Below the pieces are notes generated by a model. That model saw only the letters and a program-made list of their open reading frames with translations, had not been told where the DNA came from and searched no databases. The translations under genes were made by a program, and so were the position numbers. From IMG/VR virus record IMGVR_UViG_3300020439_000020, positions 1-41,102 of that record: a stretch of DNA of 41,102 bases, one strand, 5' to 3'. This document shows, one piece after another, positions 1 to 41,102 of the stretch. Numbering within the stretch: position 1 is the stretch's first letter; each line of letters starts with the position of its first letter. Source of the DNA: a virus.

Positions 1-527
1 CAGAGGAAGTTTTGGTTGAGCCAGTACAGGAAGATGTTAAGGAAGAGCCAGCCGAAGTTGTAGAAGTACCTGTTGAAGTTATTGTTGTAGAAGAAATAAC
101 TGAAGAACAAGTAGAAGAAGTACAAGAAGTAGTTAGTACTGCTATAGAAAACGTAGAAGAACTCACAGAAGAACAGGTTGAAGTAGTAGCTGAAGTGCTA
201 CAGGTAGCCACAGAAGACGTAGAAATCATAGCAGAAGCTGTTAAAACAGATGAAGTTGTAGCTGAAGCAGTCGAAGTATATGTTGAAAGAGCTGTAGAAA
301 ACAAAGACGTAGAGAACTATACCCTTGCAGATGTAGTTACAGAGATACAGTTTGAACAGTTTATAGAGAACCCTATAGAAGTATTAGTAGATTTTGATGA
401 TATAGATTTATCTACCTTAGGTGATGACATGACATCAGACCAAAAAGAAAAAGCACAAGAAGTAGTCGTGCCTGTTATTCTTACTAGAATAGCTAGTATG
501 GCTGCGTTTATATTTAGGAGAAGTTAA
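1..527 (+). CDS. C-terminal part of Glu-rich envelope protein (5' truncated)
   Basis: The reading frame is open to the left edge, so the true start lies outside the window; the TTG at 12 is not a convincing start. The product is very rich in Glu and Val with repeats of the type LTEEQVEVVAEVLQ. It ends in a short hydrophobic stretch followed by FRRS. It is clearly homologous to the last ~210 residues of the complete 645-aa protein at 26582-28519; the final ~60 residues are nearly identical. By analogy the missing part would carry a signal peptide, a beta-rich domain and a Thr/Ser linker. It overlaps the next gene by one base (TAATGA). Function unknown; a cell-envelope role is inferred from the paralogue. 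Confidence 0.75.
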   Translation, partial: EEVLVEPVQEDVKEEPAEVVEVPVEVIVVEEITEEQVEEVQEVVSTAIENVEELTEEQVEVVAEVLQVATEDVEIIAEAVKTDEVVAEAVEVYVERAVENKDVENYTLADVVTEIQFEQFIENPIEVLVDFDDIDLSTLGDDMTSDQKEKAQEVVVPVILTRIASMAAFIFRRS

Positions 528-712
528 TGATTAAGAAGTTATGGTCTTGGTTTATTGCTGCTATAAAAGAAACATTAAATCTTAGCTGGACACTTGTTGG
601 ATTAGTAATTGCTACTCTAACTTTAACTGGTTCAGCACAGCAAATAACTGGATTAGCTACTATAATAACATTATTAATATGGTTATTAACCATAGGATTT
701 AGAAAAGACTAG
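527..712 (+). CDS. Small two-helix membrane protein, copy 1
   Basis: 61 aa. A short amphipathic N-terminus (MIKKLWSWF) is followed by two hydrophobic segments at about residues 19-35 and 40-57, then a basic tail, so an inner-membrane protein is predicted. It is a near-duplicate of the protein at 28519-28701. The start ATG overlaps the stop of the preceding Glu-rich gene, and an AGGAGA ribosome-binding site sits just upstream. The pair (Glu-rich protein plus this membrane protein) occurs twice in the window, which suggests the two act together. Holin-like or membrane-anchor roles are possible; I do not recognise a named family. Confidence 0.75.
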   Translation: MIKKLWSWFIAAIKETLNLSWTLVGLVIATLTLTGSAQQITGLATIITLLIWLLTIGFRKD

Positions 713-719
713 GAGAAAT

Positions 720-809
720 ATGTGTATGGTAAAGACCAAAGAAGATGGTTCTTTCGTACAATTATGCGACTGCAAACACGGTAGTGAAAACTGCAGTAAG
801 GAGGAGTAA
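720..809 (+). CDS. Tiny Cys-rich protein, copy 1
   Basis: 29 aa, ATG preceded by AGGAGA. It has four cysteines (C2, C16, C18, C25) in the context DGSFVQLCDCKHGS. A second copy lies at 28712-28816 in the same position after the two-helix membrane gene, and the DGSFVQ-C-x-CKHGS core is conserved between them, which is the main evidence that so short a frame is real. The stop overlaps the next start (TAATG). A metal-binding or disulphide-bonded peptide is possible; function unknown. Confidence 0.65.
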   Translation: MCMVKTKEDGSFVQLCDCKHGSENCSKEE

Positions 810-1081
810 TGTCAATAACATATAGAGGCGAGAAGTTCGCTGGTTATAACAAACCTAAGAAGACACCTAATCACCCTACTAAATCTCACGCGGTACTAGC
901 TAAGGAAGGTAGCACCGTCAAGCTAATAAGATTTGGTCAGAAAGGTGTACGTGGTGCAGGTAAAAATCCTAAGACAGCTAAAGAAAAAGCAAGACGTAAG
1001 TCGTTCAAAGCAAGACATGCCAAGAATATAAAGAAGGGTAAGATGTCTGCAGCTTACTGGGCTGACAAAGTTAAATGGTAA
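809..1081 (+). CDS. Basic DUF6321-like protein, copy 1
   Basis: 90 aa, strongly basic. It carries the pattern NKPKKTPNHPTKSHAV...IRFGQKGVRGAGKNPKTAKEKARRKSFKARHA...KGKMSAAYWADKVKW. I recall this pattern as the small DUF6321 family of marine phages; the family name is from memory and unverified. A paralogue with the same core lies at 1863-2153 just before terL. The charge suggests nucleic-acid binding or a role near DNA packaging; this is inference from charge and position. RBS AAGGAGG lies upstream and the gene overlaps both neighbours by one base. Confidence 0.8.
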   Translation: MSITYRGEKFAGYNKPKKTPNHPTKSHAVLAKEGSTVKLIRFGQKGVRGAGKNPKTAKEKARRKSFKARHAKNIKKGKMSAAYWADKVKW

Positions 1082-1266
1082 TGAATATATTTAGTAATCC
1101 TGGAAGTTTAAAGAAGTGGTCACTTAGTTTATCTGATGCTTGCGGAAGTATCATAACTAATGTACCACCAAATGTAAAAGAAATAGATAAACTGGTTGAC
1201 CAGTTTGTCGTAGATTATAATGAGAATATGGAGAAAGCAAATGCCACCGAAAAAGAAACCAGCTAG
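1081..1266 (+). CDS. Small hypothetical protein, copy 1
   Basis: 61 aa. The ATG at 1081 is chosen because it forms a TAATG overlap with the preceding stop; an ATG two codons earlier is possible. The product matches 40674-40877: both read NIF-x-x-P-x-x-L-K-x-W-S, then (D/E)ACGSI and a C-terminal V-x-D-Y-N-x-N-M helix. It is always followed by the MPPKKK basic gene. Acidic-helical, no recognised domain; function unknown. Confidence 0.65.
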   Translation: MNIFSNPGSLKKWSLSLSDACGSIITNVPPNVKEIDKLVDQFVVDYNENMEKANATEKETS

Positions 1267-1510
1267 AAAACCTATTAATGCAAAGACTAAAGCCACGCTT
1301 CAAAAGAAGGCTGCGAATAGTAAGTATACGTATGGGCAATTGGCACAAGTATACAGGCGTGGACAAGGTGCGTACCTTAGTTCAGGAAGTAAGTCAGCTT
1401 CTATGGCAGCTTGGGCTATGGGTAGAGTTAACTCTTTTATTAGGGGTGGTCATTCTCAAGATAATGATTTAAAACGTAAAGGAAAGTCTCGTGCCAAAAA
1501 AAAGAAGTAG
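1241..1510 (+). CDS. Basic phage protein with WAMGRVNSFIRGG motif, copy 1
   Basis: 89 aa from ATG 1241, chosen over an upstream in-frame ATG because GGAGAAAGCAA precedes it. The N-terminus is lysine-rich (MPPKKKPARK). The core has YTYGQLAQVYRRGQGAYLSSGS followed by AAWAMGRVNSFIRGG, a pattern I recall from many marine phage genomes with unknown function. The C-terminus is again Lys/Arg-rich. A second, truncated copy starts at 40855 and is identical to this gene over the last 77 bases of the window. It overlaps the previous gene by 26 bases. Nucleic-acid binding is a guess from charge. Confidence 0.75.
   Translation: MPPKKKPARKPINAKTKATLQKKAANSKYTYGQLAQVYRRGQGAYLSSGSKSASMAAWAMGRVNSFIRGGHSQDNDLKRKGKSRAKKKK
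1394..1470 (+). repeat. 77-base exact repeat of the window end (copy 1)
   Basis: Bases 1394-1470 equal bases 41026-41102 exactly; the base before each copy differs (g versus a) and the window stops at the end of copy 2. Upstream of the match the two genes are only moderately similar at the DNA level. A 77-base overlap is a common de Bruijn k-mer length, so this may mark a circular closure or an assembly branch rather than a biological repeat. Confidence 0.9.
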
Positions 1511-1688
1511 ACGTAAAGTTAAATATGAAAAAGGAGTACCTGCTAAATACCTTAAGAATAAAAAAAATTCAAAGGCTTCTGTTGCTCGTGAAATTAAAGC
1601 AACTGCAAAGGCGTATAAAGCAGGTAAGAAAATAAATTTAAAAGCTGTACAGAAATCAAGAGCTGTACGAAAGAAGAAAAAAAGATGA
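1491..1688 (+). CDS. Lys/Arg-rich small protein
   Basis: 65 aa starting at GTG with GGAAAG upstream. The product is extremely basic: KKRSRRKVKYEKG at the N-terminus, KATAKAYKAGKK in the middle and AVRKKKKR at the end. It overlaps its neighbours at both ends. No domain recognised. The 18-aa MYGKKKKKKK frame at 40590 resembles its N-terminus in composition and may be a reduced relative. Likely DNA- or RNA-binding on charge alone. Confidence 0.65.
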   Translation: MPKKRSRRKVKYEKGVPAKYLKNKKNSKASVAREIKATAKAYKAGKKINLKAVQKSRAVRKKKKR

Positions 1689-1876
1689 CAATAAACGATA
1701 AAGGACAATTATCTAGCAAACTACCTAAAGCATATCAACTTGCTCCTAATGGTAATCAACAATGTAGTAACTGTTCTTTCTTTGAAGAGACAGGCAACTG
1801 TTCATTGTGGAATGCAATCGTACAACCTTTTGCCTGGTGTAAAAAATGGAAAGGTGGAGTTAATGTCACACGCTAA
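1685..1876 (+). CDS. HiPIP-like four-cysteine protein
   Basis: 63 aa, ATG overlapping the preceding stop by 4 bases (ATGA). The centre reads QCSNCSFFEETGNCSLWNAI...WCKKWKGG: spacing C-x2-C-x8-C-x12-C, with an aromatic WC-x2-W end. This resembles the cluster-binding half of high-potential iron-sulphur proteins (C-x2-C, then a C, then GWC-x-x-W), though shorter and without a Tat signal. Iron-sulphur or zinc binding is inferred. It sits among basic genes just before terL. Confident as a gene, moderate for the fold. Confidence 0.65.
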   Translation: MTINDKGQLSSKLPKAYQLAPNGNQQCSNCSFFEETGNCSLWNAIVQPFAWCKKWKGGVNVTR

Positions 1877-2153
1877 TAGAAAAAAAGCATTACTAAAAAA
1901 GCATGGACTTAAAGGTGTTAACAAACCAAAACGTACACCAAAGCATCCTACTAAATCACACGTTGTTTTAGCACAAGAAGGACATAAATTAAAACTAATT
2001 AGATATGGTCAACAAGGTGTAAAGGGTGCAGGTAAAAATCCTAAAACTGCAAAAGAAAAAGCCAGGCGTAAATCTTTTAAAGCAAGACACGCAAAAAATA
2101 TTAAAAAAGGAAAGATGTCTGCTGCATATTGGGCAAATAAAACTAAATGGTAG
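1863..2153 (+). CDS. Basic DUF6321-like protein, copy 2
   Basis: 96 aa; ATG 1863 preceded by GGTGGAG, overlapping the previous gene by 14 bases. It is a paralogue of 809-1081 with the shared core GAGKNPKTAKEKARRKSFKARHA and KGKMSAAYWA-K-KW. The extra N-terminus is MSHANRKKALLKKHGLKG. It overlaps terL by 7 bases, so its translation is probably coupled to terL. Function unknown; DNA binding near packaging is plausible from charge and position. Confidence 0.8.
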   Translation: MSHANRKKALLKKHGLKGVNKPKRTPKHPTKSHVVLAQEGHKLKLIRYGQQGVKGAGKNPKTAKEKARRKSFKARHAKNIKKGKMSAAYWANKTKW

Positions 2154-4045
2154 ATATAGAAAAAAATTTAATTTGCCAACATCCTAAATGTAAAACAATA
2201 TTAAAAGGTAGACAAAGAAGATATTGTTCCGATAAACACAAACGTTATGTTCAAAATCAAAGAGCATTAACAGGTGACAAAACAATAGGAATACCTAAGA
2301 AACAAAAGAAAAATGCTACATCTCGTAAGGGTGAGTTCTATGACCAGTTTTTAGAAGATGGGTATGCATTAGAAATGTTAAAAGGAGAGATGAGTGCTAG
2401 AGAAGTAGCAGACTTATATCAAATATCTCCTGCACAAGTGTCAAGAATGTATGCAGCATTTATAGAGGATAAAGAACTAGAAACACAAAGAGAAGATTGG
2501 ACTGTACCAAAAGATGCAATAAAATCTTTAGAAAATTTTAAAAAGTTTAGAGATAGATATTTTAAAACAGAAACAGGTAAAAAATATGAGACCCCTGATT
2601 TCCAAGCAAAATGGGTAAAATCTATTGCAAGAAATATAGATGATGGTGGAAACTTAATGATACTTAGTCCACCTCGTCATGGTAAAACAGAACTTCTTAT
2701 ACACTTTGCTATTTGGCAAATATGTAAAAATCCTAACGTAAGAATTATGTGGGTTGGGGGTAATGAAGATATTGCTAAAAATGCTGTAGGTTCTGTCTTA
2801 GACCATTTAGATTCAAACGATAAACTTATAGAAGAATTTTGTGGACCAGGTGCATCATTTAGACCAAAGAGTAGGTCAGGTAAGAACTGGTCACAAACTG
2901 CATTTTCAGTAGCTACAAGAAATGTTACAGGTATAAAGTCTCCTACTATGGTTGCTGTAGGTAAAGGCGGAAAGATTCTATCTCGTGACTGCGACCTGAT
3001 TATAGCAGATGACATAGAAGATTTTGGTTCAACAGCACAACCATCAGGTAGAGCAGCAACTAAAAGATGGTGGACAACAACATTATCATCACGTGTAGAG
3101 GCACATACTTCTGTAGTAGTTATTGGCTCAAGACAGCACTCAGATGATTTATATAACTCATTATTAGAAAACAATGCTTGGGAAACTATTGTCGAACAGG
3201 CTCATTCAGATGATTGTGAAATACCTGAAACAGATTTTGATGAACACAAAGATTGTATGTTATGGGAAGGTAAAAGAGATTACAAATGGTTAAATACACA
3301 AAAAGAATCATCTGCTACAACAGGTGGTGTTCATGTATTTGAAATGGTATATCTTAATAGAGCAAACCCTAAAGGTGCATCTATATTTAGTCCTGAAGCA
3401 ATAACAAAATGTTATGACGAAACATTAGATATAGGTGATGTAACAGAATCTGCATATTTAGTTGCAGGTCTTGACCCTGCTGCAACAGGATACCAGGCAG
3501 CATTTTTGTGGGCAATTTATGACGACTCACCACTTAGATTGCAAATGATAGATTTAGAAAACAATAAAGGCGGAGGTATAAAAGAAGCATTACGTGTAAT
3601 GAAAGAGTGGGAACAAATGTATGGATGTTATCACTGGGTTATAGAAGAAAATGCTTTTCAACGTGCAATTAGACAAGATAGAGAACTAAAAGAATATTGT
3701 GCAACTGCAGGAATCATACATGAAGGTCATCAAACACAATCAAAAAACAAATGGGATTCCAAGTATGGAGTTACAGCTATGACATCATTGTTTACAGAAA
3801 AAAATATAATACTTCCTTACAAATCAACAGAAGCAAAAGTTAAATCAGATATGTATAAAAAACAATTATCTTTCTTTGCAAGCAAAGGTAGAGGTTACAA
3901 ATCAGACATAGTAATGGCTAGTTGGTTTCCTATGAAAGTTATTAGAAGGTTACAAAATGCAAGATTTGATGATATGATGGTAGAATATAGACCATCGTTT
4001 AGTGGATTAGATATGGCATCATGGAATGATGCTCCTTGGAGTTAG
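2147..4045 (+). CDS. terL: Terminase large subunit with N-terminal zinc finger
   Basis: 632 aa. The motor and nuclease package concatemeric DNA into the prohead through the portal. The ATPase has a Walker A-type loop SPPRHGKTE at about residues 173-182 and a Walker B CDLIIADDIED at about 281-292. The RNase H-like nuclease shows LDPAATG at ~441, a VIEENAF acidic motif at ~498 and SDIVMA at ~585. The first 35 residues form a CQHPKC...RRYCSDKHKRY zinc-finger-like unit, followed by an HTH-like segment (SAREVADLYQISPAQVSRMYAAF) that may replace a separate small terminase; no terS gene is recognisable nearby. Overlaps the upstream basic gene and abuts the portal gene. Confidence 0.95.
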   Translation: MVDIEKNLICQHPKCKTILKGRQRRYCSDKHKRYVQNQRALTGDKTIGIPKKQKKNATSRKGEFYDQFLEDGYALEMLKGEMSAREVADLYQISPAQVSRMYAAFIEDKELETQREDWTVPKDAIKSLENFKKFRDRYFKTETGKKYETPDFQAKWVKSIARNIDDGGNLMILSPPRHGKTELLIHFAIWQICKNPNVRIMWVGGNEDIAKNAVGSVLDHLDSNDKLIEEFCGPGASFRPKSRSGKNWSQTAFSVATRNVTGIKSPTMVAVGKGGKILSRDCDLIIADDIEDFGSTAQPSGRAATKRWWTTTLSSRVEAHTSVVVIGSRQHSDDLYNSLLENNAWETIVEQAHSDDCEIPETDFDEHKDCMLWEGKRDYKWLNTQKESSATTGGVHVFEMVYLNRANPKGASIFSPEAITKCYDETLDIGDVTESAYLVAGLDPAATGYQAAFLWAIYDDSPLRLQMIDLENNKGGGIKEALRVMKEWEQMYGCYHWVIEENAFQRAIRQDRELKEYCATAGIIHEGHQTQSKNKWDSKYGVTAMTSLFTEKNIILPYKSTEAKVKSDMYKKQLSFFASKGRGYKSDIVMASWFPMKVIRRLQNARFDDMMVEYRPSFSGLDMASWNDAPWS

Positions 4046-5800
4046 ATGTTAGTAGAAGATATAGTCAGCAGAGCAGTTTTTCTTAGAAACATGCATGATA
4101 ATGCTTTATTAGATAGAGCAAGATTTAGAGCAATTATGAATGGTGGTGCTGATGGAATAAGGGCATTACTCGGAAATCAATTAGATATGATGGACGAATC
4201 ATTACTACCTGCACCTAACTTACTTATGTCAGGTTTAGATAGACTTGCACAAAAATTAGGACGTGTACCTAATCTTAGAGTAGATTTAACAAACCCAAGA
4301 GATTCTGAAAGGTCAAAAAGAAAAAAAGAAAAACTTGAAAGAATAATAACTTCATTTGACCAAATGCAAAATCTTAAGGGTCAGTTACCACAAGTAGCAA
4401 GATGGTTACCAGGTTATGGTTTTGCTGTATGGATAATTACGACAAAACAAGACTCAGAAGGTAATTCATATCCTGTAGCAGAACTAAGAGACCCTTACGA
4501 TTGTTTTCCTGGATATTATGGTGCAGACCAAACTCCTGATGAATTAGTAACAATTAGAAGAGTTCCTGTTGGTGAACTTATAGAATTGTATCCTGAATTA
4601 AGGTCTTACTTTAATAACTCAGAAAAGAAAAAGAAATCTGCAGGTGTCAATGTCAGTTCAATATATAACAAAACTGGAGTAGAAAACGGTTCATGGGAAA
4701 ACTCTGACGATAATGGAGATAACATTATTGAATACATGAACATAGAGGGAACATATATTGTTCATCCTGCTTCAGGTAAAATTGTAGATTTTGTACCTAA
4801 CCCACTAAAGTCAGGTCCTGCTTTTGTTGTAGCTAAAAGATTTAGCTTTGACCAAATGCAAGGACAGTTTGACCAAACAATAGGTTTAATGTCATCTATG
4901 GCAAAAATAAATATTATGTCAGTTATTGCTATGGAAGATGCAGTTTTTACAGAAACTAACGTAGTAGGTGAAATAGAATCAGGTCAATACCGTAAAGGTA
5001 GATTTGCTGTAAACTATTTAACTCCTGGGTCACAAGTAGTAAAACCTGTAAACAATTTACCGTATCAATTATTTGAACAAGTAGGAAGAATTGAAAGACA
5101 TCTTAGAGTAGTAGCAGGGTATCCTGTTCAAGATGATGCAATATCTCCTAATTCTTTTGTAACAGGTAGAGGTTTAGAAGAACTTCAAAGTGGTGTATCT
5201 CTTATGGTTAGAGAGTACCAACAAATATTATCGAAAGCATTAGAAGATGTTGACTATAAGAGATTAGAGTTAGACGAAATATTATTTGCAGAAAAAAGAA
5301 AACCATTATCAGGATACATAAAAGGTGCAGCATTTTCAGAAAACTATACTCCTGGCACTGACATAAATAAAAATTATAAAACTACAAGAGTTTATGGAAC
5401 TATGGCAGGTTTTGATGAGCCACAAAAAATTATTACAGGGTTGCAATTACTTCAAGCAGGTATTATCGATAGACAAACTATGCAAGAAGAAATGGATGGT
5501 TTACAAGACCTTACAAAGATTAACGATAGGATTACAAAAGAACGTGCAGAGCGTGTTTTGTTTGAATCATTACTAGCTAGGTCACAACAAGGCGATATGC
5601 AAGCTATGTCAGCTATTACAGAAATATATAGAAACCCTAATAAGATAGATGATATATTAGAAGAGTTCTTCTCTGAACAAGTAGAACAACAACAAGAACA
5701 ACAGTTAGCAGCAGCCGCAGCACAACAACCAGGAGCTGCTCCAGGACAAGGACCTACATCAGTACAAGATATATTTGCACAGATTGCTGCAGGTCAATAA
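4046..5800 (+). CDS. Portal protein
   Basis: 584 aa, starting at the base after the terL stop, the usual place for a portal. The portal forms the dodecameric ring at the capsid vertex through which DNA passes. Typical features are an alpha-helical N-terminus, a mixed central region with ELRDPYDCFPGYYG, the long helix and crown-like region after residue ~350, and a Gln/Ala-rich C-terminal tail (QQQEQQLAAAAAQQ). Assignment rests on size, position and overall character rather than a single motif. Confidence 0.85.
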   Translation: MLVEDIVSRAVFLRNMHDNALLDRARFRAIMNGGADGIRALLGNQLDMMDESLLPAPNLLMSGLDRLAQKLGRVPNLRVDLTNPRDSERSKRKKEKLERIITSFDQMQNLKGQLPQVARWLPGYGFAVWIITTKQDSEGNSYPVAELRDPYDCFPGYYGADQTPDELVTIRRVPVGELIELYPELRSYFNNSEKKKKSAGVNVSSIYNKTGVENGSWENSDDNGDNIIEYMNIEGTYIVHPASGKIVDFVPNPLKSGPAFVVAKRFSFDQMQGQFDQTIGLMSSMAKINIMSVIAMEDAVFTETNVVGEIESGQYRKGRFAVNYLTPGSQVVKPVNNLPYQLFEQVGRIERHLRVVAGYPVQDDAISPNSFVTGRGLEELQSGVSLMVREYQQILSKALEDVDYKRLELDEILFAEKRKPLSGYIKGAAFSENYTPGTDINKNYKTTRVYGTMAGFDEPQKIITGLQLLQAGIIDRQTMQEEMDGLQDLTKINDRITKERAERVLFESLLARSQQGDMQAMSAITEIYRNPNKIDDILEEFFSEQVEQQQEQQLAAAAAQQPGAAPGQGPTSVQDIFAQIAAGQ

Positions 5801-5856
5801 TGGAAGAAAGTAATAAAGATTACGCAGGTAATCCTAACTGGGCAGGTGATGATTGA
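5800..5856 (+). CDS. 18-residue linker ORF
   Basis: MEESNKDYAGNPNWAGDD. It links portal and the next gene by a TAATG overlap at its start and a TGATG overlap at its stop, which fills the gap exactly. This coupling argues that it is translated; a peptide function is unknown, and it may serve only to carry ribosomes across. Confidence 0.45.
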   Translation: MEESNKDYAGNPNWAGDD

Positions 5857-6038
5857 TGCAAGAATATTTTAACGAAAAATTTTTAGATATGATACTTGAA
5901 GAGTATCCTGAATTTCAAAGTCAACCATTCAGTGAAGAGTACCAAGATGGACTTTTATTTAATGCAGTTACTATAGCTCAGTTTCCTGGATTAAGAATTG
6001 ATTTGTTAATTATAAGAGGTGAAAATGACACGAGGTAA
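5856..6038 (+). CDS. Small hypothetical protein
   Basis: 60 aa, ATG 5856 overlapping the previous stop. Acidic, with EEYPEFQSQPFSEEYQDGLLF and a hydrophobic C-terminal half. It overlaps the next gene by 14 bases. No family recognised; position after the portal suggests a virion or assembly factor. Confidence 0.6.
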   Translation: MQEYFNEKFLDMILEEYPEFQSQPFSEEYQDGLLFNAVTIAQFPGLRIDLLIIRGENDTR

Positions 6039-6423
6039 AGATAAATTAAATTACAGTCCAGGTAAAGATAAAATAAATCCATCTGATTTAGTTGGTGGTG
6101 GACAAGATTTAGAAAGAGCAAGAAACGCAGAATTAGTTAGAAGTTTTGAACAATACAAAGAACCTGATGTTGGGGAATTAGTACAAGAAGTTGAGCCAGT
6201 AGATACAGTTAGAGCAACAGGCGCAGGTATAACTCCATTGAAAGCAGAGACACAAAGAAAAAATATATCAGCTATCGAGGACTCAATTACATCCCAAACA
6301 CAAGTTCCTGTAGATAAGTTAGCAGTATTGAGGACATTGTATAATGTATATCCTGACGTAGATATATTAGCCTTGATGGAAAGTGAGATGAAAAAGCAAC
6401 AAAAAACTTACGGAGTAAATTAA
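6025..6423 (+). CDS. Hypothetical virion-module protein
   Basis: 132 aa from ATG 6025 with AGAGGTGA at proper distance; a GTG two codons upstream is possible. The N-terminus repeats GKDKLNYSPGKDKINPSD; the rest is hydrophilic with a C-terminal helix (LRTLYNVYPDVDILALMESEMKKQQKTYG). No family recognised. Lies between portal and the giant virion protein with a one-base gap. Confidence 0.65.
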   Translation: MTRGKDKLNYSPGKDKINPSDLVGGGQDLERARNAELVRSFEQYKEPDVGELVQEVEPVDTVRATGAGITPLKAETQRKNISAIEDSITSQTQVPVDKLAVLRTLYNVYPDVDILALMESEMKKQQKTYGVN

Positions 6424-6424
6424 C

Positions 6425-9400
6425 ATGGTAAGATTTTCACAGTATTGGGTAGACCCTGATGCAGAGTTGCAATTACTCTTTGACCAAGAAAGAGAAATAA
6501 AAGAAACAGAAATTGTTAAAAATCAGATAACAAGGTCTCAAGGATTTCATACATCACAGTTAGCAAGTGAATTAGGTAATGTAATGCCTAGTGGTGCGAT
6601 TATAGCTTCAGGATTATCTGAACTGGCAATACAAGCACCTGAGATAAAACAAGTAGTAGATTCATATTTAGAACAACAAGCATCTTTATCTAAAAAAATT
6701 AGAGATGCAGGAAGAAGTTTTGTAAGAACAGCTTTTGTTGCTGCAGATTCATTAGCAGAGGCTGTTATTAAAAGACCTTTTCAAGCTGCTGCAGCTACAC
6801 ATGTTCAAAGAGGTGACAATCCTATTCTTGCTTTAGGAGGACCATTACTAGGTTTTCTTACAGACCCATTTACAAGAGATGAGGGTGAAGAATCTTTTTA
6901 CAAAAAATATAGAGAGAACAAAGAGCAACTAGGTAAAACAGTATTTGGCAGAGCAATAGAAGAGTTAGTAGCAGGAAACAATGTTAACTTAGGTGCAGGT
7001 TTCTTTGGAAATAGTGATGTTGCAGAAAACATGGATATATTTAGAGCTATTGTAGATTCTACTGACGATGAACAAGTTATATCACAAGCAAGAAATATTA
7101 TTGAAGAACAATTAGGTAAACCAATAACTATAGAAGAAAGACAAGATGTAAATAGTTTATTAGCACAAGATGGATATATATTATCTCCAGGTACAGTAGT
7201 CGCTGCAAATGTATTTGAACCAGGAACAAAAGGTTTTAACATTATGTCAGGAACAATCGACTTTGGTGTTACTGCAGGATTAGACCCACTTAACTTTGTT
7301 GGTGCAGGTATTGGAAAAATAGGCAAAGCAAAGAAAGCATTTAAAACAGGTGAATCATTACAAGGTGTAGGAATTATAGATAAAGCTATAAGAAAATCAG
7401 TTCATCAACCTACTGCAGATGATTATTTCTTAAGAGGACCAGGTAGACAAATTGCTGAATTAATGGGTAAAGAAACAAATGTCAAGAACATACAAAAAAT
7501 ATTTGGAAAAAATAGAGATGCTATACCACATGAATTGTATAGAGAATTAGCAGATGCAAATACAGAAGGTGTTATAAATGCACTTAGAAGAGAAATATCA
7601 AGAGGAACTATTACTGAAAGATTTGACCCTACATCAGCTATATTCAATGGCAAGTTTTCTACAACATTAGGCAAGATGTTTGACCCTGAGTTTGGAGATT
7701 TAGGACTAAAAGCAGTAATTAAAAGACAATGGCAAGGTACACCTATTGTACGTATGATGGGAGATTTGCCTCCAGTAAACCTTAATGTTAAAAATTTAGA
7801 TGAAGCATACGACCAACTAAATGAATTTATGGATGGTGTAGGTATTGCTGTAGAAAAACAAGATGAACTATTAAGAGGATTTGTAGATATTACATCTGAA
7901 GTCAAAGGTAAAGGTGCAAATCCAAACGAAGCTATACCTAGTTACGGAATTGTATCAAAAATATTTAAGTTTTTAAATGATGAAGTATTCCCTGCTACAG
8001 ATGAAGTATTAGGTGAAGGGTACGTTGGTAGAGCATTTGAAAAGTTTGAAGCAGATACATCTAAGATGAGAGATTACTTTCACGATGAATTAGGTAATCC
8101 TGAAGTATTTCTTGGTGCAAAGACAGACATTATTGTAGATGGACAAATACAAATACAACCAACTGCACATTTGTTTGCTGAATATTTTGATGGAAACATA
8201 TTTTTACCTGGTGGTAGAGATTTAGCAAGAATTGTAGGAAATACAAGAAATGCTATGTGGAGACTTATTGGTGGTAGAAAACTTACAGGTAAAGACCTTA
8301 CTTTAGAAACATTTGTAAAAGCACAAGCAGATGATGCAAACTTTGTAGCAAAAAATTTATCTAAACTATTTTATGGTGTTGACCCTGATGGTGTCAGAGT
8401 TACAGAGGGTGCATTAACACAGATAGCAGATACTTATATGCAAGGCTTGTGGAAACCTTTTATTCTTCTTAGAGCTGCTTGGACATCAAGAGTTGTAGGA
8501 GAAGAGCAATTAAGAATGTGGGCAGCAGATATGACAAGCGTATTTAATCACCCAATATCACATATTGCATGGGTATTAGGAACACCATCTGCAGGTAAGT
8601 ATGTAGGTAAAGTAGAAAATGCTTTAGCAAAAATACCTGGAATTAAACCTAAAGGACTAGAAGATATTTTAGGTAATGAGTTTCTAATGGATGTATCTTT
8701 TAAAAATTCTATGGCTAGAGGTAAATCAGTAGCTATTGGTGGACTTGCTCCTAAAAGGTCAAATATATTTGTAGCAGTAGCAAAAGGTAATAAAAAATAT
8801 TTAGATGGTTATGTATTAGAAAATACACTATTAGCTAATGATGTTCTTGCAAGAGCGCTTGCTCAAACAATAAGTAATGCTAAAGGAACGTATGCAACAT
8901 TTGATGAGTTAGTAAATGCAGCTTACAGTGGAGATTTAAGACCTTTATTAGAAGATTTTGTAGAATTAGCTGATGATGCATCTTATGCACAAAAAGCAAG
9001 AATATTAGAATCAAAAGAAAATGTAAGAGCCTACTTAGAATCTATACAGGCAAGACTGCACAAACAAGCAGGCGGAACTTATGAAAAATATATTGTTGTA
9101 GATGGGCAAGAAATAATTTTAAAATCAGGAGAATCAATACCTACAGAGTATGCAGACTTAATACCTAGATTTAGAATTACACAAACAGGAGATAACGAGA
9201 TACTAAATCTTATTGCAAATGGTAGTGGAGAAGTAGCAGGTAAATTTATATCATTAGAAAACATATCTAAAGAATTTAAAGCAGAATATAACAAAACAAA
9301 ACAAACATTAGGTGCAAAATTAAAAGAATGGGATAACAGTGATTTACCATTCAACAGACCTGAATATGTAAAAGTATCTAAGGTAGACGTAGACTCAAGT

Positions 9401-11323
9401 CTTTTAAGTAAATATGATGAAGTAGTATCTTCTATATTTAGAATATTTGGTTCTACACCTACAAACAAACTATCTAGGTCTCCTGCATTTAGACAGTTCT
9501 ATTATGACAAAATGGAAAAACTTGCACCAAGTCTTACAGAGACTGCATTAAATAATCTAATTAAACAGGCTAAGAAAAATAATTTAGATAAAAAATATAT
9601 ACAAAGACTAGAGTCTTTAGTCTCTGATGTAGATGATGCATTCAAGATTGGTACACGTAGAGCTGATGAAATATCTAAAGGTTTTGCATTAGAAGAAGTT
9701 AGAAGATTGCTATATGACTTGAATAAACGTTCACAATTTTCAGATGCTACAAGATTAATATTTCCATTCGCTGAAGTGTATAAAGAAGTATTAGGAACAT
9801 GGTCAAGACTTATTGCAACAAATCCAGGTAAATTACGTAAAGCAGAACTCTTAGTAAACAAAGCACAAGAAAATGGTTTCTTCACTACAGACCCAGTAAC
9901 AGGTGAAGAAGTATTTAACTTTGCATTTAATGAGGGATTAAGCGACAGAATTGTAGATGAAGAATCAGGTATTAGAGCAAACCTTGTTGGTTATACTTCA
10001 GGTCTTAACTTAATTGGACAAAGTGTACTACCAGGATTTGGACCAGTAATACAGTTACCTGCTTCATATTTACCCGATACAGAGAGATTTGCTTCTCTTA
10101 AAAAAATAATATTCCCATTAGGAGAACCTGCAAATGTAGGACCTATTGAAGCTGCATTACCTACTTGGTATAAAAAAGTATTGACACTTGGTGATGATGC
10201 AGACCCACAGTATAGAAGATTGTTTGCTAACGTTGCATCAGATATATTGAAAGCAAGAGTGTTATCAGGACAAGCTAAATTTACTACTACACAGGAAAGA
10301 AGAGAAGCTGTAAAAGCTGCAGAGAAAACAGCTACATTTGTTACATTGATACAAGCTGCTCTAGCATTTGCTGCTCCTACAGGAGGTACAGTTAGATATT
10401 ACAAACAAGTACCTGAAGAGTTTTTAACAGACGAAATACAAGAAAAACTTAAATTAGATATTAGAGACTTTCCTGCAGGAGATGATGGTGCAGTAATGTT
10501 TGGGTTTTCTGTATTTACAGATTTATATTACGACATGCTTAGAAAAAGCAAAGGTGATTCATACGAAGCAACAAAAGAGTTTATTTCTACATTTGGGTTT
10601 GAACCGTTTGCTATGTTACAAAGAAAATCTAAAACAGTTGTAAGAACTCCATACACAGCAGAGGGTTCAGCATATATGGCAGAAAACAAAGATGTATATG
10701 AGTTTGCACCTAATACAGCATACTATCACAATCCTGATAATCCATTAGATGAGTTTGATATCGCTTCATATTGGAAAGCATTTTCTGAAGGTGATAGAGT
10801 TTCTTTAACTACAGACCAAGTTGCAGCAGAGATAATGAATGCAAAAGGTAGGTTTATATACGAAGGTAATAGAAGAATGTTACTTAATGATGCTAACTAC
10901 TTTGGTGTATCAGATTATGTCAGGAGACAAATACTAAAAGAAATAGAAATATATTTAATTGAGACATTACCAGGATTTAGAGAAAGTCTTGGTCTAGCAG
11001 GAACTATAGATACAGAATCACAAGTTCGTGAACTACAAACATGGAAATTAAATCCTACACTTGCAAGTTCAGATGCAGGTCAGGGATTGTTTAAATACTT
11101 AGACGCATACGAAAAAGTATTAGACTGGGGTAAGAGAAATATTAGACCTAATGTTACAATAGGTTCAGGTGATATGTTCGCTCAAAGAGAGTATCTACGT
11201 AGATATGTACAAGATGTTTTATTAAGAGAACATCCTGATTTTTACCATTTATGGGTTAATATATTATCAAGACAATTAGATGAAGATATTGCTACAACGC
11301 AAAACATTGAGTTAGGATTTTAA
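6425..11323 (+). CDS. Giant 1632-aa internal virion protein
   Basis: The largest gene in the window. The protein has an amphipathic, Ala-rich N-terminal ~130 residues, Gly/Ala-rich stretches (GGPLLGFL; GTIDFGVTAGLDPLNFVGAGIGK) that could insert in membranes, and long helical regions. Near residue 1320 there is a hydrophobic segment TFVTLIQAALAFAAP. I see no peptidase, transglycosylase or polymerase motif. By size and place it is probably an ejected or internal core protein, comparable in role to podovirus internal virion proteins; this is inference. It shares the F-x-T-x-x-x-x-L style of helices with the next genes but no clear repeats. Confidence 0.75.
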   Translation: MVRFSQYWVDPDAELQLLFDQEREIKETEIVKNQITRSQGFHTSQLASELGNVMPSGAIIASGLSELAIQAPEIKQVVDSYLEQQASLSKKIRDAGRSFVRTAFVAADSLAEAVIKRPFQAAAATHVQRGDNPILALGGPLLGFLTDPFTRDEGEESFYKKYRENKEQLGKTVFGRAIEELVAGNNVNLGAGFFGNSDVAENMDIFRAIVDSTDDEQVISQARNIIEEQLGKPITIEERQDVNSLLAQDGYILSPGTVVAANVFEPGTKGFNIMSGTIDFGVTAGLDPLNFVGAGIGKIGKAKKAFKTGESLQGVGIIDKAIRKSVHQPTADDYFLRGPGRQIAELMGKETNVKNIQKIFGKNRDAIPHELYRELADANTEGVINALRREISRGTITERFDPTSAIFNGKFSTTLGKMFDPEFGDLGLKAVIKRQWQGTPIVRMMGDLPPVNLNVKNLDEAYDQLNEFMDGVGIAVEKQDELLRGFVDITSEVKGKGANPNEAIPSYGIVSKIFKFLNDEVFPATDEVLGEGYVGRAFEKFEADTSKMRDYFHDELGNPEVFLGAKTDIIVDGQIQIQPTAHLFAEYFDGNIFLPGGRDLARIVGNTRNAMWRLIGGRKLTGKDLTLETFVKAQADDANFVAKNLSKLFYGVDPDGVRVTEGALTQIADTYMQGLWKPFILLRAAWTSRVVGEEQLRMWAADMTSVFNHPISHIAWVLGTPSAGKYVGKVENALAKIPGIKPKGLEDILGNEFLMDVSFKNSMARGKSVAIGGLAPKRSNIFVAVAKGNKKYLDGYVLENTLLANDVLARALAQTISNAKGTYATFDELVNAAYSGDLRPLLEDFVELADDASYAQKARILESKENVRAYLESIQARLHKQAGGTYEKYIVVDGQEIILKSGESIPTEYADLIPRFRITQTGDNEILNLIANGSGEVAGKFISLENISKEFKAEYNKTKQTLGAKLKEWDNSDLPFNRPEYVKVSKVDVDSSLLSKYDEVVSSIFRIFGSTPTNKLSRSPAFRQFYYDKMEKLAPSLTETALNNLIKQAKKNNLDKKYIQRLESLVSDVDDAFKIGTRRADEISKGFALEEVRRLLYDLNKRSQFSDATRLIFPFAEVYKEVLGTWSRLIATNPGKLRKAELLVNKAQENGFFTTDPVTGEEVFNFAFNEGLSDRIVDEESGIRANLVGYTSGLNLIGQSVLPGFGPVIQLPASYLPDTERFASLKKIIFPLGEPANVGPIEAALPTWYKKVLTLGDDADPQYRRLFANVASDILKARVLSGQAKFTTTQERREAVKAAEKTATFVTLIQAALAFAAPTGGTVRYYKQVPEEFLTDEIQEKLKLDIRDFPAGDDGAVMFGFSVFTDLYYDMLRKSKGDSYEATKEFISTFGFEPFAMLQRKSKTVVRTPYTAEGSAYMAENKDVYEFAPNTAYYHNPDNPLDEFDIASYWKAFSEGDRVSLTTDQVAAEIMNAKGRFIYEGNRRMLLNDANYFGVSDYVRRQILKEIEIYLIETLPGFRESLGLAGTIDTESQVRELQTWKLNPTLASSDAGQGLFKYLDAYEKVLDWGKRNIRPNVTIGSGDMFAQREYLRRYVQDVLLREHPDFYHLWVNILSRQLDEDIATTQNIELGF

Positions 11324-12717
11324 TGGCAGAAGAAAAAAGCATCGGTACTATATTAGGTGAGCTATATCTTGAATATATAAAAACAACAAACGCTGCTTCT
11401 ATGAGTAGAGTAGGCGCTCCTAATATTGCAGCTAGACCTATAGGAGATGAACAGACAGCTTTAATAGATTTTTTTAATAGCTTTGAGCCATCTACACCTG
11501 AAGAAAGACAAGCAAAAGCTATTGCATTAGAGCAAATTAGAAATAATAATAATCCATTTTTTGGATTAGCTAAAGATTTTAGAGATGACTTTAAGACTGC
11601 TGCAGAAATTAAAGCAGAAGAAGAAGATATAATTATAGAAGATGTAGTTGCTCCTGACCCATTAATTGCAGATTTTGTAGAGAGTGAAACTAGAGACGAA
11701 AGAATACAGGCAACAGAAGGTAGAAGAACTTTTAAACCTTTATCTGTACAAGAAAAACAATCTCAATATATTGACGAAAAATTAGCAGAGGGTGATTTTT
11801 CAGATGAACAATTAAACTTTGTACAGACAATGTTGCCATCAGATTTACCATATATTGGTTTAGGTGGAACAATCACACCAACACAACCTGATAAATTACC
11901 TTTGTATGTAGAAGGTATGCAGTATGGATTATTTAACGGTATGTCTGCAGAAGAATTAATTAATGTGCAATTAGCATTAGTAGAAGCAGAGTATTTGTAT
12001 CCAGGAAGTTTTGATGCAGGAGTTTTAGATTCAAGAACTATTGCAGCTATAAGTAAAGCTATGGAAGTACAAAACCTACAAGGTAGGACTAATCCAACAC
12101 TTGCATCTTCTGCGTCTGTACAGTTAGCACTTAGTGGAGCAGGTCCAGGAATAGCACAAGATATTAGAAACTTCTTTATATCAGAAGTTAAAAAAGATGA
12201 ACCTAGTGGTCAAGCAGATTTAGCAATAGAAGAATCTGTTCAACTCTTTCCTGAGTTTGCAGCTATCTATGGAGAAACTGCGGCAGAACAAATATTAGGT
12301 AGAAAAATAAGACAAGGCGAGAGAGCTATGATAGGTTCTTATTATAATCAAGCATTACAAGAAGCATCACAAGAAGTTCAAGATATGTTGAAAGCTAGAG
12401 AGCAAGCAAGGAAAGAAGCTCAGACAACTGCATTACAAACAGAGCAAATTAGATTACAAGCAGGATTACCTGAAGGTGTTTATTCTGTAGAAGCACCTGA
12501 ACAATTTACTGCTGCTCCAGGAGACGCAGGTTCTGCACAAGAAATACAAGGACTTATAACTGCATTAGCAGGACAAAGATTTGAAGATAAAATTACATCA
12601 ATAGGAGCTTATGCTGCAGAGCTAGATGAGAATGACAGAGAAGCAGAGATGAGGTCTAGGTCAAGAGCATTTACAACAGCACTTAATTCTACAGGTTCAG
12701 GAGCATTAGGAGCATAA
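11323..12717 (+). CDS. Putative internal virion protein
   Basis: 464 aa, starting on the last base of the giant gene (TAATGG). Mostly helical, acidic in the first third, with a long Gln/Ala/Glu-rich helix near residues 340-385 (ASQEVQDMLKAREQARKEA). It contains NPTLASSASVQLALSG, echoing NPTLASSDAG in the giant protein (~residue 1550), so the two may share a short motif. Probably part of the ejected core. No recognised domain. Confidence 0.65.
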   Translation: MAEEKSIGTILGELYLEYIKTTNAASMSRVGAPNIAARPIGDEQTALIDFFNSFEPSTPEERQAKAIALEQIRNNNNPFFGLAKDFRDDFKTAAEIKAEEEDIIIEDVVAPDPLIADFVESETRDERIQATEGRRTFKPLSVQEKQSQYIDEKLAEGDFSDEQLNFVQTMLPSDLPYIGLGGTITPTQPDKLPLYVEGMQYGLFNGMSAEELINVQLALVEAEYLYPGSFDAGVLDSRTIAAISKAMEVQNLQGRTNPTLASSASVQLALSGAGPGIAQDIRNFFISEVKKDEPSGQADLAIEESVQLFPEFAAIYGETAAEQILGRKIRQGERAMIGSYYNQALQEASQEVQDMLKAREQARKEAQTTALQTEQIRLQAGLPEGVYSVEAPEQFTAAPGDAGSAQEIQGLITALAGQRFEDKITSIGAYAAELDENDREAEMRSRSRAFTTALNSTGSGALGA

Positions 12718-13478
12718 TGAAGTTAACTGAAGAATTAATCGAACACATTGAGGACTTAGAAGGTTTTGAATCAAAAGCATATAGAGATGAAAATAATGTA
12801 TTAACTATAGGTTTTGGTCATACTAATGCAACAGGTACATTTGAGTTTGATAAAAATACAGAGATAACAAGAGAGCAAGCTCTAAAAATATTACAAGATG
12901 ATTTATCAGAAGCAGAAAATTATGTAGAAAGAATGCTTGCTAATAGAGACCTATCTGTAAATAAAGAAAAAAAAGATTTTATGACTTTAGTATATTTCAA
13001 TAGACCTTGGGCTTTGCGAGAAACTATGGAGATTATTGCAGAAGGTAATATGGATTTAGTTATAAAAAGTCAATTAGATTCTTATAAAGAAAATAGAGAC
13101 GAAGATGTTCCTGATTGGTATGTAAATAGAATTAACAAGGAAGCAGCTTTTGTTAAAGAGTTTGATGACCCTGAAGAAACAGGAGGAAATGTTACTAAGG
13201 GTGGTAAAGAACTTCCAACAGGAGAAACAATAAACAAACAACCTGAAAGCATAACTAGATTATATAAAACAGACGGAAATCCTATGTATGTAGATACACA
13301 AATAGTGGAAGATTTATTATCTTCAGGTAAGTTTACAGAGCAACCTGTATCAGTAGAAGAAGGTCAAGAAGAAAAAGAAGTTAAAGATGTTATTACAGCA
13401 CACATATATTCATACTTACAAAAACAAAAAGATGTATATGCAACAAAAAATCCTAATTCAGCAAGAGAGGTGAGATAA
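12717..13478 (+). CDS. Virion-associated lysozyme, GH24 family
   Basis: 253 aa. The first ~110 residues match T4/lambdoid muramidases (glycoside hydrolase 24). The catalytic triad is visible as E15 (DLEGF), D24 (AYRDE) and T30 (LTIGFGHT), the spacing known from T4 lysozyme E11-D20-T26. It cleaves the peptidoglycan glycan strand. The ~140-residue C-terminal extension is hydrophilic. Its place inside the head/internal-protein block, far from the holin at 29408, argues for a virion-borne enzyme that opens the wall at entry; it could also serve as the endolysin, since no other clear muramidase is present. Confidence 0.88.
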   Translation: MKLTEELIEHIEDLEGFESKAYRDENNVLTIGFGHTNATGTFEFDKNTEITREQALKILQDDLSEAENYVERMLANRDLSVNKEKKDFMTLVYFNRPWALRETMEIIAEGNMDLVIKSQLDSYKENRDEDVPDWYVNRINKEAAFVKEFDDPEETGGNVTKGGKELPTGETINKQPESITRLYKTDGNPMYVDTQIVEDLLSSGKFTEQPVSVEEGQEEKEVKDVITAHIYSYLQKQKDVYATKNPNSAREVR

Positions 13479-14758
13479 TGCCACACGAACCAGGACACAT
13501 AGAATTTGATTCAGATGTTACAGGTGATGGAGTATCAGTATCTGATATAGGTACATCCACTGCAACGCAAGCTCCTGCACAATTTTCACCAGGAGAATTT
13601 GATGGACCTGAGCCTGATTTAATCTATCGTGTTGGTGAACAGTTTTATGTTCTTTATGAATTACCTTTAGAAAGACTAGGAATAGATGATGAACCTCATT
13701 ACATTATGTACACAGGAACTGGAGTAATTCCTGAGTATGAATATAAAGCACAATCAGTATCACAAGAAGCATTAAATAAAGTTTTGTCTGTATCTTTTGA
13801 TTCAGGTGGATATGAAGAGATAGAAGATAAAACAGATGTAATTAATCAGTTTTACAATCGAATACTTAGAGCTGCAGAATCAAGACCTTGGCTTTTAGAA
13901 AAAGAAACATCAGGTAAAAATGCAGGTAAGTATGTATTGCTTTCAATGTTTATTGAACAGCTATTTGAACCTAATGTACAAATATCAGTAGATGAATATA
14001 AAGCAGAATCAAATTACATAAATCAATTTACTCAAAGACAATTAGATTATTGGTCTGCTGTTACATTTGGTGATGACCCTGCAACAAATGCTGCTCTAAG
14101 AAAACTACAACAAGAGTCTGCTTTGAGTGTTGCATCATTACTTAGAACTTATGCTCCTGAAGGATTGAGTCAAGAAGTTGTTAACTTTTTATATAACAAA
14201 TCTTTAACAGGAGATTATGACCCTGCATATTTAGCAGAACAGATTAGATTTTTAGCAGCACCTGAATTTGCATCTTTAGTTGACCCTGAGTTAAAAGGAC
14301 TAGTAGGAGATGTTAAAACAGGTACAAGTCAGTTTGACCAACAAGCAAGACAAATAATAACAAAAGTTATGGGTCAAGGATTCTTAAATGATTTAGGAGA
14401 AGATGAGTTTAATACTATAGCTCAATCACTTGTAGACCCAAATGGTGCAAGAATATTAGAAGGTCAATTACAAGAATTGTGGGATGCAGAACATCCAAAT
14501 AAAAAAGGACAAAACTATGCATTAGCTTCTGCAACACCAAGAAAACTAGCAAACTCTATAACAAGTGGACTAGACGAGTATGGTGAGGACCAAGCATTCT
14601 TTAATGACTTAATGGAAGCAGAGAATCAAAGAGAAATGCAAAAGATGTTACGTATGTACGGTTTACAAAAAGGAGATGAAAAAACTGTATCAGATGTACA
14701 ATTATCAGTAGGTAGAAGTTTTAAACCAGGTCCTATAAGGAGACTTAAAGCAAAATGA
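13478..14758 (+). CDS. Putative internal virion protein
   Basis: 426 aa, overlapping the lysozyme stop by one base and the next gene by four. The N-terminus has GDGVSVSDIGTSTATQAPAQ, then FYVLYELPLERLG. The rest is helical and Gln-rich. No family recognised; conserved placement in the ejection-protein block suggests a structural role. Confidence 0.6.
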   Translation: MPHEPGHIEFDSDVTGDGVSVSDIGTSTATQAPAQFSPGEFDGPEPDLIYRVGEQFYVLYELPLERLGIDDEPHYIMYTGTGVIPEYEYKAQSVSQEALNKVLSVSFDSGGYEEIEDKTDVINQFYNRILRAAESRPWLLEKETSGKNAGKYVLLSMFIEQLFEPNVQISVDEYKAESNYINQFTQRQLDYWSAVTFGDDPATNAALRKLQQESALSVASLLRTYAPEGLSQEVVNFLYNKSLTGDYDPAYLAEQIRFLAAPEFASLVDPELKGLVGDVKTGTSQFDQQARQIITKVMGQGFLNDLGEDEFNTIAQSLVDPNGARILEGQLQELWDAEHPNKKGQNYALASATPRKLANSITSGLDEYGEDQAFFNDLMEAENQREMQKMLRMYGLQKGDEKTVSDVQLSVGRSFKPGPIRRLKAK

Positions 14759-15927
14759 TAAGTAATGAAAAACTTTTAGAAAACAGTATTAGTAGAAGTT
14801 TAAGGTACGATGTTGGTGATGAACAAGTTGTATATATATTTAAAGATGGAGAATACTTAGAAGCTAAAAGTGAAGAAGATTTAGATTCAGCTTTAGCAGG
14901 TGGCGGTGTTGCTATTTCAAAAAGTTTATTTGATTCAAGAAGTTATGGTCAAAGTAATACAAGTGTAACTCCTTCAGAAGATGTTCCTGAATATTTTAAT
15001 TTATACACTAATTTATTAAATAAAACAGAAGAAATACTATCTGATATTGCAACAGAAACTCCTGAAATGGAAGATGAACTGTTTGTACCTACAGTAGAAC
15101 AAGCAGGACAGTTAGTTCCTTTTATGAGAAACAAAGGAAACTTACTACAAACTTATGTGGATACATGGGCAGAAACAGGTAATGACCAATTAGCTTTACA
15201 GGCAGTCAGAGATTCTGACGAATATGAGACATACTTTCCTGGTAACTACAGGATTGACCCAAGCACAGGACAACAGGCAGGCGTTCGTTATACAGAAGCA
15301 CAATACACAGCATTAACAGATGCTTATGATAGAGCTTTTATAGAAGCAGGTCTTAACCCTGATGTGTTTAGAGATGCTGAAGTATATCCTGCTCTAGTTG
15401 CAGGAGATGTTGGTTCTCAAGAATTGACAGCAAGAATAAACTCTGCAAGACAAGCGTTTATTGATAATCCATTGGCAGAAGAAGTTAGAGCATATTATGC
15501 ACAGAATTTCGATATTGAAATGACTGATTCTGCCTTGCTTGCTTCAGCACTTGACCCAAGCGTAGGGGAAGGAATTATAAATAAAAATATAGCTGTAGCA
15601 CAAATAGGAGCAGAAGCATCAGCTAAAGCATTTGATATTACACTACAGGAATCAGAAAGATTGTATCAATTAGGAGTAACAGGAACTAAAGCTGCTCAGT
15701 TATTTAGTCAAGCAGAAACTTTATTAGGTAGAGTACAAACATTAGCGGCAGCTCAAGGAAGAGAACAATTAGGTATATCAGAATATTTACAGGCAGAAGC
15801 ATTTGGAAGTCCTCAAGAAAGTCAAAGATTTAGAAACATATTGGCACAACAAGCTACAGAAAGTTCTGCTGTATTAGGAGCAAGAAGAACTCAACAAGGT
15901 GCAGTAACTGGCTTGACAGAAGGATAA
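14755..15927 (+). CDS. Putative internal virion protein
   Basis: 390 aa, ATGA overlap with the previous gene. Ala/Gln-rich helices dominate the C-terminal third (EASAKAFDITLQESERLYQL; TLAAAQGREQLGISEYLQAE). It ends GAVTGLTEG, and its last codons contain the -35 box of the capsid-operon promoter. No domain recognised; a fourth member of the internal/ejection protein set by position. Confidence 0.6.
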   Translation: MISNEKLLENSISRSLRYDVGDEQVVYIFKDGEYLEAKSEEDLDSALAGGGVAISKSLFDSRSYGQSNTSVTPSEDVPEYFNLYTNLLNKTEEILSDIATETPEMEDELFVPTVEQAGQLVPFMRNKGNLLQTYVDTWAETGNDQLALQAVRDSDEYETYFPGNYRIDPSTGQQAGVRYTEAQYTALTDAYDRAFIEAGLNPDVFRDAEVYPALVAGDVGSQELTARINSARQAFIDNPLAEEVRAYYAQNFDIEMTDSALLASALDPSVGEGIINKNIAVAQIGAEASAKAFDITLQESERLYQLGVTGTKAAQLFSQAETLLGRVQTLAAAQGREQLGISEYLQAEAFGSPQESQRFRNILAQQATESSAVLGARRTQQGAVTGLTEG

Positions 15928-15939
15928 TTCTGCTATACT
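15913..15939 (+). promoter_or_regulatory. Promoter of scaffold-capsid operon
   Basis: A perfect TTGACA (15913-15918) lies 15 bases from TATACT (15934-15939), which is preceded by TG-C, an extended -10. The spacer is short but the boxes are the best sigma70-type match in the window. It overlaps the end of the upstream gene and sits before the only long gap in the virion module, consistent with extra transcription of the capsid genes. Confidence 0.65.
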
Positions 15940-15945
15940 AAATTA

Positions 15946-16111
15946 CATAGGGTGGCGAGTTCCCCTACAAATAGGGTCGCAATTCTCTTGGACCTCCAAG
16001 GTGTCCAAGTGGTGTTTCATAAAGCCTTGTGTAATCATAAGCAATTTCCATTTACCTAGCGATTGGATGTTTTATATTGCTTTTAATAACGCTAGAGAAT
16101 AGAGGAGAAAT
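15946..16111 (+). promoter_or_regulatory. Structured 5' leader of scaffold-capsid operon
   Basis: This gap holds three clear structures. Hairpin 1 is GCGA/TCGC (15955-15958, 15977-15980) around CCCTA/TAGGG (15963-15967, 15972-15976). Hairpin 2 is CTTGGAC/GTCCAAG (15987-15993, 16003-16009). A third stem AAGCAAT/ATTGCTT (16039-16045, 16076-16082) crosses TAGCG/CGCTA (16057-16061, 16090-16094), so the two make a pseudoknot or alternatives. The RBS AGAGGAGA follows at 16101-16108. Likely controls mRNA stability or translation of capsid genes. Confidence 0.55.
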
Positions 16112-16585
16112 ATGTCACAAGACACAACAGCAAACGATACTAATAATGTAGAGGTAGAAGATGTAGAGTCAGCACCTATTGATAACTTACGTAATGCTTA
16201 CAAGCAAGAGAAAGCAGAACGTAAAGCACTTCAACAGGAACTGATGAACGTTGCTCTATCTTCAATGGGTCTTGACCCTAGTAAGGGTGTTGGTAAAGCT
16301 GTGCTAAAAACCTATGAAGGTAAACCAAACGTTGATGAAATCAAAAGTTTCGTAACTGAAGAATTTGGAGACGTTGTGGAAGGCGCACCTGCACCACAAG
16401 AACCACAAGTAGATGTATCAGAAAATGTTATCCAAGCTCAGTCACGTGTAGAGCAATTAAATAAAATTGGCGTGTCCTCAGAACCAGTTGATGTTATGGA
16501 TGCATTTAATGAAGTTGTTAGCTCAGGAGACGTAAAGCAATCTATCGCAGCTAAATTAGCTATGATGGAAAACCAAAAAAAGTAA
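16112..16585 (+). CDS. Putative capsid scaffold protein
   Basis: 157 aa directly before the major capsid gene. It is acidic and helical: Asp/Glu/Asn-rich N-terminus, a coiled-coil segment NAYKQEKAERKALQQELMN, a Pro-rich middle, and a C-terminal helix IAAKLAMMENQKK. This profile and position are typical of phage scaffolding proteins, which guide shell assembly and then leave. A strong AGAGGAGA RBS precedes ATG. No sequence family recognised. Confidence 0.7.
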   Translation: MSQDTTANDTNNVEVEDVESAPIDNLRNAYKQEKAERKALQQELMNVALSSMGLDPSKGVGKAVLKTYEGKPNVDEIKSFVTEEFGDVVEGAPAPQEPQVDVSENVIQAQSRVEQLNKIGVSSEPVDVMDAFNEVVSSGDVKQSIAAKLAMMENQKK

Positions 16586-16609
16586 CAATTAACATATAGG
16601 AGATAAATC

Positions 16610-17704
16610 ATGGGACCAATTACAACCCCTGACCCAATTTACGCTTCCGATATAAATAATTTTCAAGGAGAGTTATTTAGAGTCGGAGGACAAAGAACAC
16701 CTTTCCTATCTGCTATGGGTGGCTTGAATGGTGGCGGAAAAGTTATACAATCAACTTTCTTCCAATTCCAAACAGCCGATAATGCTACTATCTCTTCCGC
16801 ACCAACAGAAGGCACAGAAGGCGGAGCGCCAACTGAATACCTTGGTCGTAACAGAGGAGCATATACTCAGGTAACACAGATATTTCACAAAGGTGTAAAA
16901 ATGTCATACACAGCTATGGCAGCCTATAATCAACAAAATGCGTTTGATTTAGGAGCAGCAGGTTACAGCACATCCGATGGCGATGGAACAGTAACTGCTG
17001 CAGACAAGTTAGCTCTATTTGGAGGTAACCCAGTAACAGACGAGTTAGCAGAACAGCTTGAACTAGCTCTTGAAAAAGTAGCTAGAGAAGTAGAATACTT
17101 CGCTATCAACGGTGTTTTTGCTGATGGTACACACGCTTCTAACCCTATTGGAGACAATAGAACATTTAGAGGATTGTCAGCTCACTGTGCATTAAATGGA
17201 GGAAACAAGTACTTCAATACAAGCACAGAAGCTACAGGTGGTACTGCTAAAAAACTTGACTGGGATGCAGTCGCAAAATCATTAAAGACTCTTTATGATG
17301 CAAATGCACCAGTTAAAAATCCTGTTCTTTTGGTTAACTCAGCTAACTTATTAGAACTTAACAAGCAACTATTATCACCACAATCAGGTGGTACAACTGC
17401 TGCTATCCTTCCACGTGAAAGAAACGTTGGTGGTGTAGATATCGATACCGTTATCACACCATTCGGTTCTATCGGAATGATGGTTCTTGATTCAAATATC
17501 TTAGGTAGCAACGATGCTTTCATTGTTGACATGGCTTATGTAAGCCCTATCTTCACAAACATTCCTGGTAAAGGAACAGTATTCGTGAGAGATATTGACC
17601 AAGATGACAATGCTAGAGTTGCAAAAGCAATCTACATGGAAATGGGAATCGACTTCGGTCCTCCACAATATCATTTGCATATAGATGAAATTGCTACTCC
17701 GTAG
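16610..17704 (+). CDS. Major capsid protein, HK97-fold (SU10/DUF5309-like)
   Basis: 364 aa, AGGAGATAAATC before ATG. Shell-forming protein. The C-terminal half has the pattern SIGMMVLDSNILGSNDAFIVD, a short strand, then IPGKGTVFVRDIDQ and AIYMEMGIDFGPPQYHLHI, which I recognise from DUF5309/SU10-type capsids. The N-terminal ~60 residues include QRTPFLSAMGGLNGGG. C-ending codons (atc, ttc, ggc) are commoner here than in neighbouring genes, as expected for a highly expressed gene. Followed by a terminator. Confidence 0.88.
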   Translation: MGPITTPDPIYASDINNFQGELFRVGGQRTPFLSAMGGLNGGGKVIQSTFFQFQTADNATISSAPTEGTEGGAPTEYLGRNRGAYTQVTQIFHKGVKMSYTAMAAYNQQNAFDLGAAGYSTSDGDGTVTAADKLALFGGNPVTDELAEQLELALEKVAREVEYFAINGVFADGTHASNPIGDNRTFRGLSAHCALNGGNKYFNTSTEATGGTAKKLDWDAVAKSLKTLYDANAPVKNPVLLVNSANLLELNKQLLSPQSGGTTAAILPRERNVGGVDIDTVITPFGSIGMMVLDSNILGSNDAFIVDMAYVSPIFTNIPGKGTVFVRDIDQDDNARVAKAIYMEMGIDFGPPQYHLHIDEIATP

Positions 17705-17717
17705 TAATTAATAATTA

Positions 17718-17755
17718 CAAGATTAGGGTGGAACTCCACCTCCACCCTTTTCTTG
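17718..17755 (+). terminator. Terminator after major capsid gene
   Basis: AGGGTGG/CCACCCT (17725-17731, 17742-17748) with outer CAAGA/TCTTG arms (17718-17722, 17751-17755) and a run of four T after the inner stem. It lies 13 bases after the capsid stop. The short T tract suggests partial termination, which would give more capsid than tail mRNA. Confidence 0.6.
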
Positions 17756-17773
17756 TGCTATAGTGAGGAAGAT

Positions 17774-18112
17774 ATGTACAAATTTAACGTTAAAGAAGTA
17801 ACAATAGATATATCTGCAAATACAACACAATCAAGCAGTGTAAATACAGATGGTATGTTGTTGACAGGAATTGTATTTCCTGCAGCGATGACTGGTACAG
17901 CAATTACTTTTGACTTTTCTGTAGATGGAACAAACTTTTATGATGTAAAAGAAACAGACGGAACAGATGTAAGTTATACAGTATCTGCAGGAGATGTAGT
18001 TAGAGTAGACCCAAGTGGTTGGGCATTTGCTTCAAGTGGTTTTATTAGAGTAACTTCAGGTAGTGCTGAAGCAGCAGATAGAGATATTAAATTAATATTT
18101 AGAACAGCTTAG
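17774..18112 (+). CDS. Putative head decoration or completion protein
   Basis: 112 aa from ATG 17774, chosen for the GAGGAAG RBS; upstream in-frame codons run into the terminator. Beta-rich with Thr/Ser: NTTQSSSVNTDGMLLTGIVF, TFDFSVDGTNFYDVKETDG, ending SAEAADRDIKLIFRTA. The pattern resembles small beta-sandwich structural proteins. The position after the capsid gene supports a head-surface or connector role; not identified by family. Confidence 0.6.
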   Translation: MYKFNVKEVTIDISANTTQSSSVNTDGMLLTGIVFPAAMTGTAITFDFSVDGTNFYDVKETDGTDVSYTVSAGDVVRVDPSGWAFASSGFIRVTSGSAEAADRDIKLIFRTA

Positions 18113-18120
18113 GAGGACCA

Positions 18121-19116
18121 ATGAGTGCAGATATTGGTGACCTAGTAGATAGGACTTTTAGAGAGTACCTTGAACCTATGGATGATTTGGTGAGCTATAC
18201 AACGCTTGCTTCAGGTATTAGTGCTACTGCAGCTACTCTTACATTTGATGGAGATTTATTATCTGTAGAAGAAGAGGATGCTTTAGACGCAGGCACTATT
18301 ATCGAAATAGGTCAAGAATTACTCATAGCAACAGACTTAAATGCTGTTACAAACACAGTATCTGTTACTAGAGGAGCAAGAGGAACAACTGCTGCTACAC
18401 ACTCAACTGGTGATATAATAAAAATTTCTCCACCTTTTCCAAGAAAAAATGTATTTGATGCGGTATGTGACCAAATTAAAAATTTATACCCTACTCTATT
18501 TGCTACTGAAACAAAATCACTCACTGCTTCTACAGGATATCAAATACTAAATGGAACAACTGACAATTACTTAGTTGCACCACTTAAAGCTATATCACAA
18601 TATACAGATTTTTCTACTGGTTCTGACCAAACTGGTACACAATTTAGAGGAGTATCAGTTGAACTTGTAGACTTACCTAATCCTTTTACTTACACAGATT
18701 CTAATGGTGCATCACAAACAGTTACATACACTACAGGTCCTTCAGTAGTGCATGCTTTACATAACTATGGTATAGCTGCAGGACAAGATATGTATGTAAC
18801 TTTTAAAAAGAAGTTTATAGAACCTACAGCAGAAGATAATACACTAGCAAACATAGGATTAGAAAATGAATATGAACCAATTATCATGGCAGGAGTAGCT
18901 GCACAAGTTATTGCAGGTAGAGATATACCCGCAGCAACAACTGATTACATTACAGACCAAATGTCAGTTTCAAATTTTCCTGTTGGAAGCGCTTCTAATG
19001 TTAGAAATTCTTTGTTGTCATATCAAAGAGCATTAATCGAGCAAGCACGAAAGGATTTAAGAGCTAGATTTCCTGAACCTGTATCTATCAATAGTATTGT
19101 ATATCCAACAGTATAA
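18121..19116 (+). CDS. Putative head-tail adaptor protein
   Basis: 331 aa, RBS AGGAGG before ATG. It contains the segment TVSVTRGARGTTAATHSTGD, a motif I associate with phage neck or tail-adaptor proteins, and a helical C-terminal third ending RARFPEPVSINSIVYPTV. The place between capsid and tail-hub genes fits a connector that joins portal to tail. One-base overlap with the next gene. Confidence 0.6.
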   Translation: MSADIGDLVDRTFREYLEPMDDLVSYTTLASGISATAATLTFDGDLLSVEEEDALDAGTIIEIGQELLIATDLNAVTNTVSVTRGARGTTAATHSTGDIIKISPPFPRKNVFDAVCDQIKNLYPTLFATETKSLTASTGYQILNGTTDNYLVAPLKAISQYTDFSTGSDQTGTQFRGVSVELVDLPNPFTYTDSNGASQTVTYTTGPSVVHALHNYGIAAGQDMYVTFKKKFIEPTAEDNTLANIGLENEYEPIIMAGVAAQVIAGRDIPAATTDYITDQMSVSNFPVGSASNVRNSLLSYQRALIEQARKDLRARFPEPVSINSIVYPTV

Positions 19117-21041
19117 TGCCTAGAATTGCATCAACTAACACAGTATCCAACCCAAAAAGACTTGGGTATGATGTACAAATAGATAATATGTTGTTACGTT
19201 CTGCTATTGGACCAGGACGAGAAATGACTATACAATCTTCTGATGTTAGAGAAGGACAAATAAATGTTAAGCAAAATGCTGAGGATTTTACGTCTAATTT
19301 AGGTCGTATATATTCTAGGAACAATTTTAGTGGTGGTTCTAATTTAGATACTGCACATAGGTCTAATGGTAAACCTAATGACAATACTAGATATTGGGAT
19401 AGTCAAAGCATAGATGTATTTCATAATGATTTAGGAAAAGCATACAATATTCAACTACTACACACTACAGAAAAAGAACAAACTTTAACATCTGCGGTAA
19501 GTCACATGGCAGTAGTTGGAACAAGAATATATGTATCAGATGATGAAACGTTATACAAATCAGACGATGGTGGAGACAACTGGAGTACAGTTTCAGAAGG
19601 ATTAACTGCAGGTTATCAAATAAAAGGATTAGCAGCACATGGAGATTTACTTTATATAACAGCAAATAACGGTTCTGCAGGTGAAATAGAAAGTCTTACA
19701 AGCGGTGGTACATCTACGCAAAAAATGTCGGCTGCTGTATACGATAAAATATTTTCAGTAAAAGGTCAATTAATTGTAAGCATAGGTAATGCCTTACATC
19801 CTTATGATGGTAATACAACAGTAGGTTCTGCTATTGTTACATTACCTTCAGGACAAACATTTACAGATGCAACAGATGCAGGTGCTGTTGTATTAGTAAC
19901 AGCAACAGATGGTAGAATATATTCACTTAAAGATATATCAGGAACATTAACACTTAAAGGTCAAACAGAAATATCAGGAGAACAACCAACTTGCATTGTT
20001 GAATCACAGGGAATAATTTTTTATGGTACTAAAGAAGTACAGACTGGTACGAAAGTTATTGGAAGATTATACCGTGCGTCATTAACAGTTGCAGATGATT
20101 TATATGTATTAGGACAAAATCAATTAATTAAACAATGGGATGCAGATAGTATTGATAACTCACCAAATAATTTATTTACTACTAGAGATAGTGTATATAC
20201 AGGTATCAAGGAATCAGCTAGCACAAGTTTTTTGTGGAGGTATTATTTACCTACTGCAGGTATTGCTAGATACTATAAAGCAAGTGCAGGTGGCACAATA
20301 AATAATATAGTAAATGTTAACGAAAAGTTTTTATTTACAGTGAGTTCTGATGGAGTTTATCAACAAACTTCTACTTTTGAATCAGAAGGGTTTTTAATTT
20401 TATCTGCTGCTGATTTTTTTACTGCAGAAAGTAAACAATTTGTAGGTGCAGAAGTATCTACATTCACACTTGCTTCTAATACTTCAGTAGATTTAGAATA
20501 TTCTACAAAGTTTGAAGCATTAGATAATCCAAACGATGCAAGTTTTAAAAAAGCATTTACTCAGGTAGGTGGTGTAGGTGATACTGAACAACAAATTGAA
20601 GAAGTTAGTAGGTATATAGTTGGGAAAGTAGTTTTGAAAACAAGTGATGGAGTAAGTACACCAAAACTAAAATCAGTACAATTTAGAGCATTAGCAAGAC
20701 CTGAACTTGTAGTAGCACAAATACCAATAAATATATCAGACCGTGTAGAAAGACCAGGAAGAAAACCTATAAAAGTAAAAGGATTAGGTAATGCTTTATA
20801 TTCTGCACTTAGAGATATTGAAGGTGACTCTGTAACCGTTGAAATATTTAGTCCTCAAGAAATAATAAAAGGTGTAGTTGAAAGAATTAGTTATCCAATT
20901 AATGCTAATGTTGAAAGAGGTAGCGTAATGGAGTATGCTATTATTACAGTAAGAGGAACTAGGCAAGCTAGTTTGGATGATGTTACAAGTATCCAAATAT
21001 TTGGTATTAACGCACTTGGACAAGTAAGGTTTGGTGCATAG
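19116..21041 (+). CDS. Putative tail hub/nozzle, beta-propeller-like
   Basis: 641 aa. The central region repeats short beta-strand units. It carries one clear Asp-box, SDDGGDNW (S-x-D-x-G-x-x-W), near residue 150, followed by blade-like stretches (GDLLYITANNGS; GQLIVSIGNALHPYDG; GIIFYGTKEVQTG). Asp-boxes mark beta-propeller blades. The C-terminal ~120 residues resemble a separate beta domain (RVERPGRKPIKVKGLGNALY). Podovirus nozzle proteins often carry a propeller; assignment to the tail tip is inference from order and fold. Confidence 0.6.
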   Translation: MPRIASTNTVSNPKRLGYDVQIDNMLLRSAIGPGREMTIQSSDVREGQINVKQNAEDFTSNLGRIYSRNNFSGGSNLDTAHRSNGKPNDNTRYWDSQSIDVFHNDLGKAYNIQLLHTTEKEQTLTSAVSHMAVVGTRIYVSDDETLYKSDDGGDNWSTVSEGLTAGYQIKGLAAHGDLLYITANNGSAGEIESLTSGGTSTQKMSAAVYDKIFSVKGQLIVSIGNALHPYDGNTTVGSAIVTLPSGQTFTDATDAGAVVLVTATDGRIYSLKDISGTLTLKGQTEISGEQPTCIVESQGIIFYGTKEVQTGTKVIGRLYRASLTVADDLYVLGQNQLIKQWDADSIDNSPNNLFTTRDSVYTGIKESASTSFLWRYYLPTAGIARYYKASAGGTINNIVNVNEKFLFTVSSDGVYQQTSTFESEGFLILSAADFFTAESKQFVGAEVSTFTLASNTSVDLEYSTKFEALDNPNDASFKKAFTQVGGVGDTEQQIEEVSRYIVGKVVLKTSDGVSTPKLKSVQFRALARPELVVAQIPINISDRVERPGRKPIKVKGLGNALYSALRDIEGDSVTVEIFSPQEIIKGVVERISYPINANVERGSVMEYAIITVRGTRQASLDDVTSIQIFGINALGQVRFGA

Positions 21042-21048
21042 GAGATAA

Positions 21049-22062
21049 ATGACAGCACAAGAAGTAAATTTTTCAAACTTTTATGAAAGTACACTTGCTA
21101 GCCTTATGGCTTCAAGTGCTACTAATGGAACATTAACTGCAGCTCCTACATCAAATGGAACAAGCAATATATCTGTACCTTATTATTTAGTTGTAGACCC
21201 TGATGAACAAAGCAAGAGAGAAGTTATATTGGTAACTGCTGCATCAGGAACATCTATGACAACAATAGAAAGAGATAAAGAAAATAGACATGGTGGTTCT
21301 CCACCTGACCATCAAGCAGACACAGTTGTTCGTATGGCAGTTGTCAAAGAAATGTTTGAGGATTTACACGACAGAGTAGATGCTGCAGGTGATGTAACTG
21401 GTTCATCTACAACAACATTTACTAATAAAACATTTAATGCAGATGGTACAGGAAACTCTATAACTAACATAGAGAACGCAGATATTAAGTCAGGTGCTGC
21501 AATAGATGCTGCGAAAATACATAATGGTTCAGTATCTAACACAGAGTTTGGATATTTAGATGGTGTATCTTCTGCTATACAAACACAGTTAGATAACATT
21601 ACAGCAGGTACATCTACACTTACAGTACCTATAACAGTTAAAGTAGCTGATGATGGTTCAGGTTCACAAAATGTTTTTTACTTTTTAAATGGTTCTGATT
21701 CAGGTGCAGGTACAAGGTCAACTAACTTTGTATTTAAAGTAGGTTTTAAATATAAGTTTGATACATCTGATAGCTCTTTATCAGGACATAACTTTAAATT
21801 TTCTACAAAGAAAGATGGAGAAAACGCTAGTGGTAGTGAATTTACTACCAATGTAACAACTGCAGGTACACCAGGAAGTGCAGGTGCTTCTACAACAATA
21901 GAGATTACACCTGAAACTTTAGGTATTGCAGGTGCTACAAGTGTTTTATATTATTATTGTAGTAATCACTCAGGAATGGGTGGTAATGGTAAGATTAGTT
22001 TAGATGCAGGTAGTGCATTCAAACTTAATGGTGCAAAGCAATTCTTTGCACTTAATGGATAG
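21049..22062 (+). CDS. Tail fibre with cupredoxin-like domain
   Basis: 337 aa. Residues ~1-110 are the fibre base, ending with MAVVKEMFEDLHDRV. Residues ~125-180 carry the marine-phage fibre signature TFTNKTFNADGTGNSI...NIENADIKSGAAIDAAKI...VSNTEFGYLDGVSSAIQTQL. Residues ~185-325 form a beta-rich domain with candidate type-1 copper ligands H247 (GHNFKF), C304, H307 and M310 in YYYCSNHSGMGG. The C-x2-H-x2-M spacing is tighter than the plastocyanin C-x2-H-x4-M. Copper binding is inferred, not shown. It probably faces the outside of the virion and may take part in adsorption. Confidence 0.75.
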   Translation: MTAQEVNFSNFYESTLASLMASSATNGTLTAAPTSNGTSNISVPYYLVVDPDEQSKREVILVTAASGTSMTTIERDKENRHGGSPPDHQADTVVRMAVVKEMFEDLHDRVDAAGDVTGSSTTTFTNKTFNADGTGNSITNIENADIKSGAAIDAAKIHNGSVSNTEFGYLDGVSSAIQTQLDNITAGTSTLTVPITVKVADDGSGSQNVFYFLNGSDSGAGTRSTNFVFKVGFKYKFDTSDSSLSGHNFKFSTKKDGENASGSEFTTNVTTAGTPGSAGASTTIEITPETLGIAGATSVLYYYCSNHSGMGGNGKISLDAGSAFKLNGAKQFFALNG

Positions 22063-22073
22063 TAGGAGAATAA

Positions 22074-22409
22074 ATGGCAAGTGGTGTTTTAGGACAAGCA
22101 GTAATTACATCAAGCACATCAGGTGCTTCTTTAGTAGTGTACACAGTACCTGCTAGTAAGTTAGCTGTATGTAATGTGAATATTGCAAGTATATCTGCAT
22201 CAACACAAACTATTGACTTAGCAATCCCTAATGAAACAGATGGTACTTTTGACAGTTTAGACCTGTTAGAAGATGACACTTCTTTAGCAGAAGCAGATGT
22301 TCTTGAAAGAACAAACATTGTGCTTGAAGCAGGTAGAAGTATTGTAGTAACATCATCTGATGGTACAGGTGTAGCAGTCAATGTTTATGGCGTTGAAGAG
22401 GATGTATAA
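22074..22409 (+). CDS. Small tail-fibre-associated protein
   Basis: 111 aa, RBS TAGGAGA. Beta-rich, with SGASLVVYTVPASKLAVCNVNI and a C-terminal VLEAGRSIVVTSSDGTGVAVNVYG. This pattern is common in small proteins at marine phage tail tips; role unknown. It starts the run of short paralogous tail genes and overlaps the next by one base. Confidence 0.6.
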   Translation: MASGVLGQAVITSSTSGASLVVYTVPASKLAVCNVNIASISASTQTIDLAIPNETDGTFDSLDLLEDDTSLAEADVLERTNIVLEAGRSIVVTSSDGTGVAVNVYGVEEDV

Positions 22410-22756
22410 TGGGTAGAAAGATAACACCTGTTCCTACAGTATCAGGAACTGTTAAAAGTATTCAGCATATATCTACAACTATTTATGAAAGCGGCACAGA
22501 TGCTGATGTATCTATAACAGCAGTAAGTGCTACAAACAAAGCATATATTGTAAATAGTAGTCAAAGTGCTAATCACTATGGCGGTTTTGAATATTCTAAT
22601 AGAGATGTATCTAGTGGTAACTCATCTGCACCTGATGTATTTTTTACAAGCACAAGTAATGTGCGTGTACATACTGATGAGCTTGATGTATTTGGTGGAT
22701 ATAGTTATGGTACTGTACAAGGTGCTTTTTATGGAAGTGTAATAGAGGTTACATAA
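22409..22756 (+). CDS. Small tail protein, tandem paralogue 1
   Basis: 115 aa. It shares with the next gene the frame TGTVKSIQHI...ITAVS-x-x-NKAYI and an end of the form G-x-VIEVT, while the middle (residues ~50-85) differs completely. Overlaps both neighbours by one base. Conserved ends around a changed middle are typical of surface proteins under diversifying selection; receptor binding is inferred. Confidence 0.6.
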   Translation: MGRKITPVPTVSGTVKSIQHISTTIYESGTDADVSITAVSATNKAYIVNSSQSANHYGGFEYSNRDVSSGNSSAPDVFFTSTSNVRVHTDELDVFGGYSYGTVQGAFYGSVIEVT

Positions 22757-23097
22757 TGGGTAGATTTGCACCAACACAGACAACTACAGGTACAGTAAAA
22801 AGTATTCAACACATTGGTGCTACATTGTCACTTAACGCAACACAGAGTATAACTATAACTGCAGTAAGCAATATAAATAAAGCATACATTATTAGTAATG
22901 GGGAAAGTTCAAGAATGGGTGGTAGTGCAGGTAATGATGTAAAAGCAAGAAGTGGTTCAGCTCGTAGCGAAGGTGGTGCTAGACTTACAAGTACAACTAA
23001 TGTAGATGTAACTTGTGGAAATTTAGATATGTTTTCAGGACATCATTTTTATACAGCAACAGGTTATTATAGAGGTGCAGTGATAGAGGTAACATAA
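22756..23097 (+). CDS. Small tail protein, tandem paralogue 2
   Basis: 113 aa, paralogue of the preceding gene (GTVKSIQHIGATLS; SNINKAYIISNG; GAVIEVT). The middle is Ser/Gly/Arg-rich (RMGGSAGNDVKARSGSARS). One-base TAATG overlaps at both ends. Probably a second receptor-contact subunit; unproven. Confidence 0.6.
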   Translation: MGRFAPTQTTTGTVKSIQHIGATLSLNATQSITITAVSNINKAYIISNGESSRMGGSAGNDVKARSGSARSEGGARLTSTTNVDVTCGNLDMFSGHHFYTATGYYRGAVIEVT

Positions 23098-23411
23098 TGA
23101 AATATGTAAAAGTAACAACAGGAAATGTGGTTGTAGCAACAGTACAACCCACATCATCAGTAATAGAGGGTGATAGAACTTTCATTGGTGAAGGTTATAT
23201 AGAGATAGACCCAAACATAGAAGATAGACAAGTCTTGAAATGTTTATACGATAGTTCAGCAGAAGCACAATCTGTTAAAACTATGGCTAGTTTTACATAC
23301 CCTACTACTGATGCACAAGGTAATGAAAGATTTTATAATCAAGATACAGGTGTACTTGAACAGTACACTTATCAGGAAGATGGGTATATAACAGGCAAAG
23401 AAAATGCCTAA
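23097..23411 (+). CDS. Small tail-module protein
   Basis: 104 aa. Starts MKYVKVTTGNVVVATVQPTSS and ends with TYQEDGYITGKENA. Mixed alpha/beta, no domain recognised. Its place between fibre paralogues and the 280-aa gene suggests a fibre-assembly or tip role. Confidence 0.55.
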   Translation: MKYVKVTTGNVVVATVQPTSSVIEGDRTFIGEGYIEIDPNIEDRQVLKCLYDSSAEAQSVKTMASFTYPTTDAQGNERFYNQDTGVLEQYTYQEDGYITGKENA

Positions 23412-24253
23412 TGCGAGTTATTAAACTAGCAAAAGATTTACCTGACCCAATTAGTTATTTAGAAGCTGTAAAAAAATATCAGGATTGGGATAACATAAAA
23501 CAATGGGCAAAGTTTGATGTTGATACTGCTTATCCATTTGTAGAAACACAAGAAAGTTCACACCATTTGTACTGTCCTAATTGTGATGATTACACAAATT
23601 CTGAATGTAAAATATTTCAAGAAGAATTATCAATTATAGATACTAGGTATCAAACACACATAGGTAAATTACCTACAATTAAAAGATGCCCTGCAATAGT
23701 AGATAGTTTAAATTCAGGTGTTGTATTAGTTGCACACGAGAATATGTATTTTGAAGCAACAGAAATAGAGAATCATCCACTTAAAAAAACTATATTTAGT
23801 TATACAGATGGATTTAAACCTAACCAGTATCACCATACAACACCACAGTTTGATTTATTTGAAATGGGTTTTGATGTATCACACAACATATCTGTAAAAA
23901 TAAACTTTCCTTACCGTATAGAAACAGACAAAGACCATTTAGTTTTGTTAAAGGATTTGTTTTGGCTAGGTAGTTTACCTTTTAAAATAGTAGAAGGATT
24001 GCAAGACTTTAATGCCTTTGGTGGTATATTTGTAAATACATTTTGGAATATAAAAGATGGTGACAAAGTAATAATAGAAAAAGGCACACCAATAGTACAT
24101 TGTATAGAAGTACCTAAATCTACATTAGAACCATTTGAGATAGTAGAAAGAGATGAGTTACCTGAAGAATATTTTACTAATATTATAGAAGAAGAAAAAC
24201 AAATTCTAGCAAAAAATGGTTATAGAAATAAACAAAGAAAGATGTTAGAGTAA
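23411..24253 (+). CDS. 280-aa protein with Cys/His cluster in fibre module
   Basis: A helical N-terminus is followed by a cysteine/histidine cluster HHLYCPNCDDYTNSECKIF (near residue 55), with a further Cys at IKRCPAI. The second half is beta-rich and contains YHHTTPQFDLFEMGF and NTFWNIKDGDKVIIEKGTPI, which faintly recalls DUF6065-like or cupin-like folds; that resemblance is weak. It may be an enzyme acting on a small molecule or host glycan. The codon style matches its neighbours, so it is not an obvious recent arrival. Confidence 0.5.
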   Translation: MRVIKLAKDLPDPISYLEAVKKYQDWDNIKQWAKFDVDTAYPFVETQESSHHLYCPNCDDYTNSECKIFQEELSIIDTRYQTHIGKLPTIKRCPAIVDSLNSGVVLVAHENMYFEATEIENHPLKKTIFSYTDGFKPNQYHHTTPQFDLFEMGFDVSHNISVKINFPYRIETDKDHLVLLKDLFWLGSLPFKIVEGLQDFNAFGGIFVNTFWNIKDGDKVIIEKGTPIVHCIEVPKSTLEPFEIVERDELPEEYFTNIIEEEKQILAKNGYRNKQRKMLE

Positions 24254-24257
24254 TCCT

Positions 24258-24899
24258 ATGTCACTTTTAACTACACTCAAAGAAGGTGGAGGACTTAACA
24301 TAGATACAATAGGTAATTTACCTATTGATGAAGATATAGATTTCTTACCTGATACTGATGGTAAATTAGAATTAATTAGTACAATAATTGCAGATGGTAC
24401 AGCTACTTCAGTTGCTTTTACAAGCATGCAAGAAGGTACATACAGAACTCATTTGCTTACAACAACAGCTTTTACAAGTGCTGCTTCTAGTCCTACTGGA
24501 CATTTCAATATGAGATTAAGTAATAATGGTGGTTCATCATATATTAGTTCTGCTAATTATTACAAAATAAATAGGTATGGTAATGTAACAGGTTCAGATA
24601 AAGGTTTAAGTAGATACTCTGCAGACACAGAAATTGAGTATTTTGTAGGTACAGATAACTCATCAACAGATAAATTAGGATGGGGTTATACATGGTTTAA
24701 TGACCTTGGTCAAAGTAGTCAATATAGCCAATTTACACAAATGGCAGGTGGACATAATACTAATAACAATTTAGATTACTATGCATTTGGTGGTGGACAA
24801 TTAGCTATTGCAGAGGTACATAATGCCATGCAAATATATAATAATCGTGGTGCAAATATTACAGGTATATTTAGTTTGTATGGATTGAAAGCAGAATAA
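24258..24899 (+). CDS. Tail adhesin-like protein, paralogue A
   Basis: 213 aa. Beta-rich and Ser/Asn/Gly-rich. It ends ANITGIFSLYGLKAE, matching the ends of the next two genes (CKITVWGYK; GKFSLYGISK). The N-terminal ~45 residues act as a separate attachment segment. Likely a distal fibre subunit that contacts the host surface; inference from paralogy and place. Confidence 0.6.
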   Translation: MSLLTTLKEGGGLNIDTIGNLPIDEDIDFLPDTDGKLELISTIIADGTATSVAFTSMQEGTYRTHLLTTTAFTSAASSPTGHFNMRLSNNGGSSYISSANYYKINRYGNVTGSDKGLSRYSADTEIEYFVGTDNSSTDKLGWGYTWFNDLGQSSQYSQFTQMAGGHNTNNNLDYYAFGGGQLAIAEVHNAMQIYNNRGANITGIFSLYGLKAE

Positions 24900-25417
24900 T
24901 GGCATTAGAGTTTGTAAAAGAAGTTACTAATACAAGTGCTACAACATCAGTATCATGCACAGATTGTTTTAGTGCTGATTACACTAATTATTTAGTTGTA
25001 TTAAATGTTGATAGTCTTGCTATGGAAGCTGCATTAGAATGGCGTGTCATCAATGGTAGTGGAATAGTATCAGCATCAGAGTATGACCATGGAGGTTATA
25101 GTATGCGTTCTAGTGATAGTAACCCTAGTCATTTAAAAGCAATAAATAATAATAAATGGCAATACTTTATGTATGGCGAAAGTACTCAAGGTGGAGTTTC
25201 TGTTAATGAAGTATTTAGTCCTTTTGCAAGTGACACTTTTACCTATATAAATACAAAAATGCAATCACAATATTTTCATACTTCACCTACACACCGTGAC
25301 CAATCAAGACATGCTTTTGGAGTGTATCATGTTGCAGAAAGTATTACAGGTATAGCTGTTGTAACAACGAATGCTGCTATAGAAAATTGTAAAATAACTG
25401 TATGGGGGTATAAATAA
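24899..25417 (+). CDS. Tail adhesin-like protein, paralogue B
   Basis: 172 aa. Begins MALEFVKEVTNTSATTSVSC, like the start of paralogue C (SLVKVSEVDVSSAQATVTL). Beta-sandwich profile with a closing strand CKITVWGYK. One-base overlaps with both neighbours. Distal tail protein by analogy with other marine phages. Confidence 0.6.
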   Translation: MALEFVKEVTNTSATTSVSCTDCFSADYTNYLVVLNVDSLAMEAALEWRVINGSGIVSASEYDHGGYSMRSSDSNPSHLKAINNNKWQYFMYGESTQGGVSVNEVFSPFASDTFTYINTKMQSQYFHTSPTHRDQSRHAFGVYHVAESITGIAVVTTNAAIENCKITVWGYK

Positions 25418-25929
25418 TGCCAGGTTCATTAGTTAAAGTATCTGAAGTAGATGTATCATCAGCACAAGCTACTGTTACATTAACAGGTATTGATGATACT
25501 TATAATGTGTACAAATTAATGGTTACTGATGTAACACCTTCTAATGATGATGTATCTTTATATGGAAGAATAACTAAATCAGGTAGCCCTGATACTACAA
25601 GTAATTATGATGTAGGTTATTTAAATATGAATAGCTATGCTAATGCTTCTGCTACTGATGATGTTGACCAAGATTCTATTAATTTTGGTAATACAGGTTC
25701 AGGCACAGGAGAAACACAAAATTTAGAATTATGGTTGTTTAATTTTCATACTGCTACATACAGTAATATAAGCAGAGAACAAGTTGCTTACAATGCTTCA
25801 CCTGCATTAAGTGGTCAACATGGACAAATTACACATACAGTTAGCACAGCTAGTGACGGTATGCATTTTTATTTTGCTAGTGGTAATATAGTAGATGGTA
25901 AGTTTTCTTTATATGGAATATCTAAATAA
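25417..25929 (+). CDS. Tail adhesin-like protein, paralogue C
   Basis: 170 aa. The common frame is V-x-x-x-x-x-x-YNVYKLMVTDV near residue 30, then a variable loop-rich centre, then the closing GKFSLYGISK. Third of three tandem paralogues; their order and one-base overlaps suggest duplication and divergence in place. Role as receptor contact is inferred. Confidence 0.6.
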   Translation: MPGSLVKVSEVDVSSAQATVTLTGIDDTYNVYKLMVTDVTPSNDDVSLYGRITKSGSPDTTSNYDVGYLNMNSYANASATDDVDQDSINFGNTGSGTGETQNLELWLFNFHTATYSNISREQVAYNASPALSGQHGQITHTVSTASDGMHFYFASGNIVDGKFSLYGISK

Positions 25930-25948
25930 ATATGTTAGGATATAAACT

Positions 25949-26248
25949 ATGGCAACATTAGAAGAATTTGTAACACAAGAAACTGCAGCAGTTGAAGCAG
26001 CTAAACCATTAAATAAAAATGTAGATGGTGTAGTAAGTGAATTATCTGATGCAGAATATACTCAATTAATTAACGATAGAGCTAAGAATTTATTTAATCA
26101 ACAAGAGTTTGGTTACATAACAGCTAGACAAGAAGCGTATAATTCTATTGCAGACCAACTTGATATGCAGTATTGGGATGCTGTTAATGGAACTACTACT
26201 TGGAAAGACCACATAGCACAGGTTAAAGCTGACAACCCAAAACCTTAA
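25949..26248 (+). CDS. Small tail-end structural protein
   Basis: 99 aa, ATG with a TTAGGA upstream. Acidic, helical. The C-terminal half reads AYNSIADQLDMQYWDAVNGT followed by TTWKDHIAQVKADNPKP, a motif I recall from small proteins at the end of tail modules of marine phages (similar to Y-x-S-I-x-D-Q-L-D-M). Probably a fibre assembly or virion component. Confidence 0.65.
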   Translation: MATLEEFVTQETAAVEAAKPLNKNVDGVVSELSDAEYTQLINDRAKNLFNQQEFGYITARQEAYNSIADQLDMQYWDAVNGTTTWKDHIAQVKADNPKP

Positions 26249-26263
26249 TGCTACAATCCCAAT

Positions 26264-26407
26264 ATGGACTTCATATTAATATTTTTTTTTGGATATTTTT
26301 TTAGAGATATAACTTTATTTCTTAAAAACTTAGTTAATTATGAAAATATAACAATAGATGATTGGGATACAGAATTTGAGGAATGGCGTTCTGATGACTT
26401 ACCCTAA
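26264..26407 (+). CDS. Small membrane protein with acidic tail
   Basis: 47 aa. A hydrophobic N-terminal helix (MDFILIFFFGYFF) is followed by an acidic cytoplasmic-type tail ending EFEEWRSDDLP. Its end overlaps the next gene by 14 bases. It opens the lysis/envelope cassette. A single-pass membrane peptide; function unknown. Confidence 0.5.
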   Translation: MDFILIFFFGYFFRDITLFLKNLVNYENITIDDWDTEFEEWRSDDLP

Positions 26408-26585
26408 CGGCAACGGCTTTACACAGAAAGAGATGTTGAATCTTATATTGGAAGGACAACAGGATATAAACAAACGCATAGATGAGTTACACGAAAAGGT
26501 TAATCAAAAAATATCAAGACAAGAGCTAAGTGGTTGGTTAGTTGCAATCTCGGCACTGGTGGTGTTAATCAATAATTTAATGTGA
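26394..26585 (+). CDS. Coiled-coil protein with C-terminal membrane helix (holin-like)
   Basis: 63 aa from ATG 26394 (GAGG about 10 bases upstream); an earlier ATG at 26358 lacks an RBS. A heptad-like helix (MLNLILEGQQDINKRIDELH) leads into a C-terminal transmembrane helix (GWLVAISALVVLINNLM). This layout resembles XhlA-type hemolysin/holin-associated proteins of Gram-positive phages; not proven. The stop overlaps the GTG of the next gene. Confidence 0.55.
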   Translation: MTYPNGNGFTQKEMLNLILEGQQDINKRIDELHEKVNQKISRQELSGWLVAISALVVLINNLM

Positions 26586-28519
26586 AAAAACTAGCAGTAT
26601 TAACTGCAGTTTTTTTACTTGCTGTGCCTATACATTCTATAGCAGAAGAAACTACAGTCACAGAAACATTTAATGACCAACAAATAAACACAGACATAGA
26701 TATATTGTATGGTGGTAATGACACAGAAGTAGCTGCTGCAACTACTGCATCTCCTGAATGTGCAAGTACAGAAGTAGCAGGAAGTATAGGCATAGAAGAT
26801 TTAGATTGTTTTGGTTCAGAATACTTTAGTTTAAACAGACACGCATTAGGTATAAGAGGTAGTGCAGATAGTATTACTATTGCATTTCCTAATGAACCTT
26901 ACGAGGTAGGTTTTCAATATGGCGCTACAGATGTAGATAATATATCAGGAACTGTTTACTACGATAATGGTGCATCTGAAACATTTACATTAGACCAACA
27001 CACAGATTACACAACTGTATTGTCAAAGTCTTGGGAAGTTGCAGAAGGCGTAGATACTTTTATAACTGAAATAGTTATTGATGGATTAACTGGAGAAAAC
27101 CCTGACTGGTACTTAATAGATAATATATACTATAAGTATGATAATGTACCTACTACAACGACATCTAGTTCGACAACAAGCTCTACCACCTCGTCTACGA
27201 CTACTACATCGACTACGACTACGACTACATTACCTAAAGCGAAAGATGTTGTCGAAGATAATATTACTACGTACTTGGCTTGGGATGAAAATGGATGTGA
27301 ACACCCAAACAATCCTTTATCGTATAAACAATATTTGGAAGCCGTAGAGAGTGGAGATTGGTTTGGTTATCAGCCCAGTGATTGCACTAATATACCTGAT
27401 GATGCTGTTGATATTGTCGAAGAGGAGATAGATGATGAGTTGGACGAAGAGATACTTCGAGATGACAACCTCGGAGAAGAACAAATTGAAGAAGAACTTA
27501 AAGTCGAAGATAGTGAAGAACTCACCGAAGAAGAAATAGCTATTATTGAAGCAGAGACTAAAGCTGAAGAAGAACGTTTACTCCAGGAACAGCTTGATGC
27601 TGAAAAGGAAGAAGAGATATTATTAGAGCTTGAAGAATCTGTAATTGTATTAGAAGATTTATCTGAAGAAGAACTTGAAGAATTTGTAGAGGTTATTAAA
27701 GAACTAGAAGAACTAGAAGAGTTTATAATTGAAGAAGAAGTTATAGAGCTAGATATACCTGAAGATATAGTAGTAGTTATAGAAGAGGAGGATACAGAAG
27801 ATGACATTGTTATTGTGGTGGAAGATGAAGAAGTTGTTGAGGAAGTTTTGGATGAGCCAATACAGGAAGATGTTGAGAAAAAACCTGTAGAGGAACTAAC
27901 TGAAGAAGAAATAGAAGAAGAAGTTTTAGAGATTGTTGAAGTTATAGATGTACCTATTGTTGAAGAGGAACTAACTGAAGAAGAAATCGAAGAGGTCATT
28001 GAAGAGTACGTTGAGGAATTAGAGACAGAAGAAGTTATTGAAGTTCTTGAAGAAGTAAATGACGTAGGTGTACAACAATTAGACCAGGTATCAGAGGAAG
28101 TACAAGAAGTTATTCAGGCAGTAGTTGAAGAAGCTATTGAAGATGTTGAAGAACTAACAGAAGAGCAGGTAGCAGTAGTAGCTGAAGTACTACAAGTTGA
28201 AGAAGAAGATGTAGAGATTATTGCAGTCGCAGTAAAAGAAGATGAGTCTGTTGCAGAAGCTGTTGAGGTATATGTTGAAAGAGCAGTAGAAAATAAAGAT
28301 GTAGAAAACTACACCCTTGCCGATGTTGTTACCGAGGTGCAGTTTGAAGAGTTTATAGAAAACCCAATACAAGTACTGGTGGATATAGAAAACATAGATA
28401 TTTCCAACCTTGGTCAGGATATGACAAGTGACCAAAAGGAAAAAGCACAGGAAGTAGTCGTGCCAGTTATTTTAACTAGAATAGCAAGTATGGCTGCGTT
28501 TATATTTAGGAGAAGTTAA
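26582..28519 (+). CDS. Secreted Glu-rich protein with Thr/Ser linker
   Basis: 645 aa, GTG start. Order: signal peptide (residues ~1-22, ending IHSIAEE); a beta-rich domain (~25-195) with several Cys; a Thr/Ser linker (~197-222); a small Cys-containing segment (YLAWDENGCEHPNNP...); then ~350 residues extremely rich in Glu, Val and Ile with repeats of the type ELTEEEIEE; finally a short hydrophobic stretch and FRRS. The linker type is frequent in secreted actinobacterial proteins. Its C-terminal part is duplicated at 1-527. It may span the envelope, act in lysis or alter the cell surface; function unknown. Confidence 0.75.
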   Translation: MKKLAVLTAVFLLAVPIHSIAEETTVTETFNDQQINTDIDILYGGNDTEVAAATTASPECASTEVAGSIGIEDLDCFGSEYFSLNRHALGIRGSADSITIAFPNEPYEVGFQYGATDVDNISGTVYYDNGASETFTLDQHTDYTTVLSKSWEVAEGVDTFITEIVIDGLTGENPDWYLIDNIYYKYDNVPTTTTSSSTTSSTTSSTTTTSTTTTTTLPKAKDVVEDNITTYLAWDENGCEHPNNPLSYKQYLEAVESGDWFGYQPSDCTNIPDDAVDIVEEEIDDELDEEILRDDNLGEEQIEEELKVEDSEELTEEEIAIIEAETKAEEERLLQEQLDAEKEEEILLELEESVIVLEDLSEEELEEFVEVIKELEELEEFIIEEEVIELDIPEDIVVVIEEEDTEDDIVIVVEDEEVVEEVLDEPIQEDVEKKPVEELTEEEIEEEVLEIVEVIDVPIVEEELTEEEIEEVIEEYVEELETEEVIEVLEEVNDVGVQQLDQVSEEVQEVIQAVVEEAIEDVEELTEEQVAVVAEVLQVEEEDVEIIAVAVKEDESVAEAVEVYVERAVENKDVENYTLADVVTEVQFEEFIENPIQVLVDIENIDISNLGQDMTSDQKEKAQEVVVPVILTRIASMAAFIFRRS

Positions 28520-28701
28520 TGATAAAGAAGTTATGGTCTTGGTTTGTCGAAGCTATAAAAGAGACTTTAAATCTTAGTTGGACTCTTGTTGGTTTAGTTA
28601 TTGCCACCCTTACACTTACTGGGAGTGCGCAGCAAATCACAGGATTAGCCACTATAATAACATTAGCAATATGGTTGTTAACCATAGGCTTTAGAAAATA
28701 A
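28519..28701 (+). CDS. Small two-helix membrane protein, copy 2
   Basis: 60 aa, almost identical to 527-712 (MIKKLWSWFVEAIKETLNLS, then two hydrophobic helices with TLTLTGSAQQITG between them). Many third-position differences but few amino-acid changes, so selection acts on the protein. Start overlaps the Glu-rich gene. Membrane partner of the Glu-rich protein or holin-like; undecided. Confidence 0.75.
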   Translation: MIKKLWSWFVEAIKETLNLSWTLVGLVIATLTLTGSAQQITGLATIITLAIWLLTIGFRK

Positions 28702-28711
28702 AGGAGTTAAC

Positions 28712-28816
28712 GTGTGCAAGGTTACCGTAAAAAAAGACGGTTCATTTGTGCAAGTATGCAACTGTAAACACGGTAGTTCCTTTTGTGAGGAGAAAGATGA
28801 AATTACAAGTAGTTAG
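28712..28816 (+). CDS. Tiny Cys-rich protein, copy 2
   Basis: 34 aa, GTG with AAGGAG upstream. Shares with copy 1 the core DGSFVQ-x-C-x-CKHGS and a fourth Cys seven residues later. Its 3' end overlaps the next gene by 20 bases. Conservation of all four cysteines in two divergent copies supports a folded, metal-binding or disulphide peptide. Confidence 0.6.
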   Translation: MCKVTVKKDGSFVQVCNCKHGSSFCEEKDEITSS

Positions 28817-29408
28817 AACTCAATTTGGTACTGATGCAACAAATGGTTTGTTGTTTGTAAATGGTTTATTTGAGTGTTATACATTAGAGGACCAATACCA
28901 GGCAGTAAAAGTTATGCACGAAACCTGCATACCTGAAGGAACATACGACATAAAGTTTAGAACTGTTGGTGGATTCCACGAGAAATACAAGAAAAGATAT
29001 GGTAATGACCATTATGGTATGTTGCATTTACAAGATGTACCTAACTTTACCTATATACTTATACACGCAGGTAATACAGATGAACACACATCAGGTTGTT
29101 TAATTGTAGGAGAAAGTCAGCAAGATTTAGACATAAGCAAAGATGGATTTATAGGTCATAGTGGCGTAGCATACAAAAAGCTATATAAAAAAGTGGCAAA
29201 AGAATTATTGTTAGGAAAAACTGTAACAATAGAGTACACAACAATAACTAAGTTATTAGAGAAACCATTGTCTAATGCTTCTACTGATGATGTAGTTTTA
29301 ACAAGAACTGTAATGGACAAGATGAAAGAATTACAAGAGGATATTGCAGAAGTAAATGGTGGTGTGATACAGACACAAGCTATGTTAAGAGGGAGGATAA
29401 TAAGATAA
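28797..29408 (+). CDS. DUF5675-like protein, possible cell-wall enzyme
   Basis: 203 aa from ATG 28797 (GTGAGGAGAAAG upstream); a longer frame from 28746 runs inside the tiny Cys gene. The core has LFVNGLFECYTLEDQYQ, IPEGTYDIKF, then ILIHAGNTDEHTSGCLIVG. The HAGN...SGC pair is the signature of DUF5675 and resembles the H-x-G-x...G-C active site of L,D-transpeptidases. A wall-modifying role in lysis is inferred. The C-terminal ~50 residues are helical. It overlaps the holin gene by one base. Confidence 0.7.
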   Translation: MKLQVVRTQFGTDATNGLLFVNGLFECYTLEDQYQAVKVMHETCIPEGTYDIKFRTVGGFHEKYKKRYGNDHYGMLHLQDVPNFTYILIHAGNTDEHTSGCLIVGESQQDLDISKDGFIGHSGVAYKKLYKKVAKELLLGKTVTIEYTTITKLLEKPLSNASTDDVVLTRTVMDKMKELQEDIAEVNGGVIQTQAMLRGRIIR

Positions 29409-29719
29409 TGTTTGGATTTATAAGAGCAAAAAGAGCAAGAAACCAAGATGGTACATTCAAGAAGGATGTAAGGTGGACACCTTGGTCCGAATCATGGGAG
29501 TATAAAATGAGCGAAGAACTCAAAGATATGCTTGAGCGTGTGATATGGACATTCGTGGAAGCCTTTATTGGAGCATTAACAGTTGCTCCATTAGTGGGAA
29601 TTGAAGCGGAAACAGTTCAATTAGCTGCCCTCTCAGGAGGTGCTGCTGCACTCGCTGTTGTGAAAACTTATGCCAAAAAACAAATTGGTGGCGGTTCGCA
29701 ACAATCAGTAAGTAAGTAA
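29408..29719 (+). CDS. r1t-type holin
   Basis: 103 aa. The basic N-terminus is followed by LKDMLERVIWTFVEAFIGALTVAP and AALSGGAAALAVVKTYAKKQIG, two hydrophobic helices with the ER-x-x-x-TF-x-x-x-x-G pattern of phage r1t-family holins, common in phages of Gram-positive bacteria including actinobacteria. Holins open the inner membrane at the time of lysis. It is the last rightward gene before a strong terminator. Confidence 0.75.
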   Translation: MFGFIRAKRARNQDGTFKKDVRWTPWSESWEYKMSEELKDMLERVIWTFVEAFIGALTVAPLVGIEAETVQLAALSGGAAALAVVKTYAKKQIGGGSQQSVSK

Positions 29720-29726
29720 TACAAAT

Positions 29727-29772
29727 AGCAAAGCCGAGGGTGTTATCCTTTCTACCTCGGCTCTTGCTACCT
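29727..29772. terminator. Bidirectional terminator between convergent operons
   Basis: AGCAAAGCCGAGG (29727-29739) pairs with CCTCGGCTCTTGCT (29755-29768) with one bulge/mismatch; followed by ACCTTTT on the plus strand. Lies between the holin stop and the stop of the leftward operon, so it can serve both. Confidence 0.75.
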
Positions 29773-29777
29773 TTTAA

Positions 29778-29918
29778 TTAAATGTCAGATGTATCCTCAG
29801 AACCATACATGGCATCATCTGCACATTCTCTACAAAGACCATATTGCTTTCTATCAGCAGTTGTTAATTTTGCTACTGCAATACTTCCGCAAATCTCACA
29901 TGGTTTTAAACCTAAAAT
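29778..29918 (-). CDS. Tiny zinc-ribbon protein, probable ATT start
   Basis: 46 aa if started at ATT 29918, with GGAAGGGG just upstream; an in-frame stop lies before that and no ATG/GTG/TTG is available before the cysteines. The product has CEIC...CREC, a C-x2-C pair repeated 22 residues apart, and an acidic tail. It overlaps the end of the annealing-protein gene by 7 bases. Gene and start are uncertain, but the Cys pairs and coupling argue for translation. Confidence 0.5.
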   Translation of the reverse strand: MLGLKPCEICGSIAVAKLTTADRKQYGLCRECADDAMYGSEDTSDI

Positions 29919-30709
29919 GGTGCTTCCCCTTCCTCAATATCATTAAGTGAACGTGCCTTTGGTGGTGTTATACCTTTTTCCTCCAATGCAACTGTAGTCA
30001 AATTATCGTATGCTTCTTTAAATCCTGGTGGTAAAAACTTAGCGTCTTTGTACCATGACTTAGAATATGTCATACTTCCTTTTTGTTCACCGTTCAAACA
30101 CTTACCACCTGCAGTACATCTAAAATCTGCAGCACGTGGATTCTTCTTATCTTCAGGCATGTATATCTTTACTGGTGAATAACATGGCTTTGGACAAAAT
30201 AATACGTTTGAATCAGAGCTTGTCGTAGTTGTGTTGGAAGGAGCTGTTGACTCTTCAACTACGACTTCGCTCTGCTGTTCAGTGACTGTGGTGTTACCCT
30301 GCGGTGTAGTTGTATCAAATTCTTCCTCTGTTACATCTCCTGACCACAACTCAACACCTAGCCCAAATCTCATGCATGCTCTTTTAAATGCGTCTGATTC
30401 AGCGTCTTTCAACAAAGACCCATCGTTTATGTTTTTGTTATCTAACTTAAATGTGTCAACATCTCCTATACCATCGTATGAATCTGTTCCTAGTTTTATA
30501 GTGCCTTTTGCACCAACGATTCTTTTCTCACCATTGTGTGTTCCATAGATTGGTTCACAAGTCCAGGAGTATGGTATACCACTATCACGTAATCTTTCAA
30601 CGTAACGACTGTGGGTAACATATTTTCCGAACTTTCCTTTGGGTGCATTTTTTACAAGCTCCTTTGGAAATGGTTTAAGTAATTTCTTTAGACTGTCCTC
30701 ATAAGACAT
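29912..30709 (-). CDS. Rad52-like single-strand annealing protein
   Basis: 265 aa, RBS GGAGATAT before ATG. The N-terminal ~130 residues match the Rad52/22 annealing domain: YVTHSRYVERLRDSG, an isolated beta region GAKGTIKLGTDSYDGIG, and the hallmark KDAESDAFKRACMRFGLGVELW. It anneals complementary single strands, promoting recombination and possibly replication. After a Thr/Ser linker, a C-terminal Cys segment (CPKPC...RCTAGGKC) looks like a zinc ribbon. No partner exonuclease or SSB gene is recognised, which is unusual. Confidence 0.82.
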   Translation of the reverse strand: MSYEDSLKKLLKPFPKELVKNAPKGKFGKYVTHSRYVERLRDSGIPYSWTCEPIYGTHNGEKRIVGAKGTIKLGTDSYDGIGDVDTFKLDNKNINDGSLLKDAESDAFKRACMRFGLGVELWSGDVTEEEFDTTTPQGNTTVTEQQSEVVVEESTAPSNTTTTSSDSNVLFCPKPCYSPVKIYMPEDKKNPRAADFRCTAGGKCLNGEQKGSMTYSKSWYKDAKFLPPGFKEAYDNLTTVALEEKGITPPKARSLNDIEEGEAPF

Positions 30710-30767
30710 ATATCTCCTTCCTCTATTACTTAGAGTCTAATATCCTAATATTTGTATGTGTGAGTAT

Positions 30768-30920
30768 TTATGAAAAGTTATTTATAAGATTCACACCTGT
30801 CTTGACAGGTACAGATTTATATTCGCCATTTATCTCCACTATGAAGTGCGGTAAACTACCTACACCTGCATACTCTATAGCGACTAACTTTGCCTCATTT
30901 TCTACTTCTAGTTTTGGCAT
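30768..30920 (-). CDS. Small hypothetical protein
   Basis: 50 aa from ATG 30920, chosen because GGAGAAAT precedes it. Sequence pattern LVAIEYAGVGSLPHFIVEINGEYKSV suggests a small beta fold. First gene of the short leftward unit that includes the annealing protein. Function unknown. Confidence 0.6.
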   Translation of the reverse strand: MPKLEVENEAKLVAIEYAGVGSLPHFIVEINGEYKSVPVKTGVNLINNFS

Positions 30921-31012
30921 ATTTCTCCTACTCCATTTTACACCAAATTGCAAGTATTAGTACCCTTTAAATCACAAATTCACAAACAGAGATATTTGTC
31001 TTTTAATTACTG

Positions 31013-31018
31013 TATAAT
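31013..31018 (+). promoter_or_regulatory. Candidate -10 box for metallophosphatase gene
   Basis: A perfect TATAAT with TG immediately before it, 27 bases upstream of the start at 31045 and before AAAGGAGG. No good -35 box is visible, so activity may need an activator or an extended -10. Confidence 0.4.
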
Positions 31019-31044
31019 GATGTCAACAGAGCAAAGGAGGTATT

Positions 31045-32214
31045 ATGCCTAAAGTGCCTGAAGAATGGGGTAATAACTTTTACAAGTCAGGGTGGCAACC
31101 AGGACTAGAAGTAAATGAACAAACAGGTATAGGTGAAATCACACACGTTGGAACAGACCCAAACTACAGAAATAAGTTTGATTCCATATTATTAGAATGG
31201 GGATTCGACCCTAAGCATTACGAGATAGAGGGTTCAGTAAGAGCATCTTCGTGGAATGTACAGTTAAAAGGTGGCAGAACAGAAACGTTCTACGCTTTCA
31301 AAGGAATAGTAAAGAAAAAAAGACCAGGACACGACAAATATTTTAATGCGTTATTTAAACAAGCAGGTCGTAAACCACCACTCAAACTGCGCACACACGG
31401 TGGTGATACCGCATTTTTATTTTTCATGGCAGATTGGCAACTTGGAAAAAAAGATTACGGAGTAGAGAATACAATCAAGAGGTATGACATAGCTTTACAA
31501 GATGCTGTAAACAGAATTAAAGAACTGCGTAAGATAGGTGTTCAGATAGATGAAATATACATGATAGGTTTGGGTGACCTCACTGAGAACTGTTATGGAT
31601 TTTATGACAGTCAACCTTATAATATTGAACTCACATTGATAGAACAGTATGCGTTGGCTAGGTCAATGATGATGAAAACAGTAGATACCTTTTTACCACA
31701 CGCAGATAAGTTAGTGTTGGCAGGTGCGCCAGGGAATCATGGGGAAGCTGCACGTTCGCAAAAGGGTCAAGTGGTTACAAATAGATTAGATAATACAGAC
31801 ACCATGCATTTGCAGATATGTGGTGAGATTATGAAAGCTAATCCTGAAAGATACAAAAAAGTATCTGTAGAAGTTCCTGATAGTTTTCATCAGGTGATGG
31901 ATATAAAAGGTATTACATGCGGATGGACACATGGTCACATGACATCAGGAGGTGGAAGCAATCCTGAAACTAAAATTGAGAATTGGTGGAAGGGTCAGAT
32001 GTATGGGTTTCTGCCTGCGGGTCAATGTCAGATTCTTATTACAGGTCACTACCATCATTTTAGAAGTAAACAACAAGGTGATAGAACTTGGTTTCAGTCT
32101 CCTAGCTTGGATAAATCTATAGACTTTACAGCTAGAAGTGGTCTATGGTCTCACCCAGGTGTGCTTACTTTTACTGTGAATCAAAAGGGTTGGGATAATT
32201 TAAAGATATTATAG
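31045..32214 (+). CDS. Calcineurin-like metallophosphoesterase (SbcD/Mre11-like?)
   Basis: 389 aa, RBS AAAGGAGG. The metal-binding motifs are in order: ADWQLG near residue 132 (D-x-[HQ]), GLGDLTEN near 176, GAPGNHGE near 230, HGHM near 295 and GHYHH near 336. These bind two metal ions and hydrolyse phosphoesters. A DNA-processing role (SbcD/Mre11-type) is likely beside a recombinase but is not proven; no SbcC-like ATPase is present. The only rightward gene inside a leftward block, with its own promoter; it converges on, and overlaps by 6 bases, the endonuclease gene. Confidence 0.8.
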   Translation: MPKVPEEWGNNFYKSGWQPGLEVNEQTGIGEITHVGTDPNYRNKFDSILLEWGFDPKHYEIEGSVRASSWNVQLKGGRTETFYAFKGIVKKKRPGHDKYFNALFKQAGRKPPLKLRTHGGDTAFLFFMADWQLGKKDYGVENTIKRYDIALQDAVNRIKELRKIGVQIDEIYMIGLGDLTENCYGFYDSQPYNIELTLIEQYALARSMMMKTVDTFLPHADKLVLAGAPGNHGEAARSQKGQVVTNRLDNTDTMHLQICGEIMKANPERYKKVSVEVPDSFHQVMDIKGITCGWTHGHMTSGGGSNPETKIENWWKGQMYGFLPAGQCQILITGHYHHFRSKQQGDRTWFQSPSLDKSIDFTARSGLWSHPGVLTFTVNQKGWDNLKIL

Positions 32215-33420
32215 TGGCACTGGTTCTCCCATGAGAGAGTCAAGCATTTTCTTGAGTTCGTAATACTTAATCATTTCACCGTAAATGATTTCTGTTTTAC
32301 CTCCGTAATGTTTAAATATTGGGTCATAAAATCTGTTGTTTTCTTTATCGTTTTTTCTAGGTGAGATAGCCATGCTTTCTGCATCTATGTAAAATTCTCG
32401 TTCTGCAAGTCTTGCATCGTGCTTCGTAGGAAAATTGTAAAGTAATTTAAAAGCGAATCCATTACGCTCTAAGTATCTTACACGTTGACTCGGCTTGTGA
32501 GTAATACCTACCTTGTAAATGTTCAACTCATTGTGATACATACAGTACAAGTAACCGTCTTTTTCTTTGTAGTTGTCACGATTAATTGTTTTGTGATATT
32601 TGTACTTGAGATTGTACCTAGCAGTTTTGCAGTCGTAAGCTAAGCAGATTGTTTGATTTGGTTTCTTTGTTACAAATTGTGTCTTACAAATAATACACTC
32701 TTTCTTGTACGGACCTTTTAATTTTTTATGTTTTTCGTAAGACGCTTTTGCCCTACAGTAATCTGTGCAGTACATAGCACGAGGGTCTGCACTACGAAAT
32801 GTATTTGTTTTACAATATTTACATTTGATTTCTCTGTAAACTTTTGCAACCCTTCGACTTTCTTTCAAACACTTGTCGCTACAATAAGTATTTTTTCTTG
32901 ATATTTCTGTATTACAAATTGCACAATATTTTTGGTGTATATATTTCCTACCTCTTTCTATTAAGTTACAATCAGGTGTACAGTACTGATGATTCGCTTT
33001 ATTTGGTATGTAGTAATTTTTGCATCTGTAAAATGCTTTGCATTTAATTTCTAGTCTGTGATGTGCTGCGTACAATATTGGTCTAATGTTTTTAAGTTCT
33101 TCTATACTTTTACCGTAATCACGGTAATTTGCTTTGCATTTCCAATTATCTCTGCAACATTTAGGTGGTGGTTTTCCTGTAGGCAAAATCTCTATTTTTT
33201 TGTTACACCAATGACATCTTGGTTCAAGTACAGGTGTAGGTACTTCTTTGTTTCTTTTTTTGTAGTAACTTATACGCTTATTTTTTAAGGCAACTATTCT
33301 TCTGTTTTCTTTACTACACTCATCACTACAAGTTTTTACACCATTAGCTTTGACAATAAATTCTTTGAAACAGATAATACAATCTTTTTTTGAACCGTGT
33401 CTAATTACTTCTTTGTTCAT
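32209..33420 (-). CDS. GIY-YIG-like homing endonuclease with zinc-finger array
   Basis: 403 aa from ATG 33420 (AAGGAGGAGC upstream). The N-terminal ~290 residues hold about six Cys-rich fingers, each a C-x2-C followed by a C-S-D/C-T-D-type second half (CIICFKEF...CSDEC; CHWC...CC; CAICNTEI...CSDKC; CKYC...CTDYC; CIICKTQF...CLAYDC). The C-terminal ~100 residues carry GYLYCMYHNELNIYKVGIT, a following R and an AEREF, in the order of GIY-YIG/T5orf172 nucleases. Fingers would recognise DNA and the C-terminus cut it. Probably a free-standing homing endonuclease; the key GIY motif is degenerate. Confidence 0.65.
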   Translation of the reverse strand: MNKEVIRHGSKKDCIICFKEFIVKANGVKTCSDECSKENRRIVALKNKRISYYKKRNKEVPTPVLEPRCHWCNKKIEILPTGKPPPKCCRDNWKCKANYRDYGKSIEELKNIRPILYAAHHRLEIKCKAFYRCKNYYIPNKANHQYCTPDCNLIERGRKYIHQKYCAICNTEISRKNTYCSDKCLKESRRVAKVYREIKCKYCKTNTFRSADPRAMYCTDYCRAKASYEKHKKLKGPYKKECIICKTQFVTKKPNQTICLAYDCKTARYNLKYKYHKTINRDNYKEKDGYLYCMYHNELNIYKVGITHKPSQRVRYLERNGFAFKLLYNFPTKHDARLAEREFYIDAESMAISPRKNDKENNRFYDPIFKHYGGKTEIIYGEMIKYYELKKMLDSLMGEPVPL

Positions 33421-33437
33421 GCTCCTCCTTTCAGACA

Positions 33438-33464
33438 TGGGGAACGGAGGTGCAGTGTTCCCCA
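33438..33464 (-). promoter_or_regulatory. Perfect hairpin in endonuclease leader
   Basis: TGGGGAAC (33438-33445) and GTTCCCCA (33457-33464) make an 8-bp GC-rich stem with an 11-base loop just upstream of the endonuclease RBS. No T run follows on the minus strand. It may damp or attenuate endonuclease expression. Confidence 0.5.
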
Positions 33465-33491
33465 CATCATACCTAGTGGTTTGCTAGGAAT

Positions 33492-33848
33492 TTAATTCTT
33501 ATGAATCTCTAACCAACTTAAATCGCCACCCGTAAACTGTTCAACAAACCACTCTAATATTTTGTATTCATCATTAGTCATGTTGTAATAACTAATCAAT
33601 ACAGGAGATGACCACCAAGCATATTTAAACTTTATGTTTGTGACTTCTTGATTATCTACATCAAACTGAATCCAATACGAAGGTCCGCCTCCTGCAAGTT
33701 GCAGTTCATAAGTTTCTATTTTCCTGATAGAGTAGACACGATTATCTAGCTCCTCATACAAGTCCTCATCTTGCTCTCGGTTTTGCATATCTGCAAAGTC
33801 CTGAAGCAGAGACTCAAACGTCTTACGTGCTTCTTCTTTTACGTCCAT
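33492..33848 (-). CDS. Small hypothetical early protein
   Basis: 118 aa, GGAGGAGGAATA before ATG. Acidic, with a helical N-terminus (EEARKTFESLLQDFADMQ), a beta part and WFVEQFTGGDLSWLEIHKN at the end. No family recognised. Overlaps the upstream zinc-ribbon gene by one base. Last gene of the leftward small-gene operon before the endonuclease. Confidence 0.6.
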   Translation of the reverse strand: MDVKEEARKTFESLLQDFADMQNREQDEDLYEELDNRVYSIRKIETYELQLAGGGPSYWIQFDVDNQEVTNIKFKYAWWSSPVLISYYNMTNDEYKILEWFVEQFTGGDLSWLEIHKN

Positions 33849-33979
33849 TATTCCTCCTCCATAATGAAATTACAATATAAACACTCTTTTGTACTTTTAA
33901 GATATTGATTGTTGTTATCGTAATAAACATATTCAATCAACATTTCTTCACAATCAGAACATTTAATAATTGTTTTCAT
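33848..33979 (-). CDS. Tiny zinc-ribbon protein
   Basis: 43 aa. MKTIIKCSDCEE...KECLYCNFIMEEE: two C-x2-C pairs 25 residues apart, a classic zinc-ribbon size. RBS GAGGAGGAATA. It overlaps both neighbours by exactly one base (TAATG), which supports translation. Many phage hypermodified small early genes look like this; function unknown. Confidence 0.65.
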   Translation of the reverse strand: MKTIIKCSDCEEMLIEYVYYDNNNQYLKSTKECLYCNFIMEEE

Positions 33980-34464
33980 TATTCCTCCTCTAGTATTTTC
34001 TTTATTGCATCTTCAACATCTTGTTCGAGTTGAACATTGTCTAGCTCTATCGAATCTATGTTGTCGAACTCTTTGGCTTCGGGTACATCATCAAGTGATA
34101 AGTACACGTTCATTGGTATGTCAATGCAGAAGTCCTCCTCTGCAACCATGTGTGTCACACCTGTTACCCTGTCTTTCAACATAGCAATCCAATACGTACG
34201 CATGTACGCAGCAATCGGCTTGTTAGCTCGATAAAACTTTGGTATCGCCATGCTCATCACAATAGGTACTTCATCTGATATGGAATACCAACGCATGTTT
34301 CTTTCTAGTTTGTCAAGCTCTGAGTGTGGTAACTCGTGCAGAAACCAAGCAGGGTGAACGTTCTTGTCATACTTCATAACAAGTGACGTATCGTTCAACG
34401 CCTGGAGTTGTGCAAGGGTAACAGCAATATATCTCGGCTTGTATATATCTATGGCTTGTGTCAT
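33979..34464 (-). CDS. Hypothetical early protein
   Basis: 161 aa, GAGGAGGAGCT before ATG. Contains AVTLAQLQALNDTSLVMKYDKNVHPAWF, RANKPIAAYMRTYWIAMLKDRV and an acidic end. No domain recognised. Overlaps by 1-4 bases with both neighbours in the operon. Confidence 0.55.
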   Translation of the reverse strand: MTQAIDIYKPRYIAVTLAQLQALNDTSLVMKYDKNVHPAWFLHELPHSELDKLERNMRWYSISDEVPIVMSMAIPKFYRANKPIAAYMRTYWIAMLKDRVTGVTHMVAEEDFCIDIPMNVYLSLDDVPEAKEFDNIDSIELDNVQLEQDVEDAIKKILEEE

Positions 34465-34508
34465 AGCTCCTCCTCTAAATCATCCCAACCGTAATCTTCA
34501 TCAAACAT
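34461..34508 (-). CDS. 15-residue acidic linker ORF
   Basis: MFDEDYGWDDLEEEL. It starts within the stop of the upstream gene (TAATG) and its stop overlaps the next start (ATGA). It may encode a peptide or only hand ribosomes to the next gene; its GAGGAGGAG 3' end is the RBS of that gene. Confidence 0.35.
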   Translation of the reverse strand: MFDEDYGWDDLEEEL

Positions 34509-34645
34509 TATTCTTCCTCATCTAATCCAACAACATCAACAAGAGGTACTTTACCTACAACTCTGCCTTTGTCGTCATACCAATATTCGTACATCCAACG
34601 ACCTTTCTTTTTACTTTTAGCTTTGCTTCTCTGTTGTCTATTCAT
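34508..34645 (-). CDS. Small basic-to-acidic hypothetical protein
   Basis: 45 aa. MNRQQRSKAKSKKKGRWMYE then YWYDDKGRVVGKVPLVDVV and an acidic end. Overlaps the upstream gene (ATGA) and the 15-residue ORF. Charge pattern suggests nucleic-acid or protein contact; no family recognised. Confidence 0.5.
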   Translation of the reverse strand: MNRQQRSKAKSKKKGRWMYEYWYDDKGRVVGKVPLVDVVGLDEEE

Positions 34646-34923
34646 CAGTCGTAGTACAAATATTCAGGGTGTTGTTGTTGAAACGTACCACCTAGTTCTG
34701 CTTTGTGTGTATCGAACTGTATGTTCGGGTGGTTTTCTTCTAGTTCCTCTAGCTCACCCAAGTTCTCTGTGACTGACCAACCACACTCTACCAAACGTAT
34801 TTGGTGCATGTTTTTACCACCGTTTGACGTGAACTCATTGATGAGTTCGTATGCTTCGTCTGAGTTGTTAGCCTCGACAAAGACTTCGTTTCTCTGCTCA
34901 TACTCTAATTTGAATAAAGCCAT
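34645..34923 (-). CDS. Hypothetical small protein
   Basis: 92 aa. MALFKLEYEQRNEVFVEANNS is followed by SDEAYELINEF; this opening resembles small regulators with a beta-alpha fold (V-x-A-x-x-x-x-E-A), but I recognise no family. Acidic. One-base and four-base overlaps with neighbours. Confidence 0.5.
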   Translation of the reverse strand: MALFKLEYEQRNEVFVEANNSDEAYELINEFTSNGGKNMHQIRLVECGWSVTENLGELEELEENHPNIQFDTHKAELGGTFQQQHPEYLYYD

Positions 34924-35081
34924 TACGTACTCCTATCTACTATTAGTTTTAATTTGTTAATTAGTTCTTCTTTATCTGACTCTTGTGCATCAAGCCAATC
35001 TATTTCTTCGGCTATGCAGTCAAACAGATTTCTACTTATGGTTTCACCACGTGTATAGTTGAAACCAATTTGCACGTTCAT
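34923..35081 (-). CDS. Small hypothetical protein
   Basis: 52 aa, GAGGAGTA before ATG. MNVQIGFNYTRGETISRNLF, then a helical acidic/basic end. TAATG overlaps on both sides. No family recognised. Confidence 0.5.
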   Translation of the reverse strand: MNVQIGFNYTRGETISRNLFDCIAEEIDWLDAQESDKEELINKLKLIVDRST

Positions 35082-35203
35082 TACTCCTCCTCTAAACAAC
35101 TTCTGATATCTTTATCATCTAAGTCGTGTATGTATTCTATTGCTTGTTCCATATCCATAGCTGAAAATGATACAAACATTGTATATATTTTTGGTTTAGC
35201 CAT
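35081..35203 (-). CDS. Small hypothetical protein
   Basis: 40 aa, GGAGGAGTA before ATG. MAKPKIYTMFVSFSAMDMEQ then an acidic helix ending CLEEE. Overlaps both neighbours by one base. No family recognised. Confidence 0.5.
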   Translation of the reverse strand: MAKPKIYTMFVSFSAMDMEQAIEYIHDLDDKDIRSCLEEE

Positions 35204-35496
35204 TACTCCTCCTCCCATACGGAATCTTGATAATCAAATGGTGGCTCTGTTATCTCATGTAACTGCATTGACTTGACAAGACAATCTGTTGAACAGAAAA
35301 ATCCTAAGTCATATTCAATCTCACAGTAACCTGTGTCAACATCTTCGTTGACAAACATGTACACCATATCGTCTCTGTTACGGATACTGTTGTTACATTG
35401 GTGACAATCCTCCATGTGAAACCCTGCATTATGCAAACGCAGAGAGTATCCCCATGTGTACCTGATAACAGTATCGACACTAACTTTTGAAAACAT
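35203..35496 (-). CDS. Cys-containing hypothetical protein
   Basis: 97 aa from ATG 35496 (AGAGGATTGCG upstream); an ATG eight codons earlier would enlarge the overlap with the upstream gene. It carries CHQCNNS and, 36 residues later, CSTDC, a possible zinc ribbon of the C-x2-C...C-x3-C kind. Acidic end (DSVWEEE). Function unknown. Confidence 0.5.
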   Translation of the reverse strand: MFSKVSVDTVIRYTWGYSLRLHNAGFHMEDCHQCNNSIRNRDDMVYMFVNEDVDTGYCEIEYDLGFFCSTDCLVKSMQLHEITEPPFDYQDSVWEEE

Positions 35497-35710
35497 CGCA
35501 ATCCTCTGTGAGTGTTTCATAAATCCAATCAGGTTTCATTGTCATTGATGGTTTATCAAAACTAAGTTTTCTTACTTTTGGCTCATCAAACACAAGATTC
35601 ATGTCACCAAACTCCACTAGATTTCTCATCTCAAAGTCACGTACTGTATCTACTACTTCGGCATTAGTTCCGTCTGTGTCGAAGTAGACTTCCATTTTTA
35701 CTCTGTACAT
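35480..35710 (-). CDS. Hypothetical small protein
   Basis: 76 aa. Begins MYRVKMEVYFDTDGTNAEVV; a second ATG at codon 6 is an alternative start, and the first has only a weak GGTG site. The mixed beta-alpha profile suggests a ferredoxin-like fold, but this is speculative. It overlaps the next gene by 17 bases. Confidence 0.5.
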   Translation of the reverse strand: MYRVKMEVYFDTDGTNAEVVDTVRDFEMRNLVEFGDMNLVFDEPKVRKLSFDKPSMTMKPDWIYETLTEDCDVFKS

Positions 35711-35934
35711 TGTTTCACCAACTTGTCTGTTTTGAAATGTACATTTATCTCATCTAACAGTTCAGACATGCGTGTAACAAATCCTGCGAACTCAACTGTA
35801 TCTGTAAAGACAATGTTGATGAGGTCGCCTCTTGTCGCACTTATGTTCAGAAATACTTCATCTGATAAGTCTTTCATGGTTTCGGGTGATGTCCATGAAC
35901 TACGATACTTGTCGTAGTCAGCTTGTATAAACAT
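35698..35934 (-). CDS. Hypothetical small protein
   Basis: 78 aa from ATG 35934, preceded by AAGGATAAAT. MFIQADYDKYRSSWTSPETM, then NISATRGDLINIVFTDTV. No family recognised. Overlaps the neighbours by 13 and 17 bases. Confidence 0.5.
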   Translation of the reverse strand: MFIQADYDKYRSSWTSPETMKDLSDEVFLNISATRGDLINIVFTDTVEFAGFVTRMSELLDEINVHFKTDKLVKQCTE

Positions 35935-36085
35935 ATTTATCCTTTCTCTGACGTGTAACATTACGCCAACTTCCTACTTTCTTGAATAGTTCCCAACACA
36001 TCTCGCATTTGCCGTCACCAATGAAGTAACCCCACAGGGTATCATTGAACAAGCAAATCTCACACTTATATGATTTCGAGTTCAT
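35918..36085 (-). CDS. Tiny zinc-ribbon protein
   Basis: 55 aa from ATG 36085 (GGAAAG upstream). MNSKSYKCEICLFND...GDGKCEMCWELF: two C-x2-C pairs 16 residues apart. The remaining tail is basic (RNVTRQRKDKY). Likely zinc-bound, perhaps nucleic-acid binding. Overlaps both neighbours. Confidence 0.6.
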   Translation of the reverse strand: MNSKSYKCEICLFNDTLWGYFIGDGKCEMCWELFKKVGSWRNVTRQRKDKYVYTS

Positions 36086-36254
36086 TGAGTCTTTCCTTGA
36101 TTGCTTTGAGCAATGCTCTGTTTCTTGTACCTCTGCCCATAACACTATCAGCGATAGTGGTATCAGCTTCGATAAAGAGAGCAAAGTCTCGGTAGATACG
36201 GTGAGCTAATTCTAAATTACCTGCACCGTGTATTTCTCTGAGTTTGTTACCCAT
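36066..36254 (-). CDS. Small helical hypothetical protein
   Basis: 62 aa from ATG 36254, chosen for GAGGAGGTGAAC; an upstream in-frame ATG lies inside the first hairpin. Helical: ELAHRIYRDFALFIEADTTI and NRALLKAIKERLNELEII. It is the first gene after the hairpin array, so a transcript crossing the array would carry it. No family recognised. Confidence 0.55.
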   Translation of the reverse strand: MGNKLREIHGAGNLELAHRIYRDFALFIEADTTIADSVMGRGTRNRALLKAIKERLNELEII

Positions 36255-36271
36255 GTTCACCTCCTCGTATA

Positions 36272-36350
36272 TAGATAACTTGATAGACACAGGTCACAGA
36301 AAGGAACTGTCGAACGTTACGTACATACCCCATGTCTATCAAGCTACCTA
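36272..36350 (-). repeat. Long inverted repeat 1 of the hairpin array
   Basis: Arms at 36272-36289 and 36333-36350, each 18 bases, with 16 Watson-Crick pairs and two positions that are A-C on the plus strand but U-G in minus-strand RNA. The inner half (ATAGACA/TGTCTAT) differs from repeats 2 and 3 but pairing is kept. Loop of 43 bases. Confidence 0.75.
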
Positions 36351-36478
36351 CTTACTACTGGCTTACACACTTAAGTCTTAGCAGTTTACGTAGTTCGTAA
36401 GTAGCTTCTGATGATGTCATTAAACAACTCAGTCTTGTAGATATTTACTTTTCTTTATTGTTTAATACATTGCTATCA

Positions 36479-36574
36479 TAGATAGCTCGTAGCACACGTA
36501 CAGGGAAATAACTTAAGTGGAAAGTACACCACGTTATTTTTACTAAACAAACCCTATGTGCTACAAGCTACCTA
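36479..36574 (-). repeat. Long inverted repeat 2 of the hairpin array
   Basis: Arms at 36479-36496 and 36557-36574. 16 Watson-Crick pairs and two G-U pairs in minus-strand RNA. The right arm is identical to that of repeat 3. The loop contains a nested AAATAAC/GTTATTT stem with GTGG/CCAC inside it. Confidence 0.75.
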
Positions 36575-36737
36575 CTTTCATAAGTAGCTAGACCTTTTGA
36601 TACCTGTCTAGGTATGACACACTTCTGTCAAGCAACCGATATGAGTTATAGACTTCGGTTAGTCTTGCTACCTACAGCCCAAGCACGAAAGCGATTAAGC
36701 ACTTGGGCTATGGTACTGAACTATTGCTAGTACAGTG

Positions 36738-36838
36738 TAGATAGCTTGTAACACACAAGGAACGAGGTCTGCAATTAGTTGTTTCGTTCTTATCCAGTTA
36801 TGAACTGGCTACCTTTCTTATGTGCTACAAGCTACCTA
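36738..36838 (-). repeat. Long inverted repeat 3 of the hairpin array
   Basis: Arms at 36738-36755 and 36821-36838. 16 Watson-Crick pairs and two G-U pairs in minus-strand RNA. The loop carries a perfect CCAGTT/AACTGG hairpin (36794-36799, 36803-36808). Confidence 0.75.
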
Positions 36839-36941
36839 CGTTCAGTCGTTAGTCACAGGGCATTTGGAACTAACTCTTACTTGTAGATAGCTAATTGCTT
36901 TGGCTATCAGCTTATCAGTTGCTTCTCACGTACTGAAGCAA

Positions 36942-37283
36942 TCAAAAACTTCTCCACATTACGATACCTTCTGTACCTGCATGTGTCTTTACATGTTCCC
37001 AATGCCAATCCATTGAGTAATCTCCTACTATTGCTTCTTCATCTAGGTATGGTACGAGCTTGTCATCAATACCCCATACCTCTACGAAGTCATTGAAAAT
37101 CGTGTAGCTGTATTCATCTTCACTAACGAAATGAACACAAGCCATGAAGTCATCAAAGTAATCTTTATTTTTGTCACGTATACTGTAGTGTTCTAAGAAC
37201 ACATCAAGGATAGCTTGACACTCGTCCTCGTCATAGCTCCCTCCTTGTGCTACTACCACATCTTTGACTGTGTGTTTACTCAT
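36942..37283 (-). CDS. Acidic hypothetical protein
   Basis: 113 aa from ATG 37283, which overlaps the upstream stop (TAATG) and has GGGAGGATTTC before it. Strongly acidic: DEDECQAILDVFLEHY, VSEDEYSYTIFNDFVEVWG, YLDEEAIVGDYSMDW. The acid-rich pattern is reminiscent of DNA-mimic antirestriction proteins, but I cannot assign it to ArdA or any named family. Last gene before the hairpin array. Confidence 0.55.
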   Translation of the reverse strand: MSKHTVKDVVVAQGGSYDEDECQAILDVFLEHYSIRDKNKDYFDDFMACVHFVSEDEYSYTIFNDFVEVWGIDDKLVPYLDEEAIVGDYSMDWHWEHVKTHAGTEGIVMWRSF

Positions 37284-37426
37284 TAGAAATCCTCCCATAG
37301 TGTCTCTGATTGTTCATTATATTTCCAATTCTCGTTTATCCATGGGGAGTCTAGCTTGTAGAGTTTACCGTGTTGGTCTTGCACAACCACGTCCCATATC
37401 TCGTATTCTAATTTTTCTTTATCCAC
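37283..37426 (-). CDS. Small hypothetical protein
   Basis: 47 aa, GTG start in a TAGTG overlap with the upstream stop, with GGAAAG upstream. Trp-rich: YEIWDVVVQDQHGKLYKLDS then PWINENWKYNE. One-base overlap with the next gene. No family recognised. Confidence 0.55.
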   Translation of the reverse strand: MDKEKLEYEIWDVVVQDQHGKLYKLDSPWINENWKYNEQSETLWEDF

Positions 37427-37611
37427 TATCTTTCCTTTCCTAAGTAATACGCAATGGGATTGTAATTTTCCCTTACTTCATCACTTACACCTCTCACCTC
37501 GTATAGAGTATCGCTTTCACGATTAGGTTTTTTCCAACTAGGTAGTTTGTATAAATAAAAATACTTGTACCCGTATTTGTTCTGTATTTCTTTTAATGTT
37601 AATTCTTGCAT
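37426..37611 (-). CDS. Small hypothetical protein
   Basis: 61 aa from ATG 37611, overlapping the upstream stop (TAATG); a GTG two codons earlier is possible. Contains LTLKEIQNKYGYKYFYLYKL, which looks like an HTH-type or initiator segment, then a basic patch. Function unknown. Confidence 0.55.
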   Translation of the reverse strand: MQELTLKEIQNKYGYKYFYLYKLPSWKKPNRESDTLYEVRGVSDEVRENYNPIAYYLGKER

Positions 37612-37772
37612 TAACACACCTCTCGTATCTCTGTTATTTCTTCTTCTTCAATATCTATCCCGAACTCGTCCTTGAACGAATCCATTAACTTTTGGATATA
37701 TTGTTCTTTGTTCTCTGCCTCTATGTTGTTACCTGCAAAGGCAAGAGTAACTACTGCTGTATATTCTTTCAT
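37611..37772 (-). CDS. Small acidic hypothetical protein
   Basis: 53 aa, GAGGTGTGT before ATG. MKEYTAVVTLAFAGNNIEAE, then a helix and an acidic strand (DIEEEEITEI). The opening resembles phage proteins of a beta-alpha fold with Y-x-x-x-V-T-L-A-F; no name assigned. ATGA and TAATG overlaps. Confidence 0.55.
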   Translation of the reverse strand: MKEYTAVVTLAFAGNNIEAENKEQYIQKLMDSFKDEFGIDIEEEEITEIREVC

Positions 37773-38218
37773 ACACACACCTCACAATCTTGTAATCCAC
37801 TAGGTATCGCCATACCACATGGGCAATAACTCGCAAAGAGTTCTGCATGTGAAGGGCAACAACCTTTCTCAATATTATGGTCGAAGCCTTTCACGTATTG
37901 ATGGCTACCATTTCTAACATAGTTAGATACATCATCTTGCAATAAAGCTCTACGTTTTTCTAACTCTTGTACGTTACGAGTTTCTTTGCAATCTCTACAC
38001 ATACCGTATCGACTAAGGTGTTTACCACATAGCGAACAGCATGGTACTTCTTTTGCATCTATGTCTACGTGTTCTATTCTCATACCTGATAGGTTTGGAA
38101 TATCTGTACGAGTAATTGTTTTACTTGCACGTATAGTTCTGCTATCCGATTGTATGAAGTCCACATCTACGGCAACTTTCATACGAGGGATAGTACTTGT
38201 ACGTTTTGGTTTACTCAT
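37769..38218 (-). CDS. Zinc-ribbon early protein
   Basis: 149 aa, AAAGGATAAGTC before ATG. The basic N-terminus (MSKPKRTSTIPRMK) is followed by CCSLCGKHLSRYGMCRDC (two C-x2-C pairs 12 apart), then a helix and a second Cys cluster (KGCCPSH...YCPCG...CEVC). Two zinc sites and a basic arm suggest a nucleic-acid binding regulator. First gene of its leftward unit, next to the repeats upstream, which may be its operators. Confidence 0.6.
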   Translation of the reverse strand: MSKPKRTSTIPRMKVAVDVDFIQSDSRTIRASKTITRTDIPNLSGMRIEHVDIDAKEVPCCSLCGKHLSRYGMCRDCKETRNVQELEKRRALLQDDVSNYVRNGSHQYVKGFDHNIEKGCCPSHAELFASYCPCGMAIPSGLQDCEVCV

Positions 38219-38317
38219 GACTTATCCTTTCTCTTGTACGTTATTCACATCTGCAAAGCCAAAGCAAATGTTTCCAACAACATTAATCAGCTAGCTTCAC
38301 GTATTGAATTGCTATAT

Positions 38318-38343
38318 TAAAATATTTATTTATAAATATTTTA
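38318..38343. repeat. Perfect AT-only hairpin
   Basis: TAAAATATTTA/TAAATATTTTA arms of 11 bases around TTTA. Composed only of A and T, in the gap (38219-38470) upstream of the zinc-ribbon gene. Could be a DNA-unwinding or promoter element. Confidence 0.6.
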
Positions 38344-38367
38344 TGGTTATTGGTTTTATGGTTTGGT

Positions 38368-38457
38368 TTCAACAGTGAGTGTGGTAACCGTGTGCGTGTG
38401 TGTGTAAGAAATGATGTGGTCGTGTGGTTATTCAACAGTGATTGTGGTACTCGTGTG
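38368..38457. repeat. Two direct repeats upstream of leftward unit
   Basis: TTCAACAGTGAGTGTGGTAA... (38368-38394) and TTCAACAGTGATTGTGGTAC... (38431-38457) agree at 24 of 27 positions and are 63 bases (six helical turns) apart. The plus strand here is G/T-rich with almost no C. The in-phase spacing suggests protein binding sites; the rest of this gap holds no gene. Confidence 0.6.
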
Positions 38458-38471
38458 GGGATTATGAGGCT

Positions 38472-38508
38472 TAAAAAAAATACCTAGTGAGCCGAAACCC
38501 ACTAGGTA
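38472..38508 (-). terminator. Rho-independent terminator, leftward
   Basis: TACCTAGTG (38481-38489) and CACTAGGTA (38500-38508) form a 9-bp stem; on the minus strand it is followed by eight T. It ends the short leftward unit 38514-38959. Confidence 0.85.
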
Positions 38509-38513
38509 AATTA

Positions 38514-38615
38514 TTAGATACCGTATACAAGTTCTGTATAGTAAGCATCTACGCAATAGGTACAGTCTGCAACGTTTGTAAAGTCACTGCAGTATGTACA
38601 GTCATACTGCTCGAT
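38514..38615 (-). CDS. Tiny zinc-knuckle ORF, possible ATC start
   Basis: 33 aa if started at ATC 38615, which overlaps the upstream stop (TAATC). It has CTYC twice, 12 residues apart (YDCTYCSDF...DCTYCVDAYY). No standard start lies between the upstream stop and the cysteines; a standard ATG at 38783 would give an 89-aa product lying largely inside the upstream gene. Weak RBS. Ends at the terminator. Confidence 0.4.
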   Translation of the reverse strand: MEQYDCTYCSDFTNVADCTYCVDAYYTELVYGI

Positions 38616-38959
38616 TACTTCTTGAGAAGTTCGTCCAATGCAGTCTTGTTGATTACTTGGAGTTGTTTCTTTGTAATCGAGCTTGACACTTTTCCCGTGT
38701 CGGATACCTTGATTGTAGCGACACCTTGCAGGAGCATGTTCTTGATTTTGTCGGGAGTACTTGAATTGTAGCAAGTTTCCCAATCCACTAAGTCGTGGAA
38801 CTTACCATCAAGAACATACGATACATTGTATCGTCTTTTGAAATTGTCCTTTTCTAGTTGTCGTCTACGTGTAACTAACATCCCGTCTTGGAATTTAGTT
38901 GTTGTACCTACTTGGTGAGGTGAATACTCTACACCAGGTATTAGTTTGTTACTAGGCAT
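38615..38959 (-). CDS. Hypothetical early protein
   Basis: 114 aa, AAAGGACTAGC upstream of ATG. Basic centre (VTRRRQLEKDNFKRRYNVSY) followed by FHDLVDWETCYNSSTPDKIK and SITKKQLQVINKTALDELLKK. First leftward gene from the divergent control region, so probably expressed early. No family recognised. Confidence 0.6.
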   Translation of the reverse strand: MPSNKLIPGVEYSPHQVGTTTKFQDGMLVTRRRQLEKDNFKRRYNVSYVLDGKFHDLVDWETCYNSSTPDKIKNMLLQGVATIKVSDTGKVSSSITKKQLQVINKTALDELLKK

Positions 38960-39925
38960 TTTGCTAGTCCTTTCTGTTATGTATGTACGTTCTATACATA
39001 CTTCGTACTCTGTTAGAAGTATGTATTCTTTTTAAGTTTAACTACATATAGAAATTATCTACTGAATAGTGCTTTACTCTCTCGTTTCGGGAAGAGCGAT
39101 TAGGCTCGACTAATCGGCACGACTGAAGGATAATTTATATCTACGAATTATTGAGAGTCGGTAGATATATTCTTTATATATCTATTAGTACGAATATAAA
39201 TTAAGAAGGAGCTAGCGAACTAGGAGAGCGTATGACTGAGTAATTTGGTATGAGTACTTAAGACTTGATGTAATGAGTAGTGTAGTTGTGGGGATAGTGT
39301 GTGATGTAAATAGACGGGGGGATGTTTTTAGAAAGAGAAATATAGTCTATTACGTATATGTGTGGTACAGCTCATACGTATGCATATCAGTACTAGTTAG
39401 TTATATATATAGGTATACGGTGATGTTACACAGTCACGCCTGCGCACGTGGCGTTTAATGTAGGTACGGGGTGTATATGTACTGTAAGCCCCAGTAATAT
39501 TAATGGTAATTCTTGGTAAAACTTAGGGCTAGTTACAGGTTTCTTATGGGATTACGTACTAATTAGGGGTAATTAATACACTGTTGAGACATACTAGCCC
39601 TGCTAGTAGCTTAACAGGTATTGGCAGTAATTGGTAGTATATTTGTTAATATTTATTGTTTGTTCTAATGGAGTGTTGTTCAGTGTTCTTGTGAGCGTGC
39701 GGGCATATATGCTTAGTATAAAAAAAGCTCTAAAATGCTTTTACAATATCTTTCAGTGGTCCTTGGGTACTGCTTTTTGAGGTAATCCCTATCCTAACTA
39801 TTTAGTTAGTAAGCAGCTTTCGTACGCCCGATATCCGCTTTACCTGTAACCACATCTCAACATTGTGTTTGTTGATTTTATAATAACATACTTTAAATAT
39901 AAAGTTGGTTATTATTAATTACATT
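38960..39925. promoter_or_regulatory. Divergent control region rich in inverted repeats
   Basis: 966 bases without a credible gene, between leftward (38959) and rightward (39926) genes. It holds TACATACTTC/GAAGTATGTA (38995-39004, 39016-39025), CGATTAG/CTAATCG (39097-39103, 39110-39116), TAATTTATA/TATAAATTA (39131-39139, 39195-39203) around TAGATATAT/ATATATCTA (39162-39170, 39176-39184), AGGGCTAGT/ACTAGCCCT (39525-39533, 39593-39601), GCATATATGC (39703-39712), AAAAGC/GCTTTT (39724-39729, 39738-39743) and CTAACTA/TAGTTAG (39794-39800, 39803-39809). Candidate origin and promoter area. Confidence 0.5.
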
Positions 39926-40456
39926 ATGGGAACTATACACGAATTTAAAGACGATTACAACATTGGTTTACTAGGTGAAAACTTAATAAGAGATTATTAC
40001 AACTCCAGGCGTACATCAGAAGGTAAAGATATATATATAGTACGACCTGCACAACAGTGGGAACAAGAACAAGGTGCAGATTTTTTTGTAGTTAACAATG
40101 AGTTGGGTACAAAATACTTTGAGGTCAAAACAGATACTCAGAGTAAAGATACAGGGAATGTAGCACTAGAAATACAAATAGTGTATGGGGATACAAAAAG
40201 TATTGGATGTGCGTTAAAAACATTCCCTGATTATCTTTTTTATTGGATATACCCAACAACAGAAGTATTATATTGGAATCCTAAAGAATTAAATCCATAC
40301 ATTGTTGACTGGCTACTTGATAGTCCAAAGATAGTGGAAACAAAAAATAAAAATTTTTTTTCACGCTCAATGCTCGTAAGCGTGCAAAAGCTCAAGCAAA
40401 CTGGCGTAGTTCGCACGTTAGACGTACCATTAGCGATAGTAGAAAAAAACAAGTAA
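39926..40456 (+). CDS. PD-(D/E)XK-like nuclease
   Basis: 176 aa from ATG 39926; a TTG seven codons earlier is possible and neither has a clear RBS. The motif core is GLLGENLIRDYYNSRR (an early Glu), GADFFVVN (Asp), then KYFEVKTDTQS (E-x-K), the arrangement of PD-(D/E)XK nucleases such as Holliday junction resolvases or restriction-like enzymes. It may process recombination intermediates with the Rad52-like protein. A TATAAT at 39879-39884 is a possible promoter element. Confidence 0.65.
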   Translation: MGTIHEFKDDYNIGLLGENLIRDYYNSRRTSEGKDIYIVRPAQQWEQEQGADFFVVNNELGTKYFEVKTDTQSKDTGNVALEIQIVYGDTKSIGCALKTFPDYLFYWIYPTTEVLYWNPKELNPYIVDWLLDSPKIVETKNKNFFSRSMLVSVQKLKQTGVVRTLDVPLAIVEKNK

Positions 40457-40474
40457 CTCGTTTACACTCAGCTA

Positions 40475-40624
40475 ATGAAGAAGATAACTCACTGTAAGTT
40501 GTGCAATAAGTTATTCCAAATGAGAGGTGGTTATCGATACTGTGCTAATGTAGGTTGTACAGAGTACAATAAACGATTTGGAGGTAAAGTTGTACGGCAA
40601 AAAAAAGAAGAAGAAGAAGAGTAA
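40475..40624 (+). CDS. Small zinc-finger protein
   Basis: 49 aa. MKKITHCKLCNKLFQMRGGY then RYCANVGCTEYNKRF: two pairs C-x2-C and C-x4-C, a treble-clef-like finger similar to that in TerL. Basic and then acidic end (EEEEE). No strong RBS. The cysteine pairs support a real gene; function unknown. Confidence 0.6.
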   Translation: MKKITHCKLCNKLFQMRGGYRYCANVGCTEYNKRFGGKVVRQKKEEEEE

Positions 40625-40646
40625 ATCTAAAAAAGTTAGATACTAA
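40590..40646 (+). CDS. 18-residue Lys-rich ORF
   Basis: TTG start with GGAGG five bases before it; product MYGKKKKKKKSKSKKVRY. It lies largely inside the zinc-finger gene in another frame. Resembles the basic N-terminus of the protein at 1491 in composition. Doubtful but has the best RBS in its area. Confidence 0.3.
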   Translation: MYGKKKKKKKSKSKKVRY

Positions 40647-40673
40647 TTCTTTATAAAAGAGTGGAGGTACTTA

Positions 40674-40877
40674 GTGGCTAAAATAAAAAATAAACGTAAT
40701 ATATTTACTACACCACAAGATTTGAAGGAATGGTCAATGGACCTTGCCGAAGCATGTGGTAGTATATTAATTAATAAAAAACCAAATATCAGCAAGATTG
40801 ATACACTGGTAGAAAAGTTTGTAAATGATTACAACATGAACATGGAGAGTTTAAATGCCACCAAAGAAGAAGAGTAG
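40674..40877 (+). CDS. Small hypothetical protein, copy 2
   Basis: 67 aa, GTG with GGAGGTACTTA upstream. Paralogue of 1081-1266: NIFTTPQDLKEWSMDLAEACGSI and a V-x-D-Y-N-x-N-M end. It overlaps the next gene by 23 bases, as in copy 1, so the pair was copied as a block. Confidence 0.65.
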   Translation: MAKIKNKRNIFTTPQDLKEWSMDLAEACGSILINKKPNISKIDTLVEKFVNDYNMNMESLNATKEEE

Positions 40878-41102
40878 TTCAAGGAAAAAACCTGCTAGAA
40901 AACCTATTAACGCCAAAACTAAAGCAACGCTTCAAAAGAAAGCTAAGAACTCTAAATATACGTACGGTCAGTTGGCGGCTGTATACAGGCGTGGACAGGG
41001 TGCTTATCTTTCTTCGGGAAGTAAATCAGCTTCTATGGCAGCTTGGGCTATGGGTAGAGTTAACTCTTTTATTAGGGGTGGTCATTCTCAAGATAATGAT
41101 TT
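40855..41102 (+). CDS. Basic phage protein with WAMGRVNSFIRGG motif, copy 2 (3' truncated)
   Basis: 82 codons to the window edge from ATG 40855 (GGAGAGTTTAA upstream). Matches 1241-1510 with a six-residue insertion in the lysine-rich start. The last 77 bases are identical to 1394-1470, so joining at 1471 would complete the frame in register: the next residues would be LKRKGKSRAKKKK. Confidence 0.75.
   Translation, partial: MPPKKKSSSRKKPARKPINAKTKATLQKKAKNSKYTYGQLAAVYRRGQGAYLSSGSKSASMAAWAMGRVNSFIRGGHSQDND
41026..41102 (+). repeat. 77-base exact repeat at window end (copy 2)
   Basis: Identical to 1394-1470. If it is a closure overlap, the circular unit would be 1471-41102, 39632 bases, with 1-1470 left over as a branch. 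Confidence 0.9.

Follow-up and report, generated by a model that had tools for sequence, protein, structure and literature searches.

A hairpin chain with interchangeable modules, almost certainly a structured RNA, at one intergenic locus of uncultivated phages

In an uncultivated phage, long inverted repeats fill one intergenic gap, which raises the question of whether they act as RNA or as DNA, and to what end. The stretch of viral DNA analysed here (the window; 41,102 nt) contains, on its minus strand, a non-coding gap at 36255-36941, bounded by the stop codon of gene A at 36942 and the ATG of gene B at 36254-36252. An earlier note had described three inverted repeats with 18-base arms in this gap, and their coordinates match the sequence as claimed. 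On the plus strand, the six imperfect arm positions, two per repeat, are indeed A-C or C-A without exception; on the minus strand they become G-U or U-G. Beyond that description, the gap contains a fourth hairpin, a small hairpin module (module A, 36882-36840), and two more linker modules between the stems. In the order of the putative RNA, the features are as follows.

36942..37298, minus strand: gene A (118 aa), the upstream neighbour with respect to transcription; the array gap opens at its stop codon
36883..36891, minus strand: lone 3'-type arm GCTATCTAC, the first arm of the array, read from the sequence
36840..36882, minus strand: module A, a small hairpin (AAGUA-AG-A-stem-CCCUGU loop-stem-G-A-CU-GAAC) with conserved AGUA/GAA flanks
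36737..36839, minus strand: hairpin 1 in RNA order (third repeat of the earlier note), with a 23-bp stem and a 57-nt loop module
36676..36736, minus strand: linker module with two stem-loops (ACUG..CAGU and AGCCCAAG..CUUGGGCU), of a family that recurs in other arrays
36580..36675, minus strand: fourth hairpin, placed by its arm sequence; weaker but built like the others (GUAGGUAGC...GCUACUUAU), with a branched module inside
36478..36575, minus strand: hairpin 2 (second repeat of the earlier note), with a 20-bp uninterrupted stem
36352..36477, minus strand: linker region, the last part of which (36396-36352) is a module used as a hairpin loop in other phages
36271..36351, minus strand: hairpin 3 (first repeat of the earlier note), with a 23-bp stem and variant inner arms GAUAGACA/UGUCUAUC
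36260..36265, minus strand: Shine-Dalgarno sequence AGGAGG of gene B, 5 nt past the last hairpin
36066..36254, minus strand: gene B (62 aa from the ATG at 36254), the downstream neighbour

These hairpins stand out from the rest of the window. A sequence-blind scan of both strands for stems of at least 16 bp, with G-U pairs allowed, returned four uninterrupted stems. Three belong to the minus-strand hairpins, with lengths of 23, 20, and 23 bp, and the fourth is unrelated and 17 bp long; at 18 bp or more, the three hairpins are the only stems in the window. The minus-strand folds of hairpins 1, 2, and 3 reach -45.9, -42.0, and -36.8 kcal/mol (z = -7.7, -6.4, and -5.9), values equalled by 0 of 200 shuffles in each case. 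For the gap as a whole, the minus-strand fold (-243.6, z -8.2) is stronger than the plus-strand fold (-191.2, z -4.2). A covariance model (R1) scores hairpin 1 at 68.7 bits (E 7e-11), hairpin 2 at 59.9 bits, and hairpin 3 at 60.3 bits; the fourth hairpin (36675-36580) scores 16.3 bits (E 0.44), below significance.

The same stem is common among uncultivated viruses. A pattern consisting of the outer 11-12 bp of both arms around a free middle of 50-80 nt matched at least 119 stretches in IMG/VR. The 8 bp just inside the pattern, which played no part in the selection, pair at seven or more of eight positions in 116 of the 119 listed viral loci, and the hairpin stem is present in at least 116 IMG/VR contigs; the three loci that failed (L017, L052, and L090) were set aside. 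The only match in GTDB (257 Gb of genomes), from an Acidobacteria MAG, pairs at just six of eight inner positions and was rejected. A search of isolated-phage DNA in INPHARED returned chance matches of 29-37 nt alone, none of which covers the hairpins. Together, these outcomes describe a viral element that is frequent in metagenomic data and missing from the isolate records searched. All sequences are metagenomic contigs, and the pattern favours the commonest stem, so that rarer stem variants are under-counted and the search itself accounts for part of the TAGC/GCTA conservation seen in the stems. Five loci (L034, L039, L046, L064, and L069) have inner stem sequences that are quite different (e.g. 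GTAGATAGCGTGGTGTGTATAGT/GCTGTACACACCACGCTATTTAC) and still fully paired; the hairpin class is therefore wider than the search pattern. That the inverted repeats arose by chance can be given next to no credence, considering that the sole three stems of this length in 41 kb share one gap, that more than 100 contigs have such stems, which covary among them, and that the GTDB set gave one poorly paired match.

The stem, of about 22 bp, consists of an outer 9-12 bp conserved in sequence (GUAGGUAGCUUG...CAAGCUAUCUAY) and an inner part that varies with compensation. In a curated alignment of 31 hairpins, 98.4% of cells are paired and 13 of the 22 stem pairs show compensatory double changes (0 of 500 shuffles as high, with the sequences treated as unrelated). 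Because those 31 were found partly by pairing, a less biased test is provided by 53 distinct inner combinations from arms chosen by the outer 9 bp alone, among which 40 pair at 10 or more of 11 positions (shuffled mean 10.2, maximum 17, again with the sequences treated as unrelated). With the strand set solely by the outer wobble at bp 5, the inner stem cells comprise 358 Watson-Crick, 52 G-U, 5 A-C, and 3 other combinations. A covariance model built from the 31 hairpins prefers the sense over the antisense strand by about 13-32 bits in 25 long contigs. Covariation in homologues, which the earlier note had set as a check, is thus found, and its proposal of selection on a minus-strand RNA rather than a DNA cruciform is borne out by this compensation and by the excess of G-U over A-C.

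The repeated outer arms would also permit each 3' arm to pair with the next 5' arm. Indeed, in many arrays each 5' arm could pair to its left or its right, and the lone first arm and odd arm number, allowing two pairings, could suggest a switch that controls translation or transcription of the downstream gene, particularly as the last hairpin often lies a few nucleotides ahead of a ribosome site. The pairing between neighbouring hairpins, however, shows no covariation of the inner arms (14 against 15.6 in shuffled data), which identifies the hairpin register as the selected one, and the downstream genes differ among phages. We consider such a switch improbable.

Along the RNA, 3'-type arms (GCUAUCUAY, GCUACUUAC) alternate with 5'-type arms (GUAGRUAGC), and many arrays consist of a 3' arm followed by n repetitions of a 5' arm and a 3' arm. 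What lies between the arms, whether hairpin loop or linker, is drawn from a common pool of 309 distinct sense-strand modules in roughly 136 families, a count that is approximate and probably includes some chance joins, as shuffled scores reach 19.5 at their 99.9th percentile and the clustering threshold was a score of 17. Fifty-five families have two or more members, 81 of the 136 are singletons, and 11 serve as both loop and linker; the modules examined are about 20-130 nt long. Across 115 arrays there are 98 different orders, and of the 211 pairs of neighbouring modules only 21 are seen more than once. Within the window, the 36676-36736 linker belongs to a family with 5 members in 6 contexts, and the module at 36396-36352 to a family (GUAAACUGCUAAGACUUAAGUGUGUAAGCC) with members in both roles.

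Module A is the commonest module and has the form [AU]AGUA-RG-A-stem-CCCUGUU-stem-A-CY-GAA. Among 32 distinct aligned members, six of the seven predicted pairs change on both sides, including the R-Y pair beside the AGUA/GAA flanks, and the CCCUGU loop is conserved. Flanks of the AGUA/GAA type commonly mark a bulged-G motif (sarcin-ricin or loop E), and module A may be bulged-G-like.

Taken together, these comparisons of sequence demonstrate a chain of hairpins encoded on the coding strand of one intergenic locus, and the element is almost certainly a conserved, modular structured RNA. The first observation is confirmed but was understated: the exchangeable modules and the spread over at least 116 contigs lay beyond the view of the earlier note. 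Its statement that no phage RNA class is known with this form agrees with Rfam 15, which gave no match at the gathering threshold in the window and 20 homologous regions; permissive Rfam searches gave weak matches alone, far under gathering scores. ARAGORN called no tRNA or tmRNA gene in the window and 25 other loci, and such an array is nowhere described in the open-access literature searched. The nearest relatives in kind are the GOLLD-like orphan RNAs of phages and viromes (Rfam; PMC2864571, PMC12286853), which are likewise structured non-coding RNAs of unclear function from comparative genomics. Those RNAs are single large conserved architectures, whereas the array described here is a hairpin chain of no fixed length, its modules are interchangeable, and Rfam has no match for it.

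The arrays turn over by whole units. The window phage and a close relative, G008 (terminase 94% identical, flanking blocks mostly 82-97%), have arrays that differ in this way, and one insertion present in G008 is delimited by the 9-nt arm. Oriented segments WIN 2561-2617 and WIN 2609-2683 (window position is about 39500 minus the index) correspond to two blocks of G008 that are separated by about 190 nt, and what the two segments share is exactly GCTATCTAY, the arm at 36883-36891. A loop module of a 40-kb phage also occurs unchanged in an unrelated 65-kb contig (G017). Two genes of the window bear on how such exchange may proceed.

29912..30709, minus strand: single-strand annealing protein, Rad52-like (phrog_3290, E 6e-10), a candidate agent of module exchange
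31045..32214, plus strand: phage exonuclease beside the annealing protein (phrog_284, E 3e-56)

An annealing protein related to that of the window is found in 16 of 17 phages of the family. Tyrosine integrase (PF00589) is absent from these 17 phages and present in 14 of 14 controls; Y1 transposase (PF01797) is likewise absent from the 17. Homologous recombination at the repeated arms would therefore be the simplest route of exchange.

These data bear on a reading in which the arms are DNA sites, either recombinase targets of mobile cassettes (attC-like) or palindromic element ends (REPIN/BIME-like), and the RNA features are incidental. That a unit was gained or lost precisely at the 9-nt arm, and that modules are reshuffled, would fit, and REP sequences begin with GTAG, as do the arms here. 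Integron cassette arrays resemble the phage arrays in their conserved outer arms, variable middle, folded hairpins, and serial reshuffled content; the phage arrays differ in having no tyrosine integrase and no ORF-carrying cassettes, their modules being too short for ordinary genes, and in showing RNA-type wobble on the transcribed strand. REP, REPIN, and BIME elements share the GTAG foot and the paired inverted arms around a variable middle, but are dispersed by the RAYT (Y1) transposase, whereas the array is confined to essentially one locus per genome, without that enzyme, and its stem evolves with G-U compensation. The tolerance of G-U but not A-C on one strand, the position on the gene strand, and the covarying internal stem of module A also speak against DNA sites, and we regard this reading as very improbable.

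The genomic setting is consistent but not fixed by any one neighbour. Strong matches form one locus of 1-4 hairpins per record in all 25 long contigs, window included, with a few weak matches elsewhere. A terminase like that of the window (52-94% identity) is encoded by 22 of the 24 other long contigs, these being 31-43 kb in length; G002 and G017 (71.8 and 65.0 kb) have arrays without the terminase or capsid protein of the window. Wherever the two were compared, the array and the terminase gene lie on opposite strands and no more than a few kb apart, and 87% of ORF bases within 2 kb of the array are on its sense strand. The start of the array typically falls within tens of nucleotides of the preceding stop codon, and in about half of the phages its end is followed directly by a recognisable ribosome site. 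No constant partner protein was found near the array, the best cluster occurring in 12 of 24 phages. Gene A, which has no match in PHROGs or Pfam, has relatives at six loci (76-94% identity), and homologues of gene B lie close to the array in 7 of 24 phages. Among 22 contigs chosen solely by terminase, mostly fragments, 7 have the hairpin; in three relatives, the stretch of several kb directly before the terminase (the same gene order being assumed) has no such hairpin, so the array is common but dispensable. The terminase and capsid protein of the window are nearest to actinobacteriophage proteins (about 27-31% identity) and its G+C content is 35%; the host may be a marine actinobacterium.

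The best explanation, which we hold tentatively and at somewhat less than an even chance, is that the modules are a trans-acting payload of decoys or regulators carried on double-stranded RNA struts. The array would be co-transcribed with its operon, and the stems, two helical turns long, would serve as struts that are probably cut by a host double-strand RNase such as RNase III (RNase III was not detected in the 17 phages). Such putative cleavage would free stable module RNAs, and these would act in trans, most likely by occupying host RNA-binding factors or defence nucleases; the T-arm-like hairpins of a few modules, resembling part of a tRNA, fit such a role. Conflict with the host would drive module turnover, through homologous recombination at the shared arms by the phage's own annealing protein and exonuclease. 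A more specific version, to which we give less weight and which is somewhat unlikely, is modular RNA counter-defence, in which each phage has its own set of decoys or inhibitors against RNA-directed host defences, taken from a common pool and swapped at the struts.

The main rival, plausible though doubtful, is a cis-acting operon spacer, in which the stems are processing or stabilising hairpins of the RNase III type, with the modules as filler, either protective or neutral. A length of about 22 bp is suitable for RNase III, and the stems found here (20-23 bp, about two helical turns, between co-directional genes) have the features of an RNase III signal. In the early region of T7, RNase III processing hairpins lie between phage genes, and they resemble the array as long hairpins between co-transcribed genes; the array differs in occupying one gap per genome, with several hairpins per gap, conserved interchangeable modules, and cleavage that is putative. 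The array is also on the gene strand and in many phages spans the distance from upstream stop codon to downstream ribosome site, as a cis-acting element also would, which counts against a payload, as do the lack of a consistently adjoining partner protein and the dispensability of the array. Part of the module diversity could be neutral filler, given the 81 singleton families. A spacer, however, would be expected in several gaps rather than at one locus per genome, and the flanking genes vary from phage to phage. Furthermore, the modules form conserved families, and at least module A has covariation of its own and a conserved loop, which filler does not need. Three observations, none of which a spacer requires, tip the balance toward a payload: the loop of module A is kept while its stem changes with compensation, identical modules are exchanged among unrelated phages, and module content differs between close relatives.

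Serial small structured RNA units that phages can gain by recombination are known from ToxI of type III toxin-antitoxin systems, which consists of near-identical tandem RNA repeats and has phage-borne copies. The units here are unlike one another in sequence, no toxin is identified nearby, and none of the ten window proteins scanned matches a toxin family.

If a trans-acting payload is correct, these phages diversify RNA as other viruses diversify proteins, with a standard connector stem and exchangeable structured inserts, and module exchange reaches even unrelated phages. A phage RNA class would be added in common uncultivated viruses, and the roughly 136 module families in the pool, of which about 60 recur in several arrays, would offer natural RNA pieces for trials on host factors and defence systems.

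Some modules have further features. C-rich runs (CCCUGUU, UUCCCCUU, CCCUUUCU) in loop and linker modules of many arrays recall the anti-Shine-Dalgarno loops of small RNAs. In modules, CCC and GGG are unpaired in 24 of 53 and 7 of 41 occurrences, respectively, and CCCTTT occurs in 7 module families compared with 1 for AAAGGG. As CCC and GGG are found in similar numbers of families (38 and 32), anti-Shine-Dalgarno pairing as the purpose of the payload was set aside as suggestive only.

A T-arm-like hairpin is found in 5 module families, against 0.42 by shuffles and 0 antisense. One hairpin loop (L130, 2622-2766, in G003) has D-loop-like and T-arm-like parts (GUAGGUUCAAAUCCUACC) and is a possible tRNA mimic inside an array. 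Upstream of the array in the 65-kb contig G017 (L150, about 3960-4060) lies a tRNA-like sequence, not called by ARAGORN, with a 7-bp GGGGGUG/CACCUCC acceptor-like stem and a T-arm (GGGGUUCAAUUCCCC), which resembles a tmRNA without its reading frame.

Elsewhere in the window, a 418-aa protein encoded at 32209-33465 (minus strand) has zinc-ribbon-like CxxC repeats in series, matches MUG113 weakly, and is possibly a GIY-YIG-type nuclease beside the recombination genes. Two glutamate-rich proteins encoded on the plus strand at 12-527, which runs into the window start, and at 26582-28519 have nearly identical C-terminal parts (ENYTLADVVTE.QFE.FIENPI.VLVD...FRRS); the genome may thus carry a duplicated tail of a structural or surface protein.
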